Of a stretch of DNA of 64,000 bases, positions 1-64,000 are shown one piece after another. Numbering within the stretch: position 1 is the first letter of the stretch; each line of letters opens with the position of its first letter. The stretch spans positions 1-64,000 of the forward strand of contig WJIL01000038.1 of the NCBI GenBank assembly GCA_014730275.1. The letters are read 5' to 3'. The position numbers and the translations under genes are program-made. The notes below the pieces were generated by a model, which saw only the letters and a program-made list of their open reading frames with translations, was not told the DNA's origin and searched no databases. This stretch comes from Candidatus Lokiarchaeota archaeon. GTDB lineage: Archaea > Asgardarchaeota > Thorarchaeia > Thorarchaeales > Thorarchaeaceae.

Positions 1-264
1 AAGACGGAGTGGGAATCGCCCCTTGAAGTGTTTCAAGATGCGTATGAGCACGAAATGAAAGTGACAAAGCGAATTTTCAAAATCGGTGAACTGGCTGATG
101 AGCTAGGTGACCGAAGCGTTGAGCCACTACTGGCTTGGTTCTATGACGAGCAGGTAGAGGAAGAGGAACAGACAGCAAGAATTAGAGATCTTCTCAAGAT
201 GATTGGGGATTCGAAGAATGCTCTCTTCATGCTCGACCAGAAGCTAGGAGCCAGAGAAGACTAG
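1..264 (+). CDS. Ferritin, non-haem type (C-terminal part, 5' end outside window)
   Basis: The reading frame is open from base 1, so only the C-terminal 87 residues are present. Ferritin stores iron as a ferric mineral inside a 24-subunit shell. The fragment matches the last two helices of prokaryotic FtnA-type ferritins: W-E-S-P near its start, an H-E-x-K-V-T helix, then W-F-x-D-E-Q-V-E-E-E, the metal-ligand helix, and the characteristic ending A-L-F-M-L-D. The true start lies upstream of the window; the GTG at 28 is internal. A hairpin terminator follows. Identity is firm; full length and N-terminal iron ligands cannot be checked. Confidence 0.85.
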   Translation, partial: KTEWESPLEVFQDAYEHEMKVTKRIFKIGELADELGDRSVEPLLAWFYDEQVEEEEQTARIRDLLKMIGDSKNALFMLDQKLGARED

Positions 265-296
265 AGATCTGTGGAAGTAATTCTATAGATAGAGAT

Positions 297-328
297 AGGT
301 GCCTTCTTGGCACCTTACACTTTTTTTT
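297..328 (+). terminator. Hairpin plus T-tract after ferritin
   Basis: A perfect 7-bp stem (297-303 with 309-315, loop of five) is followed by eight T residues at 321-328. It lies about 30 bases after the ferritin stop and before nadE, and probably ends the ferritin transcript. Confidence 0.7.
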
Positions 329-412
329 GCGGACACTAGCAACAATGAAAAGGGGGAAGTGTAGCATATCACAAGTCAGAAGTGCAATACGCAGAGAGGT
401 GTAGGTGTTTAG

Positions 413-1207
413 ATGAAGGTTCCAGAGGGTCTATTGATTCCGGATTTGGCCAAAGCTCAGAAGGAAATCACTCAATTCATCAGAGAATACATCAAGCAAG
501 CAAGCTTGGATGGTGCTGTGCTGGGTTTGTCAGGTGGCATTGATTCAGCCCTGACAGCAGCTTTAGCTTGTAAAGCAATAGGTCCTACCTTAGTACAGGC
601 AATAATGATGCCAGTAGATGCAGAGAAGGACCAAGAGAATATCGATGATGCGAAAGCAGTTGCAAGTAACATTGGTTTAAAGCCACGCCTTTTCGAGATT
701 GGACCTGCTGTCGAGTTTTTCAAATCCAAAATGTCTCTAGACAGGCTTGCCAGAGCAAATTTGACGGCAAGATTGCGGATGGTAGCGCTCTATGCAGAAG
801 CAAATCAGAAGAACCTACTCGTCTTAGGAACAGGAAACAAATCTGAAATCATGGCGGGTTACTTCACGAAGTACGGTGACGGGGGAGCAGACATTCTCCC
901 TATAGGTGATTTGTACAAAACAAACGTATTCAATCTTACAGAGTTCATAGATCTCCCTAGTTTCCTTCTTACTAAACCTCCATCCGCCGGCCTATGGCCG
1001 GGGCAAACAGACGAAGATGAACTCGGTGTTACATTCGATGTCTTGGACACTGTGCTATTCATGCTATATGAACAGAAGAAAGACGAACAAGAAATTTTGT
1101 CATATGGTGTCTCTGAAGAGAATCTAAACCGCGTCAAACAACTAGTACGCCAATCAGAACACAAAAGAGCAAGTATACCAGTCAAAAACATCAAAAGAGG
1201 CAAATAG
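413..1207 (+). CDS. nadE: NH3-dependent NAD+ synthetase
   Basis: This enzyme makes NAD+ from deamido-NAD+, ATP and ammonia, the last step of NAD synthesis. At 264 residues it is the short ammonia-dependent type with no glutaminase domain. The ATP-pyrophosphatase P-loop S-G-G-I-D-S lies at residues 40-45, and the G-T-G-N-K-S-E and Y-F-T-K-Y-G-D-G motifs of the family follow near residues 143-160. The ATG at 413 has a purine-rich stretch (gagaggtgtagg) upstream. The next + gene starts 46 bases later, so co-transcription with the aminopeptidase is possible. Confidence 0.95.
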   Translation: MKVPEGLLIPDLAKAQKEITQFIREYIKQASLDGAVLGLSGGIDSALTAALACKAIGPTLVQAIMMPVDAEKDQENIDDAKAVASNIGLKPRLFEIGPAVEFFKSKMSLDRLARANLTARLRMVALYAEANQKNLLVLGTGNKSEIMAGYFTKYGDGGADILPIGDLYKTNVFNLTEFIDLPSFLLTKPPSAGLWPGQTDEDELGVTFDVLDTVLFMLYEQKKDEQEILSYGVSEENLNRVKQLVRQSEHKRASIPVKNIKRGK

Positions 1208-1253
1208 TGGTACAGCTATTTGTTGAACTGCGAGCAGCTGGAAGGTTAAGTCA

Positions 1254-3248
1254 ATGCTACCGAAGGAAGTTGTCAGAAACGTAAGAGAAACCGTTTCCGG
1301 TTTTAGCGCGAAAGATTTTGTTGCTGGAATTTCACAATTTCATCGAATTCAGGCAAGCCCTGGTTTCCATGATGCTGTTGAATATCTAACGAAACAGATA
1401 AACCGTATTTCCGATGCCAAAATCGAAGTCTATGAATATCCCGCGAACGGTAAGGGAAGAATCGGAACATGGGAGACTCCATATGGGTGGTCAGCAGAAT
1501 CAGCCACGTTGGAACTGGTAGAACCTGAGAAGAAAATGCTTGCAGATTTCCAAGCAGAGCCCATCTCTTTAGTTGCACATTCCACATCGGTAGATGACAC
1601 ATTCGAAGTAGTTTTTGTGGGAGAAGGGCTGGAGGACTCTGATTATGAGGGGGAAGATATCGAGGGCAAACTAGTGCTTACGACAAACAAAGCCTCACGT
1701 GTACACAGAATTGCATGTATAGAGAGAAACGCGGCGGGAGTTCTAACCTTCGTTCCGCCTGAAGGCAAGAATGAGATAGCCAGTATGAGAAGGTACGAAG
1801 CCGCATGGCCTGCTCCAGGAGAAGGAGCAAAAACTAAGTTCGGCTTTGCACTCACACAAGCTGACGGGCTGAAGATAAAGAACATGCTCAAAGAGGGTAA
1901 AAAGGTTCAAGTGAAAGCTCATGTTGAGGCTCAGATTGAAGATAGAAACCTAGAGGTAGTTTCAGCTCTGTTAGAGGGCGAGGAGCCAAATCAGGAGGTA
2001 TGGCTCATTTCACATCTCTGCCATCCCCATCCTGGAGCCAACGACAATGCTTCCGGAAGTGGAGCACTTCTTGAGGTGTTGAGAACCATCGAACGACTTA
2101 TTGAAACCGGGGATATCAAACAACCAAGCTATTCAATCAGATTCCTTTGGGTGCCGGAATGGCATGGAACTATCAAATTCATCGACGACAAAAAGAAGCT
2201 TCTCAAGAAAGTAAAAGCGGTGATTAACGTAGACATGGTTGGTTCCAATCCATGCAAGTCAGGATCCATCACGAACCTTTTCAGAACGCCATATTCTCTG
2301 CCAACCACCCTGAACAATGTAACACGGTATTGGTTCGAGCAAGAAGCCGGGGTAGATAGAAAGCCAGAACAGGGGGGCACCAAAGCCCCGTTCAAGGTCA
2401 ACTACAGTACCTATTCAGCCGGTAGCGACCACTTCATGTTCACTGATTCTAATGTATCTACCCCTGCAGTGATGATAAATCAGTATCCTGACAAATTCTA
2501 TCACACCAGTACTGATACTGTCGATAAAATTGACCCGGCGCAGATGGCCTTTTTAAGTCGAGCCTTGGTCCTTTCAGCGATTTCCTTAGCCCATCCCAAA
2601 TACGTCTCTAAGGAGACTCTACTTACCCTTTGCAGAAATGAGTGTATAGAGATTATGCAAAGGATTACAAACAGAGGGGTAAATGAGCTTGCAAGATGTC
2701 TTGGTGATCCAGAGGATATCTATCCAAGAATTCTCAGATGGCTTGATTACGCAAAGGCATTGGGTGTAGATACATTAGAGAAAGCAACAGAGGAATGGAA
2801 GCTCATAAGCGAACAAGAGGCAGTAAGAAATGCTCTGAAAGCAAGTCTTGAGATGACCTACACGACCGAGATGATGGTAGCACGGAAAGCATACGAAGGA
2901 GCCTGTGTTGAAATCGGGTTGGAAGCAAAGGATGAAGAACATCTAGATATAGACCTAGAGCAATTCGATGAAGAAATACGAAGAAAAACGGAACATGCTC
3001 TTTATCCCGGGCATATTGCCAGAAATCTTGAAGAGAAACGGGCCAAGTACTACCGTATTCGAGAAGAGGACAAGCAGTTCTACAACAAGATAGACGAGCT
3101 ATTGAACCTCTCTCATGAGTGGGCCAGTCTAAATGAGGTATATGACAGACTCTCTTTCGAGTTTGGTGATTGGGAATCGAAGGAACTATGGTCTCTCATC
3201 AAAGATCTTGAAAAATTGGGCTTGATTGAAATCAGGGATGCAGAATAG
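1254..3248 (+). CDS. M28-like zinc aminopeptidase with C-terminal winged-helix region (DUF4910 type)
   Basis: A protein of 664 residues. The central part carries M28-type motifs: H-P-H-P-G-A-N-D-N-A-S-G (metal His and Asp), P-E-W-H-G-T (catalytic/metal Glu), V-D-M-V-G and a late D-K-F-Y-H-T-S-x-D (metal His). This fits the aminopeptidase-like DUF4910 family, which has an inserted PA-like segment in the N-terminal half and often ends in a winged helix. The last 60 residues here look like such a winged helix. There is no signal peptide, so it is probably cytoplasmic. It is followed 12 bases later by coaD. The natural substrate is unknown. Confidence 0.75.
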   Translation: MLPKEVVRNVRETVSGFSAKDFVAGISQFHRIQASPGFHDAVEYLTKQINRISDAKIEVYEYPANGKGRIGTWETPYGWSAESATLELVEPEKKMLADFQAEPISLVAHSTSVDDTFEVVFVGEGLEDSDYEGEDIEGKLVLTTNKASRVHRIACIERNAAGVLTFVPPEGKNEIASMRRYEAAWPAPGEGAKTKFGFALTQADGLKIKNMLKEGKKVQVKAHVEAQIEDRNLEVVSALLEGEEPNQEVWLISHLCHPHPGANDNASGSGALLEVLRTIERLIETGDIKQPSYSIRFLWVPEWHGTIKFIDDKKKLLKKVKAVINVDMVGSNPCKSGSITNLFRTPYSLPTTLNNVTRYWFEQEAGVDRKPEQGGTKAPFKVNYSTYSAGSDHFMFTDSNVSTPAVMINQYPDKFYHTSTDTVDKIDPAQMAFLSRALVLSAISLAHPKYVSKETLLTLCRNECIEIMQRITNRGVNELARCLGDPEDIYPRILRWLDYAKALGVDTLEKATEEWKLISEQEAVRNALKASLEMTYTTEMMVARKAYEGACVEIGLEAKDEEHLDIDLEQFDEEIRRKTEHALYPGHIARNLEEKRAKYYRIREEDKQFYNKIDELLNLSHEWASLNEVYDRLSFEFGDWESKELWSLIKDLEKLGLIEIRDAE

Positions 3249-3260
3249 GAAGCGAAAAGC

Positions 3261-3737
3261 ATGCCTCCATTCAAGAAAGTGGTCTACGCCGGGACCTTCG
3301 ATAGGCTTCATGAGGGACACAAAAGGCTAATCCGGAAAGCGTTCGAGCTGGGAAATCAAGTTGGAATCGGACTGAGCAGTGACGAAATGGCCACACGAAC
3401 GAGACCCGGGGAGGAGATATTACCCTACGAAGAAAGAAAGAAAGCTTTGTTGGATTTCATTAGACAAGAAGGCGATGAAGAGCGATGCCAAATATTCAAA
3501 ATCAAAACAGTCATCGGAGGGGGCGACAAAATGGAGGATCTGGAAGCATTGCTAGTAAGCGACGAAATCAAGGTAGTTGAGAATGCATTCAGAATCAACA
3601 GAATGCGGATTGAAAACGGGCTCAAGAGATTTGCGATTATCATTATTCCAAGAGTTCTAACTAAGGACAAGAAACCAGTTTCCTCCTCACGAAAACGTCT
3701 AGGTGAAACCTTCGAGGACAAGAAGCTCATCTACTGA
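3261..3737 (+). CDS. coaD: Phosphopantetheine adenylyltransferase, archaeal type
   Basis: It transfers AMP from ATP to 4'-phosphopantetheine to give dephospho-CoA. The 158-residue protein has the nucleotidyltransferase fold. Residues 8-20 read V-Y-A-G-T-F-D-R-L-H-E-G-H, giving the HxGH catalytic signature at 17-20. The C-terminal K-P-V-S-S-S stands where the family has the ISST/S-like motif. The sequence follows the archaeal/eukaryotic type rather than bacterial CoaD. Start ATG is 12 bases after the aminopeptidase stop, and the next gene begins 15 bases after this one ends, so it sits in a likely operon. Confidence 0.92.
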   Translation: MPPFKKVVYAGTFDRLHEGHKRLIRKAFELGNQVGIGLSSDEMATRTRPGEEILPYEERKKALLDFIRQEGDEERCQIFKIKTVIGGGDKMEDLEALLVSDEIKVVENAFRINRMRIENGLKRFAIIIIPRVLTKDKKPVSSSRKRLGETFEDKKLIY

Positions 3738-3752
3738 GAGGAGAGGTTCAGT

Positions 3753-4697
3753 TTGAAAAAGGGCGACTTGCACTCAGCATATGGAGGCGAGGGGTGGTCA
3801 CAAAGGGAGAAAACCCATAGGGAAGAAATCGGTGAAATATGGGCGGAATGTGGCATCAATACTGAGTGTGGAAAGCTGAGAAGTGTTCTGCTTCACAAGC
3901 CAGGAAGAGAATTGAAGGTAGATGAGCCAGAATCATTCCAGATGCTCGATCATATAGATTTGAATCGAGCTCAAGAAGAATATGAGAATCTTATTGATAC
4001 TTATGAGGAACAACAAGTCGAAATACATCTGGTCGAACCAAACTCAGAACCTCCACCAAATCTAATGTTTATGGCAGACCTATTTTTCATGACTCCCGAA
4101 GGGGCAATACTTGGAAGGCCTGCAAGCACTGTTAGGGCCGGAGAGGAACGTATAGTCCAGCAGAAGCTAGCCAATATGGGAATTCCTGTAATTGGAAGCT
4201 TCCGTTCTAGTGGAACCTTCGAAGGAGCTGATGCGGCATGGCTGAATCAGACTACTGTGTTCGTGGCTGATGGTCTTCGAACCAATGTTGACGGTGCTGA
4301 ACAGTTGAAGCGAGCTCTTGAAGACATGGGTTTTGAGGTGATTAGAGTGGGGCTTCCTGTTGGCTCTATGCATCTCATGGGTGTATTGAGATTCCTCAAT
4401 AAGCAGAAGGCAATTGTTTGGCCTGGTCGCACTCCATACCGTGCAGTTCAAGCTTTGCGAAACAGCGGGTATGAGGTGTTGTTTGCACCGGACCTGGAGG
4501 AAGCGAAGAAAGGCTTAGCGCTCAATTTCGTTACACTTCATTCAGACAAGATTCTGATGCCAGGGGGAAATCCTGTAACTCAGGGATTCCTCGAAGATGA
4601 GGGTGTAGAATGTATTACAGTAAGCATACCTGAACTTAGCAAGGCTGCCGGTGGAATCGGTTGCATGTCAGGAATTGTTCAACGGAAAATGGAATGA
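3753..4697 (+). CDS. Arginine deiminase / dimethylargininase-fold amidinohydrolase
   Basis: A 314-residue member of the guanidine-modifying (pentein) superfamily, which hydrolyses arginine, methylarginines or related guanidino compounds through a covalent Cys intermediate. It shows the N-terminal E-C-G-K-L-R-x-V-L-L-H-x-P-G entry motif, an F-M-A-D-L-F-F segment, F-E-G-A-D-A, the catalytic His region G-S-M-H-L-M-G and the C-terminal nucleophile G-G-I-G-C-M-S-G. The start is a TTG preceded by gagaggag; no good ATG lies upstream of the first conserved motif. It may lie in one operon with coaD. The substrate (arginine versus dimethylarginine or other) cannot be decided from sequence. Confidence 0.8.
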   Translation: MKKGDLHSAYGGEGWSQREKTHREEIGEIWAECGINTECGKLRSVLLHKPGRELKVDEPESFQMLDHIDLNRAQEEYENLIDTYEEQQVEIHLVEPNSEPPPNLMFMADLFFMTPEGAILGRPASTVRAGEERIVQQKLANMGIPVIGSFRSSGTFEGADAAWLNQTTVFVADGLRTNVDGAEQLKRALEDMGFEVIRVGLPVGSMHLMGVLRFLNKQKAIVWPGRTPYRAVQALRNSGYEVLFAPDLEEAKKGLALNFVTLHSDKILMPGGNPVTQGFLEDEGVECITVSIPELSKAAGGIGCMSGIVQRKME

Positions 4698-4926
4698 AGA
4701 GCGGAGGAAAAACCGTCATCTTTGAGAAATTCCTTGAGATATCGTTGGGGGTTCAGGGAAGAACCGATTGACGATTTCCTCCATTACGGTTCATTGAATC
4801 GACGAGATAAATACTGTTGTATCACCTGCGAAATGCTTGGTTTCGATTTCCACTTCCGATTATCTTGCGATATCTCTAGGGTTAATAGACCGGGAAAGAA
4901 TCGGTAATGAATCTCATACGTGATTC

Positions 4927-6066
4927 ATGGTGAGAAAAATCGAACGAAGTCTTGTAATTCTGTGCAGCATCATCATCGGTCTTGGCTTTGTCATTCCATG
5001 GATGTCTCTCAATATGTTCTATTATCCTTCTGGGAGGAACCAAGTCGAGGAAAAGACATTGGCCAATACACCTTTCGCAGATGTTGCCTCAAACGAATCC
5101 AAGGTTATTGTTGAGGGCCAACTCGCCAGAGTGCCTGGAAATCCTTCATTATATCAAACGGAACATAACCTTGGACTACCAGAGGAAGCCATAACTCAAG
5201 AATCTGCCATCAACAAATCCGTGGAGTTTCTGAAACAGACAAGGCCAGGAATTCTTAATTGGTCGCTACAATCTACCGCTGAAGAAACCACTTCATTTCG
5301 ATTCACTTTCGTTCAGAAAGATTTCAGGGCATTCGTAGTTGTCAATAGATTTACCGGCAGAATCACAGACTATGAATGTAGATATCTGCAGATATTTGAT
5401 CCGGTCAGGTTGTCGAAGGAGGAAGGTGAACAAATCGTATTGGATTTCCTGAAGAAGCAGCGCTATTACCTTCCACCAAATGCGAGGTACACGGGAGATA
5501 TAGGGTACGACTGTGGGAGATACAAGCGCTTCATATTCCAGCAATACTTGGGCTCGATGAGAATAGAAAGCAGCAGAATCGTTATTGCAGTTTCTTCATT
5601 CTCGAAAAGAATCTCTGATTTCGAATACCACTGGTTTGAAACTAAGAAGGTTTCAATGTCTGGGATTCGTGACAAGAACTCAGTCATGGCTTCTACTGCC
5701 CTTTACTTCATTGGAGAGCCAGATACTCTATCAGAAGGGCAACTTGATTCAATCCATTTCACAAGTGCAGAACTCGCATTAGCAGAAGTAGAACGAAAAG
5801 ACAACGGGACAATCTATCGACTTACGTGGTTTCTTGGACTGTCTGTAGACACAGATAACAACAACGAAGAGATAATCGCATCCGTTGATGCCCTTTCATC
5901 CGATGTCTATGCTCTCAGAAGTAGTCGCAGGGGAGGTATTACCATCAATGAACATCTCACGCCGCTTTCAACAGTATTCCTTGTTGGTTCGGCATCGTTG
6001 GTTGGTCTCTTATCTGCTTCCCTCATCATTGTACTTCTGTTGTCTAGTGAACGAAGAAGGTCCTGA
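4927..6066 (+). CDS. Membrane-anchored exported protein with PepSY-like repeats
   Basis: A protein of 379 residues with a hydrophobic N-terminal segment (about 8-28) and a second one near the C-terminus (about 352-374) followed by a short basic tail. The bulk should therefore lie outside the cell between two anchors. The middle has repeated alpha/beta units in which a helix is followed by strands ending in phrases like V-N-R-F-T-G-R-I-T-D-Y-E and S-S-F-S-K-R-I-S-D-F-E, typical of PepSY/YcdB-like modules. No catalytic residues are recognised. About 230 bases with no convincing gene precede it. Confidence 0.55.
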   Translation: MVRKIERSLVILCSIIIGLGFVIPWMSLNMFYYPSGRNQVEEKTLANTPFADVASNESKVIVEGQLARVPGNPSLYQTEHNLGLPEEAITQESAINKSVEFLKQTRPGILNWSLQSTAEETTSFRFTFVQKDFRAFVVVNRFTGRITDYECRYLQIFDPVRLSKEEGEQIVLDFLKKQRYYLPPNARYTGDIGYDCGRYKRFIFQQYLGSMRIESSRIVIAVSSFSKRISDFEYHWFETKKVSMSGIRDKNSVMASTALYFIGEPDTLSEGQLDSIHFTSAELALAEVERKDNGTIYRLTWFLGLSVDTDNNNEEIIASVDALSSDVYALRSSRRGGITINEHLTPLSTVFLVGSASLVGLLSASLIIVLLLSSERRRS

Positions 6067-6210
6067 AGGACTAACCTAGCATAAACTGGCCAACTTAGTT
6101 TCGAAAAGGGCAATATAAACTCCTAACCAATCACAGCAAAAGCTCATTGCGCAATGCTCGTTTTCCACAAACAAGACCCTACAATACATCCACATCGAAG
6201 TTAGCGGAAC

Positions 6211-6218
6211 AAGATAAA
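6211..6218 (+). promoter_or_regulatory. Candidate TATA box for the micro-ORF unit
   Basis: The box aagataaa lies about 60 bases before the micro-ORF ATG. A start about 25 bases downstream would give a short leader containing the SD. An alternative box (aatataaa, 6112-6119, after purine-rich gaaaaggg) would give a leader of about 130 bases. Confidence 0.3.
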
Positions 6219-6270
6219 CCTCGCACGATATGATATCATGAAAGTATCTCCTAAATGGAGGTGAGTGTTC

Positions 6271-6306
6271 ATGGTTCCAGAATGGCCAATAAATCCACCA
6301 TGGTAA
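6271..6306 (+). CDS. Candidate 11-residue micropeptide MVPEWPINPPW
   Basis: The ORF has an ATG, eleven codons and TAA. It is preceded by ggaggtga (6257-6264) at good spacing and followed 25 bases later by a terminator hairpin. The predicted peptide is rich in proline and tryptophan. An even shorter frame (ATG 6238, eight codons, TGA 6262-6264) ends inside the SD of this one. Whether the peptide is made, or the unit acts as RNA, cannot be told from sequence; no family is recognised. Confidence 0.35.
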   Translation: MVPEWPINPPW

Positions 6307-6331
6307 GCGAATAGTAACACAAACGAATCAC

Positions 6332-6362
6332 GGGGTCATTAGTTTGGCCCCATCTTTTTCTT
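6332..6362 (+). terminator. Terminator hairpin after the micro-ORF
   Basis: ggggtca (6332-6338) pairs with tggcccc (6345-6351), six Watson-Crick pairs plus one U-G, with a six-base loop. It is followed by a T-rich run (atctttttctt). No + strand gene other than the micro-ORF precedes it closely. Confidence 0.6.
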
Positions 6363-6478
6363 AGAACATTTATCTGTATCAGTACTAGGGGGATAAACAG
6401 AACTAAGCTGGGCGGTAACGCACCTTCAACCAGATCTATCACTAAATTCCTAGAAAGAACCCCGAAGCGAGTTTTATG

Positions 6479-7159
6479 CTACATATAGTCTATGTCAGAT
6501 GATTCGGGAAGGTGAGCTTGGGTATTTCCGAACCATGGATTAGTCAAAGCGAGTGTTGCAACAAGGATTGCACCAACATTCAACACATCTGAAATGAAGC
6601 CAGCACCAATATCTAACAAAGGAATTCTGAAGAGCTGGCTAACCAGAGATAGTAGTAATGACAAAAGAAGCAGGTCACTTCGAACCTCTTTCAACCTCCC
6701 AGTTCTCCAGGTAATGAAAAAGGTAGCAATGAGGCCGAACATCAAGACAAGCAGAATCGGCATATGTAGTAGCATAATCATGTTCTGTGATGGAGCAAAC
6801 AAGCTTATCGCAATCCAATACGCCACTAGAACAGCCATGATTTTGAGATGATGTTCTTTATATTTTGACAGCCAAATATTCAGTAAAGCACCAAGCAAAG
6901 GAAAAGTGGTGATACAAATCACGAGGGAACGGATTCGAAATACCGTCATTGTGGAAGGTATAACACCACCAAGGGTAAGCCCTTGAATCAGGCTGTTCAA
7001 AGATTGGCCGATAAACGTGAAACCAAACATGAGCGGTAGGTCGGTATACAGTCTGCCAGGCTGGTCATGCCATACCTTGAATAGATAGGTAGAAAGAAGG
7101 ATAGAAACTATGGCTGCGATAATACTAGAAAGTGAGACTAAATCGAAAGGGATTTGCAT
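6479..7159 (-). CDS. Polytopic membrane protein of unknown function
   Basis: Hydropathy suggests about seven membrane helices through the whole length with short polar loops and a short polar tail. I recognise no family. The start chosen is the ATG at 7159 (226 residues, M-Q-I-P-F-D); the frame also allows a TTG at 7192 that would add 11 residues. The general look (even helix spacing, short loops) resembles small sensor-type membrane domains, but nothing specific supports that. Confidence 0.55.
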   Translation of the reverse strand: MQIPFDLVSLSSIIAAIVSILLSTYLFKVWHDQPGRLYTDLPLMFGFTFIGQSLNSLIQGLTLGGVIPSTMTVFRIRSLVICITTFPLLGALLNIWLSKYKEHHLKIMAVLVAYWIAISLFAPSQNMIMLLHMPILLVLMFGLIATFFITWRTGRLKEVRSDLLLLSLLLSLVSQLFRIPLLDIGAGFISDVLNVGAILVATLALTNPWFGNTQAHLPESSDIDYM

Positions 7160-7331
7160 TCGGTAGGACACCACCAAGCTATCTTCAATCAAGATATCTG
7201 GACTGTAACTTATAAGCTCGTAAGGGTACCAAGAAACAGAATTTCAGAAATATCGAATTCCCGATTCACTAGTTACATTATTTGCGTTTTCACTTGTGCT
7301 CAATCGGACTAGAGAAAGGACAGTCAGATTC

Positions 7332-8234
7332 CTAAGCCAAATGATCCAGTAGTTTGCTCTTCACCATTTCAATATCAAAGGTCTTGACCATAAGAAAAAG
7401 AAGAGCGAAGATTATGCCAAACAGCAGGAAAGTAATTATCATTAGATTCGGATCTGCAAAGGAAAAATCCGGACCTTGGGCAGTAGGTTCAGGTCCCAGT
7501 TTGAATCCCTCATTGACAAAATTAAGCATTGTATGTGCAGAAATGGTACCCAACAAGGTTTTCTCTTTGGAAAAGCTGTGATAATAGAGTCCGAAGAAAG
7601 CACCAATAACAGCGGAAAAGGCAACCATCTTGACAATTTCAGTAATCAAAGTGGTGCCTTCAAGGCCATTCGCAAATGGCCAACAAGCATGCCATACACC
7701 AAAAATCAGTGAGGAAAGCAGAATTGCTCTACCTGGAGATAGGAATCTCATCAGTGAATTCTGTAGCAATCCTCTAAAGAGAACCTCCTCAAAAATGGCA
7801 TTTATTGCAAAAAATCCGAACATATAGAGGAGCATAACTGGCCCAACAATAGTGAGATTAAGTGGGTATGCAGGATTAAGGAAAACGGCGTATAGTACAA
7901 CACTTAGCATATCTATTCCCAGAACGATAACGAGACCGGTTAAAATGCCAATAGGTACTTGAATCCGCCAGTCACGAGCTGAGAGGCCAAGTACAGAATC
8001 GATTTCGGATTTCCGGAACACCCAGAAGTAACCTAAAATAATGAGTAGTGGTCCAAGCTTTGAGGGCATCACATTGAATTTGCTACCGCCAAGACCAAAC
8101 ACGAAAATATCCGTCAGTCTCCAGACTGTACCGATACTCAGCATCAACATAGCAACATGGGGAAGAGCAAGTTTAGAATGGGTAGTCGGTGTTCCTTCAC
8201 TGACGTGAGGATTCTTAATGGGATTCGACTTCAT
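7332..8234 (-). CDS. CPBP family intramembrane protease (Abi/Rce1-like)
   Basis: A 300-residue membrane protein with about eight helices. The CPBP signature is present: F-E-E-V-L-F-R-G-L-L (motif 1, EExxxR), a second motif with W-H-A-C-W around the conserved His, and S-A-H-T-M-L-N-F (motif with His and Asn). These residues form the glutamate-dependent active site in Rce1-type enzymes. ATG start at 8234. It is the first of two CPBP proteins in the window (the other is at about 28 kb). The target is unknown. Confidence 0.82.
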   Translation of the reverse strand: MKSNPIKNPHVSEGTPTTHSKLALPHVAMLMLSIGTVWRLTDIFVFGLGGSKFNVMPSKLGPLLIILGYFWVFRKSEIDSVLGLSARDWRIQVPIGILTGLVIVLGIDMLSVVLYAVFLNPAYPLNLTIVGPVMLLYMFGFFAINAIFEEVLFRGLLQNSLMRFLSPGRAILLSSLIFGVWHACWPFANGLEGTTLITEIVKMVAFSAVIGAFFGLYYHSFSKEKTLLGTISAHTMLNFVNEGFKLGPEPTAQGPDFSFADPNLMIITFLLFGIIFALLFLMVKTFDIEMVKSKLLDHLA

Positions 8235-8355
8235 GATTTCAGCAACCTAATTTCTATACAGTCTAACGTTGTTGAGATGCAATATAAGCCGCTACAAATC
8301 AGGAATCGTTCTTTTTTCCAACATTGTTACTAGGAACAAGTCCCGTCACATGTAT

Positions 8356-9540
8356 TCATTCGAAAATATCCGAAAAAGGTCTCTCAACCCTCTTGCCTGT
8401 GGAGACGAGTCTCTGTAGTTTCAGAGCGACTTTACGGTTGCCTAAAGCAATTCCTCCAACAACAGTATGATCCTTCAATACTGCTTTGAAATAGGTACCT
8501 TCCTTTTCATCAACCTGGACCACCGATTCAAATTTCGGTGACACAGGGTTGAATTCCCCAATAGATGTAAGATCAATTCCCGCGACTTTCAAGGTGTTTC
8601 TTGGAGTCGTGCCATTGTAATGCGTTCCTCCCAAATCCACCATGTTCCGTGCTGCTACTTTTCCTGTGTCCAAAGCTACAGGAATGATACCCCACGAGAC
8701 TCCCTGCCATTCGGTGCAATCACCAGCTGCAAAACAACCTTTTTCTGATGTTTGCATATGTGCATCGACGACAATACCTCGATTGCACCCAAGACCTGCT
8801 GTTTTTGCTAATGCAATATTGGGTCGCACTCCAGTTGCAATAATCACCATATCGCCTTCCACGCGGTCCCCTGTTGTAGATTCAAGAGCTTCAACTTCCT
8901 TATCTCCGAGAACCCTCTTACATTCAAAATTCATCAAAATGTTGAGACCGAGCTGATTCAATCTCTTGAGTAGGACAGAGCTTGCGGCTGAATCTAGTTG
9001 CTTGGGAAGCAGAGTATCGATATGTGAAATAGTAAGGGTATTGCCGCCATATTTTTCCAGAGCCGCAGCAATTTCAATACCCAGAATCCCTCCACCGATG
9101 ATTATTTGCCGATTGGTTGTTTCTATTCCTTTGCGGATCGTAGCTGCATCCCTCAAAGTGCGAAGCGTATGAACATTTTTTTTGTCGGCACCATGAATCG
9201 GTGGAATCCATGGATGGCTTCCAACAGCAACAAGGATTCGATCATACCCATGATATCTTTTGGCGGTAGTCTTTAGGCTCATAGAGTCAACGTCAAGTTG
9301 TTTGACAGGTTCTTCCAAATGGAGATGAGCATTGTATTGCTCATACCATTCAGGCGAGTATTGAATCAAATCCTGTATTGATACATCTCCTGCCAGAAAG
9401 TCGATTATTCTTGGCCGAGGGTAGTAGGAGTAAGGTTCATCACTGAAAACATCCATAGCAATAGTTGCGTCCATTCTCCCCAGTTCACGGACCGCTGTTA
9501 TCGCTGCAGTTCCATTCCCCACAATTGCCAATTTCTTCAT
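8356..9540 (-). CDS. FAD-dependent pyridine nucleotide-disulfide oxidoreductase family protein
   Basis: A 394-residue flavoprotein with an N-terminal FAD Rossmann motif G-N-G-T-A-A near residue 8, an internal NAD(P) motif I-G-G-G-I-L-G-I-E, an A-T-G-V-R-P-N motif and F-A-A-G-D-C, which binds the FAD ribityl/pyrophosphate. There is no CxxxxC redox pair, so it is not a dithiol reductase. It resembles rubredoxin/ferredoxin reductases, NADH oxidases and the FAD domain of nitrite reductase. A role in electron transfer from NAD(P)H to a small carrier is likely, but the partner is not encoded beside it. ATG start at 9540. Confidence 0.8.
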   Translation of the reverse strand: MKKLAIVGNGTAAITAVRELGRMDATIAMDVFSDEPYSYYPRPRIIDFLAGDVSIQDLIQYSPEWYEQYNAHLHLEEPVKQLDVDSMSLKTTAKRYHGYDRILVAVGSHPWIPPIHGADKKNVHTLRTLRDAATIRKGIETTNRQIIIGGGILGIEIAAALEKYGGNTLTISHIDTLLPKQLDSAASSVLLKRLNQLGLNILMNFECKRVLGDKEVEALESTTGDRVEGDMVIIATGVRPNIALAKTAGLGCNRGIVVDAHMQTSEKGCFAAGDCTEWQGVSWGIIPVALDTGKVAARNMVDLGGTHYNGTTPRNTLKVAGIDLTSIGEFNPVSPKFESVVQVDEKEGTYFKAVLKDHTVVGGIALGNRKVALKLQRLVSTGKRVERPFSDIFE

Positions 9541-9771
9541 CTATGGAAATCTCCATCTTGAAACTTGAGCATGTGGAAACCGCCGTCTTCCCCTTATTGA
9601 GTGTGACGGCTAATCACTTCAAATCACAATCACGAATCGCAAGAAAATCCCTGATACAATACAGGTCTCGCTAAGATAGACCGATGACAAAACCCATATT
9701 CTACATACCACGACAAATGAAATGCGGGATAACAATTGTCAGAAAATGAGTTTAGCATTACCAGAGGCACG

Positions 9772-10536
9772 ATGTCAAAGGATTTGGACCCCAGAGAACG
9801 GATTGAAAGAACAAAAGCAATCATATTTGACCTTCATCATACAATCACAAAAACGCGAGAGAGCCCTTCAGAACTCCTGCGCAACATTCTAGCGGAATTC
9901 AAAATAGAAGTAACTGATATTTCCGATAACACGCTCCAAGAAGCTTTCGAATACATGGATAGATGGATGGCACGGTATCAAGTTGAGCAGAATGTTGGAC
10001 CTCACTGGGGCGGCAAAGCAGAAGATTGGATTCAGGCAGACAGGATAATGCTGGAGAGACTCGGATACGAGTTTACTGAACAGAAGATTCTTGAGATAGA
10101 GAAGAAATGGAAAAGAGAGACAAAAAGCGCTGATTTTGAATGGCTCATCGAAGAAGCGATTGAAACCATGCAGGTACTTCATTCAAGAGGATATACTCTG
10201 GCTATTGCCACTCGAAGGCATGATGATCCAACAGGTAAACTGAAACATGCTGAAGTTACCGACCTAATTTCCTGTATCGAATGGAGCGGTGTATCCGGAT
10301 ATGCGAAGCCCAATCCATATACCCTACTTTCTGTATCAAAACAAATAGGAGTCAACCCGCGATTATGCGCATATGTTGGCAACTACGTTGACTTAGACGT
10401 TATAGCTGCTAAGAGAGCAGAAATGGTGCCAGTACTTACCACCTGGGCGAATCCAGATGAAGAAGACAAAGCGCTAGAAAATACCATAGTTATTGATTCG
10501 GTAGATGAGCTTACTCATTTATTCCTAGGTAGCTGA
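9772..10536 (+). CDS. HAD superfamily hydrolase with altered motif I (DLHHT)
   Basis: The order of HAD motifs is clear. Motif I is F-D-L-H-H-T; motif II is I-A-T-R-R; the motif III lysine lies in Y-A-K-P-N-P-Y; the motif IV acidic residues lie in G-N-Y-V-D-L-D. A helical cap lies between motifs I and II. Motif I has His where most phosphatases have the second Asp (general acid/base), so activity may differ from a standard phosphatase. I chose the ATG at 9772 (254 residues); a TTG at 9736 in the same frame would add 12 poorly conserved residues. The 3' end overlaps the convergent gene by 12 bases. Confidence 0.72.
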   Translation: MSKDLDPRERIERTKAIIFDLHHTITKTRESPSELLRNILAEFKIEVTDISDNTLQEAFEYMDRWMARYQVEQNVGPHWGGKAEDWIQADRIMLERLGYEFTEQKILEIEKKWKRETKSADFEWLIEEAIETMQVLHSRGYTLAIATRRHDDPTGKLKHAEVTDLISCIEWSGVSGYAKPNPYTLLSVSKQIGVNPRLCAYVGNYVDLDVIAAKRAEMVPVLTTWANPDEEDKALENTIVIDSVDELTHLFLGS

Positions 10537-11835
10537 TTTAGTCTCCTTCGTAGCTGTTTCATCACGGCTTGATGAACCTCGTATCTTCGCACCTATCTTT
10601 TTCACAACACCAAGAAGAGCCTCTTTGAACGAAGTGAGCAATCGCGTCGGTAATACGATTACACCAAAAAGCTTTCGTAGAATCTTGTCCTTCATTGTTG
10701 CGCGTTCAGGATATGCAATATAAGCAAGCGTATGTTCTTTCAGTACATCCTCAAGAGCCACCGCAAAAGCTTGCTTGGCGAGGTTCGATAAATCTAATCC
10801 TCGAAAAATGCCAGAGCGAGCAAATTCTTTCTTGTCGATTACACTCTTCCACTTGAGATACTCGGCCTTTTCAACAAGATCCTCAAGGGCGCTCTGGAGC
10901 TCCTCTAGGTATGGCAGAAGCACCGTCTCCAAATCTGTAGGAGTTGGTTCGGTTTTGAGGTCTTCATAGACGGCTCTTATGGCACTGCGCTGACGCCATG
11001 GTGGGGTGAACCACAGCTCATGCAATAGACCCTCTACTTTTCTCAAAGTCTCTTCATTTCGTCTCTCAATGTGGTCTGGAATCCTGTCCAAAACAGCTTC
11101 TTGTGCAATACCTGCGACACCAGTACTTAGTTCACTCCATTTTCGCTCCAATTCAATGACTGCAGCTGCATATCTGTTGAAGTCAAAATCGAGAATCTCT
11201 TCCAAGTCTTCCATAGTTAGCAAATCGAATTCTTTGAGGCGGTATGTTTTGTGCCCAGCAGCAAGCCTCCACATGAATTGAGCCAAAGCTAGCACTTCAT
11301 CGTCAGCAGGCGGGAGCTCTAGACGTAAAGCATGATCTCCCGGTTGGGCTACCAAATAGCATGATTCGAGAATATCAATCAAGCTATCATAGCCGCCTAA
11401 ATCCGTAGCAAATAAATCCACCATACCGTGCCCCGTAGTTGACCAGCACTTGAAATGGTTAGTCTCAAGATTACGTTCTATAATTACTCGCTCTTTGTCC
11501 CCAAGATGGTCAAACTGATCTGTCAACCCCTTGCTGTATGCCATAACAGCATAAACTGCATACCGTTCTTTACCCTTCTCGATTCCTGGAAGACGCAGAA
11601 CCAAACCTACAGCATCTAATGGTTCGCCACTTGAAAGCCATTCGCCAGTAGCCTGATCCCATTCCCATCTGTCACCAAGCTCATAGAAGACCTCTCGCAG
11701 TCGTGAGAGATCCTCAGCAGCTTTTGCCTTCTCGAGTGTGCGTGTCGCCCATGTTTCATAGTCTCGCTTCATTTTTTCCATACTGCTTCGTTCAACGGAC
11801 AACCACTTCTGATCGATTTTGAGCTTGACTTTCAT
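10525..11835 (-). CDS. Conserved-looking soluble protein of unknown function
   Basis: A 436-residue, largely alpha-helical, charged protein with no membrane segment (one mildly hydrophobic helix lies near residue 390) and a Ser/Thr/Lys-rich tail. ATG start at 11835 with a strong SD (ggaggtg) upstream. I recognise no domain. The gene is followed on the same strand and preceded by another unknown, suggesting a poorly characterised lineage-specific block between 10.5 and 13 kb. Confidence 0.6.
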   Translation of the reverse strand: MKVKLKIDQKWLSVERSSMEKMKRDYETWATRTLEKAKAAEDLSRLREVFYELGDRWEWDQATGEWLSSGEPLDAVGLVLRLPGIEKGKERYAVYAVMAYSKGLTDQFDHLGDKERVIIERNLETNHFKCWSTTGHGMVDLFATDLGGYDSLIDILESCYLVAQPGDHALRLELPPADDEVLALAQFMWRLAAGHKTYRLKEFDLLTMEDLEEILDFDFNRYAAAVIELERKWSELSTGVAGIAQEAVLDRIPDHIERRNEETLRKVEGLLHELWFTPPWRQRSAIRAVYEDLKTEPTPTDLETVLLPYLEELQSALEDLVEKAEYLKWKSVIDKKEFARSGIFRGLDLSNLAKQAFAVALEDVLKEHTLAYIAYPERATMKDKILRKLFGVIVLPTRLLTSFKEALLGVVKKIGAKIRGSSSRDETATKETKSAT

Positions 11836-11954
11836 GGGTACACCTCCAAGTAGTAGATGATTAGGGATAAAGTTAGGGTTTCTGGGATTTGGGGCATTCT
11901 TTGCATACCGTAAGCACCCGCCCCATTATATCTTCTATGCTACGAAATTCTAGG

Positions 11955-13010
11955 CTATTCAAATCTACACTTGGATAGTACTTCAGAAATCGTACTACCA
12001 AGTAGTGAGCGGTCAGCACGAATTCGTTCTGGATCAACACTGATTTTCCAAGGATGTTCAAAATCAAAATGACTCTTTTCCCGATGCATGTAGACATGCT
12101 GATAATCATCAAGAACCGTAATTTCTAGTTCCCACCCTGCGTGACACATTTCATTAGGCAAGCGATACTCATTCAAATTCTCAGACTTGACACACCGGAT
12201 ATCAAAGGTCTCCTTTGCGTCCTTAGGAAATCCTAAACTGTATAAGCCTAACAGTTTGTCTTCACTAGGTTCTTCAAAACTGAAGCCAAAATCGTAGATC
12301 ATCCAATCATCGTATTGCTGAACCCATGTGACGGTGGGATTCCCATCGCGCGAGTTTGATATCTCTTTAATCTCATCAATGGTAGCAGTCACGTAGTATT
12401 CCAAACCAGCCAAGCCATCTATTAACTCCATTCGCGGATAGGTCAAGTAGCTGTTAGTGTAAACTGTTACAAAAACACCTCCAAAAACTACAGCGTTTAT
12501 TGGAATGAGCCAGAATTTGAGGGGGAGCATGTAGCTAATCACTAAGGATAGCACTGAATAGGCTATCACCAAAAACCACGCTAAATCCCTGTAGTCATCT
12601 CTCGTACTTGAAGCCAACGAGTTTAGGTGGTGATTTGCCTCTTCGAAGATCACATGAATTTTGTTCAGTGTGGTTTTTTCAATTCTCAATTTGTCAATAT
12701 CACTAGTTCTGCGAGGGTTTAGAAAGTGGATGAGTTCACCTCCTATTTCACCAGCCAGATGATATACTCTTGCACCAATCAAACCAAATAGGAGATTTGA
12801 AGACACCAGAAATAGGAATTGAAGGGCGTTCTGAAATACAGATGAAATCCACAAGAATACAAGCCCATACGCGAATAATACTAGAAATGTGATAATGCCA
12901 ATCTTAAGATGATACTTGCGCGCAGCCCAGAAATCGACTCGAATTGCCCCCTTATACTCGAAACGAGGCCGTTGAACCCATTTCACATGAAGCTCTGCCA
13001 CTCTTACCAT
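11955..13010 (-). CDS. Membrane protein with large soluble C-terminal domain, unknown function
   Basis: A 351-residue protein with two hairpins of hydrophobic segments, at about residues 35-80 and 140-185. The roughly 60-residue loop between them is polar, and a C-terminal domain of about 165 residues is rich in beta strand and aromatic residues. ATG start at 13010. The domain order (two membrane hairpins, then a soluble sensor-like domain) fits a membrane-attached binding or assembly protein, but no family is recognised. It lies 119 bases upstream of the 436-residue unknown on the same strand and may be transcribed with it. Confidence 0.55.
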   Translation of the reverse strand: MVRVAELHVKWVQRPRFEYKGAIRVDFWAARKYHLKIGIITFLVLFAYGLVFLWISSVFQNALQFLFLVSSNLLFGLIGARVYHLAGEIGGELIHFLNPRRTSDIDKLRIEKTTLNKIHVIFEEANHHLNSLASSTRDDYRDLAWFLVIAYSVLSLVISYMLPLKFWLIPINAVVFGGVFVTVYTNSYLTYPRMELIDGLAGLEYYVTATIDEIKEISNSRDGNPTVTWVQQYDDWMIYDFGFSFEEPSEDKLLGLYSLGFPKDAKETFDIRCVKSENLNEYRLPNEMCHAGWELEITVLDDYQHVYMHREKSHFDFEHPWKISVDPERIRADRSLLGSTISEVLSKCRFE

Positions 13011-13182
13011 CTCAACCGACGAATAGACTCAAGTAATATTCGAAATCATGTGACTATATCAAGTTGTTCCACCAGACATAGAGTGGATTACTAACTTCAG
13101 TAACGTCGTGAACTCGGTATGGCCCAGATAATCTGAGAGAATGACGTTCTCCTTAAGTTAGAACATCATTATTGGATTGAAA

Positions 13183-13581
13183 TCAATCCACGAAGAATAC
13201 TTCTGCTAGGTTCTCTCTTGCAACTATCCGAATCTCCATTCCATCTTCAAGTACTTCCGAGGCATCTTCTACTTTGACAGCAGCAATAGCACCACGAGCA
13301 TATCCACAAGCTGCAAATTCACTTATTGGACTACCAAATTCTGCAAGAACCGCACTAACCCGGGATAGAAGATCATCTACATCACCGGGACAATTTCTAA
13401 AATGGCTAGAAAGATTTGATGCCAGAACCGCTATTTCATCAGATTCCCATTGTCTTTCAAGTTGTTCCGGTTTTGTGGCAATTACCACGCGACCAGTTGT
13501 CATTCCATTTCTTCCTACATTATTACCTTTGAGTATGGGAAACAATGCTCCTTCACGGTCGCTGTTTTTCTTTGTGGGCAA
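13183..13581 (-). CDS. Stand-alone PEP-utiliser swivelling-domain protein lacking the catalytic His
   Basis: A 132-residue protein that fits the mobile (phosphohistidine) domain of PEP synthase and pyruvate phosphate dikinase: a G-x-T-T-G-R-V-V-I-A opening, a long middle helix region, then the segment that normally reads T-S-H-A-A followed by a G-x-x-A-V strand and an E-D-G-M-E-I-R-I end. Here the His position is Glu (I-S-E-F-A-A), so it cannot carry phosphate as usual. Start is TTG at 13581 with gaggag upstream. It is monodomain, without ATP-grasp or PEP-binding neighbours. The family call is moderate; function is unknown. Confidence 0.55.
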   Translation of the reverse strand: MPTKKNSDREGALFPILKGNNVGRNGMTTGRVVIATKPEQLERQWESDEIAVLASNLSSHFRNCPGDVDDLLSRVSAVLAEFGSPISEFAACGYARGAIAAVKVEDASEVLEDGMEIRIVARENLAEVFFVD

Positions 13582-13711
13582 TGTGGCATCTCCTCAGAAT
13601 CACTTGGTGTTTTGGGAATTGTTACGCTGTATGCCCTATAAGATTTGCTTGTTGAGGGTAACCTCCAAGCTAATAACACAGATAGACCCAATCAAACGTG
13701 AGGTTATTGCT

Positions 13712-14236
13712 TTGACTGTGTATCAATTTGAAGACAGAAAACCAAGAATCGGGAAGGATTCTTACATCAGCAAATCTGCATCAGTCATAGGGAAAGTAAC
13801 ACTTGGTGCAGAATGCTATGTTGCTCCCGGGGCGGTTGTCAAAGGAGACTACGGTGAAGTTGTAATAGGCTCAGGAACAAGCGTTCAAGATAATGTAGTA
13901 GTTCATGCTAGACCGAATGAGATTACCAAAATAGGGTCTCGTGTAACTCTGGGTCATGGTTGCATAATCCATAATGCCACGGTGGAGGACGAAGCAGTCA
14001 TTGGAATGGGTGCCATAGTGTCAGATTATGCCAAGATTGGTCAATGGGCAGTTGTGGCTGAAGGAGCGGTAGTAAAGGCCAGAGATAACATACCATCGGA
14101 AAAGGTCGCAGTTGGAATTCCAGCAAAGGTCATAGCTGAATTAACTCAGAATCATCGAGTTGAGCTTGGAAGTTTCAAAGACAAGTACATAGAAATGGCC
14201 AAGAGATACCAAACTGGACTCAAACCAATTGAATAA
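13712..14236 (+). CDS. Gamma-class carbonic anhydrase family protein
   Basis: A left-handed beta-helix protein of 174 residues made of hexapeptide repeats, as in Cam/CamH and YrdA. The three zinc His residues are visible: V-V-V-H-A-R, then G-H-G and I-I-H-N. This predicts a homotrimer with metal at subunit interfaces that hydrates CO2, although several YrdA-type members have other or unknown roles. I chose TTG 13712 because gtgagg lies about eight bases before it and the protein then begins just before the first conserved R-x-P-x-I-G. The frame stays open further upstream but that part overlaps the opposite gene. Confidence 0.85.
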   Translation: MTVYQFEDRKPRIGKDSYISKSASVIGKVTLGAECYVAPGAVVKGDYGEVVIGSGTSVQDNVVVHARPNEITKIGSRVTLGHGCIIHNATVEDEAVIGMGAIVSDYAKIGQWAVVAEGAVVKARDNIPSEKVAVGIPAKVIAELTQNHRVELGSFKDKYIEMAKRYQTGLKPIE

Positions 14237-14248
14237 AGACGGTGTGAT

Positions 14249-15004
14249 TCATTGCTGTATCATTTTGTCTCGGTTGAATCGAGCGAGTGCCAACACCCAA
14301 CCAATTAGCAGTATTACTACTGAAACAAATAGCGTAACTATGTTTACGAGCCAAACAAATGGGGGTTGTATAGCTCCCTCGGTTAGAGATACCATGGGTA
14401 GCATCATGGGTAGCATGAAAACAAGAATAACAGCTGAAGATGTCTGATATGCTTCATAAACCCGCTTCACTTTTCCGCTTATGAGAATATTCACTGCAAT
14501 CACAGCAAATACCATAATCACACCAGAGGTTGCAATAAGGAATATTCCCGGCAAATCAGGAATCAATACCAGGGGCCTACCAATAAATAACAACACCAAA
14601 TTTGGAATCGTCAAAGTAAGTACTGTTGAGCTTGCGAGGATAGCCAAACTAGGTACTGCTGATGCCAAGATCTTTCCCCATAGCAACTCATTGTCGGTCA
14701 GCGGTGTGCACAGGAGGGGTTCAAGCGTATTCTGCTCACGTTCACCAACAAGTGAATTGGCTGATATCAACGTTGCCGGTACAATTGCAAAAAGAGCTAG
14801 GAATGATGAAATAAACGGTGCAAGTAAAGCGCCAACCAAAGCGGTTTCTGACTCCGGGACAGTCAGAGCCAATCCCAGAATTGATGAAATTGATATTATC
14901 GGCCCGAATGCGGAACTCATTATCAAACCATACTTGACTAGACCAACGTTCAGTGCCATCTTCAAATCCGTTGAAGCTATGATTTTTGGTTTGTCCCAAT
15001 TCAT
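14249..15004 (-). CDS. ABC-2 type transporter permease
   Basis: A 251-residue protein with six predicted membrane helices. It contains the ABC-2 hallmark G-E-R-E-Q-N-T-L-E-P-L-L-C-T-P after the second helix, the coupling segment found in drug/lipid and Nod-type exporters. The start codon ATG overlaps the stop of the ATPase gene (ATGA, 15001-15004), so the two are translationally coupled and form a two-gene exporter. The exported substrate is unknown. Confidence 0.85.
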   Translation of the reverse strand: MNWDKPKIIASTDLKMALNVGLVKYGLIMSSAFGPIISISSILGLALTVPESETALVGALLAPFISSFLALFAIVPATLISANSLVGEREQNTLEPLLCTPLTDNELLWGKILASAVPSLAILASSTVLTLTIPNLVLLFIGRPLVLIPDLPGIFLIATSGVIMVFAVIAVNILISGKVKRVYEAYQTSSAVILVFMLPMMLPMVSLTEGAIQPPFVWLVNIVTLFVSVVILLIGWVLALARFNRDKMIQQ

Positions 15005-15969
15005 TCGGACAAATCCTCCTTTATGACACTGAGGTAGAGATCCTCAAGCGTAGTTTCCTCTTCAGCCAGCTCAATAACATCAATTCCCTTTTTCAATAGA
15101 GAACGTAGCAGAACCGGGTTGTTTTCTCGGGGATTCTCTATTTCCAGTATCAAAGAGTTGCCTTGATTCTCTACAGAAAGTATGAAATCGAAGTCTCTTG
15201 CTAGGTCCTGGACTGCCTCGATTTCGTTGCCAATGACTAGACGATAGTACTGCCGACGCCGCAATCTATTCCTTAATTCATCTGTCTTACCTGAAACGAG
15301 TATCTTGCCTTCATCGATTATTGCGATATGATCGCAGATTCTGTCAACTTCAGCAAGATTGTGCGAGTTTAGGAGGAATGTCTGCCCGTATTCAGCAGAC
15401 AGGTCTAATATCAGCTTACGAACACGTTTGGCAGCTACAGGATCCAACGCTGATGTGGGTTCATCAAGTAGAAGGACCTTGGGCTCATGTATGAGCGCGC
15501 GGCATAGGGCAAGGCGTTGACGGTTTCCTGTGCTCAGTTTTCCAGCAAGGTCATTTCTTCGCTCCCAGAGCTCCATAAATTGGAGGAGTTCATGAATCCT
15601 CTCTTTGGCTCGATTCTCTTCAAGTCCATATAGGCGGGCGAAATACAGCAGATTCTCATATGCTGAAAGTGTTTCATAGTGAGTATGGTTTCCTTCCTCA
15701 GGCAATACGCCGGTTATTTCGCGAACACGTACTGGTTCCGACACAACATCATAGCCACAAACAGAAGCGGAACCACGATCAGGCTTAAGCAATGTGCATA
15801 GAAGGCGAACCGTAGTGCTCTTGCCTGCACCATTTGGACCAAGTAATCCAAACACACTTCCTTTTGGAATTTCGATGTTTATTCTATCAGCGGCAACGAG
15901 TTCCCCAAATCGCTTCGTAAGATTGTCGGTTTCAATATGATTCTGTTGGGCCAAGATAAGGTCCCCCAC
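15001..15969 (-). CDS. ABC transporter ATP-binding protein
   Basis: The nucleotide-binding subunit of the exporter with the permease that overlaps its end. The Walker A motif G-P-N-G-A-G-K-S-T lies at residues 44-52, the signature is L-S-T-G-N-R-Q-R (variant of LSGGQ), and Walker B reads V-L-L-L-D-E-P-T-S-A-L-D-P. A C-terminal extension of about 80 residues matches those of ABC-2-associated ATPases. The start is GTG at 15969 (322 residues) with aggaa upstream. Confidence 0.92.
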   Translation of the reverse strand: MGDLILAQQNHIETDNLTKRFGELVAADRINIEIPKGSVFGLLGPNGAGKSTTVRLLCTLLKPDRGSASVCGYDVVSEPVRVREITGVLPEEGNHTHYETLSAYENLLYFARLYGLEENRAKERIHELLQFMELWERRNDLAGKLSTGNRQRLALCRALIHEPKVLLLDEPTSALDPVAAKRVRKLILDLSAEYGQTFLLNSHNLAEVDRICDHIAIIDEGKILVSGKTDELRNRLRRRQYYRLVIGNEIEAVQDLARDFDFILSVENQGNSLILEIENPRENNPVLLRSLLKKGIDVIELAEEETTLEDLYLSVIKEDLSE

Positions 15970-15996
15970 ACGTTCCTGTTTAGTGGATTTTGGTGG

Positions 15997-16251
15997 CTAT
16001 TCTTTAGCTATGACTTTCGCTACTACTGAGGTCGTTGTCTCGCGTATTCCGGGGATGTGTGCAATCTTCCCGACAGTAATCTCATAGAGCTCTTCCAAAT
16101 CTTGTACATCAAGCAACAACACAATGTCATAATCACCAGTAGTTACTGATATACGTCTGGCTTGGTCTATTTCCCGCAATTTAGCAACAACTTCATCGGT
16201 TTTGCCTATCTCGATATCCATCAACACATATGCGCCAATTCGTTTCATCAT
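15997..16251 (-). CDS. Stand-alone Lrp/AsnC ligand-binding (RAM) domain protein
   Basis: An 84-residue protein that is a complete RAM domain (beta-alpha-beta-beta-alpha-beta) without the DNA-binding helix-turn-helix of Lrp. It shows the pattern A-Y-V-L-M-D-I-E-I-G, T-G-D-Y-D-I-V-L-L-L-D and I-P-G-I-R-E-T-T-T. Such proteins bind amino acids and assemble as rings. The next gene on the same strand is a transporter whose C-terminus is a related domain, suggesting a shared amino acid sensing theme. ATG start at 16251 or 16248. Confidence 0.85.
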   Translation of the reverse strand: MMKRIGAYVLMDIEIGKTDEVVAKLREIDQARRISVTTGDYDIVLLLDVQDLEELYEITVGKIAHIPGIRETTTSVVAKVIAKE

Positions 16252-16293
16252 GACTAAGGTCTACCCCTTTGCTCTATTTAAGTTATCAAATTC

Positions 16294-17562
16294 CTAAGAA
16301 CGTCCAAACTCTTTCAGTATAACCAGTGTCTCAATCTCATCAATTCCAGGAATATTCTGTACGCGCTTGAGTATTTTTGTTCTAGTTTTGCCAAGATTCC
16401 TTGTCCTTACCGCAAGTAAATAGTCATGTTTTCCTGCCAATGCAGAAACTGACTCCACACCATTGATGGCCCACAAGGATTCTATGATATCACCAGTCTG
16501 TGGCTTGACTTTCACTACTACCAGCGAACGAACATCAGAGGTCTCTAGCGCAATCACCCCCGAAATCACCAGTAGTACTCCAAATAACTTCAATACCCAG
16601 ATGAAGCTTCCTTCTGCAATAGCTCCAAAAGCTCCAGGAAAAATGAAATTCCCAATCAATGTTATCGGAATCCCGAGAACTACAGAAATAGCACTTAATG
16701 AGTTAACAACAGCCATTCGTCCCATTCCAAGGGCTCTTACATACATAACAACGGACAAGAAAATGGTTACTGACGAGCCGATGATGATGTAAACAAGAGA
16801 ATTCAACGAGTTGATAATGGGTTCCCAGTTTGTTTTTGTGAGTGTCGGAATCATAGCGATGCTCATGCATGCATTGAGGAAAAGGAGGGTCCAAAGTCGC
16901 AAGTTCAGCGAATCGAACCTTCGCCCTTTGTCGTCTTTATACCGCTTTGCTTTTCGCATGCAGTAAGTATATCCAGCAGATGCAAGATTCATTGGCCCGA
17001 TGACGATTATTAACGCCCATAAATCGAACCCCGAAGGTTGAACGCCAACAAGAATGGCACCAAAGAGGACTGACATAATGCATTGAATCTCTATGGCCGT
17101 TGGGGTGTCTTTCTCAGCCAACAAGTCACCAACTAGAAGATAGATGATAGTAAGTTGGCCATAGGGCAAAATCGCTGATGCGTCCGTACTAGATACAAGC
17201 ATGTAGTAGAAGAACGTTGAAACACCAGCAAGGATGCCGCCAAGAATAATGTACTTCGTTGGTTGCTTTGGTGGTAGTGATATTCGAAGAAAATCCGGAT
17301 CGAGATTCGAGCCAAGTGATCTTCGTTGATTCCGAGATTTCCATCGAATGCTGAGGATAGCTACAAGAATGGTCGTGATAATCCAGCTAATCCACTGTGA
17401 TAAGAACCCATAGGCTATCGGATTGGAAATCAGTACGTTTATGGCAAAGACATCAAAGGATACAGAAAATGCTCGCATAAGACCTGAGCCAATGGCAAGA
17501 GCGTATAGTAAGGTGCTAGCAGACCGACGGCCAACATTCCTTGGAGTTGTAGGCAGTTTCAA
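16294..17562 (-). CDS. DMT (EamA-like) transporter fused to a C-terminal RAM domain
   Basis: A 422-residue protein. Residues of about 15-345 form roughly ten membrane helices in the two-repeat arrangement of drug/metabolite transporters, with a polar linker in the middle. The last 75 residues form a soluble domain (V-V-V-K-V-K-P, G-K-H-D-Y-L-L-A-V, I-P-G-I-D-E-I-E-T) that matches the ligand-binding part of Lrp/AsnC. This suggests a transporter gated or regulated by an amino acid. Start TTG 17562 is supported by ggaggtagg directly upstream. The gene lies 42 bases upstream of the stand-alone RAM gene. Confidence 0.72.
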   Translation of the reverse strand: MKLPTTPRNVGRRSASTLLYALAIGSGLMRAFSVSFDVFAINVLISNPIAYGFLSQWISWIITTILVAILSIRWKSRNQRRSLGSNLDPDFLRISLPPKQPTKYIILGGILAGVSTFFYYMLVSSTDASAILPYGQLTIIYLLVGDLLAEKDTPTAIEIQCIMSVLFGAILVGVQPSGFDLWALIIVIGPMNLASAGYTYCMRKAKRYKDDKGRRFDSLNLRLWTLLFLNACMSIAMIPTLTKTNWEPIINSLNSLVYIIIGSSVTIFLSVVMYVRALGMGRMAVVNSLSAISVVLGIPITLIGNFIFPGAFGAIAEGSFIWVLKLFGVLLVISGVIALETSDVRSLVVVKVKPQTGDIIESLWAINGVESVSALAGKHDYLLAVRTRNLGKTRTKILKRVQNIPGIDEIETLVILKEFGRS

Positions 17563-17591
17563 CCACCTACCTCCAAACGAAATAGCTGACT

Positions 17592-18512
17592 CTAATCCTT
17601 TGAATCCTTATCGTTGTCGCTCGCCCGTTGTGCCAAGATGAATTCATCGAAAGTCATTCGTTCTCCTTCTTTCATCTTCTTAACGGCTTCATCAACACGT
17701 TCCTTACGACGTTCACGGCGCCTACTTTTCCGCTCATGGGCTCGCATCTCACGAGATTCTGATTCCTGCTTCCGGAGCTTCTTGTATATCTCATCTATAT
17801 CAGAGCGAATCTTCTTGAGCTTCTTCTCGCCCGCCTTTACTTTCTTCAGCCATTCAACGAAGTTCTGATGTGCCTTGTCCGCCTTGTCTTTCTCTTCTTC
17901 GAGTTCGGGGCGAATACGAACAACCTCTTTGTGATGAATCTGAGATTGCTCGGACAAGTCAAGTACATGTTGGTGAGCGTCTCCGGCCTCCTCTTTGAGC
18001 TTCCTTTCACGACGACGCAATTCACTAATCCGATCCTGTTTCTCCTTTTCCTGATTTATCTTGATTAACTTGCGTTCAAGCTGAGCTATATCTTCAACTA
18101 TCTCCCGTTCTTCTTCCATCGTAAGCTGTTCAGTTTGTTGACGCCAATCAAGTCTTTCAATGCGTTCTTTCAACTTACGCTGGTCGGTTTTTGGGCTACC
18201 AACAAGGTTGTTTTGGAGCTCCTGTCTCTCCTCTCTCACACTTCTCAGCTGTTTATGGAGAGCGTCCCGTTTCTCCTTCCATTCAGCTATCTCAGCATTA
18301 ATACGATCTCGTTCTTCGCGCTCAGATTTGACTGATTCTATCAGTTTGCGAACTTCTTCGTTGTGTTCGTCTCTAATTTTTTTATACTCGCGCATCTTAT
18401 CGCGGTTTCTTCTGAGCTCCTCGAGATATTCTCTTGCTTCCGTCTTTAGTTCTCTCAGTCTGGCTCGTAGATAGTCCACATCTTCATGCGCAGTTTCAGC
18501 GGCTTCTGTCAA
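17592..18512 (-). CDS. Long archaeal coiled-coil protein (COG1340-like)
   Basis: A 306-residue protein that is almost entirely charged heptad-repeat helix (Glu, Lys, Arg with spaced Leu/Ile) from about residue 10 to 270. It ends in a conserved-looking tail around M-T-F-D-E-F-I-L-A-Q. It has no membrane segment. It fits the uncharacterised archaeal coiled-coil family COG1340, whose function is not known. Start TTG 18512 has gaggta upstream. Confidence 0.65.
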   Translation of the reverse strand: MTEAAETAHEDVDYLRARLRELKTEAREYLEELRRNRDKMREYKKIRDEHNEEVRKLIESVKSEREERDRINAEIAEWKEKRDALHKQLRSVREERQELQNNLVGSPKTDQRKLKERIERLDWRQQTEQLTMEEEREIVEDIAQLERKLIKINQEKEKQDRISELRRRERKLKEEAGDAHQHVLDLSEQSQIHHKEVVRIRPELEEEKDKADKAHQNFVEWLKKVKAGEKKLKKIRSDIDEIYKKLRKQESESREMRAHERKSRRRERRKERVDEAVKKMKEGERMTFDEFILAQRASDNDKDSKD

Positions 18513-18631
18513 AATTGGGTTACCTCAAAACTTCGTTTTACGGTCCTTTATTCTCAGGACGGATTTCATCAGATTAGGATAATTGTGAGTGCTGTTTACC
18601 AGCAATCTGACCGAACGGCACTTAGCGAATC

Positions 18632-19594
18632 TTAAAAACCTTCGCCTTTGCTACGGTCCTTCCGAATGAGACTTTCCGCAATTCGTTCTGCAATACGGAT
18701 TTCTGTGACACTCTGTAAACCAGCCCAGCCAGGGGTAGCGTTCGCTTCAAGTACAAAGCATTCGCCTTCCTTGTCCGGAATAATATCAACCCCCACCAGC
18801 CAACCTCCGACTATTCTAGCTGCTTTTTTGGCAAGATCCTTGATTTCCAAATCGTTTGGCCTTGCCGTGCCTCCAGCATGGATATTCGTAACGATACCAT
18901 CAGTACTAACACGCTGCATATCAGCAATAACCTGACCATCAACCACAAGAGCACGAATATCATAACCGGGATTTTCTATGTACTGTTGAAGCAAGAACGC
19001 ACCCTTGCCATATTGCTGGCTATGAAACTTCAGGATATCATAGATATTCCTAATGTCGAATTGCTTCTCAATTAGCCTGATGCCACTACCACCAAAACCG
19101 AGAAGGGGTTTCAAAACACAGGGATTATTCTTGTTAACGAAAGCGGCTGCGTCCTCTATGGATTCGGTGATCAATGTCTTTGGTACAGGAATGCCATGAT
19201 GTGCAAATTTCCTGATTGTCTCGGCTTTGTTTCGCATAATCCGAATAGCTTCTATGGAGTTGATTAGGGTCACACCAGTTGTAGCAAGGGCGGATAACAA
19301 ATCCATTCGACTGAGATAACTACCGATGTCTGAAGCTCCTATGTCCAAAACGATGACTACATCCAAATCAATCAGGTTCCGATTGCCTTGAACAATCTCA
19401 TATGTTCCGTCACTTACGGTTCTTTTCACCTTCCACGGAAGAATATGAACAGCTTCCACGCCAAGTTTCTGCAAAGCGGTCTCCAGCTCACTGACCCTCC
19501 GTGAGAAGGGATCAGAAGACAGTAACCCGAATCTCAATGCTTCTCCGGACACAAATATCGCCTCTTGCACTACTAAGCTGACTATAGCGTGCAT
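18632..19594 (-). CDS. RimK-type ATP-grasp ligase
   Basis: A 320-residue ATP-grasp enzyme of the RimK/LysX/MptN/CofF group, which joins an amino acid (often glutamate) to a carboxylate using ATP. Features are an N-terminal pre-grasp domain (about 1-110), K-A-E-T-I-R-K-F, the glycine-rich loop K-P-L-L-G-F-G-G-S-G, a G-Y-D-I-R-A-L-V-V-D-G segment and the metal-binding end E-A-N-A-T-P-G-W. The archaeal homologues include coenzyme F420 and tetrahydromethanopterin glutamate ligases and LysX. The window also encodes CofE (61.3 kb), so a cofactor ligase is plausible, but the substrate is not settled. ATG start at 19594. Confidence 0.8.
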   Translation of the reverse strand: MHAIVSLVVQEAIFVSGEALRFGLLSSDPFSRRVSELETALQKLGVEAVHILPWKVKRTVSDGTYEIVQGNRNLIDLDVVIVLDIGASDIGSYLSRMDLLSALATTGVTLINSIEAIRIMRNKAETIRKFAHHGIPVPKTLITESIEDAAAFVNKNNPCVLKPLLGFGGSGIRLIEKQFDIRNIYDILKFHSQQYGKGAFLLQQYIENPGYDIRALVVDGQVIADMQRVSTDGIVTNIHAGGTARPNDLEIKDLAKKAARIVGGWLVGVDIIPDKEGECFVLEANATPGWAGLQSVTEIRIAERIAESLIRKDRSKGEGF

Positions 19595-19632
19595 CTTTTA
19601 ATGATACTACATGTCATGTATTTTTGAAGCCT

Positions 19633-20016
19633 ATGAATCTGTTTTCAGAAGATCAAACACGTAGAATATCTGATAAAGTGAGCGAGAAGAAAGGGAGCGT
19701 CCTCATCACATTCAGAAATCCGCATGGGCCCACTCGACTCAAGAAGCTGTGGCAAAAGACCCTTTCTCAAATCGGTTACGACGTTGACTGTATAAGCTGG
19801 TGGTCCAGTTCTGGAATTATTGGGCTTCTGGAATGTGAAATAGAAGATGGTAGTACGATTTATGGGCAATGGGCATTGGGGGACAAAGTCGAGCTCTATA
19901 GGGTAGAGAATGTTAGCGAGGAAGATATTGTTTCAATAAAGGATGGTCTCGGACAGGGCAATATTGCCTCCTCGGCTATGCGATCAATGAGAATCGGCGA
20001 AACAGGCGAAGGGTGA
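19633..20016 (+). CDS. Hypothetical protein, divergent from the ATP-grasp gene
   Basis: A protein of 127 residues (130 if TTG 19624 is used) with no membrane segment. It has a predicted alpha/beta make-up with a W-W-S-S-S-G turn and a strand-rich middle. I recognise no family. The gene is read divergently from the ATP-grasp gene with only 38 bases between the ATGs, which must hold overlapping promoters, and it ends three bases from the convergent glmS stop. The length and lack of frame competition support it as a real gene. Confidence 0.5.
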   Translation: MNLFSEDQTRRISDKVSEKKGSVLITFRNPHGPTRLKKLWQKTLSQIGYDVDCISWWSSSGIIGLLECEIEDGSTIYGQWALGDKVELYRVENVSEEDIVSIKDGLGQGNIASSAMRSMRIGETGEG

Positions 20017-20019
20017 ATT

Positions 20020-21852
20020 TCACGAAACAGTTAATGTCTTGCTTAGGTTTCGTGGTTTATCCGGATTGATTCCCTTGTCAACTGAAAGGAAGTAGCTCAA
20101 TAACTGAAGTGGAATCACATCTAGAATTGGATTGAGTAGAACATTTGATTCTGGTACCTCAAGATAATCAGATTCATGCTCTACATAAGGTTCAAGCTTA
20201 TCCTCTTTTTCACCAACAACTATGGTTCTCCCACCCCGACATGATACTTCATTGATGTGGTTAATCACCATCCAGCTATCTTCTGTAGTTGTCACGAAAA
20301 TGACGGGATAACCATCTGTGACAATACTCAAAGGACCATGTTTGAACTCGCTGCTATACATCCCCTCGCAGTGATTGTAGCATATCTCTTTGATTTTCAA
20401 AGCTCCTTCTCGTGCCACACCATCTGTAAGGCCATATCCAAGGCAATACAAATCGGGTACATCCAGCATTGTTGGTGCTAGATTCTTAGCCAGTATTCCA
20501 GTATGATCAATAGTCTTCTGCGTGAGCTCTGGTAAGTCACGCTTCAAGCTGTCAATGATTGCCTTGCCTTCGGAGTTGTCCAGAGTTCCATTCCTCATAC
20601 CTAGGCGAGTGGCAAGGTAGGCGAAGATGATAGTCTGAGAGAAATAGGTCTTTGTTGCAGGTACGCTTACTTCGTAGCCGCAAGCCATCGGAATGTAGTC
20701 ATCAGCACCAAACATGAGGGTGCTACCGATAACGTTCAAGACACCAAGAGTCTTGCCAGCGCCTTTGTCCTCTACGAGGTCTAAGACATCCATAATGTCC
20801 TTGGTTTCTCCGCTCTGTGATACAAGCATACACAAGGTGTCCTCATCAACGGTATTACCATACATTGGCTTGAACTGACCGCCAATCACTGGAGTTACTG
20901 AAATTCCAGCAAGGCGGTTGAAGTAGTATGTACCAACAAGCCCTGCGTTGAATGAAGACCCACAAGCCACCAAGTAGTGTTTTGATGTTTCCTCAATCAT
21001 TTTGAGCCAGTTATCTGCTTCTTCGTCCTCAAGGACACCAAGAACATCTTGAGCTATCTCTGGCTGTTCGTTGATTTCTTTCAGCATGAAGTGGGGAAAT
21101 CCACCTTTCTCCGCTGCGTTTTCGTCTACATCAGATTTTTCGGGTTCACGATTCAGCTTCTTCCCATCTTCGATTCTGAACACATCAACAGAGCCAGGAC
21201 CGATTTCTACCATTTCACCTTCGGTGATGTAGACAACGTCATTGGTGAGGGGGAGAATGGATGGAAGATCGCTCGATACTATGGCTTCTTTGTCTGTTAA
21301 GCCAGCCACAAGTGAGGAGCCCATCTTGACAGCATAAATCTTCTTTTCGTCTGCTCTGCCCACTGCAAATGCATAAGCACCCTCCAAATCCTGAGTAGAA
21401 AGACGTACCGCCTCGCGCATATCTCCGGTTTGTTCATAGTATTTGTCAACAGCGTGAACACAGAGTTCGCCGTCATTATTGGACCTGACTTCATGACCAG
21501 TTTCGATCAGCTCTTCCTTATACTGATGGTAGTTGTGCAGGTTTCCGTTGTGCGCACCGTAGAAGGTTTTTGTACAGCCGAAATGGGGTTGGGCATTTGT
21601 TTTCGTGGGAGCGCCATAGGTTGCCCAACGCAATTGGGCGATACCTCGGTCACCTCGCATTTCAGAGAGATGAAGCCGTCTGTTGACATCTTCGATAGTG
21701 CCAACATCCTTCCGCAAATCTACCTGCCCATTTCTTACTGTGGCTACCCCAACCGAATCGTAGCCACGATATGTCAGTTTCTTGCTGCATGTAACAAGCA
21801 ATCGACCGATGTCATCACGATTTTTGCTGACGATACCCGTTATCCCGCACAC
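20020..21852 (-). CDS. glmS: Glutamine--fructose-6-phosphate aminotransferase (isomerising)
   Basis: The enzyme makes glucosamine-6-phosphate from fructose-6-phosphate and glutamine, feeding UDP-N-acetylhexosamine synthesis for glycans. It has 610 residues, the family length. The start is GTG directly followed by Cys-Gly-Ile, so Cys2 is the glutaminase nucleophile after Met removal. Y-R-G-Y-D-S-V-G, R-W-A-T and H-N-G-x-L-x-N motifs mark the class II glutaminase domain. The second half has two SIS domains (C-G-S-S-F-N-A-G, S-Q-S-G-E-T, and E-x-K-H-G-P). The C-terminus ends in K-T-L-T-V-S, close to the usual K-S-V-T-V-E. Confidence 0.95.
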   Translation of the reverse strand: MCGITGIVSKNRDDIGRLLVTCSKKLTYRGYDSVGVATVRNGQVDLRKDVGTIEDVNRRLHLSEMRGDRGIAQLRWATYGAPTKTNAQPHFGCTKTFYGAHNGNLHNYHQYKEELIETGHEVRSNNDGELCVHAVDKYYEQTGDMREAVRLSTQDLEGAYAFAVGRADEKKIYAVKMGSSLVAGLTDKEAIVSSDLPSILPLTNDVVYITEGEMVEIGPGSVDVFRIEDGKKLNREPEKSDVDENAAEKGGFPHFMLKEINEQPEIAQDVLGVLEDEEADNWLKMIEETSKHYLVACGSSFNAGLVGTYYFNRLAGISVTPVIGGQFKPMYGNTVDEDTLCMLVSQSGETKDIMDVLDLVEDKGAGKTLGVLNVIGSTLMFGADDYIPMACGYEVSVPATKTYFSQTIIFAYLATRLGMRNGTLDNSEGKAIIDSLKRDLPELTQKTIDHTGILAKNLAPTMLDVPDLYCLGYGLTDGVAREGALKIKEICYNHCEGMYSSEFKHGPLSIVTDGYPVIFVTTTEDSWMVINHINEVSCRGGRTIVVGEKEDKLEPYVEHESDYLEVPESNVLLNPILDVIPLQLLSYFLSVDKGINPDKPRNLSKTLTVS

Positions 21853-22031
21853 ATTGCTCCCTCGTCATTTCAAGATAATCTGTTTTCATTCGGTCTACAG
21901 GTGGCTACTGCAGAACATTCCGTAAAAAAGGCTTGTGGCAGTTCAGGTTTCGTTTGAAAGGTAGGCGAGGGTACGAAGAGCTTTTATCACCTTTACGAGT
22001 AATACACGCTACTACTGGTCGGGATAGAGAT

Positions 22032-22733
22032 ATGGGTAATCAAAAGAGGCTTGCACTGTTACTTCATCCACTGAGAAGAGATCTCTATGAGGTGCTCTGT
22101 GAGAATCCAGGAACCTATCTCCTCGAACTAGTAGATATCCTAGAATCCCCGCTTGGTACTCTAAGCTGGCATCTTCGAGTGCTTGAACGAGAGGGTCTAA
22201 TCAATTCCATGAAATTTGCGGGAAAGAGGATATACTATCCAAAGATGTTGCGATCAACCGATGCAGAAAAGGCATATCTTACCATGCGCAGCGATACGGC
22301 CCAAGACATATTCGCATATATTGTAAACAATCCAGGCTGTTATCAAAGAGAAATGGCACAAGCAATAGACGTGCATCACGATACGATTCGCTGGCACGTA
22401 TCAAAAATGCAAGAAGTTGGCTTGGTGAAAGTAGAGAAAGAGGGAAGGAGAAAGAATCACTATCTAGATGATTTAGGTGATGCTCTTCTTAAAGGAAGCC
22501 TGAATACGATTACCAAAGCATTTGTCATGTTTCTCATGGAGAAGCTGGAGGATGGCTGTTTGAATCCTGAAATCAAGGAATCCTCAAAAGAACGCGTCAC
22601 AATAAGAATTGATTGTCCTGATGAAGGAAAGGATTGTTTCTTGACTATAGACCTTAATGAGTGGAATCTCGATTTGCTCGATGAGATTCCCCAGATAGAG
22701 CACAAACATACTGCTGAAGCAAAAGGTATGTGA
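22032..22733 (+). CDS. Double winged-helix transcription regulator (ArsR-like)
   Basis: A 233-residue protein with two winged-helix domains in tandem. The first is at about 8-75 (Y-L-L-E-L-V-D-I-L, then S-W-H-L-R-V-L-E-R-E-G-L). The second is at about 90-155 (Y-Q-R-E-M-A-Q-A-I, then I-R-W-H-V-S-K-M-Q-E-V-G-L). Each has the recognition helix form of ArsR/MarR-type archaeal regulators. A C-terminal region of about 70 residues has no clear domain. The ATG at 22032 is preferred; the frame runs 33 codons upstream but lacks recognisable domain sequence there. The gene next downstream (BMP protein) could be a target. Confidence 0.75.
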   Translation: MGNQKRLALLLHPLRRDLYEVLCENPGTYLLELVDILESPLGTLSWHLRVLEREGLINSMKFAGKRIYYPKMLRSTDAEKAYLTMRSDTAQDIFAYIVNNPGCYQREMAQAIDVHHDTIRWHVSKMQEVGLVKVEKEGRRKNHYLDDLGDALLKGSLNTITKAFVMFLMEKLEDGCLNPEIKESSKERVTIRIDCPDEGKDCFLTIDLNEWNLDLLDEIPQIEHKHTAEAKGM

Positions 22734-22850
22734 TCAGCAATGCAAGTGTTTGTCAGTATATGCTGGCTGACTCAAGCTAGCTTTTTTCTCTGAGCAATAG
22801 GTTTTTAATCCGCATACGGTTTTGACCTCAAGAACCCTGGAGGAAGAATC

Positions 22851-23942
22851 TTGAGCTCAAGGTCAGGAATAATAACAAGTGGAATAATTGTTGCGCTGGT
22901 GTTCGCCGGTATCGGCGGTTTTCTGTATATGACCGATCCGTTTGCACCTCGAACGGTTGCGGTCGTAGTCATGGAACCAGGTTTCGGTGACCTCAGCTTT
23001 GCCGATCATTTTGAAGAAGGACTTGAAAATCTACAAGGAGATATCCCGGTTGAGTATAGAATACCAGAGGAACTCCCCAGTACACAGGCTGAAGCAGTAC
23101 AGATTTTGGAGTCGCTTGCACAAAGTCAACAGCATACGTTGATTCTAGCAGCTGGAGAACGCCTTGAGGGCGCAGTTGCGTCCGTTGCAGCAGATTATCC
23201 TTCTCAGGAATTTGCAATAATTGGTGGAGTCGTTGATGCAGAGAATGTCGCTTCAGCCACCTTTGCAACGGAACAAGCAGCTTTCTTAGCGGGAGCCCTA
23301 GCAGCCTTCGTTGCGTCAGAACCATCCTACACCGATATAATTGGGATTCTGGGAGCCACTGAAGAGGATGCAGCAATAACTAGAATGATTAATGGTTTCA
23401 TACAGGGCGTGCAAAATGCCAATTCAACGTATGATTTCAACGTTGAAGTGCTGGAACCCGAATACCTGAACGGATACAACGAAACAGCACTTGCCGAATC
23501 GAAAACTCAAAACATGTTCATTCAGCAAAATGTATCAATCATTTTCGCCCCTGTCCGCGCAAGTATAAACGGTGTTAGACGAGCAATGGAGAACATAAAT
23601 GCAACATTGCGTGCTGAGGGTAGACTGCCATTGGTTATAGGAGCAGAAGCTAACCAAGACTATTATGGTTGTGCAAACCCAGAAATCCCAGTTGCTCCAA
23701 GCTGGATTCCCACTAGTGTTGTTCCTCGGACAGGAGAGGCAGCCTATGATATCATCAACGCTACTCTCTGGAATGACTTCCCAGGAGGAAAGACGTTCCA
23801 CTACAACCTTTCCAATGGGGGCGTCAATGTCACTGATTTTGAATACAGTTCCACATATCTAAATCCAATTGATGGATTGATGGATGCATTGAGGGATTAC
23901 AGGATTCAAATAATCGCTGGAACGTTAGAAATCAATCCATAG
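22851..23942 (+). CDS. BMP/PnrA-like extracellular ligand-binding protein, membrane-anchored
   Basis: A 363-residue protein with a hydrophobic N-terminal anchor (about 7-27) without a lipobox Cys, then a periplasmic-binding-protein fold of the basic membrane protein family. Typical landmarks are G-F-G-D-L-S-F-A-D, F-A-I-I-G-G-V-V-D, E-Q-A-A-F-L-A-G-A-L-A and I-G-I-L-G-A-T. BMP proteins bind nucleosides for ABC uptake, but no permease or ATPase gene lies nearby. Start TTG 22851 has ggaggaag upstream. A perfect 9-bp hairpin follows the stop. Confidence 0.8.
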   Translation: MSSRSGIITSGIIVALVFAGIGGFLYMTDPFAPRTVAVVVMEPGFGDLSFADHFEEGLENLQGDIPVEYRIPEELPSTQAEAVQILESLAQSQQHTLILAAGERLEGAVASVAADYPSQEFAIIGGVVDAENVASATFATEQAAFLAGALAAFVASEPSYTDIIGILGATEEDAAITRMINGFIQGVQNANSTYDFNVEVLEPEYLNGYNETALAESKTQNMFIQQNVSIIFAPVRASINGVRRAMENINATLRAEGRLPLVIGAEANQDYYGCANPEIPVAPSWIPTSVVPRTGEAAYDIINATLWNDFPGGKTFHYNLSNGGVNVTDFEYSSTYLNPIDGLMDALRDYRIQIIAGTLEINP

Positions 23943-23946
23943 GAAC

Positions 23947-23969
23947 AGATGGGAAGTCTTTTCCCATCT
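23947..23969 (+). terminator. Hairpin after the BMP-like gene
   Basis: agatgggaa (23947-23955) and ttcccatct (23961-23969) form a perfect 9-bp stem with a five-base loop, starting five bases after the stop. The following bases are only moderately T-rich. Confidence 0.5.
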
Positions 23970-23988
23970 TACTTCCTCCTTGGAAGTT

Positions 23989-24606
23989 ATGAAGGCTAAG
24001 GAAATAGCGAACCTGTTTTTGAGATGCAATATTCTAAAAAATACTGAGCGCTCAGGCTGGGCCCTTGAAGGAATAACAACTATTGCTTCTGAAAGCGTAG
24101 CAGAACATTCTTGGGGTACTACCATCATCGCGCTAATTTTGGCGCTTCTTGAGGACAGTCAAGGGAAGAATTGTGATATTTCAAGGGTTCTTACCATGGC
24201 ATTAATCCATGATCTGCCGGAATCGCTTATTTCAGACATTCCTTCAAAGGCAATCGTGAAAAGAGATAAAGAGTTTCTAAAAGCCAAGAAAGATTTAGAA
24301 AATAGTGCATTTGAAGAAATCATTTCTAGTTTCCCAGAAAAGAAAATACGCAGAAGATTAAGAGAAGCGTGGCAAGAATGTGTTGCATGCAAAACCCATG
24401 AAGCAAAAATAGTGAGAGCAGCTGATATACTTGATATGATAGTACAAGCTCGGAGTTTCGAGAATTCAGGGGTTCCCCCAACCCTGTTGAATACATTCTT
24501 CACCGAGAGTAAGGATGTGCTAAGTAGTCTTACAATAGATTCTGTGATGTCGATATTCGATGAGCTAGCTAAAGATCACAAAGACTTGATTAGAACCGGG
24601 GGATAA
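23989..24606 (+). CDS. HD-domain phosphohydrolase (YfbR/HDDC2-like)
   Basis: The 205-residue protein shows the HD-domain metal ligands: V-A-E-H-S-W (first His), then I-H-D-L-P-E (His-Asp pair) and a late A-A-D-I-L-D-M (final Asp). The arrangement fits the 5'-deoxynucleotidase YfbR / HDDC2 group, which removes phosphate from deoxynucleoside monophosphates. It may serve nucleotide clean-up, but substrate is inferred only from family. ATG 23989 is used; TTG 23980 would add three residues. Confidence 0.8.
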   Translation: MKAKEIANLFLRCNILKNTERSGWALEGITTIASESVAEHSWGTTIIALILALLEDSQGKNCDISRVLTMALIHDLPESLISDIPSKAIVKRDKEFLKAKKDLENSAFEEIISSFPEKKIRRRLREAWQECVACKTHEAKIVRAADILDMIVQARSFENSGVPPTLLNTFFTESKDVLSSLTIDSVMSIFDELAKDHKDLIRTGG

Positions 24607-24679
24607 TCGAAGAACCATTCATGTCAAGAGGGCTAGAGAATCAATTGTTCGAGAATCCACACTCAACGATAGCTTTCAA

Positions 24680-25315
24680 TCAAGTTAAAGTGGACCTTTT
24701 CCTGAGAACACCAGCTATAAGTCTAGAAACTCGTATTGGCTCAGGAACTCGACCTTCGATTACGAAAGTATTCAAAACATCTTTGCATCTAAGAATACTC
24801 ATTCCAACTACATTCACAAAGACGCTCTGGTTGTTACCAAGGGAAACCTCTTGACGTTCCCCACCTTTTCTTATCATCTCCATTCGGGCCTCATAATCTT
24901 CAGGAAAATATTCTCGAATGTACTTCTCAATTCCTTCTGTTTCTTCATACGTCACGCTAATAACGGGTATATTGACAGCATCATAAAGCCCTTGCAGATT
25001 TACGATATTGAACCAAGAAATGACAGAGCCCCCAAGCATTAAGGCGCGGATATCTGGACGATTCAGCCTTTTGTACATCGCGATTATTTCCTCAGTTGAA
25101 TCGAGTCCTCCGACTGTTGGATGACACATCCCAAACCCATCTATGCGCAAATCACCCCGCATCACAATACCAACTACAGTACTTGTTGAATCTTGCTTGG
25201 AGAAACTCTCAGCAATTCCCAACACGCGGGCTCCTGCTTTCCAAACATCGTATTGTTCTTCTCTTGAACCAAGGGTGAGTTTTTCCGCAGTATCTCTCAA
25301 GATTATCCAATCCAC
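24680..25315 (-). CDS. DUF99 family protein (endonuclease V-like fold)
   Basis: A 211-residue archaeal DUF99 protein, recognised by the G-F-G-M-C-H-P-T-V-G-G-x-D-S-T segment, M-L-G-G-S-V-I-S-W-F-N-I-V-N, the V-I-S-V-T-Y-E-E strand and the I-P-E/R-V-P-E-P-I-R-x-S-R-L-I-A end. The family is related in fold to endonuclease V (RNase H-like), but its activity is not established. Start is GTG at 25315, the only start codon before an upstream stop. The gene is divergent from the Roadblock gene. Confidence 0.8.
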   Translation of the reverse strand: MDWIILRDTAEKLTLGSREEQYDVWKAGARVLGIAESFSKQDSTSTVVGIVMRGDLRIDGFGMCHPTVGGLDSTEEIIAMYKRLNRPDIRALMLGGSVISWFNIVNLQGLYDAVNIPVISVTYEETEGIEKYIREYFPEDYEARMEMIRKGGERQEVSLGNNQSVFVNVVGMSILRCKDVLNTFVIEGRVPEPIRVSRLIAGVLRKRSTLT

Positions 25316-25372
25316 GTCGTATTAATAGCTCCATACGAAAAAAGATATCGAGAGGTCTTTCGGCCAGCGTAC

Positions 25373-25381
25373 ATTTATTAA
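25373..25381 (+). promoter_or_regulatory. Candidate TATA box for the Roadblock gene
   Basis: atttattaa lies 56 bases before the ATG of the Roadblock gene. A transcript start about 25 bases downstream would leave a short leader holding the SD (ggag, about 25423). Confidence 0.4.
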
Positions 25382-25436
25382 TGCGCAATTCCCAGACCAG
25401 ACGAAGTACCACGAGCGAGACTGGAGAAAAGCCACC

Positions 25437-25829
25437 ATGTTCGACCTAGATTTCGAACAAACGCAGGGAAAAATCAAAGAAATAATCAAAGAGCGATGGG
25501 AGCAAGGTATTGCTGCCGGGGTGAGAGCCATTATGCTCTTGTCAAAAGAGGGTCTCCCCATCACCTCAGAGATCACTACTGCAGACTTGGAAGAAGCAGA
25601 AATAGCAGCTATGGCCGCATCGATTCTAGGTGTTGCAGATATGGCGGCTGTACGAATGGACCAAGGAGAGCTTGAGCAGGTTCTAATGACGAATGAAAAG
25701 GGATACATTGTGATTACGAGTGCAGGTGAAAAAGCAATACTCGTCCTTGCTGCAGCCAAATCCAGTAGAACAGGAGCACTTGTGTACGAAGCAAAGACAA
25801 TGGCTGAAAAGATTGCACCACTTCTCTAG
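25437..25829 (+). CDS. Roadblock/LC7 domain protein
   Basis: A 130-residue single-domain protein of the Roadblock/LC7 (longin-related) fold: a helix, then strand A-I-M-L-L-S-K-E-G-L-P-I-T, a long Ala-rich helix (A-E-I-A-A-M-A-A-S), strands ending G-Y-I-V-I-T-S-A-G and a C-terminal helix. In eukaryotes and bacteria such proteins dimerise and regulate small Ras-like GTPases (MglB, Ragulator parts). Asgard genomes encode many. Two Ras-like GTPases and another Roadblock protein are in this window, but none is adjacent. Confidence 0.85.
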   Translation: MFDLDFEQTQGKIKEIIKERWEQGIAAGVRAIMLLSKEGLPITSEITTADLEEAEIAAMAASILGVADMAAVRMDQGELEQVLMTNEKGYIVITSAGEKAILVLAAAKSSRTGALVYEAKTMAEKIAPLL

Positions 25830-25830
25830 T

Positions 25831-27831
25831 TTAAATTTCTCCGGTAAGCCACAATACAATCCTGTAGGCCAATCTCTTGTTGTCAGAGGATTCGTACAGT
25901 TCATTCAGGGCGTAATTGTCAAGCAGGAAATTGGTGCCAACAACAACCATCCTGTTCTGTTTATCGCCTTCCAAACCCACCATTACTGTTTTGTTTTCAA
26001 CGTAAAGAAGACCATCTTCATCCTGCCTAGAAATCTGTGTGTATGCAATTTCATAAGCATCACCTGTGTAGTTCAAAGAGCAGCCTAAGTAGTCGAAACT
26101 GCTCACCCCTAGAGTGACAGCATGCGGTTCTAGACCAGTTATCAGACGTGTAGATGGAATGCCGTTGAGTACTATTCTCGTCTCAGGTATGCAATCGTAA
26201 TTGAAAGTAATGTGAAATCTCGATAGAAGCTTATTTGCAGCACCTACATTTATACTGGAATTATCCAACCCAACAACAAAAAGGCTACCACCGTCTTCCC
26301 AATACTCTGTGTACAGGTCAAGTTCATCCACAGTATATAATGGGCTTGTCGTTCCTGAATTCAGATCTGCATTGGAATAACTCCAAGTGCATGGATCCAA
26401 AATAGCTACCGCATCAAGACTCTTCAGCCTAGTGAAGGTTAGTTCATCCGAACCACGGATTTCTTCTACTGCAACACCCAATTCGCCGAGCGTTTCATAG
26501 AAGCTTCGAAATTGACCATAAACTGAATCAATTGGCCATACGGTATGCGTCAAATCAAAGCCAATGGTAGCAATAGGTACGTGGACATCAAAAGCAGTCT
26601 TTACTCGCATGGTAAGGTAATCCGGTGAGGATATGCTTAACAAGACTTCTAGATTTTCGTGTGACTGGGAGCTTATCACTCGGATGCTGAAAGAAAACAC
26701 ACCAGTTTGGTTCACATAAACCGTATCTATGCCCCGAATCCAAGAAGCTGCAGATCCCATATAACTCAGATGAAAAGTTGCATTGGTAGTTGCGAATATG
26801 GAGCATGTAACTGTAGTAGTGACATTCACAAATATTCTTTCGAAATCATATGGAAACTCTTCGGGCATCACATATGCCGCCATCGGGTAGGAATTACGTT
26901 TAGGGACATTTTCTAGATGTGCTTTTGCAGCGTTCAAATCGAGTTGACCAGCCCCTACTTCCCAAGACTCGGCTGCAAGGTGACTCGCACTTGCCAATAA
27001 TGCCGCCTTAATCATGCCAGGAGTCCATTTCCAACCGTTGGAGTCACACAGACTAATCAAAGCCGCAGCTGCTGCAGAAACTCTCGGGGCTGCAAAGCTT
27101 GTACCATAGGCAACTTCTCTGCCGCTAGCATCTTCATATATTCCCAAGGCGGCTATATCGGGTTTGATTATTCTGTTTCTGAGGGGGCCGCGTCCTGAAA
27201 AAGGAAACAGGGCACCGGAACTATCTATTGCTGCTACAGCGATGGCTTCTTGAAAAATGGCAGGTGTTTCAATGGAGGAGCCTCTGAGCCCGTTTTGCCC
27301 TCCGTTCCCAGCGGCTGCAACCAGAACTACACCTTGTGAAAAGGCCCACTCTATTACTTCCTGAAGAGGTTTTCCGGAGGTTGGCATGCTTCCTAGACTG
27401 AGATTGATGATTGTAGCATCAGTCTCATTCACCACCCACATAATCGCTTGCATAACCCCTTGGAGAGTTGCATGGTTTTCAGAGGTAATTACCTTCGCAT
27501 TCACAATTTGTACATGGGGGTTTGTCCGTACCGCTATCTCGGCAACATACGTACCATGAGGAACATCATTTGGTTTACTATCAGAGGTAGTCTCATCATT
27601 CACAGAGTAACCATACGATGAATTCACAAAACTTCGCTCAGATACAATACGGGTAGAAAGCCCATTTGAGGGTGAAATACCGGAATCGATAACCGCAATA
27701 CACGGAGCAGAAGAGAGCGGAAGTAATCCCCGAGGTAGAAAAGCAGAAACGGTAACCCCCGTAGTTATTATTATGGTTGCTATGAGAATGGCTTTTCCTC
27801 TACGCGGAACAAGCTCATTATCAGGTTGCAT
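25831..27831 (-). CDS. Membrane-anchored subtilisin-like protease (S8) with site-1-protease-like architecture
   Basis: A 666-residue protein. A single N-terminal membrane segment (about 13-33) is followed almost at once by the subtilase domain with Asp49 (V-I-D-S-G), His92 (P-H-G-T), Asn176 (A-A-G-N-G) and Ser245 (G-T-S-F-A-A-P). There is no room for an I9 propeptide. A beta-rich domain (about 310-410) follows, then a domain starting near 425 (F-D-L-T-H-T, later A-I-L-D-P) that resembles the glutaminase-like domain after the catalytic part of eukaryotic MBTPS1. It should act outside the cell at the membrane. It is divergent from a CPBP protease gene. ATG start at 27831. Confidence 0.8.
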   Translation of the reverse strand: MQPDNELVPRRGKAILIATIIITTGVTVSAFLPRGLLPLSSAPCIAVIDSGISPSNGLSTRIVSERSFVNSSYGYSVNDETTSDSKPNDVPHGTYVAEIAVRTNPHVQIVNAKVITSENHATLQGVMQAIMWVVNETDATIINLSLGSMPTSGKPLQEVIEWAFSQGVVLVAAAGNGGQNGLRGSSIETPAIFQEAIAVAAIDSSGALFPFSGRGPLRNRIIKPDIAALGIYEDASGREVAYGTSFAAPRVSAAAAALISLCDSNGWKWTPGMIKAALLASASHLAAESWEVGAGQLDLNAAKAHLENVPKRNSYPMAAYVMPEEFPYDFERIFVNVTTTVTCSIFATTNATFHLSYMGSAASWIRGIDTVYVNQTGVFSFSIRVISSQSHENLEVLLSISSPDYLTMRVKTAFDVHVPIATIGFDLTHTVWPIDSVYGQFRSFYETLGELGVAVEEIRGSDELTFTRLKSLDAVAILDPCTWSYSNADLNSGTTSPLYTVDELDLYTEYWEDGGSLFVVGLDNSSINVGAANKLLSRFHITFNYDCIPETRIVLNGIPSTRLITGLEPHAVTLGVSSFDYLGCSLNYTGDAYEIAYTQISRQDEDGLLYVENKTVMVGLEGDKQNRMVVVGTNFLLDNYALNELYESSDNKRLAYRIVLWLTGEI

Positions 27832-27967
27832 TATCTACTCTGCTCCATCTTCGATATCTACAGCTGCGCATAAAGGCTAAGCTATTAACGTATTAAACCC
27901 TCTTTTGGGTTCCAACAACCAAATCCTTATCTCAATCAGGAATAGCATGCATACGAGGTGTCAGTCC

Positions 27968-28774
27968 GTGGTTATGGAAGACCCAGACTACCATGCAATG
28001 CAGGAAGCCGATACAATAGGCATATTTGAACCAGGAAGTAATATCGAACGCGAAGTCGACTGGGATAGGCTTTTCCATGTATTGGTGTTGACTGGTGCAG
28101 CTTTTGCCTTCACAATAGCACTCGGCTTGGTCATCATGATCCCCCTTTTCATACTGGGCGGGATATCAGTCAACTTGACCACGTTGCAGATTGAAATCGC
28201 CCCTTGGGCATTTTTGGCAATAACAATTTCAGAACTTGGATTCTTAGTTCCGCCAATCAGATATATCCGAAAGCACGGTTTCGACTTTGATGCAATTGGC
28301 CTTAAACGGGGAACACCGGTCAAAGAAATCCTCTTCGGCTTAGGAACCGGGGCTGTCATGCTTGCGTCAAACATACTGATTACCTTCATCGTCTATGAAC
28401 TAGTAGGCTATCCAGAGGGTGATCAGGTGGGGCTTATCTATGCCCAGACTATTCCAGAACTAGTCGCTTGGGTTGTTGTTATGTTTGTGGTTGTAGGACT
28501 TTCAGAAGAACTCCTCTTCCGAGGCTTCCTCCAAAGGAGAATGGATATCTATTTCCGAGATAGAAGAAGTCGCTACAAACTCATTTCGCTCGTTATTACT
28601 TCCCTAATTTTCGCCGCGATACACCTAGATCTCTATGGTATGCCTGCCCGTTTTGTACTCGGGCTGTTCCTTGGTTGGTTAGCCCAAAAAAGGAATTATT
28701 CCATAATAGGACCTACAGTTGCTCATGGTTTAAACAATTCAGTGGTTGTTATCCTGGCGTTTCTCGGAATCTAA
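27968..28774 (+). CDS. CPBP family intramembrane protease
   Basis: The second CPBP protein of the window, about 268 residues with about eight membrane helices. Motifs are S-E-E-L-L-F-R-G-F-L (EExxxR), F-A-A-I-H-L-D (second motif His) and V-A-H-G-L-N-N (third motif). The gene is head-to-head with the site-1-protease-like subtilase. The GTG at 27968 is favoured because gaggtg lies seven bases upstream; ATG 27974 and ATG 27947 are alternatives, and the open frame begins still earlier at TTG 27905. Confidence 0.8.
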   Translation: MVMEDPDYHAMQEADTIGIFEPGSNIEREVDWDRLFHVLVLTGAAFAFTIALGLVIMIPLFILGGISVNLTTLQIEIAPWAFLAITISELGFLVPPIRYIRKHGFDFDAIGLKRGTPVKEILFGLGTGAVMLASNILITFIVYELVGYPEGDQVGLIYAQTIPELVAWVVVMFVVVGLSEELLFRGFLQRRMDIYFRDRRSRYKLISLVITSLIFAAIHLDLYGMPARFVLGLFLGWLAQKRNYSIIGPTVAHGLNNSVVVILAFLGI

Positions 28775-28785
28775 AAAAATGGTAA

Positions 28786-28806
28786 AAGGGTTGACAATCA
28801 ACCCTT
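28786..28806. terminator. Bidirectional terminator between convergent genes
   Basis: aagggttga (28786-28794) and tcaaccctt (28798-28806) make a 9-bp stem with a three-base loop. Read on the minus strand it is followed by a T-run (the complement of 28774-28780), so it suits the dodecin gene best, and it lies 12 bases after the CPBP stop on the plus strand. Confidence 0.65.
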
Positions 28807-28834
28807 CAGTTACCCAAATGGGCAATCCGGTATA

Positions 28835-29041
28835 CTAGCCTTCGTATTCGAAAGCAACTTTCACATTTGCACGATAGGCAACAATCTTGCCGCCATCTAC
28901 CTTAGCAGTGAAATGATCCACATCAAGACCGACGATGTTTCTAATCGTCTCTGCTGCCTTTTTCAACGCATTTTCAGCGGCCTTTTCCCAAGATTCTTCA
29001 GATTCCCCAATAAGCTCTATAACTTTGACAACCGTAGTCAT
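28835..29041 (-). CDS. Dodecin (flavin-binding)
   Basis: A 68-residue protein with the dodecin pattern: V-V-K-V-I-E-L-I-G-E-S-E-E-S-W-E-x-A-A near the start, a helix, then V-D-H-F-T-A-K-V-D-G-G-K-I and a final strand V-K-V-A-F-E-Y. Dodecins form hollow dodecamers that bind flavins (riboflavin, FMN, lumichrome). The Trp in the E-S-W segment is the flavin-stacking residue. ATG 29041 with gaggagag upstream is chosen; the frame extends 13 codons further upstream without family similarity. Confidence 0.9.
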   Translation of the reverse strand: MTTVVKVIELIGESEESWEKAAENALKKAAETIRNIVGLDVDHFTAKVDGGKIVAYRANVKVAFEYEG

Positions 29042-29123
29042 TTTGTATCTCTCCTCAAATGGATAGAATTCCAATGTCAAATGGCCTTAAGGCTGTTGCC
29101 CCTAATCAATAAGAATCTCCATT

Positions 29124-30281
29124 CTATGCCAACGTCTGCCTATTCATGAAGACAATATATGCTAAGAGCAACATGGCAGAGGAGAAAATCAGAACTCGTA
29201 TAATATCGGGAGTGAAATAAGTGATAGGCAGGCCCTTGAACGCGGTGTCAAATAGCATCACTCGGCCAAGGTTCAAAGGATAGTACTCATCAACAATTCC
29301 CACATCCATGAAGCCTGTCCCGACTATGAAAGAGGAAAACAGAAGAAGTAGAAATGATTGATTCGCCTGGAGACGAGTATTGCATAAAGTGGAAATAAAG
29401 ACACCCAGAGCAGAGCCAGAGAATGCCATAAGAGCCAATACGGCGTTGAGGGTAAGATAATCGGTATTAGGTACAATGCCAAATAGACCAATCCATAGAA
29501 CCAACAGGAATTGAGCTTGAATCATACCCACCGTGAAATAGGCCAGAGTCTTGGATAGTATTGCCTCGAGTTTCGTTGCTGGGGTAAGAAGCATCCGGTT
29601 GAGGGGTATATCGCCAACAATAGCTTGTGCAGCAGTGGCAGCTGTTGCAATAAATGATGCAAATACAAGAAGAAAAACTCCGAAGGTGGCTGCAGTGTAG
29701 TTTCCCTCCGGCTCAAATTCTCTAACGTTCTTCATCCTGACTTCGCCCTTTATCCAACCGTGATCCGAACGAAAAGACACTATGGCTTGGCTAAAAGCGG
29801 TATATACTGCTGATTGTTGATCGAAATTCGTAGAGCTGATATGAATCTGAACGAAAGCGGGAATATCCCCTGATATGTTACCCTCAAATCCATACGGTAT
29901 TACAGCATAGGCATCCACAGAGTCCCTGTAAAGAGCATCAAGGGCTTCTTCCTCGGTATCATACATTGTCACTAGTAGACTAGAACTCTCTTGGAGATAC
30001 CAAGTGAAATTCTCGGATAGGTCCTGTCCCGGGTACGTGTTTGTGGGATCTGCATCTACAACGCCCACTGACAGAACATCACCCGAGGATTCATCGGATG
30101 TTTCCCCCATCATCTGACCTGCTTCTCCTTGTTCGATAGCAACGAACATCGTGCCCATAATCATACCAGGCAAAACGAAAACCAGCAAGAGGGCATATTT
30201 GTCATTCTTGATGAGGTTTAGCTCCTTCAAGAACATAGAGCGAATGCGCCACAGCTTGGAGTTCTTTCGTTCCGAGGACAA
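29124..30281 (-). CDS. ABC-2 type permease with large extracellular insert, orphan
   Basis: A 385-residue protein. One membrane helix near residues 30-50 is followed by about 150 residues predicted outside, then five or six helices (from about residue 195). This is the YhgE/ABC-2 membrane layout of exporters such as NatB or DrrB-type proteins. The outer region holds many acidic residues. No ATPase gene is adjacent, unlike the 14-16 kb pair, so its ATPase must be encoded elsewhere. Start TTG 30281; an internal ATG 16 codons in is possible. Confidence 0.7.
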   Translation of the reverse strand: MSSERKNSKLWRIRSMFLKELNLIKNDKYALLLVFVLPGMIMGTMFVAIEQGEAGQMMGETSDESSGDVLSVGVVDADPTNTYPGQDLSENFTWYLQESSSLLVTMYDTEEEALDALYRDSVDAYAVIPYGFEGNISGDIPAFVQIHISSTNFDQQSAVYTAFSQAIVSFRSDHGWIKGEVRMKNVREFEPEGNYTAATFGVFLLVFASFIATAATAAQAIVGDIPLNRMLLTPATKLEAILSKTLAYFTVGMIQAQFLLVLWIGLFGIVPNTDYLTLNAVLALMAFSGSALGVFISTLCNTRLQANQSFLLLLFSSFIVGTGFMDVGIVDEYYPLNLGRVMLFDTAFKGLPITYFTPDIIRVLIFSSAMLLLAYIVFMNRQTLA

Positions 30282-30320
30282 ATGCTACCACTTTCCGTGG
30301 CAAACCACTCCCAGTACCAT

Positions 30321-31268
30321 TTATGACTTTTTGGAACGGGTGCTTTGTTCAATGAGACCCAGTACATCAGCACACATCAGGAGATAAAGCACAAGAGGGG
30401 CTGACGATCCCCATCTCGTCATCAGCTGTTCAACTTGTCTTGTTTTCATCGCATCGCCTGTGCCATAGAGATTACCCAACAAGTTTCTAACGCCCAAATC
30501 ACTCAGAGGGAAAATAGAGAAATCGTGAAGCGATGAAATTGCAAATGCCTTGATAGTCCAGTCCCCAATTCCATGAACAGGGTGAAGCCGTTTTACTACC
30601 TCCTTGTGCGGTAACAGCTTGAACTCTTCTAAATCCAATTTGCCTGATGCAACCATAGAAGAAAGGCCTAGTAGATAGTCGCTCTTGTAGCCCACACCCA
30701 GTTTCTTAAGACCCGAAGAACCGAGCTCCATTATGTCCTCACAGCTCGGAAAACTATAGTACTTCGAATGTATGTACTGGATGGGAGAGGCAGCCTCAAG
30801 CACAAGACGTCGAGTTATGACATTCGCGGCTCGAAAAGAAATCTGCTGTTGGAGTATGCATTTCGTTATACCTTCAAAAGGGGAATCTGTGGTATAAGGT
30901 CGTAAGAAATCTATTTTCTCAGCAAGATACGAAATGCAGTCATCATCCTTGATCCTCTCGGTTGCTTCGCTTGTATCAACATCAAGACCTAGGATGAAGA
31001 TTATCTTGCGTTTGAGTTTCGATATATCTACGTTGGCAGGACACTGGATTTCGAGCTTAGCGCCCGCTGAAGGTTGAGAAATGCTTACTGGTGTGCTCAC
31101 GTCAGCCACAGTCAAGACCCTGCGAAACAATCTATTATCAGTGATTTCGGGAACGGGCTGAATATCAGGATATGTCCATGCATGGATAGATTTGATCAGG
31201 TCATATCTTCGAGGGCATTCCAATTCATGTACAGCGGGGCCTTCGGTTCCTTCCTCTCTGAAACTCAT
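30321..31268 (-). CDS. HhH-GPD DNA glycosylase (AlkA/OGG-like)
   Basis: A 315-residue base-excision glycosylase. Residues of about 125-300 form the HhH-GPD domain. I-T-K-C-I-L-Q-Q-Q-I-S is the entry helix. H-P-V-H-G-I-G-D-W-T is the helix-hairpin-helix. F-P-L-S-D-L-G-V-R contains the catalytic Asp. The N-terminal 110 residues are a TBP-like beta domain as in AlkA/OGG1. There is no Lys in the hairpin, which suggests a monofunctional enzyme (3-methyladenine type) rather than a lyase. There is no FeS cluster motif. ATG 31268 has ggag upstream; GTG 31274 is an alternative. Confidence 0.8.
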   Translation of the reverse strand: MSFREEGTEGPAVHELECPRRYDLIKSIHAWTYPDIQPVPEITDNRLFRRVLTVADVSTPVSISQPSAGAKLEIQCPANVDISKLKRKIIFILGLDVDTSEATERIKDDDCISYLAEKIDFLRPYTTDSPFEGITKCILQQQISFRAANVITRRLVLEAASPIQYIHSKYYSFPSCEDIMELGSSGLKKLGVGYKSDYLLGLSSMVASGKLDLEEFKLLPHKEVVKRLHPVHGIGDWTIKAFAISSLHDFSIFPLSDLGVRNLLGNLYGTGDAMKTRQVEQLMTRWGSSAPLVLYLLMCADVLGLIEQSTRSKKS

Positions 31269-31407
31269 TTTCACTCCAAAAGAGCCTGCTGCTGTTAAGT
31301 ATTAGCAAAGCAATGAATTGTACCATTCAACAGGTCTGACGAGCTTGAATTTAGCAAAGCGTTGATTCCAACATCATTAAATCGTCTCTTTCGAGAGAGA
31401 AACCAGA

Positions 31408-31800
31408 ATGGAAAACACAACTACTGCAGACCACACGAGGAGAAAAGAAATCATTGCAATCCTAGCTATTGCTCTTGCCAACGCAGGGTTGTTTTTCGTT
31501 GCCTATATCTTCACCCCAATTCTGACCGGTGCACTCGCTGCCTACATAATCAAAGCAAGAAAACGAGCTTCTCTGGTAGCCTTCAGCGGATCGGCTCTAG
31601 CGTATATTACATTAGAACTCGTTGCAGCACCGCAAATAGCAGACTATCTTATCCAAAACGGTTTGTTGACAAATAGTGAGTTGCAGGCATCTCTTGGCCT
31701 CTTCTATCTAATTCTTATCACAGCAGCGCTACTCCTATCGATAATAGCGATGGCTACTTCATTCCTTGTTTCAACAGTAATGAAAAGATTCTCCAAATGA
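31408..31800 (+). CDS. Small membrane protein, unknown function
   Basis: A 130-residue protein with three or four membrane helices (about 15-35, 36-50, 55-75 and 95-122) and short charged ends (N-terminal T-R-R-K, C-terminal K-R-F-S-K). No family is recognised. ATG start at 31408 with gagag shortly upstream. Confidence 0.5.
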   Translation: MENTTTADHTRRKEIIAILAIALANAGLFFVAYIFTPILTGALAAYIIKARKRASLVAFSGSALAYITLELVAAPQIADYLIQNGLLTNSELQASLGLFYLILITAALLLSIIAMATSFLVSTVMKRFSK

Positions 31801-31869
31801 ACAAGAAGTCATCATTCTCGTATCTCTCGAAGTAAACTAACCTGCCTTATAGAAAATATAATCAACCCC

Positions 31870-32565
31870 ATGAAGCGAAGAGAGTACAATCATAATAGGG
31901 AGCAAGATAATTTGCGGAAGAAGAATCTTGAAGTTGTGGCCTTAGATTTGGATGGGGTTCTCTTTGACGGCCCAAGCGCGACACTGCCAATAGCAGAGAA
32001 GGTGGGCATAGGAGACGAACTAAAAGAAGTAATGATGAAATCAGCAAAAGGCGCTCTGAAGCTCGAAGAATCGATTGTACAAGGAGCAAGGGTTTGGAAG
32101 GATGTATCAACAAGCGCACTTCAGAATCTTGTTCATGAGCTTCCTCTGATGACTGGAGCAGAAGAAACAGTAGCGAAATTGAAAGAGGGAGGGTATGAAG
32201 TAGGCTGTGTGTCAAGTGGAGTCAGCCAGTGGTTTATGGCTCCGTTCTCTGACAGGCTGAATCTCGATTTCGCCTATTCGAATGTGCTCTCTGAGGAAGA
32301 TGGAAAGCATAATGGCGAAGTCGAATATGTAATGGGTGGAGAACAAAAAGCTGAACGTATCCTTCAGTACCTTAGCTCAAACGGGTTCGATACTGACGGT
32401 CTGGCAAGTGTTGGAAATGGAGAGAATGATATAGCCATGTTTGGTATATCAGCCATCAGTATTGCATTTAATCCTGTTAGTGAGAAAGTGACAGAGGCAG
32501 CAGATTACAGAATTGAATCAAAGGATCTACGTGATGTTCTGCCCTTTATTCTGCCTCCACACTAG
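31870..32565 (+). CDS. HAD phosphatase, phosphoserine phosphatase-like
   Basis: A 231-residue HAD protein. Motif I D-L-D-G-V-L lies near residue 27, motif II is V-S-S-G-V, and the motif III/IV region is G-N-G-E-N-D-I-A-M-F. The end has the A-F-N-P-V-S-E-K-V pattern that SerB-type phosphatases have (A-x-x-A-K-P). It resembles phosphoserine phosphatase/SerB family members and cannot be told from other small phosphomonoesterases of this type. It overlaps the convergent aminotransferase by four bases. ATG start at 31870. Confidence 0.75.
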   Translation: MKRREYNHNREQDNLRKKNLEVVALDLDGVLFDGPSATLPIAEKVGIGDELKEVMMKSAKGALKLEESIVQGARVWKDVSTSALQNLVHELPLMTGAEETVAKLKEGGYEVGCVSSGVSQWFMAPFSDRLNLDFAYSNVLSEEDGKHNGEVEYVMGGEQKAERILQYLSSNGFDTDGLASVGNGENDIAMFGISAISIAFNPVSEKVTEAADYRIESKDLRDVLPFILPPH

Positions 32566-33698
32566 GATAGGGCTTCCTCAATGACATCTTCGATATGGTC
32601 AATGTCTGATTCCTTGACGCCCGGATGTACCGGTACTTCGAAATGATCATCACCTACTGCGACAGAGTGCGGTAGTTCTAAGGAGCTATAATCAGGATAT
32701 GTGACATATTCCGCCCAGCGCCACTCATCTATTCTCTGATAGGTTCCCTGCAAATGACAGGGGAGTGCATAAACAGACCTTGACCCCACTTCTGCGTCTC
32801 TCAGCTCAGCAATCATTTCATCTCTAGTCAATTTCTCTGATTCGAGCCGCGGCGCATATACATGATAGGCTGATTCGAAACCTTCTGGTTCATGTTGTGG
32901 CGTGATTTCACTGAATTGTGAGAAAATCTCGTCATACAGTTCTGCATTTTTCCTTCTTGACTTGACAATTTCGGGTAATCGTTTCAGTTGTTCTCTCCCA
33001 ATAGCAGAGACCAAGTCCATCATTCTATGATTGTATCCTATTCTATAATGACTGTATCCACCCTCTTTTCCGCGGCCATGATTCTTTATCATAAGAACGC
33101 GATCCATAAGATCTTCATTGTCGGTTACAATCATGCCACCTTCTCCAGTCATCATATTCTTCGTTGCATAGAAACTGAAAGCGGAGATATCTCCAAAGGT
33201 TCCTACTTGCTTACCGTCAATTCTCGCACCATGAGCCTGACATGCATCTTCAATGACCATCAAATCATAATCCTCAGCAATAGCCATTATTTCTCTCATG
33301 TTGCAAGGCATTCCAAAAATGTGAACTGGCATAATCGCCTTGGTGCGCTCCGTAATTGCATCTTCAATAAGACGGGGATCAAGATTGTAGGTTGTTGGAT
33401 CTATGTCCACAAAGATAGGAACACCGCCCACAAGTGCAATTGAATTAGCCGACGCGATGAATGTGAAAGGAGAAGTTATCACTTCATCACCCGGCTCAAT
33501 GTCCATTGCTTCAAGTGCTGTTATCAGTGCTGCAGTACCATTTGTCGCTACTGATGCGTGCTTCACGCCGATGTAAGAAGCAAACTCTCGCTCTAGCTTC
33601 CTTGACACCTCGCCTTCGGCAAGCATTCCAGACTCAAGCACTTCACGAACAGCTTGGATTTCTGCTTCGTCTATAATCGGTTTCGCAATAGGAATCAA
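32562..33698 (-). CDS. DegT/DnrJ/EryC1/StrS family PLP aminotransferase
   Basis: A 378-residue sugar aminotransferase-type enzyme. It begins with I-P-I-A-K-P, has the substrate-loop P-F-T-F-I-A-S-A-N, the E-D-A-C-Q-A-H-G PLP Asp segment, and the Schiff-base Lys at residue 180 (Y-A-T-K-N-M). Family members convert nucleotide-linked keto sugars to amino sugars for surface glycans. No glycosyltransferase or sugar-nucleotide dehydratase is next to it, so the substrate is unknown. Start is TTG 33698. Confidence 0.85.
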   Translation of the reverse strand: MIPIAKPIIDEAEIQAVREVLESGMLAEGEVSRKLEREFASYIGVKHASVATNGTAALITALEAMDIEPGDEVITSPFTFIASANSIALVGGVPIFVDIDPTTYNLDPRLIEDAITERTKAIMPVHIFGMPCNMREIMAIAEDYDLMVIEDACQAHGARIDGKQVGTFGDISAFSFYATKNMMTGEGGMIVTDNEDLMDRVLMIKNHGRGKEGGYSHYRIGYNHRMMDLVSAIGREQLKRLPEIVKSRRKNAELYDEIFSQFSEITPQHEPEGFESAYHVYAPRLESEKLTRDEMIAELRDAEVGSRSVYALPCHLQGTYQRIDEWRWAEYVTYPDYSSLELPHSVAVGDDHFEVPVHPGVKESDIDHIEDVIEEALS

Positions 33699-33740
33699 GA
33701 TACTGCACCGACAGGGTGAGAATGACTGCTGCTTAAAATG

Positions 33741-34256
33741 CTAATGATTCTCTTTCCGCTGCTTCTCAAGAACCGAAACTCCAGCGATAGTAATGCTCAT
33801 GATAACCAAAGCGAAAAGCATGTAGAAGAAATTCGCCAGCATGAATATGATTGAAAGGCCAAGTCCGCTGATGAATCCGGATAGTGCTCTAACATCATTG
33901 GTTGTCTTCCTGTAAGTCAGACGCTGTGTTACCCAATCCGTAACAGTAGCCATTCCCAAACCCACAGCGAGAAGAAACCAAAACCACGGCGGTGTCAGTG
34001 GTACGGATGTTAGGAATAAGAATGCGATACCAATTAGAAGACCCCCATATATGCCAGCGCACCTAGCACAAAGGTAGAGAGAATGCCCAAATGCTGACAC
34101 ACGAAGACAGTGGCCATAAAGAGACGGTGGATGGTGAGAAAGCATTACGTGCATGCTTTCCTTTATCTCGTTTAATCTACTCGGCTCGGATGACTCTAAT
34201 AACCTCGAGGGAATATTAGTAGTTCCGTCACTATCATCGCTACCCAAGGGTACCAC
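33741..34256 (-). CDS. DUF2085 family membrane protein
   Basis: A 171-residue protein whose N-terminal half carries the DUF2085 Cys/His pattern G-H-C-L-R then L-C-A-R-C-A-G-I-Y-G-G, suggestive of a bound metal, followed by about four membrane helices to the end. The function of the family is not known. The start is uncertain: GTG 34256 gives a low-complexity N-terminus, and an in-frame ATG 34 codons later lies just before the conserved part. Confidence 0.65.
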   Translation of the reverse strand: MVPLGSDDSDGTTNIPSRLLESSEPSRLNEIKESMHVMLSHHPPSLYGHCLRVSAFGHSLYLCARCAGIYGGLLIGIAFLFLTSVPLTPPWFWFLLAVGLGMATVTDWVTQRLTYRKTTNDVRALSGFISGLGLSIIFMLANFFYMLFALVIMSITIAGVSVLEKQRKENH

Positions 34257-34473
34257 GTGTTTTCATTAGAGGTGCTGCTTATCTCTGTTACCTTTGCGTA
34301 CATCTTTATGATAGGTGTATACAGCAATAAGGTCGAAGATGGAACCAGCTTCGACCATCATACTACTTTGACGTACTTTAGGGTGAATTTTGAAATTTGT
34401 CGAACATCGTTTCGGTGATAGGAAAACAATTTAATCCTCTATCGAGCGCCCATCGGTAGTCTGGTGACTATTC
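34257..34473. other. Divergent intergenic region with perfect inverted repeat
   Basis: An 8-bp perfect inverted repeat, ggtcgaag (34331-34338) and cttcgacc (34349-34356), with a ten-base loop lies between divergent genes. A TATA-like box (caatttaatc) at about 34427-34436 may serve the SCP2 gene. Otherwise no gene is seen. Confidence 0.4.
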
Positions 34474-34800
34474 ATGAATGATAATCTTCTGAATCTTATG
34501 CGAGAAAGGATTGCAGTTGGCCTTGAGCGCCAAGAGACTATTGAGGCAATTGACGGATGGAATAAAACCGCCCTATTGAATCTGAAAGATGGCGGGACGT
34601 ACCATTTTGTTGTTGCAGATAATAATATTGAAGTGCATGATGGCGGCCTCGAGGACCCCGATATGAAGATTGAGAGCGATAAAGAAACCATTCGAAAGCT
34701 GTTCATGGAAGAAATGAGTGCAGCTTCTGCATTACTCAAGCGCAAGTTGAAAGTGAAAGGCTCCGCACGAGATCTCATGAAAATACGTCATATCTTTTAG
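34474..34800 (+). CDS. SCP2 sterol-carrier-like domain protein
   Basis: A 108-residue protein built as one SCP2 domain: a helical start, the strand pair L-L-N-L-K-D-G-G-T-Y-H-F-V-V-A-D, then D-P-D-M-K-I-E-S-D and a C-terminal helix with K-L-K-V-K-G-S. Members bind lipids or acyl chains in a hydrophobic tunnel. The gene is 12 bases upstream of the flavoprotein gene, so it probably forms an operon with it and the iron-sulfur gene, perhaps handing them a lipid-like substrate (inference). Confidence 0.75.
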   Translation: MNDNLLNLMRERIAVGLERQETIEAIDGWNKTALLNLKDGGTYHFVVADNNIEVHDGGLEDPDMKIESDKETIRKLFMEEMSAASALLKRKLKVKGSARDLMKIRHIF

Positions 34801-34812
34801 AGGGTTTGATGA

Positions 34813-36219
34813 TTGGAAGAAAGCACTATTGAGAAGATATCTCAGATTGTTGGGCCGGAATATGTCTCTACAAGAGAGGACGTTCTACTGAGCTATTCTG
34901 CCTCGGCATCTACAGGCTACGATTCTGTGAAACCTAGTGCAGTAGTGCGACCTGGCTCAACAGAAGAGGTTTCGGAGATACTGAAAATAGCCAATGACGT
35001 AAATCTCAAGGTCACCCCTCGTTGTGGCGGCTCCAGCCTCCAAGGCGAAGTCATACCTGTGGAAGGAGCCCTAGTTATCGAATTGATGCGACTTGATAGT
35101 TTTGAGCTTCACGAAGATTTGAGGTCTGCTACTGTTGGCGCTGGGGTTACATTCGGTAAACTTGACAAGCTGCTCAAAGTATGTGGTCTTTGGCTACCCG
35201 TTTATCCAGAATCCTCTTTAGTTGCTACCGTTGCCGGTAATGTTGCTGTTAACGGAGCAGGACCAGGTTCAACAGCTTATGGATGCATCGCAGAAATGGT
35301 CCTAGGATTAGAGGTTGTCCTCCCTGATGGTCGAATAATCCAAACTGGATCAGAAGCTAACCCAAATGCACCAGGCCCATTCCTGAGGTATGCATTTGGA
35401 CCGGATCTCACAGGATTGTTCATCGGTTCACTAGGAAGCCTTGGAATCATAACCAAGGTTTCTGTCAAGCTTTTCAAACGTATGGAAGAATTCCATTATG
35501 AAACATACGGTTTTCAGGAATCTGAACAGGCTCAGAAATTCTTGATTGAATTGAAAGAGAATAACGTGAATGCTGTTTTCGCATCCATTTACGAAGGTCG
35601 CATTCTTGGCTTCTTCATGGACATGCTGGGTGAAGAATACCATATCCCTGAACATGATTGGCCTCCATTTACGGTATCTATCACATTAGGCCGTCTACGA
35701 GAAGATCAACTCCAAAGCGATATCAAACGAGCGGCTGAAATCTGCGGAGGTCTGGAGGGTGAAGTTATTGGAATATCTGAACTACCCCGTGGTGAATGGG
35801 ACGATCGTATGCGCACCTTTGCAAGATCATCTTATGCCCACGGATGGCACTGGAGGATACTATATCACCATCAAACCCCGTCAAACTGGCACAAGTCAAT
35901 TGAGGCAATCTGGGATGTGATGGATGAATATGCACTGCTGGGGCATACAGCGGGCTTTGCTACAGGTCATAGCAGCTATAACTTCTACCCGCATCTCTAC
36001 TATTTCCCAGAAGACAAAGAGGAGGAAAGACGAGTAAGGGAGGCACATGTCGATTTATCTAAGAGATTGTTCAAGACCGGCGCTGTTCCATTCAAGCTTG
36101 CTCCATACTGGGTTAACGGAGTTGATGAAATGAAAGAATACATGAATGTGCTGAAGGGCATAAAGGATGTATTGGATCCGAATGGAATCATGCACCCAGG
36201 AGTAATGGGAGGGTTGTGA
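34813..36219 (+). CDS. FAD-linked oxidase, GlcD/AGPS-like
   Basis: A 468-residue flavoprotein of the VAO/PCMH family. The FAD-binding part has R-P-G-S-T-E-E-V, P-R-C-G-G-S-S-L-Q-G-E (pyrophosphate loop), P-E-S-S-L-V-A-T-V-A-G-N-V-A, and G-S-L-G-I-I. A cap domain and a C-terminal H-P-G motif complete it. Relatives oxidise glycolate, D-lactate or alkyl-DHAP. The start is TTG 34813. Its stop overlaps the next gene's start (GTGA, 36216-36219), so the Fe-S protein is translated with it and probably takes the electrons. Confidence 0.85.
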   Translation: MEESTIEKISQIVGPEYVSTREDVLLSYSASASTGYDSVKPSAVVRPGSTEEVSEILKIANDVNLKVTPRCGGSSLQGEVIPVEGALVIELMRLDSFELHEDLRSATVGAGVTFGKLDKLLKVCGLWLPVYPESSLVATVAGNVAVNGAGPGSTAYGCIAEMVLGLEVVLPDGRIIQTGSEANPNAPGPFLRYAFGPDLTGLFIGSLGSLGIITKVSVKLFKRMEEFHYETYGFQESEQAQKFLIELKENNVNAVFASIYEGRILGFFMDMLGEEYHIPEHDWPPFTVSITLGRLREDQLQSDIKRAAEICGGLEGEVIGISELPRGEWDDRMRTFARSSYAHGWHWRILYHHQTPSNWHKSIEAIWDVMDEYALLGHTAGFATGHSSYNFYPHLYYFPEDKEEERRVREAHVDLSKRLFKTGAVPFKLAPYWVNGVDEMKEYMNVLKGIKDVLDPNGIMHPGVMGGL

Positions 36220-37385
36220 CAACGATGGAGTCGGGCATGGAGCAGCTCATGGAAGAGTTACATCAATGTAGAAGATGTGGCATTTGCAGAAACGCGGTAT
36301 ATGATGCGAGGGGCTTCGACGGTATTTGCCCCGTATACGAGAACTCCACTGGGTTTGAAACATCTTTTATGCGCGGCAAAATAATTGTGGCACTCGCGCT
36401 GCTTAATGGCGAGCTGGAAAAGACAGCCAGGAATAGCGAATCCCTGTTTGATTGCACTCTCTGCGGAAACTGCACACAAATCTGTCCGGCTGAATTTGAG
36501 CCCGCTCATACGCTTGAGCTTGTTCGTGGCCTATTGGCTGAGGTTCCTAATCAAGTTAGAGAAGAAATAGCCCACAAGATTCTTTCGAACAATAATCCCT
36601 ATGAAGAGGATAATAGCCGGAAAAGAAAGTGGATATCTGAACTTGGTTTTGATATTCCCACAAATGGAGAAATTCTTTATTTCGTGGGATGCACTGCTGG
36701 TATGCGGATACCGGAAGTTGCAAAGAATACCGCGAAGATTCTCAAAGCTGCTGACCTCCCCTTTGCCGTACTACAAGAAGAACCATGTTGTGGATCAGTG
36801 CTCCTGCGTACAGGCAAACCAGAAGCAGCAGCAGAAACAGCAGAAAGGGTGTCAAATGCAATTAAAGAATCAGGCGCCAAAAAAATCGTAGTTTCATGTG
36901 CTGGCTGTCTCAAGACGCTGAAAGAGGACTTTCCAAACAAATTTGATATTGAACTGCCGGAAGTATTGCATATTCTGGAACTGGCGGATAATCTGCTTCA
37001 AGAGGGGAGATTGAAGCCCAAAGCGTTGCCAGGAAAGAATACAGTCACATACCACGATCCCTGTCATATGGGACGTGAACTATCCATTTATGAAAGTCCG
37101 AGGCGAGTCATTCAAGCTATCCCTAATGTCAACCTTGTAGAAATGGAAACAAATCGTGATACAGCAATGTGTTGTGGGGCTGGTGGGGGACTTCGCTCTT
37201 ACAATTCAGAATTGGCCAAAAATATAGCATCCAAGAGAGTGCAGGATGCTATCGATACAGGGGCAAATATTCTTGCCACCGCATGCCCATTCTGCGAGCA
37301 TAACCTACAGTCCGGGGCAAAAATCGTCGGAAGAAACATGCCCATAAAAGACGTTGTCAGCTTGCTTGCTGAATGCGTAGAATGA
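36216..37385 (+). CDS. Iron-sulfur oxidoreductase subunit with CCG domains (GlpC/HdrB-like)
   Basis: A 389-residue protein. The N-terminal part has two 4Fe-4S ferredoxin motifs: Cys18, 21, 24, 38 (the last C-P) and Cys80, 83, 86, 90. Two CCG domains follow: C-C-G-S-V-L-L with C-A-G-C, and C-C-G-A-G-G-G with C-P-F-C. Such proteins accept electrons from a flavoprotein and hand them to quinone, heterodisulfide or ferredoxin. The gene overlaps the GlcD-like gene, forming a flavoprotein/Fe-S pair like GlcDF or LldEF. GTG 36216 is the coupled start; ATG 36225 is an alternative. Confidence 0.85.
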   Translation: MTTMESGMEQLMEELHQCRRCGICRNAVYDARGFDGICPVYENSTGFETSFMRGKIIVALALLNGELEKTARNSESLFDCTLCGNCTQICPAEFEPAHTLELVRGLLAEVPNQVREEIAHKILSNNNPYEEDNSRKRKWISELGFDIPTNGEILYFVGCTAGMRIPEVAKNTAKILKAADLPFAVLQEEPCCGSVLLRTGKPEAAAETAERVSNAIKESGAKKIVVSCAGCLKTLKEDFPNKFDIELPEVLHILELADNLLQEGRLKPKALPGKNTVTYHDPCHMGRELSIYESPRRVIQAIPNVNLVEMETNRDTAMCCGAGGGLRSYNSELAKNIASKRVQDAIDTGANILATACPFCEHNLQSGAKIVGRNMPIKDVVSLLAECVE

Positions 37386-37720
37386 GAAAGGTGGACATCG
37401 GTTCGAGCATCCATTTCTAGGGCTTTTTGAGGTCCACCCCTTGTAATCATGAAGTGGGCTCCATATTGTGCGGTATTGGCCGCTCCTTTGAACACAATGG
37501 TAAGGGCAAGAAACCTCGTTAGCGAGGGTCCTCTCGGCATTTCCTGCACAATCAAGCTTGGCATTCTGTTAGCTTGTAGAGCTGATGCTCTATCACCGAT
37601 GTCCGCGATATATTTGTACATTTGATTTCATAAGCGTTTGCCTACTATTCTATGGTCATAAAACTTTATAAGAAAGGCTAGATGGTTTTATCTCAAGACG
37701 GCCTGGAGGAAGCAAGAAGA
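37386..37720. other. Intergenic region upstream of the inositol-phosphate synthase
   Basis: Near its start ggtggac (37390-37396) pairs with gtccacc (37432-37438), a 7-bp stem across a 35-base loop that includes a gcttttt run. A TATA-like box lies near the end. No convincing gene is seen on either strand; the open frame on the minus strand here overlaps the Fe-S gene and lacks coding character. Confidence 0.35.
37665..37672 (+). promoter_or_regulatory. TATA box upstream of ino1
   Basis: ctttataa predicts a transcript start near 37693-37697. That lies downstream of the in-frame ATG at 37682 but upstream of the ATG at 37721, supporting the shorter protein. Confidence 0.5.
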
Positions 37721-38791
37721 ATGGATAGTCATATTAATGTGGCTCTGGTCGGAATCGGAAACTGTGCATCTGCCCTTATTCAAGGCCTAGAGTATTACAA
37801 AGATGCTGGTTTCGATGAAGAACTAATTGGACTCCCTCATTCAGACTTTGGGGGATATCATGTTTCAGATATCGAAATTGTTGCAGCTTTCGATGTGACA
37901 GAAAACAAAGTTGGAAAAAATCTGGCCGAGGCCATCCTTGCAGAACCGAACAACGTTATGCAATTCGCTGATGTAGAAGAACTCAACGTTAAGGTTCACA
38001 TGGGAAAGCCTCTAGACGGTGTAGATGAGAATCTGAAGAAGCTTGTGTCACTATCTGATGAGAAAGAATCTGATGTGGTTCAAGTGCTGAAGGACTCAGG
38101 AGCGGAAATCGTCATCAATCTACTGCCGGGTTCCGCTAAGAAAGCAACCGAGTTCTATGCTCAAGCATCTCTTGATGCTGGCTGTGCCTTCATTAATGGA
38201 ACGCCAATTCCCATAGCTTCCGATGAGGAATGGAGCAAGAAGTTTGAATCAGAGAAGATTCCGCTTGTTGGTGATGACATTCAGGATCAACTCGGTTCTA
38301 CTATCCTACACAGAAACATACTACAGCTGCTTGTAGCTCGGGGGGTCAAAGTAGATGAAAGCTACCAACTGGATGTTGGGGGCGGAGCAGAATCACTAGA
38401 TTCACATTATCGGGGGAGGCTCAGAAAGCGTAAAGTAAAGAGTTCGGCAGTAGGTCAAGATCTCCCATATGATGCCCCACTAGTAGCAGGATCAAGCGAT
38501 TACGTTCCATTTATGGATAACAGCAGAGATTCATACTTTTACATTCATGGTAGACAATTCGGTGGTGCACCCATCAAGGTTGACATCCGAATGGAAGTAA
38601 CCGATGGTCCTAACGCCGGACCCATACTACTTGATGCAATCAGGTGCACAAAGCTTGCCCTTAAACGAAAAATAGGTGGAGCTCTGGAATCAATATCAGC
38701 ATATGGCTTCAAGCTCCCTCCGAAACCCACCAAGATGTACAAAGCAGAGCGTTGGGTTGAAGAATTCCTGTTAGGTAAACGTAAGCGGTAG
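37721..38791 (+). CDS. ino1: Myo-inositol-1-phosphate synthase
   Basis: The enzyme converts glucose-6-phosphate to L-myo-inositol-1-phosphate with NAD+, supplying inositol head groups of archaeal ether lipids. It has 356 residues, the short archaeal type. V-A-L-V-G-I-G-N-C-A-S is the NAD Rossmann motif. N-G-T-P is conserved, D-D-I-Q-D-Q-L-G-S-T marks the catalytic region, and G-G-x-E-S-L is also present. ATG 37721 with ggagga (37705-37710) is chosen over ATG 37682, which lies between the TATA box and the likely transcript start. Confidence 0.92.
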   Translation: MDSHINVALVGIGNCASALIQGLEYYKDAGFDEELIGLPHSDFGGYHVSDIEIVAAFDVTENKVGKNLAEAILAEPNNVMQFADVEELNVKVHMGKPLDGVDENLKKLVSLSDEKESDVVQVLKDSGAEIVINLLPGSAKKATEFYAQASLDAGCAFINGTPIPIASDEEWSKKFESEKIPLVGDDIQDQLGSTILHRNILQLLVARGVKVDESYQLDVGGGAESLDSHYRGRLRKRKVKSSAVGQDLPYDAPLVAGSSDYVPFMDNSRDSYFYIHGRQFGGAPIKVDIRMEVTDGPNAGPILLDAIRCTKLALKRKIGGALESISAYGFKLPPKPTKMYKAERWVEEFLLGKRKR

Positions 38792-38845
38792 CAAAGAGGA
38801 GTAGTCTATCATAGGATTACAGAAGGTAGCTTGGCTGGAAAGGAT

Positions 38846-39526
38846 CTAGCCTTTACCTTCCTTATTTTTGCCAGCCAGCTCATCATCTGCCTTGAGGACA
38901 CTCTCGAAATCTTCGGAATATGTTTCCGGTGCCTTTTTCCGTTCTTCAAGGACATCATCTAGAATAGATGATTCTTCCTTACGGTGTTCTCTAAACAGTA
39001 GATACAAGGTAATGATGATTGTTAGTCCGACAGATGCAATAGCCATAGGAAGTGAAGAGAACAAACCTCCAATTGTATATCCAATGTAGGCCCCGGCCAG
39101 AGTAACCAATACTTTGCCACCGAAATAGCTGACTATGAATTTCAAGGCACTATATTCAGTAAAGCCTACGTATACAATCACCGGATCATCAGGCATCGGT
39201 GAAGCGGCAGCAAAGAAAAGGGCAAAAGCACCCCATTTCTCAACACGCTGTTTTTCAGCATCCAACTGTCTACGCCGTTCCTCTGAAAGAACAATTCTGG
39301 AGCTGCGTACAAGCCAATAGTGTATGGATTTTGAGGCTGTTGCTGCAAGGGCCACAATGAAGCCGATTGAAATCCAATCAATCCAAGGAAGAAGGAAAGA
39401 AGCCATACCAGCTACGACCATATTTGAGGGGGCTACTGGGGAAAGATTGAGTAACAAAGCAGCCACAAAGAGCCCTAGATGCCCTCTAAGGATAAGATCG
39501 ATGATGAATTCGGTAGTATTTTGCAT
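38846..39526 (-). CDS. DedA/VTT-type membrane protein
   Basis: A 226-residue protein with about five or six membrane helices and a long charged C-terminal tail (last 45 residues, many Glu/Lys). The pattern P-V-A-P-S-N, a loop with many Arg/Glu, then A-A-A-S-P-M-P-D-D-P-V fits the DedA/VTT (SNARE-associated) family, in which P-x-P-D/G loops form re-entrant helices. Such proteins flip or transport lipids in eukaryotes (TMEM41B, VMP1) and bacteria. ATG start at 39526. It lies convergent to ino1. Confidence 0.7.
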   Translation of the reverse strand: MQNTTEFIIDLILRGHLGLFVAALLLNLSPVAPSNMVVAGMASFLLPWIDWISIGFIVALAATASKSIHYWLVRSSRIVLSEERRRQLDAEKQRVEKWGAFALFFAAASPMPDDPVIVYVGFTEYSALKFIVSYFGGKVLVTLAGAYIGYTIGGLFSSLPMAIASVGLTIIITLYLLFREHRKEESSILDDVLEERKKAPETYSEDFESVLKADDELAGKNKEGKG

Positions 39527-39651
39527 GGACTGGTCTTCTCCGCAAACTATGAGTCTAGTGAAACTGGTTACGGCGGATAGGTTTTCGTACTACTGGCCAT
39601 TCGGTACAAGAACCATTCGTTGAGATAAGAACTCTCAGAATAACAATGTTG

Positions 39652-40041
39652 TTAACCAAAGAGCTCAAGATATGCATTAAGCAATTTTCGGAGCTCGTCC
39701 AAATCCGAAACAATACGGAAATCCACTTCTTTCCCCACTTCTCCTAATGTTTCGTTATATTCGATTACATTATTGTAGCTGGCCATCAAGGCCGCACGGG
39801 AATCAGGCTGTCCTGCGTTCTTATCGAACACAACAATGCGATTCTGCGGTTCGAAGTTAATTACAATACTTCGGTCCAAATCCATTTCAGCACCACAGCG
39901 AGGACAGGTGACGTGGTTTGCTTCACCGCTGCGAATGGATCTAATCAGGTTCTTGTCTTCAGAAAGGTCTACATGGTCAATGACTTCTGCCTCAAATTCA
40001 TGTCCACATTTGTTGCATTCAATTTCCGCCTTCTGCGTCAT
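39652..40041 (-). CDS. CpXC domain zinc-binding protein
   Basis: A 129-residue protein beginning with a CpXC domain: C-N-K-C at the start and C-P-R-C about 35 residues later, spaced for one zinc ion, followed by an alpha/beta stretch. The family is widespread but of unknown role, often beside stress or protein quality genes. ATG start at 40041. Confidence 0.7.
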   Translation of the reverse strand: MTQKAEIECNKCGHEFEAEVIDHVDLSEDKNLIRSIRSGEANHVTCPRCGAEMDLDRSIVINFEPQNRIVVFDKNAGQPDSRAALMASYNNVIEYNETLGEVGKEVDFRIVSDLDELRKLLNAYLELFG

Positions 40042-40152
40042 TGTTTCACCTGAACCTGATGTGTTCTCACGCGATAGCGCATAATGTCTTACTTAAGACT
40101 TATGACACTACGAAATTGAAGGGTGATGAAGTGGAATTCCCGACAAAAAGTA

Positions 40153-40578
40153 CTATGTGGGGACATTCTTCATGACAACCCTCTTCACGCCATCAAGCTG
40201 CTCAAGCGTGGCCCGAAAAGAATCCATTTCTTCAGATAGCTGAGCTGGCGAGAAGTAGCATTCATAGAAACAACGGGTACCACGAAGGCAAACCCCAGTT
40301 GAGAACAACAAATCAACCAATCCTGCTTTCTTGAAAATTTGAGATAATTCTGTCAGGAAGTCATTTGTCAATTTACCAATTTCCAAGCTCAGGAATGTAA
40401 CATCTGCCGTATCGATTGGAAATATCTTGACAAGGCGGTCCTTGTGGACCAGTACCATAAGGCCTCGGTCAGTACCCATCGTGGCCTTGAAAGAATCAGG
40501 AAAGGTCACTTTCTCTGAATCATCGAAAACTAGCACGCGTCCAGCGGTTGCACCTTCGTAATCGCCTTCTTCTGCCAT
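40153..40578 (-). CDS. Hypothetical protein with ACT-like second half
   Basis: A 141-residue soluble protein. The first 60 residues are strand-rich with a K-V-T-F-P-D-S-F-K pattern as in small DNA-binding or barrel domains. The second half (about 60-138) has the order strand-helix-strand-strand-helix-strand (V-T-F-L-S-L-E-I-G, then C-F-Y-E-C-Y-F, then V-K-R-V-V-M-K) of ACT-type regulatory domains. The assignment is by pattern only. ATG start at 40578; it is divergent from the following small gene. Confidence 0.5.
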   Translation of the reverse strand: MAEEGDYEGATAGRVLVFDDSEKVTFPDSFKATMGTDRGLMVLVHKDRLVKIFPIDTADVTFLSLEIGKLTNDFLTELSQIFKKAGLVDLLFSTGVCLRGTRCFYECYFSPAQLSEEMDSFRATLEQLDGVKRVVMKNVPT

Positions 40579-40640
40579 GATTTGTCCATCCCTTTACGTA
40601 AGAGAGCATGAAGTAAGCTCCTGCTTTTGTACTCCCACCC

Positions 40641-40650
40641 AAATATAAAT
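40641..40650 (+). promoter_or_regulatory. TATA box for the 136-residue helical protein
   Basis: aaatataaat lies 27-36 bases before the ATG at 40677, the position expected for a leaderless or nearly leaderless transcript. Confidence 0.5.
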
Positions 40651-40676
40651 GAAGCTCTCCTGTTTAGGAATAGCCT

Positions 40677-41087
40677 ATGCAGGAACTATTTGGATTTGGC
40701 ACAGATATTCGGGAGGTTAAGCGAGTACTAAAAGAGGTGTACTACACCGCTCGAGATCCAGAAACCAAAGAAAAGACAAAAGAACTGGTAGCTGATGTTA
40801 TACGACTAGAAGAAAAGGTCGAGATGCTGCAAAGCCTTTACAACAGCAGCAGAAATGCTCGACGTATTTTGAAGGATAATAAAGCCAAAGCATTCCTCCG
40901 AAAGAGTGGTAGAGCTCTTTCCAGAAGAAGCGAAAGCTACCGCGACAAACACCACCAAATTCCATCTACCCATCTTGCGAAGTACAGAGCTACTCTTGAA
41001 GACCATGTAGAAAATGTATCAAAAGAAATTGACTCTTGGGTTAGGAGTATAGAGAATATAGACGAGACCCCAAGTCCGCCAAGCTAG
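40677..41087 (+). CDS. Small helical protein, unknown function
   Basis: A 136-residue, Lys/Arg/Glu-rich helical protein without membrane segments. It has a predicted helical bundle and a short Pro/Ser tail (D-E-T-P-S-P-P-S). No family is recognised. The clear TATA box at the right distance supports expression. It ends ten bases before the convergent release factor gene. Confidence 0.5.
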   Translation: MQELFGFGTDIREVKRVLKEVYYTARDPETKEKTKELVADVIRLEEKVEMLQSLYNSSRNARRILKDNKAKAFLRKSGRALSRRSESYRDKHHQIPSTHLAKYRATLEDHVENVSKEIDSWVRSIENIDETPSPPS

Positions 41088-41097
41088 CCCAATCAGG

Positions 41098-42177
41098 CTA
41101 CCATCGCAACCTTGCGGCAACGCCGCCGAATGATTCTAACTGCGCTCCCGCCTCGCTTTCGGGTGAGAAAATCATCAATTCTGTTCCGTAGTTGTCTACC
41201 TCATCCACCACATTATCGATGAGATCTGTTTTGTCTTCCAGCACCATCATCGTTTCCACCCGGCCATTTCGCAGAGCACGAAGCACTTCTTCTTCCCCAT
41301 AGGTGGCTGTAGGACGGCTTTTCATCAAATCTTCCATAAAACCATCCCAAGCTTTGCGTGCAGCATAGATTTCAGTCTCATGTAGAACTCTGGAAGCCTC
41401 TTTCACTGCTTGCTGCAAGCCAGTCTCATCAATCAATCCAACGGAGATGATATTGTCAACTACTTTCTCTCTCAGTCGATAATCAAGTTCAGACTTCTCT
41501 AGGAACTCCTGAGCTCGAATAGTGTTGCCCCCTACAATTATGGCATCAACATTTTCGAGTTCATCAAGCAGCATGTTGTTGAGAAGTTCACCTACATGCT
41601 TGAAGAACTCCATCATCTTCTCTTCTCGAATACGCTGATATCGCTTTGCGCTTTGACCACCAGCTCGGGTTTTTCCTATGATGTAATAGTCTTCTTCCCT
41701 GACAAGCTCAATATGGTTTCCCCGCAAATATCCGACTGCAACTTTTCCACCTTCAATAAGAACAATAACAACTAGGCTCTTTGGTTTGGTTATTTCCTCC
41801 AGCTCGTCCAAAACAAACTCGCGTCCACAGATGTAATCAAATTTTGAAATAGGTGCAGGTGGAACAACGATTTCACGAATTTCCTCCTCGGTACCGCCTT
41901 CTCTCTTAATGCCAAAAAAGAAAGCCATGCCATTATCTGGAATCTCACCTATCACGGACAGCTCATTCAAGATAGCTGTAAGATTGTCAATTACGCGCTT
42001 TCTGTTTGTTTTGCTCTTGATATTCTCTGCTCCTGCAAGTTCCGACTTTACGAAGTTTATTACGTCGACTAAGCTTTTCTCGGGCGGAATATACAAGGTC
42101 GTGAAGGAGCTGTGCCTACCTTTCAGTTGTTTTAACTGCTCAACCTTCCGTTTGAGCTTGATTCGTTGTGGATCCAT
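41098..42177 (-). CDS. prf1: Peptide chain release factor aRF1 (short form)
   Basis: It recognises all three stop codons and triggers peptide release. N-I-K-S lies at residues 52-55, Y-x-C-x-x-x-F at 115-121 and the catalytic G-G-Q at 173-175. The C-terminal region ends G-G-V-A-A-R-L-R-W, like other aRF1. With ATG 42177 it has 359 residues, about 50 fewer than usual. The missing part falls in domain 3, where the zinc/minidomain normally sits: the chain passes from V-L-R-A-L-R-N-G-R to E-L-M-I-F-S without the usual CxxC-bearing segment. ATG 42177 with aggtg upstream is preferred over TTG 42186. Confidence 0.88.
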   Translation of the reverse strand: MDPQRIKLKRKVEQLKQLKGRHSSFTTLYIPPEKSLVDVINFVKSELAGAENIKSKTNRKRVIDNLTAILNELSVIGEIPDNGMAFFFGIKREGGTEEEIREIVVPPAPISKFDYICGREFVLDELEEITKPKSLVVIVLIEGGKVAVGYLRGNHIELVREEDYYIIGKTRAGGQSAKRYQRIREEKMMEFFKHVGELLNNMLLDELENVDAIIVGGNTIRAQEFLEKSELDYRLREKVVDNIISVGLIDETGLQQAVKEASRVLHETEIYAARKAWDGFMEDLMKSRPTATYGEEEVLRALRNGRVETMMVLEDKTDLIDNVVDEVDNYGTELMIFSPESEAGAQLESFGGVAARLRW

Positions 42178-42490
42178 CGTAAGCAAACACCTGTCATAGT
42201 TCCGAGTGCTCAGCGTAACTATACAGAAATAGGAGCCGTAAGCTACTCTTGAGCGTCGACTCTTCAGAGGATATTTGAAGTTTGTGTAACCGGTGCAGCT
42301 GTACGGGCAAAATGGGAGAAATACCTTTGGCGACAGGTTAAAAAGGAAGAGCCTCCCTCAAATTTCAATACAGGTGAAGGCGGATGTGGCCACACCAATT
42401 TACGGGTCACTAGGAAATACTTTGTTTTCAGCATATATGCTGTTCTCCGACTCTCAGTACCTTCACCCCAAAATGGAGTCTTTGAAGTAG
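42178..42490. other. Divergent promoter region between prf1 and pheS
   Basis: This stretch contains no convincing gene. A perfect 14-base palindrome (cagcatatatgctg) at 42429-42442 includes a TATA-like core 49-62 bases before pheS. An A-rich stretch (gttaaaaagg) lies at about 42338-42347. Confidence 0.4.
42429..42442. promoter_or_regulatory. Palindrome with TATA-like core upstream of pheST
   Basis: cagcatatatgctg is its own reverse complement. The position fits a pheS promoter; it could also be an operator overlapping the TATA box. Confidence 0.4.
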
Positions 42491-43996
42491 ATGAATCCAC
42501 AGCTTACTGAAGGAGAGCGTGAGGTGCTAGAAAAGCTCCTCGACCAGAAAGGACCCATGTCTGTTAGTGAATTGAAGGACGAAGTACACGGCGATGAGGA
42601 AAGGATAACATCATTGCTTAGCTCATTATCGGAACGGGGTCTTGTTGAATTCAATATTGTAGAGGAAGTCGATTACGCTCTCACAGAGGAAGGAAAAGAA
42701 TACCAGAAAACGGGATTGCCGGAAGTCAGGCTGACAAAAGCAGTGAACGATCTGGGAGGGAAGGCTGAGTTTGATGCCGCCCTCCAGAAAGCTGACTTGG
42801 AAGAACGAACTAAAGGGATTAGCATAAGCTGGGCCAAAAGAAACGGATGGCTTGAAATCACCAAAGAAGACGGTGAAAATCTGTTCATTTCATTGGAGGA
42901 AAGTCCTAGCAGCCCAATGAGGGATCTTCTCGAGAATGTTTCGAGTAAGCAACCGATTGATGAAGACTCCCAAGATATTCTTCAGCAAGCAATTCAGAGA
43001 ACATTGGTTGAAGAGCACATCACGAAGAAATTCATCGGAAAAATCCCCAGTAGTAAACGGAATGAGGCAGAAGAAGCAATATCCAAACAGGCCAGGGGTA
43101 TATCATTACTGACACCGAAGATGCTAGCTGAGGGGACATGGAAGGAAAGACCATTCAAACCCTTCAACATCGAAACAGAATCTGCCTTCGCCAGTTACGG
43201 GAAGAAGCACCCCTATCGAGAGTTCAATGAATGGCTCAGAGAAATATTCCTAGGGCTTGGCTTCACCGAATGGTTTGGACCGTATGTTGAGACCGAATTT
43301 TGGAACAACGATGCCTTGTTCGTTCCGCAGGATCATGTTGCACGGGAAGTGCAGGATCAGTTCAGGATTACGGAGCCATACGATCATGGAGATATTCTTG
43401 ATGAAGAGTATTTCAAAGCAGTAAAATCCGAGCATGAAGGTAAAGGTGTTACTGGTTCTGAGGGGTGGGACTCACTATTCAGTCGTGAAGTTTCAACCCG
43501 TCTTTGTTTGCGATCCCATACAACACCCGTTTCAATGCGGTATCTTTGGGAACATCGAGAACCACCTCAAAAGATGTTCATTGTAGACCGGAATTTCCGA
43601 GCTGAGAAACTGAGTGCAAAACACGCCCAAGAATTCAATCAGTGTGATGGAATAATAATGGATGAAGGATTGACCCTTCGAGATTTGATGGGCTTCATTG
43701 AAGAGATATGCCATCGTGTAGGGATCGAGAAAGTGAAATTCAAACCTGGGCAATTCCCATTCACAGAACCAAGTATAGAGGGTTTCGCCAAACACGAGGA
43801 GCTTGGATGGATTGAAGTTGCACCCGGTGGGATATTCAGACCAGAAGTCACAAGACCGCTTGGAATTGAGGAGCCAGTTCTCGCATGGGGTATTGGATCT
43901 GGCAGGCTCTATATGGCAGCCATGGGAATTTCAGACATCCGTCAGCTCTACTCCAGGGACTTGGAATGGTTAAGAAGAAACGTCTATGTGAGGTAG
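42491..43996 (+). CDS. pheS: Phenylalanyl-tRNA synthetase alpha subunit
   Basis: The catalytic subunit of the alpha2-beta2 enzyme that charges tRNA-Phe. It has 501 residues. The N-terminal 170 residues are winged-helix modules typical of the archaeal/eukaryal form. The class II core follows: H-P-x-x-x-F motif at H-P-Y-R-E-F, F-x-x-x-x-x-P-Y-V-E near 260, motif 2 F-I-V-D-R-N-F-R-A-E, and motif 3 with G-I-G-S-G-R-L near the end. It is followed by pheT seven bases later. Confidence 0.95.
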   Translation: MNPQLTEGEREVLEKLLDQKGPMSVSELKDEVHGDEERITSLLSSLSERGLVEFNIVEEVDYALTEEGKEYQKTGLPEVRLTKAVNDLGGKAEFDAALQKADLEERTKGISISWAKRNGWLEITKEDGENLFISLEESPSSPMRDLLENVSSKQPIDEDSQDILQQAIQRTLVEEHITKKFIGKIPSSKRNEAEEAISKQARGISLLTPKMLAEGTWKERPFKPFNIETESAFASYGKKHPYREFNEWLREIFLGLGFTEWFGPYVETEFWNNDALFVPQDHVAREVQDQFRITEPYDHGDILDEEYFKAVKSEHEGKGVTGSEGWDSLFSREVSTRLCLRSHTTPVSMRYLWEHREPPQKMFIVDRNFRAEKLSAKHAQEFNQCDGIIMDEGLTLRDLMGFIEEICHRVGIEKVKFKPGQFPFTEPSIEGFAKHEELGWIEVAPGGIFRPEVTRPLGIEEPVLAWGIGSGRLYMAAMGISDIRQLYSRDLEWLRRNVYVR

Positions 43997-44003
43997 GATA
44001 GAA

Positions 44004-45665
44004 ATGATTGTAGAATGCAGATTCAAGGCCCTCAAGGAACTTATTGGGAAGGATATGACAGCTGAGGAGCTTGAGGAAATCCTGTTTTTGTTAAAAGCTG
44101 AAGTTGAGTCTTTCGATAGCGAAGAAATGGAAATCGAAGTCAACCCAGACAGGCAAGACATGTTATCGCCAGAAGGCATCGCGAGAGCTGTGAAGTCTTT
44201 TGTAGGAATATCACCAGGTCTGAGAGAGTTTCCAGTACAAGCCTCTGGTAAGAAAATCGCTGTGGAACCAGGACTTGAACCAATACGGCAATTCATTGCA
44301 TGCGGCATCGTGACGGATCTTGAAATTGATAACACCCTAGTGAAAGACTACATGCATCTTCAGGAGAATCTTACAGCAACACATGGACGGAACAGGAAAA
44401 AGGCAAGCATTGGCTTGTATGTCTATGATGACATCGAGTTCCCGGTCACCTATAAGCTGCAGAAACCAGAGGAAATCGAATTCGTTCCTCTAGGTCTTAC
44501 AAACAAGATGAACGGACCGACAATCGTCCAAGAGCATGAAAAAGGAATTGAATATGGCCCCATCATCTCTGATTCTGAAAAATGGCCGCTTCTAGTTGAT
44601 GCTGAAGGAAAAACCCTCAGTCTTCCCCCTATTATCAACAGTAATGATTTAGGCCGAATAACTGACGCGACTACCAACGTCTTTGTTGAAGTAACAGGAA
44701 CCCACAAACCAACAGTAGACCAAGCACTAAACATAATGGTAACTGCTCTAGCAGAACGAAGAGGAGAAATAAAGTCGGTTGAAGTGGAGTATCCAGATGG
44801 CAAAATCATAACCACTCCGGACCTAGAACCACAGGAGATGACGCTAAGCAGAGAAGACGTGATTACACTCACTGGGCTAGATCTGAACAACAAGGAAATC
44901 GTTTCGTCCCTTAATCGGATGGGATACAGCGCAACTGCTGTAGAAGACGGCGTAGATGTTCTAGCTCCCGCATATAGAACAGATATTCTTCACGAGGTTG
45001 ATCTTATTGAAGACGTAGCAATCGGCTATGGATTCGATAGGATTGTGCCCACCATGCCAGAAACCATGACGGTTGGGAAGCTACTCCCAATACGCAAACT
45101 CAAGAACCGAGTTAGAGACCTCATGATTGGAATGGGGTATCAAGAAATCATGAGCTATGTGATGAGTTCTCCAGAGGTCCTGAATGAGAAGGCTCTCAGA
45201 GATGGAAAGCTTGTGAAAACTGGAAATCCTAAGAGCAAGGATTACTCTTGTCTCAGAAACTCATTGCTACCAATCCTTCTCGATTTTGTCTCCAAGAATC
45301 AGCATGCTGATTACCCTCAGCGAATATTCGAAGTAGGTGACGTGGTCATTCCTGATGCGGAAAAAGAAACAAGAACCGAACAACCCCCTGAAGTATGTGG
45401 AATGCATACAGATACCCAAATTGATCTTACGAAATTGCTGAATCATTTGGGGTTCCTGCTCAGAAATCTGGGTCTGGCCAACAGATTCGAATTCAAAACC
45501 GTTGAGGATAGCACGTTCATCAATGGAAGAGCTGGCAATATAGTAGTAGATGGAGAAGAAATAGGTATTTTCGGTGAGATTCATCCAGAAGCTCTAGAAG
45601 CATTTAGAATTGGCACCCCTGTTATGGCATTCGAGCTGCGTTTGCCTAGAAGCGGTCAGTGGTAA
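44004..45665 (+). CDS. pheT: Phenylalanyl-tRNA synthetase beta subunit
   Basis: The second subunit of PheRS, 553 residues, the archaeal/eukaryal length. It includes the B3/4 editing region (E-P-G-L-E-P-I-R-Q, later F-V-P-L-G), a B5 domain, and the catalytic-like C-terminal domain with D-L-I-E-D-V-A-I-G-Y-G-F and G-D-V-V-I. It starts with ATG 44004, with a weak purine-rich SD (gtaggata) overlapping the pheS stop. No other gene is in the operon. Confidence 0.95.
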   Translation: MIVECRFKALKELIGKDMTAEELEEILFLLKAEVESFDSEEMEIEVNPDRQDMLSPEGIARAVKSFVGISPGLREFPVQASGKKIAVEPGLEPIRQFIACGIVTDLEIDNTLVKDYMHLQENLTATHGRNRKKASIGLYVYDDIEFPVTYKLQKPEEIEFVPLGLTNKMNGPTIVQEHEKGIEYGPIISDSEKWPLLVDAEGKTLSLPPIINSNDLGRITDATTNVFVEVTGTHKPTVDQALNIMVTALAERRGEIKSVEVEYPDGKIITTPDLEPQEMTLSREDVITLTGLDLNNKEIVSSLNRMGYSATAVEDGVDVLAPAYRTDILHEVDLIEDVAIGYGFDRIVPTMPETMTVGKLLPIRKLKNRVRDLMIGMGYQEIMSYVMSSPEVLNEKALRDGKLVKTGNPKSKDYSCLRNSLLPILLDFVSKNQHADYPQRIFEVGDVVIPDAEKETRTEQPPEVCGMHTDTQIDLTKLLNHLGFLLRNLGLANRFEFKTVEDSTFINGRAGNIVVDGEEIGIFGEIHPEALEAFRIGTPVMAFELRLPRSGQW

Positions 45666-45713
45666 TCCATGTATGATAGTGGGTCAGAATTTTTGCAGAA
45701 CAGCCTCACAAGA

Positions 45714-45721
45714 ATTATAAG
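45714..45721 (+). promoter_or_regulatory. TATA box for the first small GTPase
   Basis: attataag lies about 55-60 bases before the ATG. The leader then contains an SD (ggtgag, 45761-45766) at eight bases from the ATG. Confidence 0.45.
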
Positions 45722-45774
45722 AAATGTTAGGAACGAATTCAATATCAGAATGACTTCTAAGGTGAGTCTCCTGA

Positions 45775-46380
45775 ATGGCTCCTAATCAAAGCTCCTCCAA
45801 AACAGAAAATGATTCCAAGGGCGAAAATGACCTTGGAGAGTACAAATACCGACTTGTATTACTGGGAGAAGCTGCAGTAGGCAAGACTTCGCTTCTACGG
45901 AGATATACTGAGAACACATTTGACTCCGAATACAAGCAAACACTAGGAACCACCTTCGCAGCGAAAGACGTAGCGGTTGAGAACGAAGCAGGTGAAAAAA
46001 CAGAAGTACGTCTCGTGGTCTGGGACATGGGTGGGCAATCGACATACAGAGAATTGAGACGCCAATACATGAAAGGGGCCGCTGGCGGTATCATCGTTTA
46101 CGATGTGACAAGGCCGGAGACCTTCATGGCGATGAACAACTGGTTCGAGTCATTCCGTGATATCTGTCCCAATTCACCCGTGATAATCTGTGCAAACAAA
46201 ATCGATCTGAAGGAAGAGAGAATGGTCCCAGTCGAACCTGGGATAATGCTACGGGACTGGTTCCAAGCAGACTACTATGAAACATCGGCAAAGACAGGAG
46301 AAGCAGTTGATAGCGCGTTCCGAAGAATTGCCAAGATACTAGTTGATAGAACGCGAACCGGTAAAGAGCCGCAGATGTGA
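45775..46380 (+). CDS. Ras-superfamily small GTPase
   Basis: A 201-residue G-domain protein. The P-loop G-E-A-A-V-G-K-T lies at 31-38, switch I Thr is in T-L-G-T-T near 60, D-M-G-G-Q at 84-88 keeps the catalytic Gln, N-K-I-D lies at 141-144 and S-A-K at 171-173. The N-terminal 22 residues are polar and probably disordered. No C-terminal Cys is present, so it is not prenylated there. It resembles Rab/Rheb-like Asgard GTPases. The ATG has ggtgag upstream. Confidence 0.92.
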   Translation: MAPNQSSSKTENDSKGENDLGEYKYRLVLLGEAAVGKTSLLRRYTENTFDSEYKQTLGTTFAAKDVAVENEAGEKTEVRLVVWDMGGQSTYRELRRQYMKGAAGGIIVYDVTRPETFMAMNNWFESFRDICPNSPVIICANKIDLKEERMVPVEPGIMLRDWFQADYYETSAKTGEAVDSAFRRIAKILVDRTRTGKEPQM

Positions 46381-46413
46381 TTCAGCTTCGCACCAAACTG
46401 CAACAATCAATCT

Positions 46414-46450
46414 AGCAACTACCTGTTTCTGCTGGAAGTCTCAGGTTGCT
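46414..46450. terminator. Hairpin between convergent GTPase and coiled-coil genes
   Basis: agcaac and cctg (46414-46425 with a two-base bulge) pair with caggttgct (46442-46450). The hairpin is placed in the 74-base gap between convergent stops. Confidence 0.35.
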
Positions 46451-46454
46451 GCAC

Positions 46455-47153
46455 TTATGCGGGATGGTAGCGGTCTATTTCGTCTCTCAGGTCCCGTTTG
46501 ATTTTCAGGACATCTCTCGCCTTAAGCTCATGACGTTTCGAGTAGGTCTTGACAATGCCAGCCCATTTGTCTATAGTGACAAGAATCGGGTCTGAGGGTA
46601 CAATCTTCTGGATATTGCTCTTTGTTTCTTCCATCACTTCAAGAACGTCACCAGCAATACAACCCATCTTCAAAGAGTCAAGGATAGTTTCAAGCTCTTG
46701 TGCAATCTTCATGCCTCTATCAGGAGAAAGCGATGAAGTCCCCGCCGGGCTAGGCTTCTGAGGCTCAGGTTTTTGCTGTGCAGGAGCTGCTGGAGTTGCA
46801 GCTTGAGCGGGAGGTTGTTCGATTTTGGCTAGAAGCTGTTCTTCAAGGCCAGCAATCGAGCTACCTACAGACTGTTCAAGCTCTGAGAGTGAGTTTTCAA
46901 CTGACTTCTCAACCTGTTGCATTGCATCATTAACAATGCCTTGAATCTGTTCCTGACTCAGTGTGGAGGGTTCCCCACCGGTTGCACCAGCTTGCTCTTC
47001 CATTTTCTCCAAGATTTTGTCTCGAGCTTGTCGTACCTCTGATCGGATTTCCGTTACAGACTCCATAATCGTGACCATGCGCTTGAGAGTCTCTCCAAGG
47101 GAATCTATGCGGTCTTCAATTTCGCTCAAACGATTCAGGAATTCTTCTGCCAT
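46455..47153 (-). CDS. Coiled-coil protein with Pro/Ala-rich hinge, unknown
   Basis: A 232-residue soluble protein. The first 110 residues are heptad-rich helix, followed by a linker rich in Pro, Ala, Gln and Ser (about 113-147), and a helical domain of about 85 residues at the C-terminus ending D-R-Y-H-P-A. No family is recognised. ATG 47153 with ggagg upstream is chosen; the frame extends 21 codons further without coding character. It is divergent from the second GTPase and convergent with the first, a position that suggests a link to GTPase function (inference). Confidence 0.6.
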   Translation of the reverse strand: MAEEFLNRLSEIEDRIDSLGETLKRMVTIMESVTEIRSEVRQARDKILEKMEEQAGATGGEPSTLSQEQIQGIVNDAMQQVEKSVENSLSELEQSVGSSIAGLEEQLLAKIEQPPAQAATPAAPAQQKPEPQKPSPAGTSSLSPDRGMKIAQELETILDSLKMGCIAGDVLEVMEETKSNIQKIVPSDPILVTIDKWAGIVKTYSKRHELKARDVLKIKRDLRDEIDRYHPA

Positions 47154-47249
47154 GGTGTAGCCTCCGCGTATTGCAGTTTCATGGTCCAAATTCTTAAAGA
47201 AAAAGATTTGGCTCATGGACTGATTCTTCTACTCAGCTAGCTCTTAGGG

Positions 47250-47263
47250 GTGGATTAATCCAC
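47250..47263. promoter_or_regulatory. Perfect 14-base palindrome between divergent genes
   Basis: gtggattaatccac is self-complementary and sits in the 277-base gap between the coiled-coil gene (minus) and the second GTPase (plus). Directly downstream on + is a TATA-like ctatatgta (47271-47279). It could be an operator for both promoters. Confidence 0.35.
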
Positions 47264-47430
47264 AATATGCCTATATGTATTACTCCATTTTACAAGCTCG
47301 AACAGTAGCTATCCCTCCGTGAGAGGTAAGAAGCACGCACTTGAAAGAAAAATAGCCAATTCCATTCCCGAATCGTTAAATGATTCTGGAAACGAACCAC
47401 AGACGGAGTCAAGTAGAAGGAGCATCGAAA

Positions 47431-48018
47431 GTGAATACCGAACCCGCGAGTCACATGTTCAAAGCTGTTGCACTCGGAGACGGTGCAGTCGGCAAGACCA
47501 GCTGTATCAAGAGGTATACGGAAGATTCTTTCAGCGAGAAATACATCATGACAATAGGCACGACTTTTGCTTTAAAGACTGTTGAAGCAAAGACTCCAGA
47601 TAATAGAACGGTCAATGCCAGAGTTGTCTTGTGGGACCTAGCTGGGCAGCCCACGTACAACGAGCTTCGACGGCGATACATGGCTGGGGCGAGTATGGCG
47701 ATTATTGTCTATGATGTGACACGGCCACAAACGTTCTTGAACGTTGGAGAATGGTTTTATCGCTTTACGACAGTCTGTCCTAATGCAGTCGTGACAGTTG
47801 TAGCGAATAAGATCGACAGGAATGACAGATTAGTACCTCGGGAAGCAGGTGAAATGGTACGAGACTGGCTTGATGTCGAGCACTTCGAGACATCTGCGAA
47901 GACGGGCGAAAATATCACTAAGATGTTCAACAATCTTGTATCCCGATCCATTGAAAAGCAGGCCCAGATGGGTAAGCTAGGCAGTATGGTGCAAGACGCT
48001 CGAAAGACAGGAATGTAA
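47431..48018 (+). CDS. Ras-superfamily small GTPase (second)
   Basis: A 195-residue G-domain protein. The P-loop G-D-G-A-V-G-K-T-S lies at 16-24, switch I T-I-G-T-T-F near 41-46, D-L-A-G-Q at 69-73, N-K-I-D at 126-129 and S-A-K at 155-157. There is no C-terminal Cys. It resembles the first GTPase closely in layout (same Y-D-V-T-R-P phrase), so a duplication is likely. GTG 47431 with gaaggag upstream is chosen; ATG 47380 in the same frame would add 17 residues. Confidence 0.9.
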   Translation: MNTEPASHMFKAVALGDGAVGKTSCIKRYTEDSFSEKYIMTIGTTFALKTVEAKTPDNRTVNARVVLWDLAGQPTYNELRRRYMAGASMAIIVYDVTRPQTFLNVGEWFYRFTTVCPNAVVTVVANKIDRNDRLVPREAGEMVRDWLDVEHFETSAKTGENITKMFNNLVSRSIEKQAQMGKLGSMVQDARKTGM

Positions 48019-48042
48019 GGACTCCAACAGAAGGTGGTTCAA

Positions 48043-48579
48043 ATGGTAAGTAGCAAGAAAGTACTCGAGGGAACACTAGGTCATTTCGCTCTGTTCATGT
48101 TGAATTTCTTTGTCCTTGTAGGAGTCATAGAGAGTTTACAGCTTTTTACTGAGAATCTGCCCTTCTTGAACACCTTGCTCTTGGGGTACATGTTGATACA
48201 TACCTTCAGTCTATTGTCAATTCAGCTTGGAATCCAGATTCTAGAATTGATTCGCATACGAATGCCCACATTCTTGCCAACGTACTACTTCAAGTTCTCG
48301 GATGAGGAGACAATTCCCATTCCATTATTGGACCCCACCAAGAGCAAGCTTGCAGTATTAATCATTATACTCGTCATTTCAGGAGGGCCCGTTTTATATC
48401 CGATATTTGCGATTTATGGATTCTTCCTCACACAAGCCCATCTGTTAATTATAGCACTTGAACCCGCTGTCATCCTTGAATACTTCGGTATATTTCTCAA
48501 CTGGATGCCCCCAATTATTGCATTCATAGTCGCGATAGTAATCCTGTCGATTGTTGCTGTGGAATTCCGACACGTGTGA
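48043..48579 (+). CDS. Membrane protein after the GTPase, unknown function
   Basis: A 178-residue protein with four membrane helices (about 10-30, 45-70, 102-122 and 150-172) and a cytoplasmic or external loop of about 30 residues rich in Phe/Tyr and acidic residues. No family is recognised. It begins 25 bases after the GTPase stop with aaggtgg upstream of the ATG, so the two are probably co-transcribed. It could act as the membrane partner of the GTPase (inference). Confidence 0.55.
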   Translation: MVSSKKVLEGTLGHFALFMLNFFVLVGVIESLQLFTENLPFLNTLLLGYMLIHTFSLLSIQLGIQILELIRIRMPTFLPTYYFKFSDEETIPIPLLDPTKSKLAVLIIILVISGGPVLYPIFAIYGFFLTQAHLLIIALEPAVILEYFGIFLNWMPPIIAFIVAIVILSIVAVEFRHV

Positions 48580-48580
48580 A

Positions 48581-49903
<1,323 letters not shown>

Positions 49904-49939
49904 TCATACTGCTATTTCACTCTTTTTTTACGGTTACTG

Positions 49940-49947
49940 TTATATTT
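49940..49947 (+). promoter_or_regulatory. TATA box for the geranylgeranyl reductase
   Basis: ttatattt lies 29-36 bases before the TTG start, the spacing of a leaderless transcript. Confidence 0.45.
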
Positions 49948-49975
49948 GAGAAGTCATCATTCAGCATGAATTACG

Positions 49976-51328
49976 TTGCTACGTCCCGATGTCTGCATTG
50001 TTGGTTCAGGATCAGCTGGATGCGTTGTGGCTCGACGCTGTTCTGAGATGGGATTGAAGACCTTAGTCCTTGAAAGAAAGCCAAAGGGCAAAATTGGAGA
50101 GAAGGTCTGTGGAGACGAAGTAAGTAAGTCTCATTTCGAGGCAACGGGCATTAATATGCCCGGGCCAGATGAAGTATCTACAACCATTTCGGGTGCGGAT
50201 ATATTTCCACCTTCATTCGATAACGAGTTGAAAGTCCGTGGTTGGGATGAATTTGATGGCTGGACCCTTGATAGGAAAGCTTTCGGACAAAGATTACTTC
50301 GTGAAGCGCTTGATAGTGGGGCAAAAATCAAAACAAGATGTCATGTCTCGAAGCCTATTATCCAAGGTAACAACGTTGTAGGAGTACAATATAAGGATCT
50401 AGAAGACAACTCAGAGAAACATGTGTATTCCAAACTTGTGATTGATGCTAGTGGGTATCCTGCCGCAATTCGTAGCAATCTCGAGGTTGATATGGTTGAG
50501 CCTACTATTCGGAAGGAGGATGTTGCACTATGCTACCGAGAAATTCTAAAGCTGAGAATGCCACTTGCAGAACCGCATGTGGCTAGAGTATTCTTAGGTA
50601 GTTCGATTGCACCACAAGGCTATGCATGGATTTTTCCAAAGGACCGACAGATAGTAAATGCAGGCATTGGGATTACCGGTGGAAGAAAGAGTGAATCCCC
50701 TAGGAAGTACTTCGAGGAATTCAAAGATAATTACCCACTACTTTCAGGTAGTGAGGTACTGACAGGAGCTGGTGGTGCTGTGCCAGTCAGAAGACCAGTA
50801 CATTCGCTGGTGGCTGGAGGAGTTGCTTTTGTTGGTGATGCCGCCCTACAGGTCAATCCGATCCATGGTGGGGGTATAGGGCCAGGAATGAGAGCGGGAA
50901 TAGTCTTAGGGGAAGTTGCCAAGATGGCCATCGCATGTCAAGATCTCAGTGCAGCCGGTCTATGGCAATACAATCTCAGATATCAGAGAAACTACGGCAA
51001 ACGTCTTGCTTCTCTTGAAATCTTCAGAAGGTTGCTTGAGAACGTGACAGATGAAGAAATGGATTTTGGATTTGAAAAACGGCTCCTAACAGCAGAGGAT
51101 TTAATGTCTGCTAATCGGGGAGAGGGTTTCTCGATTGGAATATATGACAAATTGAAGAGATTCTTCAGAGGCGTCTCCAAAATCGGACTGCTTCGAAGGA
51201 TTCAGAAAGCAGCAAAGCTCATGAAAGAAATGCAAGACGCATACAGGGCCTATCCAGCGCATCCTGAAGATTTGGAGGTCTGGGAGACGCAGATTTCCGA
51301 AATCCTCGAAGATGCCGCTTTTGAATAG
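49976..51328 (+). CDS. Geranylgeranyl reductase family flavoprotein
   Basis: A 450-residue FAD enzyme of the geranylgeranyl/digeranylgeranylglycerophospholipid reductase family, which saturates isoprenoid chains of archaeal lipids. The N-terminal Rossmann motif is C-I-V-G-S-G-S-A-G. Next come E-K-V-C-G-D and the P-Y-x-x-x-F/Y-x-W-x-F-P-type Y-A-W-I-F-P-K. The late FAD motif is F-V-G-D-A-A-L-Q-V-N-P-I-H-G-G-G. The start is TTG 49976, close to the predicted transcript start. It may be related to the ino1 lipid theme. Confidence 0.88.
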   Translation: MLRPDVCIVGSGSAGCVVARRCSEMGLKTLVLERKPKGKIGEKVCGDEVSKSHFEATGINMPGPDEVSTTISGADIFPPSFDNELKVRGWDEFDGWTLDRKAFGQRLLREALDSGAKIKTRCHVSKPIIQGNNVVGVQYKDLEDNSEKHVYSKLVIDASGYPAAIRSNLEVDMVEPTIRKEDVALCYREILKLRMPLAEPHVARVFLGSSIAPQGYAWIFPKDRQIVNAGIGITGGRKSESPRKYFEEFKDNYPLLSGSEVLTGAGGAVPVRRPVHSLVAGGVAFVGDAALQVNPIHGGGIGPGMRAGIVLGEVAKMAIACQDLSAAGLWQYNLRYQRNYGKRLASLEIFRRLLENVTDEEMDFGFEKRLLTAEDLMSANRGEGFSIGIYDKLKRFFRGVSKIGLLRRIQKAAKLMKEMQDAYRAYPAHPEDLEVWETQISEILEDAAFE

Positions 51329-51369
51329 GTATTTCGTTCTTCACCCGAATCCACAATAGGACGACTGAT

Positions 51370-52401
51370 TCATACGTCACGAATTCCATCTTTCTGTATT
51401 GTGAATACTGCTTCGCCTTCGGGTAGATTAGGGGAATCAACTAGACGGCAGATTCTTCGTTCACCCTTGGATTTTCGAAGGTAACATCTAACCAATGGAA
51501 CATGGGCCAGTACGTGACCCCCTACGGGAGCAGTCGGGTCGCCAAAGAAGGCGTCAGGGCGTGACATGACCTGGTTAGTTACGTATACCGCCATATTGTT
51601 GATTTCAGAACCTCGCTGTAGATGGTGAAGGTGTTTGTTAAGCTTCTGCTGTCTAGCAGCAAGTGTACCTCTGCCAGTGTATTCGGCTCGAAAATGACTC
51701 ATAACTGAGTCAACGATAAGCAGGCGGGCGCCTTTTTCCGGTGCCATTTCCATTGCTTGATCGCAAAGAAGAATTTGATGATCCGAATTGTAAGCGCGAG
51801 CCCATACAACGTTTTTGAGAACATCATCAGTATCGAGACCAACTGCTTCAGCCATATGTACCAATCTTTCAGGTCGAAATGTGCCTTCGGTGTCAACGAA
51901 AATAGCAGTCGCCTCAAGGCCCCCCTCTTCTCGCGGACGCTGAACATTAACTGCAAGTTGATGGGCCATCTGAGTTTTTCCAGACCTGAATGAACCATAC
52001 ATTTCTGTTAGTCCTTGGGTCTCAATGCCGCCTCCAAGAAGCTCGTCAACTGCCTTTGATCCAGTTGAAATCATACCAGCGTTCTTTCGCCTTTCTAGTA
52101 GCAAATCTGCGGTTTCAAAACCAATATCCAGCATCTCCCTTGCTGCCTTGATGATTTTGGTAGCAGTAGTTTCTCCTATCGAGCCAGCAGCAGCCAGCTC
52201 ATTGGGTGATGCAACAGCAATAGATTCTGCGCTTTTGAAGCCAGCCTCACGGAGACGTTTGCTTATTGCTGGACCAACACCAGGAAGGTCTGTTAGCTCC
52301 ACATCCGCTAATTCGCTTTCGTCTTCTTCATCCTCGAATTCCTCATAATCTGCGTCTTCATCTGGGGGAATAGTAATTACCTCCGGCGTGAGTAAACCCA
52401 T
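51370..52401 (-). CDS. radA: DNA repair/recombinase RadA
   Basis: The archaeal Rad51/RecA homologue for strand exchange, 343 residues. After an acidic N-terminus of about 30 residues there is a helix-hairpin-helix domain (about 33-95, L-P-G-V-G-P at 39-44). The ATPase core has Walker A G-S-F-R-S-G-K-T at 136-143 (usual form G-E-F-G-S-G-K-T, so two substitutions), then [12 protein letters not shown] and Walker B L-L-I-V-D-S. L2-like [10 protein letters not shown] precedes the end. ATG 52401. The HhH domain resembles modules in the Top6A gene of this window. Confidence 0.96.
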
Positions 52402-52605
52402 AGTATGTGCTTATTAAGCTCAAGCTCGTCGCCAATGAGATGTTTCCGCAGTAAGTATAAAAATGCCACCAGTTGGCGTTCTATCCGAAATCTCTTTTTT
52501 GGAGACGGTCTGATGTGGCATTTCATTAGCAGCAATAGAATTTCGAAAGGAGCAACCCACAAATACAATCATCTGCGAGCTGCTCTCATTCAAGAAATAA
52601 AACAG

Positions 52606-52914
52606 TCAACCCTCGGTCAGCGTCACGAGAATGAATTCTTTTTGAGGCGCGATTCGTATACCACCCATATTTGTTTGTATTTGCACGAAATCCATTTCTG
52701 CACCCTCCTCCACTTGGCAGATAACTTCATTCGTTTTTCCGATCAATGAGCTCAAGAGAGCAGAAAGCTCCTCGGCCCGTTCCATCGAAACACCCCAAGT
52801 GTTGATAGGAAAACCCTCTGGACTAATGAATAGGGCTGCATATACATCAGGGAATTTACTAGTTATGTTCTGAATGATACGCTCGAAAATCTCTCGTTTT
52901 GGCATTGCGGGCAT
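52606..52914 (-). CDS. Roadblock/LC7 domain protein (second)
   Basis: A 102-residue Roadblock/LC7 fold protein: V-Y-A-A-L-F-I-S-P-E-G-F-P-I-N, a helix, then M-D-F-V-Q-I-Q-T-N and I-L-V-T-L-T at the end. It probably pairs with itself or a homologue and regulates a Ras-like GTPase. It lies about 200 bases from radA on the same strand, and the two could be transcribed together; the gap shows no gene. ATG start at 52914. Confidence 0.8.
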   Translation of the reverse strand: MPAMPKREIFERIIQNITSKFPDVYAALFISPEGFPINTWGVSMERAEELSALLSSLIGKTNEVICQVEEGAEMDFVQIQTNMGGIRIAPQKEFILVTLTEG

Positions 52915-53045
52915 TAGTTAATACACATCCAGTACATTTTCATGGGTTGAGCAATTCCACATGGGAACCAGTGGGTTATTAGATTTGCCCTTATCTACTC
53001 CAAAGCATTGAATAATCACTAACATATTCCTAAATTGGATTCTCT

Positions 53046-53669
53046 ATGAAGTTTGGTGATAAGACACTAGAGCTCAATGGCTCAATAATCACTTTCGCAA
53101 GGGTTATCTCACGATTGACTGCGGCTCCGTTAATCAACTTCTATACGGGAATGACAATATCTATCGCGGGTTATCCTCCACTTGGTCCCATTCTGAATCC
53201 TTGGTCCAACATGCTGATCTGTATTTTGCTCATGGTTATCGCTCCAGTAACACCAATCGTTATCCAAGCCAAGCGCGGAAAAGTAGATTTAGATGTCTCA
53301 AAACGCGAGCAGAGACTACGATTCTTTCTATTTGGTATTTTGTGCTACATTGCTGCATATGGTGTATACTGGTGGCTACAGAGTGATGTGATGCGAGTAT
53401 TAGCAGCTGCTTACGTAGCAGTAACATCTGGCGTTACATTAGCAAATGAATATACAAAAGTGTCTGTTCACGCTGCAGGTATCGCAGGCCCCTCAACGGC
53501 CCTTATCTACATGTATGGAGTCCCAGCTGTGCCAATAGTAGCGATATGGGGACTAGTTGTATGGGCACGTAGTACTCTGAAACAGCATTCTATTGCTCAG
53601 GGAATCCTGGGGATTGTACTTGGCGTTTCTATAACGGCTGCGACCTACTTCATACTATATCCTCTCTGA
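53046..53669 (+). CDS. PAP2-like integral membrane protein
   Basis: A 207-residue protein with about five or six membrane helices. A possible PAP2 active-site pattern is seen: K-x-S-V-H-A-A-G in the middle, then R-S-T-L-K-Q-H-S-I-A-Q and G near the end. These suggest a lipid-phosphate phosphatase or a related protein, but the first motif (KxxxxxxRP) is not clear. ATG start at 53046. Confidence 0.55.
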   Translation: MKFGDKTLELNGSIITFARVISRLTAAPLINFYTGMTISIAGYPPLGPILNPWSNMLICILLMVIAPVTPIVIQAKRGKVDLDVSKREQRLRFFLFGILCYIAAYGVYWWLQSDVMRVLAAAYVAVTSGVTLANEYTKVSVHAAGIAGPSTALIYMYGVPAVPIVAIWGLVVWARSTLKQHSIAQGILGIVLGVSITAATYFILYPL

Positions 53670-53829
53670 GACAATATCTGAAGAAGCCTTATGAAACAAT
53701 TATGACACATACCATTATGTAGAAAGAGCAGATCTTTCCTGCTATTGTGGTTCACAGTATCCCTCTTGTACCAGAAGTGTTCCACAAAGGCGAGGAGTAC
53801 TCATATGTGAAAATGAGCGGTTGAAGACG

Positions 53830-55104
53830 ATGCCTGAATTCATAAACTGCCCAGTATGTGGTAAGAAAGTAAGAGAAGGATCCACATTCTGTATCGAGTG
53901 TGGAGCACGTCTAGCAGGCAAGAAGGAAGAACCAAAGAGAAGGAAACCAAATCCCAAAGAAGAGGAAACTGAAGAGGACGAGCTCACTGAACTTGAGAAG
54001 CGAATGCTCGGTTTGCTGGGAAATGAGGAGGCCATGTATTCTCAAGAGTCCAGCGAGCGGACTACACAAAATCAAGTCGAAGCTACAAAGGATAGCGCAC
54101 AATCATCCGAAGAATCAACTCCTGACTTGGAATGGGATGTAAGGCTGGAGGAGGACACGGTTTCTGTTGAAGAAAACGAGCCACAAGTTAGGTCTAACAC
54201 TATTTCGGTAAAGGAAAACACCCAGCAAGAATCAAATAGCAAATCCCCCAAGCAACAAGTAGATTTGAGCTGGGATGTTGAGGATATTCCGGAAATGGAG
54301 GCAGATCAGGTTCAAGAGGGAATGCCATTCGAAGAAGTCGAACCACCTGAAATCAAATCATCCGGACCTGCACCCACACCCAAGGAGGCTAAAGAACATC
54401 TTTTCCCAGAAGATGAAGAATGTTGTGCCCGCGAGGCTGTTTCGCATTTATTCCCGCAAGGTCGAGGAGTTACAGACAATGACTTCATCGATGTAGTTGT
54501 GGGAACACCTCGAAAGATTAGTGTCGAGGAACCGATGAAGGAGCTTGAGCAACCAACGTGTCCTAGCTGCGGTTCTGCACTCACATCGGATGGGTTTGAG
54601 TATCCACCGTATGTTTACGAAGCCATGGGAAAGGCTAGAATTGAACATGGTGAAGAGCTACTAGAGGAAAACGAACACGAAGAAGCCATCGAGAGCTTCG
54701 AAAAAGCAAAGATGCTCTATGAAAGGGCGAATGATGAAAAGAAGCTACAGAAGTGTAGAGAGAAAATAGACGAAGGCTACGAGTCCATGGCTGAATTTCA
54801 CTATGATCAAGCAGAAGTTCACAAGAAGAACCGAGAATACGAATGGGCGATAGTACAGTACAGGAAGGCTAGAGAAATCTACATGTTCACAACTAAACGG
54901 AAGGAACGGGCTAAGTGTGCAGAGAAGGTTAGGGAATGCTACGTTGATTGGGGGGAAGAACTCGAGGAAAGAGGGGATTACTTGGCCAAAGAGGGGAGGA
55001 CAAGAGAGGCGCTTGCCAAGTATCAGAAGGCAGCCGAGAAATACAAGCAAAGCGAAGATGACAAACATCTGAAAGGATTGGAGAAGAAGATCAGAGAGGC
55101 TTGA
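53830..55104 (+). CDS. Zinc-ribbon and TPR-like protein
   Basis: A 424-residue soluble protein. Residues of about 6-27 form a zinc ribbon (C-P-V-C, then C-I-E-C). A long acidic, Ser/Gln-rich disordered stretch follows, with the repeated L-S/E-W-D-V phrases. A second short C-P-S-C lies near 247, and the last 150 residues are helical repeats (E-A-I-E-S-F-E-K-A, W-A-I-V-Q-Y-R-K-A, E-A-L-A-K-Y-Q-K-A) with TPR character. This layout suggests a scaffold or adaptor. ATG 53830 is chosen, with TTG 53821 as an alternative. Confidence 0.65.
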   Translation: MPEFINCPVCGKKVREGSTFCIECGARLAGKKEEPKRRKPNPKEEETEEDELTELEKRMLGLLGNEEAMYSQESSERTTQNQVEATKDSAQSSEESTPDLEWDVRLEEDTVSVEENEPQVRSNTISVKENTQQESNSKSPKQQVDLSWDVEDIPEMEADQVQEGMPFEEVEPPEIKSSGPAPTPKEAKEHLFPEDEECCAREAVSHLFPQGRGVTDNDFIDVVVGTPRKISVEEPMKELEQPTCPSCGSALTSDGFEYPPYVYEAMGKARIEHGEELLEENEHEEAIESFEKAKMLYERANDEKKLQKCREKIDEGYESMAEFHYDQAEVHKKNREYEWAIVQYRKAREIYMFTTKRKERAKCAEKVRECYVDWGEELEERGDYLAKEGRTREALAKYQKAAEKYKQSEDDKHLKGLEKKIREA

Positions 55105-55122
55105 AATTCGGAAACCAGGTAT

Positions 55123-56040
55123 TTAGACCTCTGGTTCGAAGCCCGTTAGTCTAAGAATATTATCATGAAAAATCAGATTTATGTCCTCTTGGGTTAGATT
55201 AAGCTTATCTCTCAAGGAATCGACCGCCTGATACTGTTTCTCAAGAATATCTGTTCTAAATCCACGAGGAAAGAATGACGAGTCAGTTCCGAAGACAGTC
55301 CTGCATGAAGCACCTGCAATCAAAGCGCGTTCAAAGATTTTTTCCAAGTTGAGATCATAGGGCTGGTATTTCATCCAGCTGTTACTACCAGAGCTATCCA
55401 TCACTACGTTGGGCACTTGGTATAGCAGCATAAGGCATTCTCGAAAGAATCCAGCGCCGAAATGAGCAATCATGAAATTGAGTTCTGGGAAATCCTGTGC
55501 TGGTTTCTGTATGTCAAGAGGATTTCCGTACCGAAGATTAGCAGTGGGACCAATAGTAATGCCGAAGTGGAGTATCACGAGAAGATCCTGCTTCGCAGCC
55601 TCCTCATAAACGGAATAACACATCTCATCGTATGTATGGAAATTCCATGTGCTTGGATACAACTTTATGCCCTGAAAATCATCCTTCCCAGCTCTGCGAA
55701 CAAGCTCGACAGCATCTTCTTCTGAGGGGTCTATATTCGCATATCCCATAAAACGACCAGGAAACCTCCTGCGGGTTTCTACGAATTCATCCCAGGTATT
55801 GGGACTGATCATCATGCCAATGGCTTCAATTCCATAGTTATCGAGCTCATCGATCCACATTGCACCGATGTCCCATGGTTCATCGGGTAATTCAAGTGGA
55901 CTCATGTCCGTTTGATATTTGACTCGTTGTTGCATGCGCTCTACCCGCTCAGGATCTGATAACCACTCCTTTAGCATATCATAAGTGAAGAAATGTGCGT
56001 GCGAATCAACAACAGGTATACCAACGCGTGATTCTATCAT
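55123..56040 (-). CDS. Amidohydrolase-2 family metal-dependent hydrolase
   Basis: A 305-residue TIM-barrel hydrolase. It begins P-V-V-D-S-H-A-H-F (metal HxH). It carries G-I-K-L-Y-P-S, V-I-L-H-F-G (metal His) and F-G-T-D-S-S-F-F-P-R-G (catalytic Asp), the order of the amidohydrolase-2/ACMSD group. The substrate is unknown; family members act as decarboxylases or lactonases as well as amidases. ATG 56040 is chosen over GTG 56052. Confidence 0.82.
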   Translation of the reverse strand: MIESRVGIPVVDSHAHFFTYDMLKEWLSDPERVERMQQRVKYQTDMSPLELPDEPWDIGAMWIDELDNYGIEAIGMMISPNTWDEFVETRRRFPGRFMGYANIDPSEEDAVELVRRAGKDDFQGIKLYPSTWNFHTYDEMCYSVYEEAAKQDLLVILHFGITIGPTANLRYGNPLDIQKPAQDFPELNFMIAHFGAGFFRECLMLLYQVPNVVMDSSGSNSWMKYQPYDLNLEKIFERALIAGASCRTVFGTDSSFFPRGFRTDILEKQYQAVDSLRDKLNLTQEDINLIFHDNILRLTGFEPEV

Positions 56041-56154
56041 CGTGAAACCCACTCGTAAGCAAATGAGATGGATTCCACTAGAATATCACCCATATTAGGA
56101 TTGTCAGATAGGCAGTTAGCCGCCACTACCTACAATTATGGAAGGGCTCCCCCT

Positions 56155-59007
56155 CTAAATCCAGTCACCAGTTTCAATCTTTCTCGGCAGGTATTCATCA
56201 GTAAGGTAGTTGAAGCCGTGGCTAGCAAACGCCTGTATCTCGGCTTTCTCCTTCATCTTGAGCATGAGCTCCAAGTCGCGCACCCACTCCTTGTTTTTCT
56301 GCACGAATGGCTCATCAAGCATCTGTTTGACCCGTCGTATGTCTGAATCCTCCATGCGGATTCGAACGGCCTTGGGGATACTATATTCCTCTAGGTCGCG
56401 ACTCAGTACACCCAGAAGCTTGAGTTCCGGAGTGGCAATGAATGGTGACTCATAGCTCAGCCTCTTGCTACCTCGCAGGAACACAGAGTAGATGTAGTGT
56501 CCGTACGGGTCAGAGTCAACAAGCGCAAATGCTGGAATCTGCAATTCTCTCACCAGCATCTTGAGAAAGGCTCTTGTTGCTATGTCACCAGTGCCCTTTC
56601 CAGTCAGAATGATACAGGGTTGGCGCTCCCAGTACTTTGCTTCTGCCAATCGCATCATGGCAGCGTCTTTCTCTGATAGTATGATGAATTCAGCATCACT
56701 CTCAACGATTTCAACTTGGTCTAGGAATGGTGTGATAGACCAACCACCGGTACCCATCTTGGTTAGGTCGAGGCGGTCACCACCATCGCGTAGGACAACT
56801 CGGCCCATGGCTGAACCTCTTGCTGAGGCTACAACATGGATACTATCACGAGTAGTCTGAAGCATAGATGCTACATCTTCAATGATCTTATCGCTATACT
56901 TCTGGTCTCTAAACAGATTAACGTCACTATAGAAAACTTCTCGTTTCGTTGCGTGGAGGTTGCCACGGAGCAATTCATAGACTATTTCCATCACTCTAGC
57001 AGTGCGTGTTGCATCAAGAACCGATCCGAGCGAATGATAGGGTCGAGATATCTTCCGAGTACCCAGAAGAAGCAGGTCCCGAACTTGATCCCAGACGATG
57101 TTGTCTGCTGAACGACTAGGAATCTCAAAAACTGGACGGCCTGTTGTCATGGCTTCGGCCAGTACTGTTCGAACCTCTTCAACCAGTCTTTCACTCGTTT
57201 CTTCAGCGCTCAGAGCAACGACTTCCATTGTTTGACGCGCAGCTGCGGTTTGCTCTTGCTCTTGTTCCTTGGCCTCTTCCATGAGTTCCTCGGTTTCCTT
57301 CCAAGATTCTACCATTTGAGCTCGGAGGTTCTCAATTGAGTCTGGAACATCAAGGCCAGAATCCTTTCTTTTGATGGATTCCCGTGCCTTCTTCAGTTTC
57401 TTCACGGATGTACTGACAATCGGGATTCGAGGGCCAGAAACAACTTTCATCCCTTGCTCTTCTATAACCCCACCTCGATCAACAACTTCCTTGGCGGTTT
57501 CTATGAGCTGTTCTCCACCAGTCTTTCCGATTCCATTAACATCCTTTGCTAAATCAGCGGGAGACGCTGACACTATCTTTGCAATACTGTCATAGCCTTT
57601 GGAGATCAGACTCTTTGCTGTTTTTGGACCTACACCATCAAGATCTGTGAGTTCAACATCGTCTAAATCAGCAGCTTCGGCCCGTTCAAAAGCTACAGTC
57701 CTAGAGGCTAGCTGGATAACTTTGCTAGCACCTTTCTTTCCTATACCTTCTACTTCATTGGCCAGTTCGTCAGGGTCGCATGCAGCAACTTCAGCTATAG
57801 AAGTATAGCCAGCATCTTTGAGAAGCTGTGCTGTTTTTTCGCCCACACCCTCTAAGTCAACGAGGGCATAATCAGAGACAACGTCCCGTGCCTGTCGTAA
57901 TCTGAAAGCTTTCTGAGCAGACGCGACTATGTTCTCAGCACCCTTATCTCCCACACCTGTGACGAAGCGAGCAAGGGTAGTTGCATCGGCTGTTGCAATC
58001 TTCTCTAGACTAGCGTAGCCGGCGGCTTTCAGGTTCTCTGCAGTTTTCTTTCCAACACCATCGAGCTGAACTAAATCAAAAGTTTCCTCTTCCTCTTCAC
58101 TTCTTGGCTCCTTGGTCTTTGCAACTTCCTTAGCGGAGGCGACTATTTGTTCAGCACCTTTACTACCCACCCCATCTACTGACTTTGACAATTTGCTGGG
58201 AGAAGTATCTGCAATTTTGAAAACGGTGTCATAACCTGCTTCTATTAGACTCTCTGCAGTTTTTCCTCCAACTCCATCGAGGGTTTTCAGTTCTTTCAAA
58301 TCATCTGTAGCAGAAGGTTGGATCTTCCTCCAAAGCTTCTTGGCAGATTTTAGCATCTGATCGGCCCCTTTCTTGCCAACACCAGGAACAGATGACAACT
58401 TGCTGCCATCTGCTTTTGCGATGGATTCTACCGTATCATAGCCTGCTTCTATCAGGTTCTCGGCAGTTTTCCCACCCACACCATCAAGCTCTTTCAATTT
58501 CGCTATCTTCTTCGTGGGTTTTGGCTTCATTTCACGCCATAGTTTCTTGGCCGAGGCTAGTATCTGCTTTGCACCTTTCTTACCAACACCAGAAACTGAG
58601 GAAAGTTCGTCTTCGTCTGCATTGGCAATAGCCTCTACAGAATCATATCCAGCATATATGAGATTCTCTGCAGTTTTCCCTCCCACACCTTCAAGCTGTG
58701 ATAATTCCTTGATTTTCTTCGTAGGTTTCGGTCGTATCTCTTCCCAAAGCTTAATTGCAGCTGCCAGTATCTGTTTGGCTCCTTTCTTTCCTACACCATC
58801 AACTGATGACAGCTCTTCTACGCTGGAGTTTGCAATAGATTCTATAGAATCATATCCCGCATCCTTAAGACTCTCTGCGGTCTTCGCTCCAACACCGTCC
58901 AAATCCTTCAGTGACACCTTTGAATTCCTTCCATTGTGTTTAGTCGTTGTTTTATCATGTTCAAGTAGAGTTGATTGACGTAGCTCGGTTTTCCCTGCTG
59001 GTGTCAT
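56155..59007 (-). CDS. top6A: Topoisomerase VI subunit A (Spo11 homologue) with seven N-terminal HhH modules
   Basis: Subunit A cuts both DNA strands to allow duplex passage. It has 950 residues against about 370-400 for ordinary Top6A. Residues of about 33-510 hold seven tandem double helix-hairpin-helix modules, each opening with L-x-x-L-(D/E)-G-V-G and including a second G-V/I-G-x-K/T-G. A charged Gln/Glu-rich linker follows (about 535-620). The core has catalytic Tyr693 in K-R-E-V-F-Y-S-D-V and Toprim Glu779 with Asp831 and Asp833 (D-S-D-P-Y-G), ending Y-L-P-R-K. The gene follows top6B with a one-base stop/start overlap (TGATG). Confidence 0.93.
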   Translation of the reverse strand: MTPAGKTELRQSTLLEHDKTTTKHNGRNSKVSLKDLDGVGAKTAESLKDAGYDSIESIANSSVEELSSVDGVGKKGAKQILAAAIKLWEEIRPKPTKKIKELSQLEGVGGKTAENLIYAGYDSVEAIANADEDELSSVSGVGKKGAKQILASAKKLWREMKPKPTKKIAKLKELDGVGGKTAENLIEAGYDTVESIAKADGSKLSSVPGVGKKGADQMLKSAKKLWRKIQPSATDDLKELKTLDGVGGKTAESLIEAGYDTVFKIADTSPSKLSKSVDGVGSKGAEQIVASAKEVAKTKEPRSEEEEETFDLVQLDGVGKKTAENLKAAGYASLEKIATADATTLARFVTGVGDKGAENIVASAQKAFRLRQARDVVSDYALVDLEGVGEKTAQLLKDAGYTSIAEVAACDPDELANEVEGIGKKGASKVIQLASRTVAFERAEAADLDDVELTDLDGVGPKTAKSLISKGYDSIAKIVSASPADLAKDVNGIGKTGGEQLIETAKEVVDRGGVIEEQGMKVVSGPRIPIVSTSVKKLKKARESIKRKDSGLDVPDSIENLRAQMVESWKETEELMEEAKEQEQEQTAAARQTMEVVALSAEETSERLVEEVRTVLAEAMTTGRPVFEIPSRSADNIVWDQVRDLLLLGTRKISRPYHSLGSVLDATRTARVMEIVYELLRGNLHATKREVFYSDVNLFRDQKYSDKIIEDVASMLQTTRDSIHVVASARGSAMGRVVLRDGGDRLDLTKMGTGGWSITPFLDQVEIVESDAEFIILSEKDAAMMRLAEAKYWERQPCIILTGKGTGDIATRAFLKMLVRELQIPAFALVDSDPYGHYIYSVFLRGSKRLSYESPFIATPELKLLGVLSRDLEEYSIPKAVRIRMEDSDIRRVKQMLDEPFVQKNKEWVRDLELMLKMKEKAEIQAFASHGFNYLTDEYLPRKIETGDWI
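57478..58911 (-). repeat. Seven-copy tandem array coding HhH modules
   Basis: Each unit is about 68-72 codons long. Copies begin near residues 33, 101, 171, 240, 312, 382 and 452 of the topoisomerase VI A protein. Copies 2-4 are the most alike (G-G-K-T-A-E, A-G-Y-D), suggesting recent duplication; copies 5-7 have drifted further. Confidence 0.85.
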
Positions 59008-60944
59008 CAGTCACCACCTGTGGCAACATCAGCGACTAAGTCGCTGCCCTTGCCATCATTAGTTACATCCTCTTCTTCTTGTGGCTTATCGAAACCAGAT
59101 ATTGAATCTCGGATTCGCTGTGCTATTGATTCAGCATCGTAAACCTTCTTGCCCTCAGCGTCATTTACGATACTCACCAAACTGTCTGCAAACTGATCGG
59201 CATACATGGCAAGTACACCTGCTCTTTTCGCCTTTCTCCTTGCTTTTTCCTTCTTGGACATATACCGCCGGAAAGACCTACCGGCTTCTTCTAGCGCCAG
59301 TTTTATCTCTTTAAGAAGAACCTCATCTTCGGCAAGTGCCTGTTTGCTTTGGCCTTTGAACATCACGTGCACATAAGCACCGCAAACATGGATAAATACC
59401 ATTAATGGGCCCTTAGGAAGGCCATTGTCGAAAGTATCAAGTTTGTAGTTCTTCCAGTTCACCATCGCAGTTGCTTTCCAAGTAGCACAGTCACTATTAT
59501 CACGCATTTTGGGCACACGATTGACGAATCGCTTCAGTACAACCGGGGAAGATGAAGCGGGTTTTATGTCGCCCCCATAAGCTATACAAACCTCCACCGA
59601 GAACGAAAGACCCTTTCCGGAGGTTGGACTCCGCGTAACTGCGGTGATGAAGTCGGGATTGTAGGCCATTTGTATAGTCTGTTCAAAAACCTCTTCGCCA
59701 ACAGGTACTACCGTGTCTGTTGGTGGTGCATAGTAGTCTTCTGATGAAAATGACCTATAGAGAAGCTCAACCTGCAATTTGGACAAGCTTGATGGATCTT
59801 GGCTAGAATCAATCAGCTTTATTCCACGAGTTTCTAGAGCTTCATTAGTATTCGAAATGATATCTTTTGCCTTACTGTTACTCATTCTCACAAATGCTTG
59901 GGTCAGAAATGATTGAACAGTCCGGTGTTCTGTCTCTCTAAGAATGTCTTGAAACTCTCCGATACGAATGCTAGCAGGATGAGGTTTGGCATATTTGGGT
60001 TCTTCTGGAAAGCTATTAACCCGCCGGGGGTAAATATGGAGGTCCCCATATGGATCTATAAAAACGATTGTGACGTGTGAATTCAACAGAGAAGCCATCT
60101 CTGCATATTCATCAGCGTAGCCCCGTCGATATTGAATATTGAGATAGTGTAATCTGATGTAAGTACCCTGTTTGAATGGCAAATCCATCTTCTTAGGACC
60201 CGCCACATAATCCTTCGTGTTGGCAGTCGTAGTATAGTAATCAGCAACCGTAGCTTTGTCAGCTTTGTGATGCTTTGAAATTGTGAAAATCGGTTTTCCA
60301 GTGGTATTCTGAGCATCGCTAAATGCTGAGGGCGCTCCAAATCCCTGGCTGCCACGAGTCTGTCTCAGTTTCTCGCTCTTGCTTGACGCAAGATATATCC
60401 CGAATTTCTCGAGATCGGATGGCACCATACCAATACCATTGTCAAAGATAGTGAATTCATGTACTTTGAAACCATCCTCATTATCAATTGGAATTAGATT
60501 CGGCATCTGAATCTCTTTCAGCTGCATAATGACCAGGGGTTCTTGCATGTCGATTAATTTCTTGAAAGGTGCAAGGAACTCTTTGAAGTCCCGGACTCGT
60601 TTGTCCAAATCCTCCTTCGGATATGGGGATATATGCACCTTCTTGCCGGCCCGAACTTTCTTCTCCAGATCTTTGCTCTTTGAAATAGTATCAACAAGTT
60701 TAGGTTCTAAAGTCTCAGCTATCTCCTTGACAAGTTCAGGATCAAGTTTATCGCTAAGTTCTGGTTTCTTTTTTGTTCGCCACCACCAGCTTTCAATGGC
60801 ATCTATCGAATTGTCAAGAAACTCGATAGCATACTGAGTGTGTTTATTGAGTCCTGTTTCGAACCCAACTAATTGGGTTCTTTTGCGCATGAACTTAGCT
60901 ATAGTTCCTTGCTTGATATCGCCAGTTTCTTGGCCACTTGCCAT
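59007..60944 (-). CDS. top6B: Topoisomerase VI subunit B
   Basis: The GHKL ATPase subunit that clamps DNA, 645 residues against about 530 in the usual archaeal protein. Asn45 (F-L-D-N-S-I-D-A) is the metal ligand, D-N-G-I-G-M lies at 168-173 and the ATP lid G-S-Q-G-F-G-A-P-S at 198-206. The stretch between the N-box and DxGxG is about 120 residues, roughly 90 more than usual, and rich in Lys/Asp/Glu. The transducer domain and C-terminus follow. ATG at 60944; the stop overlaps the ATG of top6A. Confidence 0.94.
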   Translation of the reverse strand: MASGQETGDIKQGTIAKFMRKRTQLVGFETGLNKHTQYAIEFLDNSIDAIESWWWRTKKKPELSDKLDPELVKEIAETLEPKLVDTISKSKDLEKKVRAGKKVHISPYPKEDLDKRVRDFKEFLAPFKKLIDMQEPLVIMQLKEIQMPNLIPIDNEDGFKVHEFTIFDNGIGMVPSDLEKFGIYLASSKSEKLRQTRGSQGFGAPSAFSDAQNTTGKPIFTISKHHKADKATVADYYTTTANTKDYVAGPKKMDLPFKQGTYIRLHYLNIQYRRGYADEYAEMASLLNSHVTIVFIDPYGDLHIYPRRVNSFPEEPKYAKPHPASIRIGEFQDILRETEHRTVQSFLTQAFVRMSNSKAKDIISNTNEALETRGIKLIDSSQDPSSLSKLQVELLYRSFSSEDYYAPPTDTVVPVGEEVFEQTIQMAYNPDFITAVTRSPTSGKGLSFSVEVCIAYGGDIKPASSSPVVLKRFVNRVPKMRDNSDCATWKATAMVNWKNYKLDTFDNGLPKGPLMVFIHVCGAYVHVMFKGQSKQALAEDEVLLKEIKLALEEAGRSFRRYMSKKEKARRKAKRAGVLAMYADQFADSLVSIVNDAEGKKVYDAESIAQRIRDSISGFDKPQEEEDVTNDGKGSDLVADVATGGD

Positions 60945-61283
60945 TTTCTTTCAATACGCTCCTATAGTTGATAGATAACCAGCTGGATAAAGCCTGATAG
61001 ATTTCAGGTTGTTTGTGTTCCCGGCATTCCAGAGTCGATTTATGTGTAATGTGGTTCGGTTATTAGACCCAACCCACCTAGGTATCTGAGAGTTCTACCT
61101 TGATTAACTCTCTTTTTCTTATTATCGTTTTCCAGCCAGATATATGAGATGCACGACCGATATAATAAGAGGTTTATTCTTGTATCAGGGGTGATAGAGA
61201 CACGGTTATTAGAGTTTCTAGTAGCAACGGCTTGATAAGCCCAAAATATGAGTATTTGAGATATCCAGCTGAGGTGGATTGCT
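60945..61283. other. Divergent intergenic region between top6B and cofE
   Basis: It holds a TATA-like gctttatcc on the minus strand (60985-60993) for top6B and an AT-rich aaaatatg (61243-61250) before cofE. A plus-strand hairpin with T-run (61088-61117) has no gene before it. No long gene is seen. Confidence 0.4.
61088..61117 (+). terminator. Hairpin with T-run lacking an upstream gene
   Basis: gagagtt (61088-61094) pairs with aactctc (61106-61112), followed by ttttt and further T-rich bases. It could end an unannotated small RNA or be a fortuitous structure. Confidence 0.35.
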
Positions 61284-62033
61284 TTGCATGAGATTAGAAT
61301 TATTCCACTCCAAACAGAGACACTTGTTACAAGAAACACAGATCTCGGCAAATTACTTGTCAAGAGTATGAAGAACCAAGCAATCCCCCTTCAACATGAC
61401 GATATCATTGTCATCACTCACAAAATCGTCTCTAAGGCCGAAGGGAGAGTGATCAACAAGAGGGATATTACAGTTTCAGAAAGAGCGGAGAGCATAGCGG
61501 AACGAGAAGATTTTGATGCGCATCAAGTTGAACTAGCCCTGAGAGAAAGCGAAAAAATTATCCGCGAAAAAAGAGCCCTCATAACCCTGAACAAAAACGG
61601 ACAAATCTGTAATTTTGCAGGCGTAGATCATTCCAATGCACCAAGAAACAGCTACGTTCTTCTGCCGGCGAATCCTGATGAAAGTGCTCTACGACTAAGA
61701 CAGAGAGTAGGTGAACTGACCGGTAAAGAGCCCGCAATCATCATCACGGATACTGAAGGAAGACCATGGAGAAAAGGAGCAATTAACCTGGCAATCGGCT
61801 GCGCCGGCATAAACGCTTTCAAGTACAATAAGAACCGACCTGATCTCTATGGAGAAGTACTGAAAAGATCCACGGTGTGCCAAGTAGACCAACTGGCATC
61901 GGCAGCAGAACTTGTTATGGGCCAAGCTGACGAATCTGTACCGGTGGCAATCATTAGAGGATACCCATATGAAAAGGGGGAAGAGCAAGTATCTGATATC
62001 TATCGGTCAGCTGAAAACGATTTATTTCGATAG
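61284..62033 (+). CDS. cofE: Coenzyme F420-0:L-glutamate ligase
   Basis: The enzyme adds gamma-linked glutamates to F420 using GTP. It has 249 residues with the family motifs T-H-K-I-V-S-K-A-E-G-R near residues 52-62, A-G-V-D-H-S-N, and T-D-T-E-G-R-P-W-R. The start is TTG 61284 with gaggtgg upstream; the ATG four bases later is in another frame. Its presence shows the organism can make or modify F420. Confidence 0.93.
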   Translation: MHEIRIIPLQTETLVTRNTDLGKLLVKSMKNQAIPLQHDDIIVITHKIVSKAEGRVINKRDITVSERAESIAEREDFDAHQVELALRESEKIIREKRALITLNKNGQICNFAGVDHSNAPRNSYVLLPANPDESALRLRQRVGELTGKEPAIIITDTEGRPWRKGAINLAIGCAGINAFKYNKNRPDLYGEVLKRSTVCQVDQLASAAELVMGQADESVPVAIIRGYPYEKGEEQVSDIYRSAENDLFR

Positions 62034-62072
62034 GCTACCAGAGAGACTTAGCTGAAGGATTCATTAAGAATG

Positions 62073-62139
62073 CAGGCCCACAATGCAGGTCCAGCCGACT
62101 AGCTGTGGGCCTTTGTCATGCTAAGAAATCATTTAGCAT
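62073..62139. terminator. Two hairpins between convergent cofE and zinc-ribbon gene
   Basis: aggcccaca (62073-62081) pairs with tgtgggcct (62103-62111) over a 21-base loop. catgctaa (62116-62123) pairs with ttagcatg (62132-62139). Both lie in the 112-base gap between convergent stops. Confidence 0.5.
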
Positions 62140-62145
62140 GGAAAA

Positions 62146-62883
62146 TTACAGCGGAGAACCACATTTCCCACAGAATTTGTCTCCTGTAGAATACGGTTCA
62201 CCACATTTGGTACAGAAGCCGTCTCCACCACTAGAGGTTGACTCATCCGCCTCAGCACCAGGCTGCAAGGGAGCTCCACACTGTGGACATTTCAAGTTGC
62301 CGGCTGTTGCTGCTCCACAATAGGGACATTTGCCCTTTTCCTTCGCGCCGCGGATATTGGCAACAATGGTAGGGATGACTTTTTTCTGCTTGAAATCGAA
62401 TCTCATATTTCCGCCAGATTGTAGCTCAATAATGAGTTCGTCACCACTTTGTTGAGCTTGGGCAATTGCGATCACGGGCACAGCCACGCTATCCGTATCC
62501 CCGTCCTCAGTCTTATTTATGTAGGAATCGCGATTCCACGAAGTAACAGCACCGAGTACAGCTGCCGCGCCCATACCCCTTCCGAATCTTCGGAGTGCAC
62601 GGCCACCAACACCCCCGACTTCACTACCTATTGCGCTTAGAGCTGCGGCTCCTGCAATAGCACCAGCTATTCCGCCTACTTTCTTTAGCTTCCCCCATCG
62701 AGAGGGTTTCTTCTTCCATACAAGGCGAACATCGGTCAGCTGAATAGTCCCATCTTCGCCATCGAATTTTACGTTTTCTTCACGGACCATTGTATCTTCG
62801 TGTTGCATAGTCTGGAGACGATTGTTATCGCCAAATGATACATGTAAGAATCCAGGTGGTCTTCTTCTGGGCAATTCTAGCAC
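62146..62883 (-). CDS. Zinc-ribbon protein with GRAM/PH-like start
   Basis: A 245-residue protein. Residues of about 30-55 have the form N-V-K-F-D-G then I-Q-L-T-D-V-R-L-V-W, reminiscent of GRAM/PH-type lipid- or protein-binding domains. A Gly/Ala-rich stretch (about 69-110) could insert in or lie on a membrane. Further strands follow, then two zinc ribbons near the C-terminus (C-P-Y-C / C-P-Q-C and C-T-K-C / C-G-K-C). The start is uncertain: GTG 62883 or ATG 62808. The domain reading is tentative. Confidence 0.6.
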   Translation of the reverse strand: MLELPRRRPPGFLHVSFGDNNRLQTMQHEDTMVREENVKFDGEDGTIQLTDVRLVWKKKPSRWGKLKKVGGIAGAIAGAAALSAIGSEVGGVGGRALRRFGRGMGAAAVLGAVTSWNRDSYINKTEDGDTDSVAVPVIAIAQAQQSGDELIIELQSGGNMRFDFKQKKVIPTIVANIRGAKEKGKCPYCGAATAGNLKCPQCGAPLQPGAEADESTSSGGDGFCTKCGEPYSTGDKFCGKCGSPL

Positions 62884-63011
62884 CTAGGGTCTAGACGAGA
62901 TTTGAGGTATTAACCTTATTGTCTATGGAGATTCTACAGAATCAATTAGACATACGTTAGCATGAATGGCTATCAGATTCGTGGTCTTGAAACTATATTG
63001 AAGTGGAGACT

Positions 63012-64000
63012 TCAACATAGTGGAATTGTGAAACCGAAGGTTGATCCTTCCCCCAAGTTACTATCTACGGAAATCTCTCCACATTGCATTTCAACAAGAG
63101 AGCGTGTTATCCACAAGCCAAGTCCGGTTCCACCTTCTTTGATTGTCTCGGGATTCTCTGCTCGAAAGAACTTGGAGAAAATCTTCTCCTGTTCCTCTTG
63201 GGACAGGCCAATTCCGTTGTCTTTTACGTTCACCAAGAGATACTCGTTTTCAGGCTCAACCGAGATGACAATATGCCCTCCTGATGGAGTATATTTGTGG
63301 GCATTTGATAGGAGGTTGAGTATAATCTGAGCAGTTCGCCTGACGTCTGCACTAACTTTAGGAACATCCCGAGGTGTCTCGATTGATAATTTCTGATTCT
63401 TCTTTTCTAGTTGGGGACGCATACGATCCACGATATCTTCAATGACAGGAACGACATCGATTTCTTGGATGTTCAGCTTTATGGCTCCTGCTTCGATACG
63501 GGAAACATCCAAGAGCTCTTCAACCAATTCAGATAGATGGTTTGCATTTCGAAGGACGGTTTCAAGGAAATCTCTTTGTTCATTATTGAGCCTCCCAGTA
63601 TCCCCATCTAGCATCATCTCTGTATATCCTTTAATCGATGTGAGAGGGGTGCGGAACTCATGAGTAACTAGGGAGACAAATTCGGATTTCAAACGTTCAA
63701 CTTCCCGTTCCCGGGTAACATCTCGAAAGACCATTAGCCTACCGATGTGCTCATCCTCAGCGTTTTCAACTTTAGCAGAATATACCTGAAGTTCTCTTCT
63801 CACAGGCCATTTCTGGACAAATGTCCTATCATCAAACGTATCACATTTGGACTCATCAAGAATATCTTGAACAACGGAATCATCCTTAAACACTCGATTC
63901 CAATGTTCAGCATTCTCGATGAAGGGTCGATTCCTGACTTCCGTTTCTCGTACCGAAAACATCCTCTCAAATGATTTGTTGATTCTGAGTACTTCGTTTG
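63012..64000 (-). CDS. PAS-containing sensor histidine kinase (5' part outside window)
   Basis: The frame stays open to the right edge of the window, so the N-terminus is missing. The visible 329 residues start in a PAS domain (phrase R-I-N-K-S-F-E-R near the edge). They continue with a HisKA dimerisation helix, H-E-F-R-T-P-L-T-S (phosphorylated His), the N-box N-L-L-S-N-A-H-K-Y-T, D-N-G-I-G-L and G-G-T-G-L-G-L-W. An apparent internal ATG at 63962 is not the start, because PAS sequence continues beyond it. No response regulator is seen nearby. Confidence 0.92.
   Translation of the reverse strand, partial: NEVLRINKSFERMFSVRETEVRNRPFIENAEHWNRVFKDDSVVQDILDESKCDTFDDRTFVQKWPVRRELQVYSAKVENAEDEHIGRLMVFRDVTREREVERLKSEFVSLVTHEFRTPLTSIKGYTEMMLDGDTGRLNNEQRDFLETVLRNANHLSELVEELLDVSRIEAGAIKLNIQEIDVVPVIEDIVDRMRPQLEKKNQKLSIETPRDVPKVSADVRRTAQIILNLLSNAHKYTPSGGHIVISVEPENEYLLVNVKDNGIGLSQEEQEKIFSKFFRAENPETIKEGGTGLGLWITRSLVEMQCGEISVDSNLGEGSTFGFTIPLC

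Follow-up and report, generated by a model that had tools for sequence, protein, structure and literature searches.

A thorarchaeal topoisomerase VI A subunit with seven (HhH)2 modules ahead of its catalytic core

The gene at positions 56155 to 59007 of the window (the whole stretch of 64,000 nucleotides that was analysed) raises the question of why the A subunit of a topoisomerase VI (Top6A) should begin with a long array of HhH modules, and whether such an array is genuine, shared with relatives and likely to act on DNA. The gene lies on the minus strand, on which the original prediction was silent, and runs from an ATG at 59007 to a stop at 56155. Its 950 codons are uninterrupted, which bears out the predicted single frame of 950 residues without a frameshift. 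Apart from the array itself, the following features are of importance:

56155..59007, minus strand: top6A, 950 amino acids, array and catalytic core (open reading frame, Pfam and same-genus relative)
57223..57477, minus strand: linker, residues 511-595 (AlphaFold2 pLDDT and secondary structure)
56833..57009, minus strand: winged-helix domain TP6A_N, residues 667-725, with the catalytic Tyr693 at codon 56929-56931 (Pfam 7.6e-20; Tyr693 invariant)
56176..56688, minus strand: TOP6A-Spo11_Toprim domain, residues 774-944, with Glu779 and the DSD motif at 831-833 (Pfam 3.6e-54; residues invariant)
59007..60944, minus strand: top6B, 645 amino acids, directly upstream of top6A (Pfam and NCBIfam)

The core presents everything that characterizes a type IIB Top6A, namely a winged-helix domain with the catalytic tyrosine and a Toprim domain with the glutamate and the DxD motif, and Tyr693, Glu779, Asp831 and Asp833 are invariant in an alignment of 25 sequences. 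The stop codon of top6B overlaps the ATG of top6A by one base. The top6B frame contains a GHKL ATPase domain (HATPase_c_3) and a transducer domain (Topo-VIb_trans), both above their Pfam cut-offs, and among the NCBIfam models it scores above the cut-off of PRK04184 (Top6B) and below that of TIGR01052. The gene at 56155-59007 encodes the A subunit of a full topoisomerase VI (A2B2, type IIB), for which ATP-dependent double-strand passage is predicted from these conserved elements. The relatives with more than 70% core identity are nearly all titled Candidatus Thorarchaeota, with two labelled Lokiarchaeota and two just "archaeon", which places the gene in the Thorarchaeota among the Asgard archaea.

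The solved Top6A structures, from S. shibatae (2zbk), M. mazei (2q2e) and M. jannaschii (1d3y), share with this protein the winged-helix and Toprim domains, the catalytic tyrosine, the glutamate and DxD motif and an adjacent top6B. They are, however, only about 370-390 amino acids long and have no array, whereas the window protein carries 510 additional N-terminal residues with the seven (HhH)2 modules and has no insertion after the catalytic tyrosine. The modules are distributed as follows:

58741..58911, minus strand: (HhH)2 module 1, residues 33-89 (this and the next six from Pfam HHH_5 and a genome-wide scan)
58534..58704, minus strand: (HhH)2 module 2, residues 102-158
58327..58497, minus strand: (HhH)2 module 3, residues 171-227
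58120..58290, minus strand: (HhH)2 module 4, residues 240-296
57904..58074, minus strand: (HhH)2 module 5, residues 312-368
57691..57864, minus strand: (HhH)2 module 6, residues 382-439
57478..57651, minus strand: (HhH)2 module 7, residues 453-510

The Pfam model HHH_5 matches the array with an E value of 4e-96 in seven stretches that span residues 33-510, and in a genome-wide HHH_5 scan all seven modules exceed the curated cut-off. The seven double HhH units with a period of about 70 residues had been predicted exactly, and the domain search that had been proposed as a check found every one of them. Each of the seven modules has two canonical GxG hairpins (14 of 14 in the array) of the DNA-binding type and retains the lysine of the GVGxKTA motif in the first. 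The model of the array displays seven helical modules with a mean pLDDT of 77, and the modules reach approximately 80-92 in a full-length AlphaFold2 model, which was used for the module folds and linker disorder only, as its core was poor (shallow alignment of 25 sequences). In that model, residues 514-549 of the linker have low confidence and are probably disordered, whereas residues 556-591 form a predicted helix ahead of the core. A Foldseek search with the array retrieved DNA-bound topoisomerase V as the best match in the PDB (8df7, E value of 3e-6), with TM-scores that are low because the relative placement of the modules is not predicted (pTM 0.34).

The genome makes wide use of HHH_5 as an accessory module. 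One copy lies in radA (window 51370-52401, 3.8 kb past the stop of top6A). Others are fused to the ribosomal proteins eS25 and eL32, to an MFS-like membrane protein (a transporter) and to a secreted protein with repeats, at its end (L003, L004, L008 and L010), and the genome-wide scan revealed no other protein with more than two modules above the cut-off. Given that ribosomal and membrane proteins also carry the module, the fold alone is no proof of DNA binding. These fusions would fit a reading in which the modules are protein or chromatin docking units that recruit topoisomerase VI to histones or to replication or recombination proteins, as would the net acidic character of the array and the presence among the Foldseek matches of the RAD51 N-terminal lobe with the histone H4 tail (8xbw, TM-score of 0.78 over the domain). 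Nevertheless, several of the HHH_5 copies in non-DNA contexts have a degenerate second hairpin (GIS or GLS), whereas the array is canonical in all hairpins and keeps its GVGxKTA lysines, and its nearest array in the PDB is held on DNA. Docking is therefore considered an unlikely explanation.

An assembly join or frame error was ruled out as the origin of the array, since the Top6A of an independent genome of the same genus (G001) has the identical architecture, with 950 residues, seven modules and 901 of the 950 residues identical (95%). In addition, the modules are just 39-73% alike to one another in DNA, which argues against a collapsed or misassembled recent repeat. The two genomes are separated by a dS of approximately 0.4-0.6, and the dN/dS between them is 0.010 for the core, 0.027 for the linker and 0.082 for the array (0.046-0.111 per module). 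The array is thus under purifying selection, as is every one of its seven modules.

The survey of the array covered 39 genomes (the source genome and its relatives) as well as 80 named loci from GTDB genomes. At least two modules are present in every intact Thorarchaeota Top6A found. Among the 30 nonredundant intact proteins, two modules are the rule (24 proteins), while four are found in three proteins (L012, L013 and L023), five in a single one (L014) and seven in two; the Thorarchaeota copies with fewer modules are contig-end or cut copies or contain a masked run (L040, L055, L066, L067 and L072). No modules were detected in the 44 Top6A proteins from Baldr-, Odin-, Jord-, Loki-, Hel-, Hermod-, Sigyn- and Wukongarchaeota loci. 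The claim that no ordinary Top6A has such a tail thus does not stand as a statement about a one-off, given that a multimodule N terminus is general in Thorarchaeota, although seven modules are indeed the extreme of one lineage. The expectation that related genomes would keep a multimodule tail holds for Thorarchaeota. In a tree of the core, Thorarchaeota form one clade (support of 100/100) with the seven-module pair as a clade inside it (100/100), while the deeper order within Thorarchaeota is not resolved.

The modules also record how the arrays grew. Modules 2 to 4 of the five-module protein (L014) are 78-84% alike, modules 1 and 2 of two four-module proteins (L013 and L023) are 93-96% alike, and modules 1 to 3 of the window protein are 65-74% alike. 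In all four proteins, the duplicated modules are closer within their own protein than to those of other genera, which points to lineage-specific tandem duplications and hence to arrays that expanded independently. These likenesses show that the seven modules were built ahead of the core by tandem duplication within Thorarchaeota. The radA gene was considered as a module donor, since its single module is 43% identical to module 7, and was rejected; other HHH_5 copies of the genome outscore it against a two-module profile, and no donor is named. More generally, the N-terminal (HhH)2 lobe of RadA/Rad51 has the same HHH_5 fold but occurs as one module per RecA-type ATPase.

Copy number is accompanied by a change in the hairpins. 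The two-module Thorarchaeota proteins (e.g., CP070761.1 and LRSL01000092.1) have an orthologous core that is 76-85% identical, the same operon, an N-terminal QxTL motif and (HhH)2 modules, but differ from the window protein in having only two modules, degenerate second hairpins and a Lys-rich basic region. By manual reading, 29 of the 31 modules from proteins with at least four modules have GxG as their second hairpin, versus 3 of the 48 modules from two-module proteins, in which GLS predominates at this place. An automatic count, in which one GLG was overlooked and L013 and L023 were not included, gave 23/23 versus 2/48, with a Fisher P value of 1e-16 that can be taken only as indicative because the modules are related by descent. 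The net charge of the N-terminal region is +25 to +73 in two-module proteins, approximately +50 in the four- and five-module proteins counted, and −9 and −11 in the seven-module pair. In the genus of the window genome, the folded array has taken the place of the basic N-terminal region of most relatives. HhH arrays confer salt resistance on chimeric enzymes, and salt adaptation was accordingly considered. It was rejected, as the Top6A core, RadA and Top6B of the window genome are not clearly more acidic than in other Thorarchaeota and carry no halophile signature.

Variation in copy number (2, 4, 5 and 7) and the recent duplications evident in L013 and L023 are what would be expected if slippage added and removed modules almost neutrally, with the number being of no consequence beyond the two ancestral modules. 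Such drift is highly improbable in view of the purifying selection on all seven modules (dN/dS of 0.05-0.11), the retention of seven copies in both genomes of the genus, and the way in which copy number goes together with a canonical second hairpin and, for the two seven-module proteins, with loss of the basic N-terminal charge.

Among solved structures, the array comes nearest to the topoisomerase V from Methanopyrus kandleri (8df7), which likewise couples a topoisomerase domain to a long row of tandem (HhH)2 domains. That enzyme is, however, a single-chain type IC topoisomerase with a C-terminal array of 12 domains, including AP-lyase domains, whereas the window protein is a subunit of a type IIB enzyme and carries its seven modules at the N terminus. 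No topoisomerase V catalytic domain was found in the window protein, where the sequence match is confined to the HhH array (residues 236-363 against 620-751 of topoisomerase V). The two proteins are convergent and not homologous as enzymes. In topoisomerase V, the 12 (HhH)2 domains wrap DNA and seem to serve as a processivity factor; they have also made other enzymes more processive (PMC9489208). Topoisomerase VI from M. mazei, which has no such array, relaxes DNA slowly and in a highly distributive manner (PMC5922973, PMC8837201). Furthermore, a genome-wide search of the window genome, which is 99.5% complete, gave no match to the GyrA/ParC family (PF00521), in agreement with the published absence of gyrase in Thorarchaeota (PMC9348778).

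The match to topoisomerase V, the distributive behavior of the M. mazei enzyme and the lack of GyrA/ParC together suggest that the array is probably a convergent, built-in DNA clamp that binds DNA and makes topoisomerase VI processive. The seven HHH_5 matches, the canonical second hairpins of the larger arrays, the strongly basic N-terminal region of the two-module proteins and its loss in the seven-module pair, the purifying selection and the independent expansions are counted in favor of this reading as well. Each (HhH)2 module would grip the backbone of the duplex independently of sequence, as the (HhH)2 domains of topoisomerase V do, and seven modules on a flexible linker could wrap or run along the DNA beside the gate. 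By staying longer on DNA, a normally distributive topoisomerase VI would come to relax supercoils and decatenate processively, and with as many as 14 modules an A2B2 could also keep both the G- and the T-segment close to the gate. This would be fitting in an organism in which topoisomerase VI appears to be the only kind of type II topoisomerase. The absence of gyrase is nonetheless insufficient to explain the array, as Odin-, Baldr- and Hermodarchaeota are also without gyrase (PMC9348778) and lack the modules. Two further points speak against a clamp: the array is net acidic (approximately −10 over the N-terminal region), unlike the tails of its relatives, and two more topoisomerase VI operons in the genome could share the work. 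On a broader scale, Thorarchaeota may perhaps have made a distributive topoisomerase VI processive, with a basic tail and two weak modules giving way in at least one lineage to a folded seven-module array, the convergent counterpart of topoisomerase V in a gyrase-less archaeon.

The gripping of DNA, bridging of duplexes or recognition of crossings that had been predicted for the array is plausible. The same modules have been considered as a sensor of crossings or branches. The modules of the two A subunits would then hold separate duplexes, and the enzyme would act mainly on crossings, hemicatenanes and Holliday junctions, perhaps with RadA. Topoisomerase VI does favor DNA crossings (PMC5922973), the junction binders RuvA and Hef/XPF contain HhH domains and their models match the array, and radA lies near top6A not only here but in approximately 20 other Thorarchaeota loci. 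This proximity may, however, be mere inherited gene order, and the modules show nothing that separates junction binding from duplex binding, so that a crossing sensor is rather improbable.

The genome contains three topoisomerase VI operons in all. The further Top6A genes are located at G000:C68:61343-62398 (L002) and at G000:C148:43033-43686 and beyond (L005), each directly behind its own top6B, and neither product has HhH modules. The L002 protein resembles euryarchaeal Top6A in a small tree, and most relatives of the family have it; the L005 protein is very divergent.

The core had also been described as closer to eukaryotic Spo11 than to typical archaeal Top6A. The catalytic loop does agree with yeast Spo11 (8urq) in the pattern R-[DE]-[IV]-F-Y-S-x-V-x-L-F-x-x-Q and in the absence of an insertion after the catalytic tyrosine, which in M. 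jannaschii and M. mazei amounts to approximately 4 residues and in S. shibatae to approximately 17. This loop is Asgard-wide: all canonical Asgard Top6A proteins tested (FYSDVNLFRDQ) are insertion free, as is yeast Spo11 (FYSNVELFQRQ), which rules out a Spo11-like identity peculiar to the window protein. By sequence, its closest solved relative is the S. shibatae Top6A (7e-59), the match to yeast Spo11 being far weaker (3e-6); moreover, Spo11 has no array, and the window protein is paired with a full Top6B. Yeast Spo11 joins the canonical Asgard Top6A against the others in the tree (97/94.8), but as this tree contains a single Spo11, whose branch is very long (6.7), and three archaea from outside, the grouping is a lead only. 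The insertion-free loop in Asgard Top6A offers a lead on where Spo11 came from.

Top6A and (HhH)2 are known parts; their combination is new and has a clear evolutionary structure. Full-text searches of topoisomerase VI and topoisomerase papers in open-licence PMC retrieved no mention of HhH modules in Top6A, and none of the papers combining the terms, by titles and abstracts in open-licence PMC, describes a Top6A array. A topoisomerase and a long (HhH)2 array have thus come together a second time, independently; here the array is conserved in the topoisomerase VI of Thorarchaeota and tuned by lineage, and DNA gripping is predicted for it. The topoisomerase VI enzymes studied are slow and fall off supercoils after each cycle, which raises the question of how gyrase-less archaea manage with them; the natural series of 0, 2, 4, 5 and 7 modules on similar cores lets processivity be tested directly.

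A further conserved element precedes the array:

58957..58977, minus strand: N-terminal QxTL motif QSTLLEH, residues 11-17, degenerate here and reminiscent of a PCNA-binding box (motif conservation)

QxTL is present in 33 of the 36 Thorarchaeota Top6A proteins with an upstream stop, compared with a rate of 0.75% after shuffling, and the conserved consensus is [VI]Q[SAT]TL[GE][ED][LVI]. Hermodarchaeota Top6A has a TTLExH variant from which the glutamine is absent. The motif departs from a PIP box (Qxx[LIM]xx and two aromatics), as the window protein reads QSTLLEHD and its relatives have QxTLxx and a mostly aliphatic pair. The PCNA-binding boxes of the same genome read QSALEDFF in FEN1 and QSTLDDFY in PolB.
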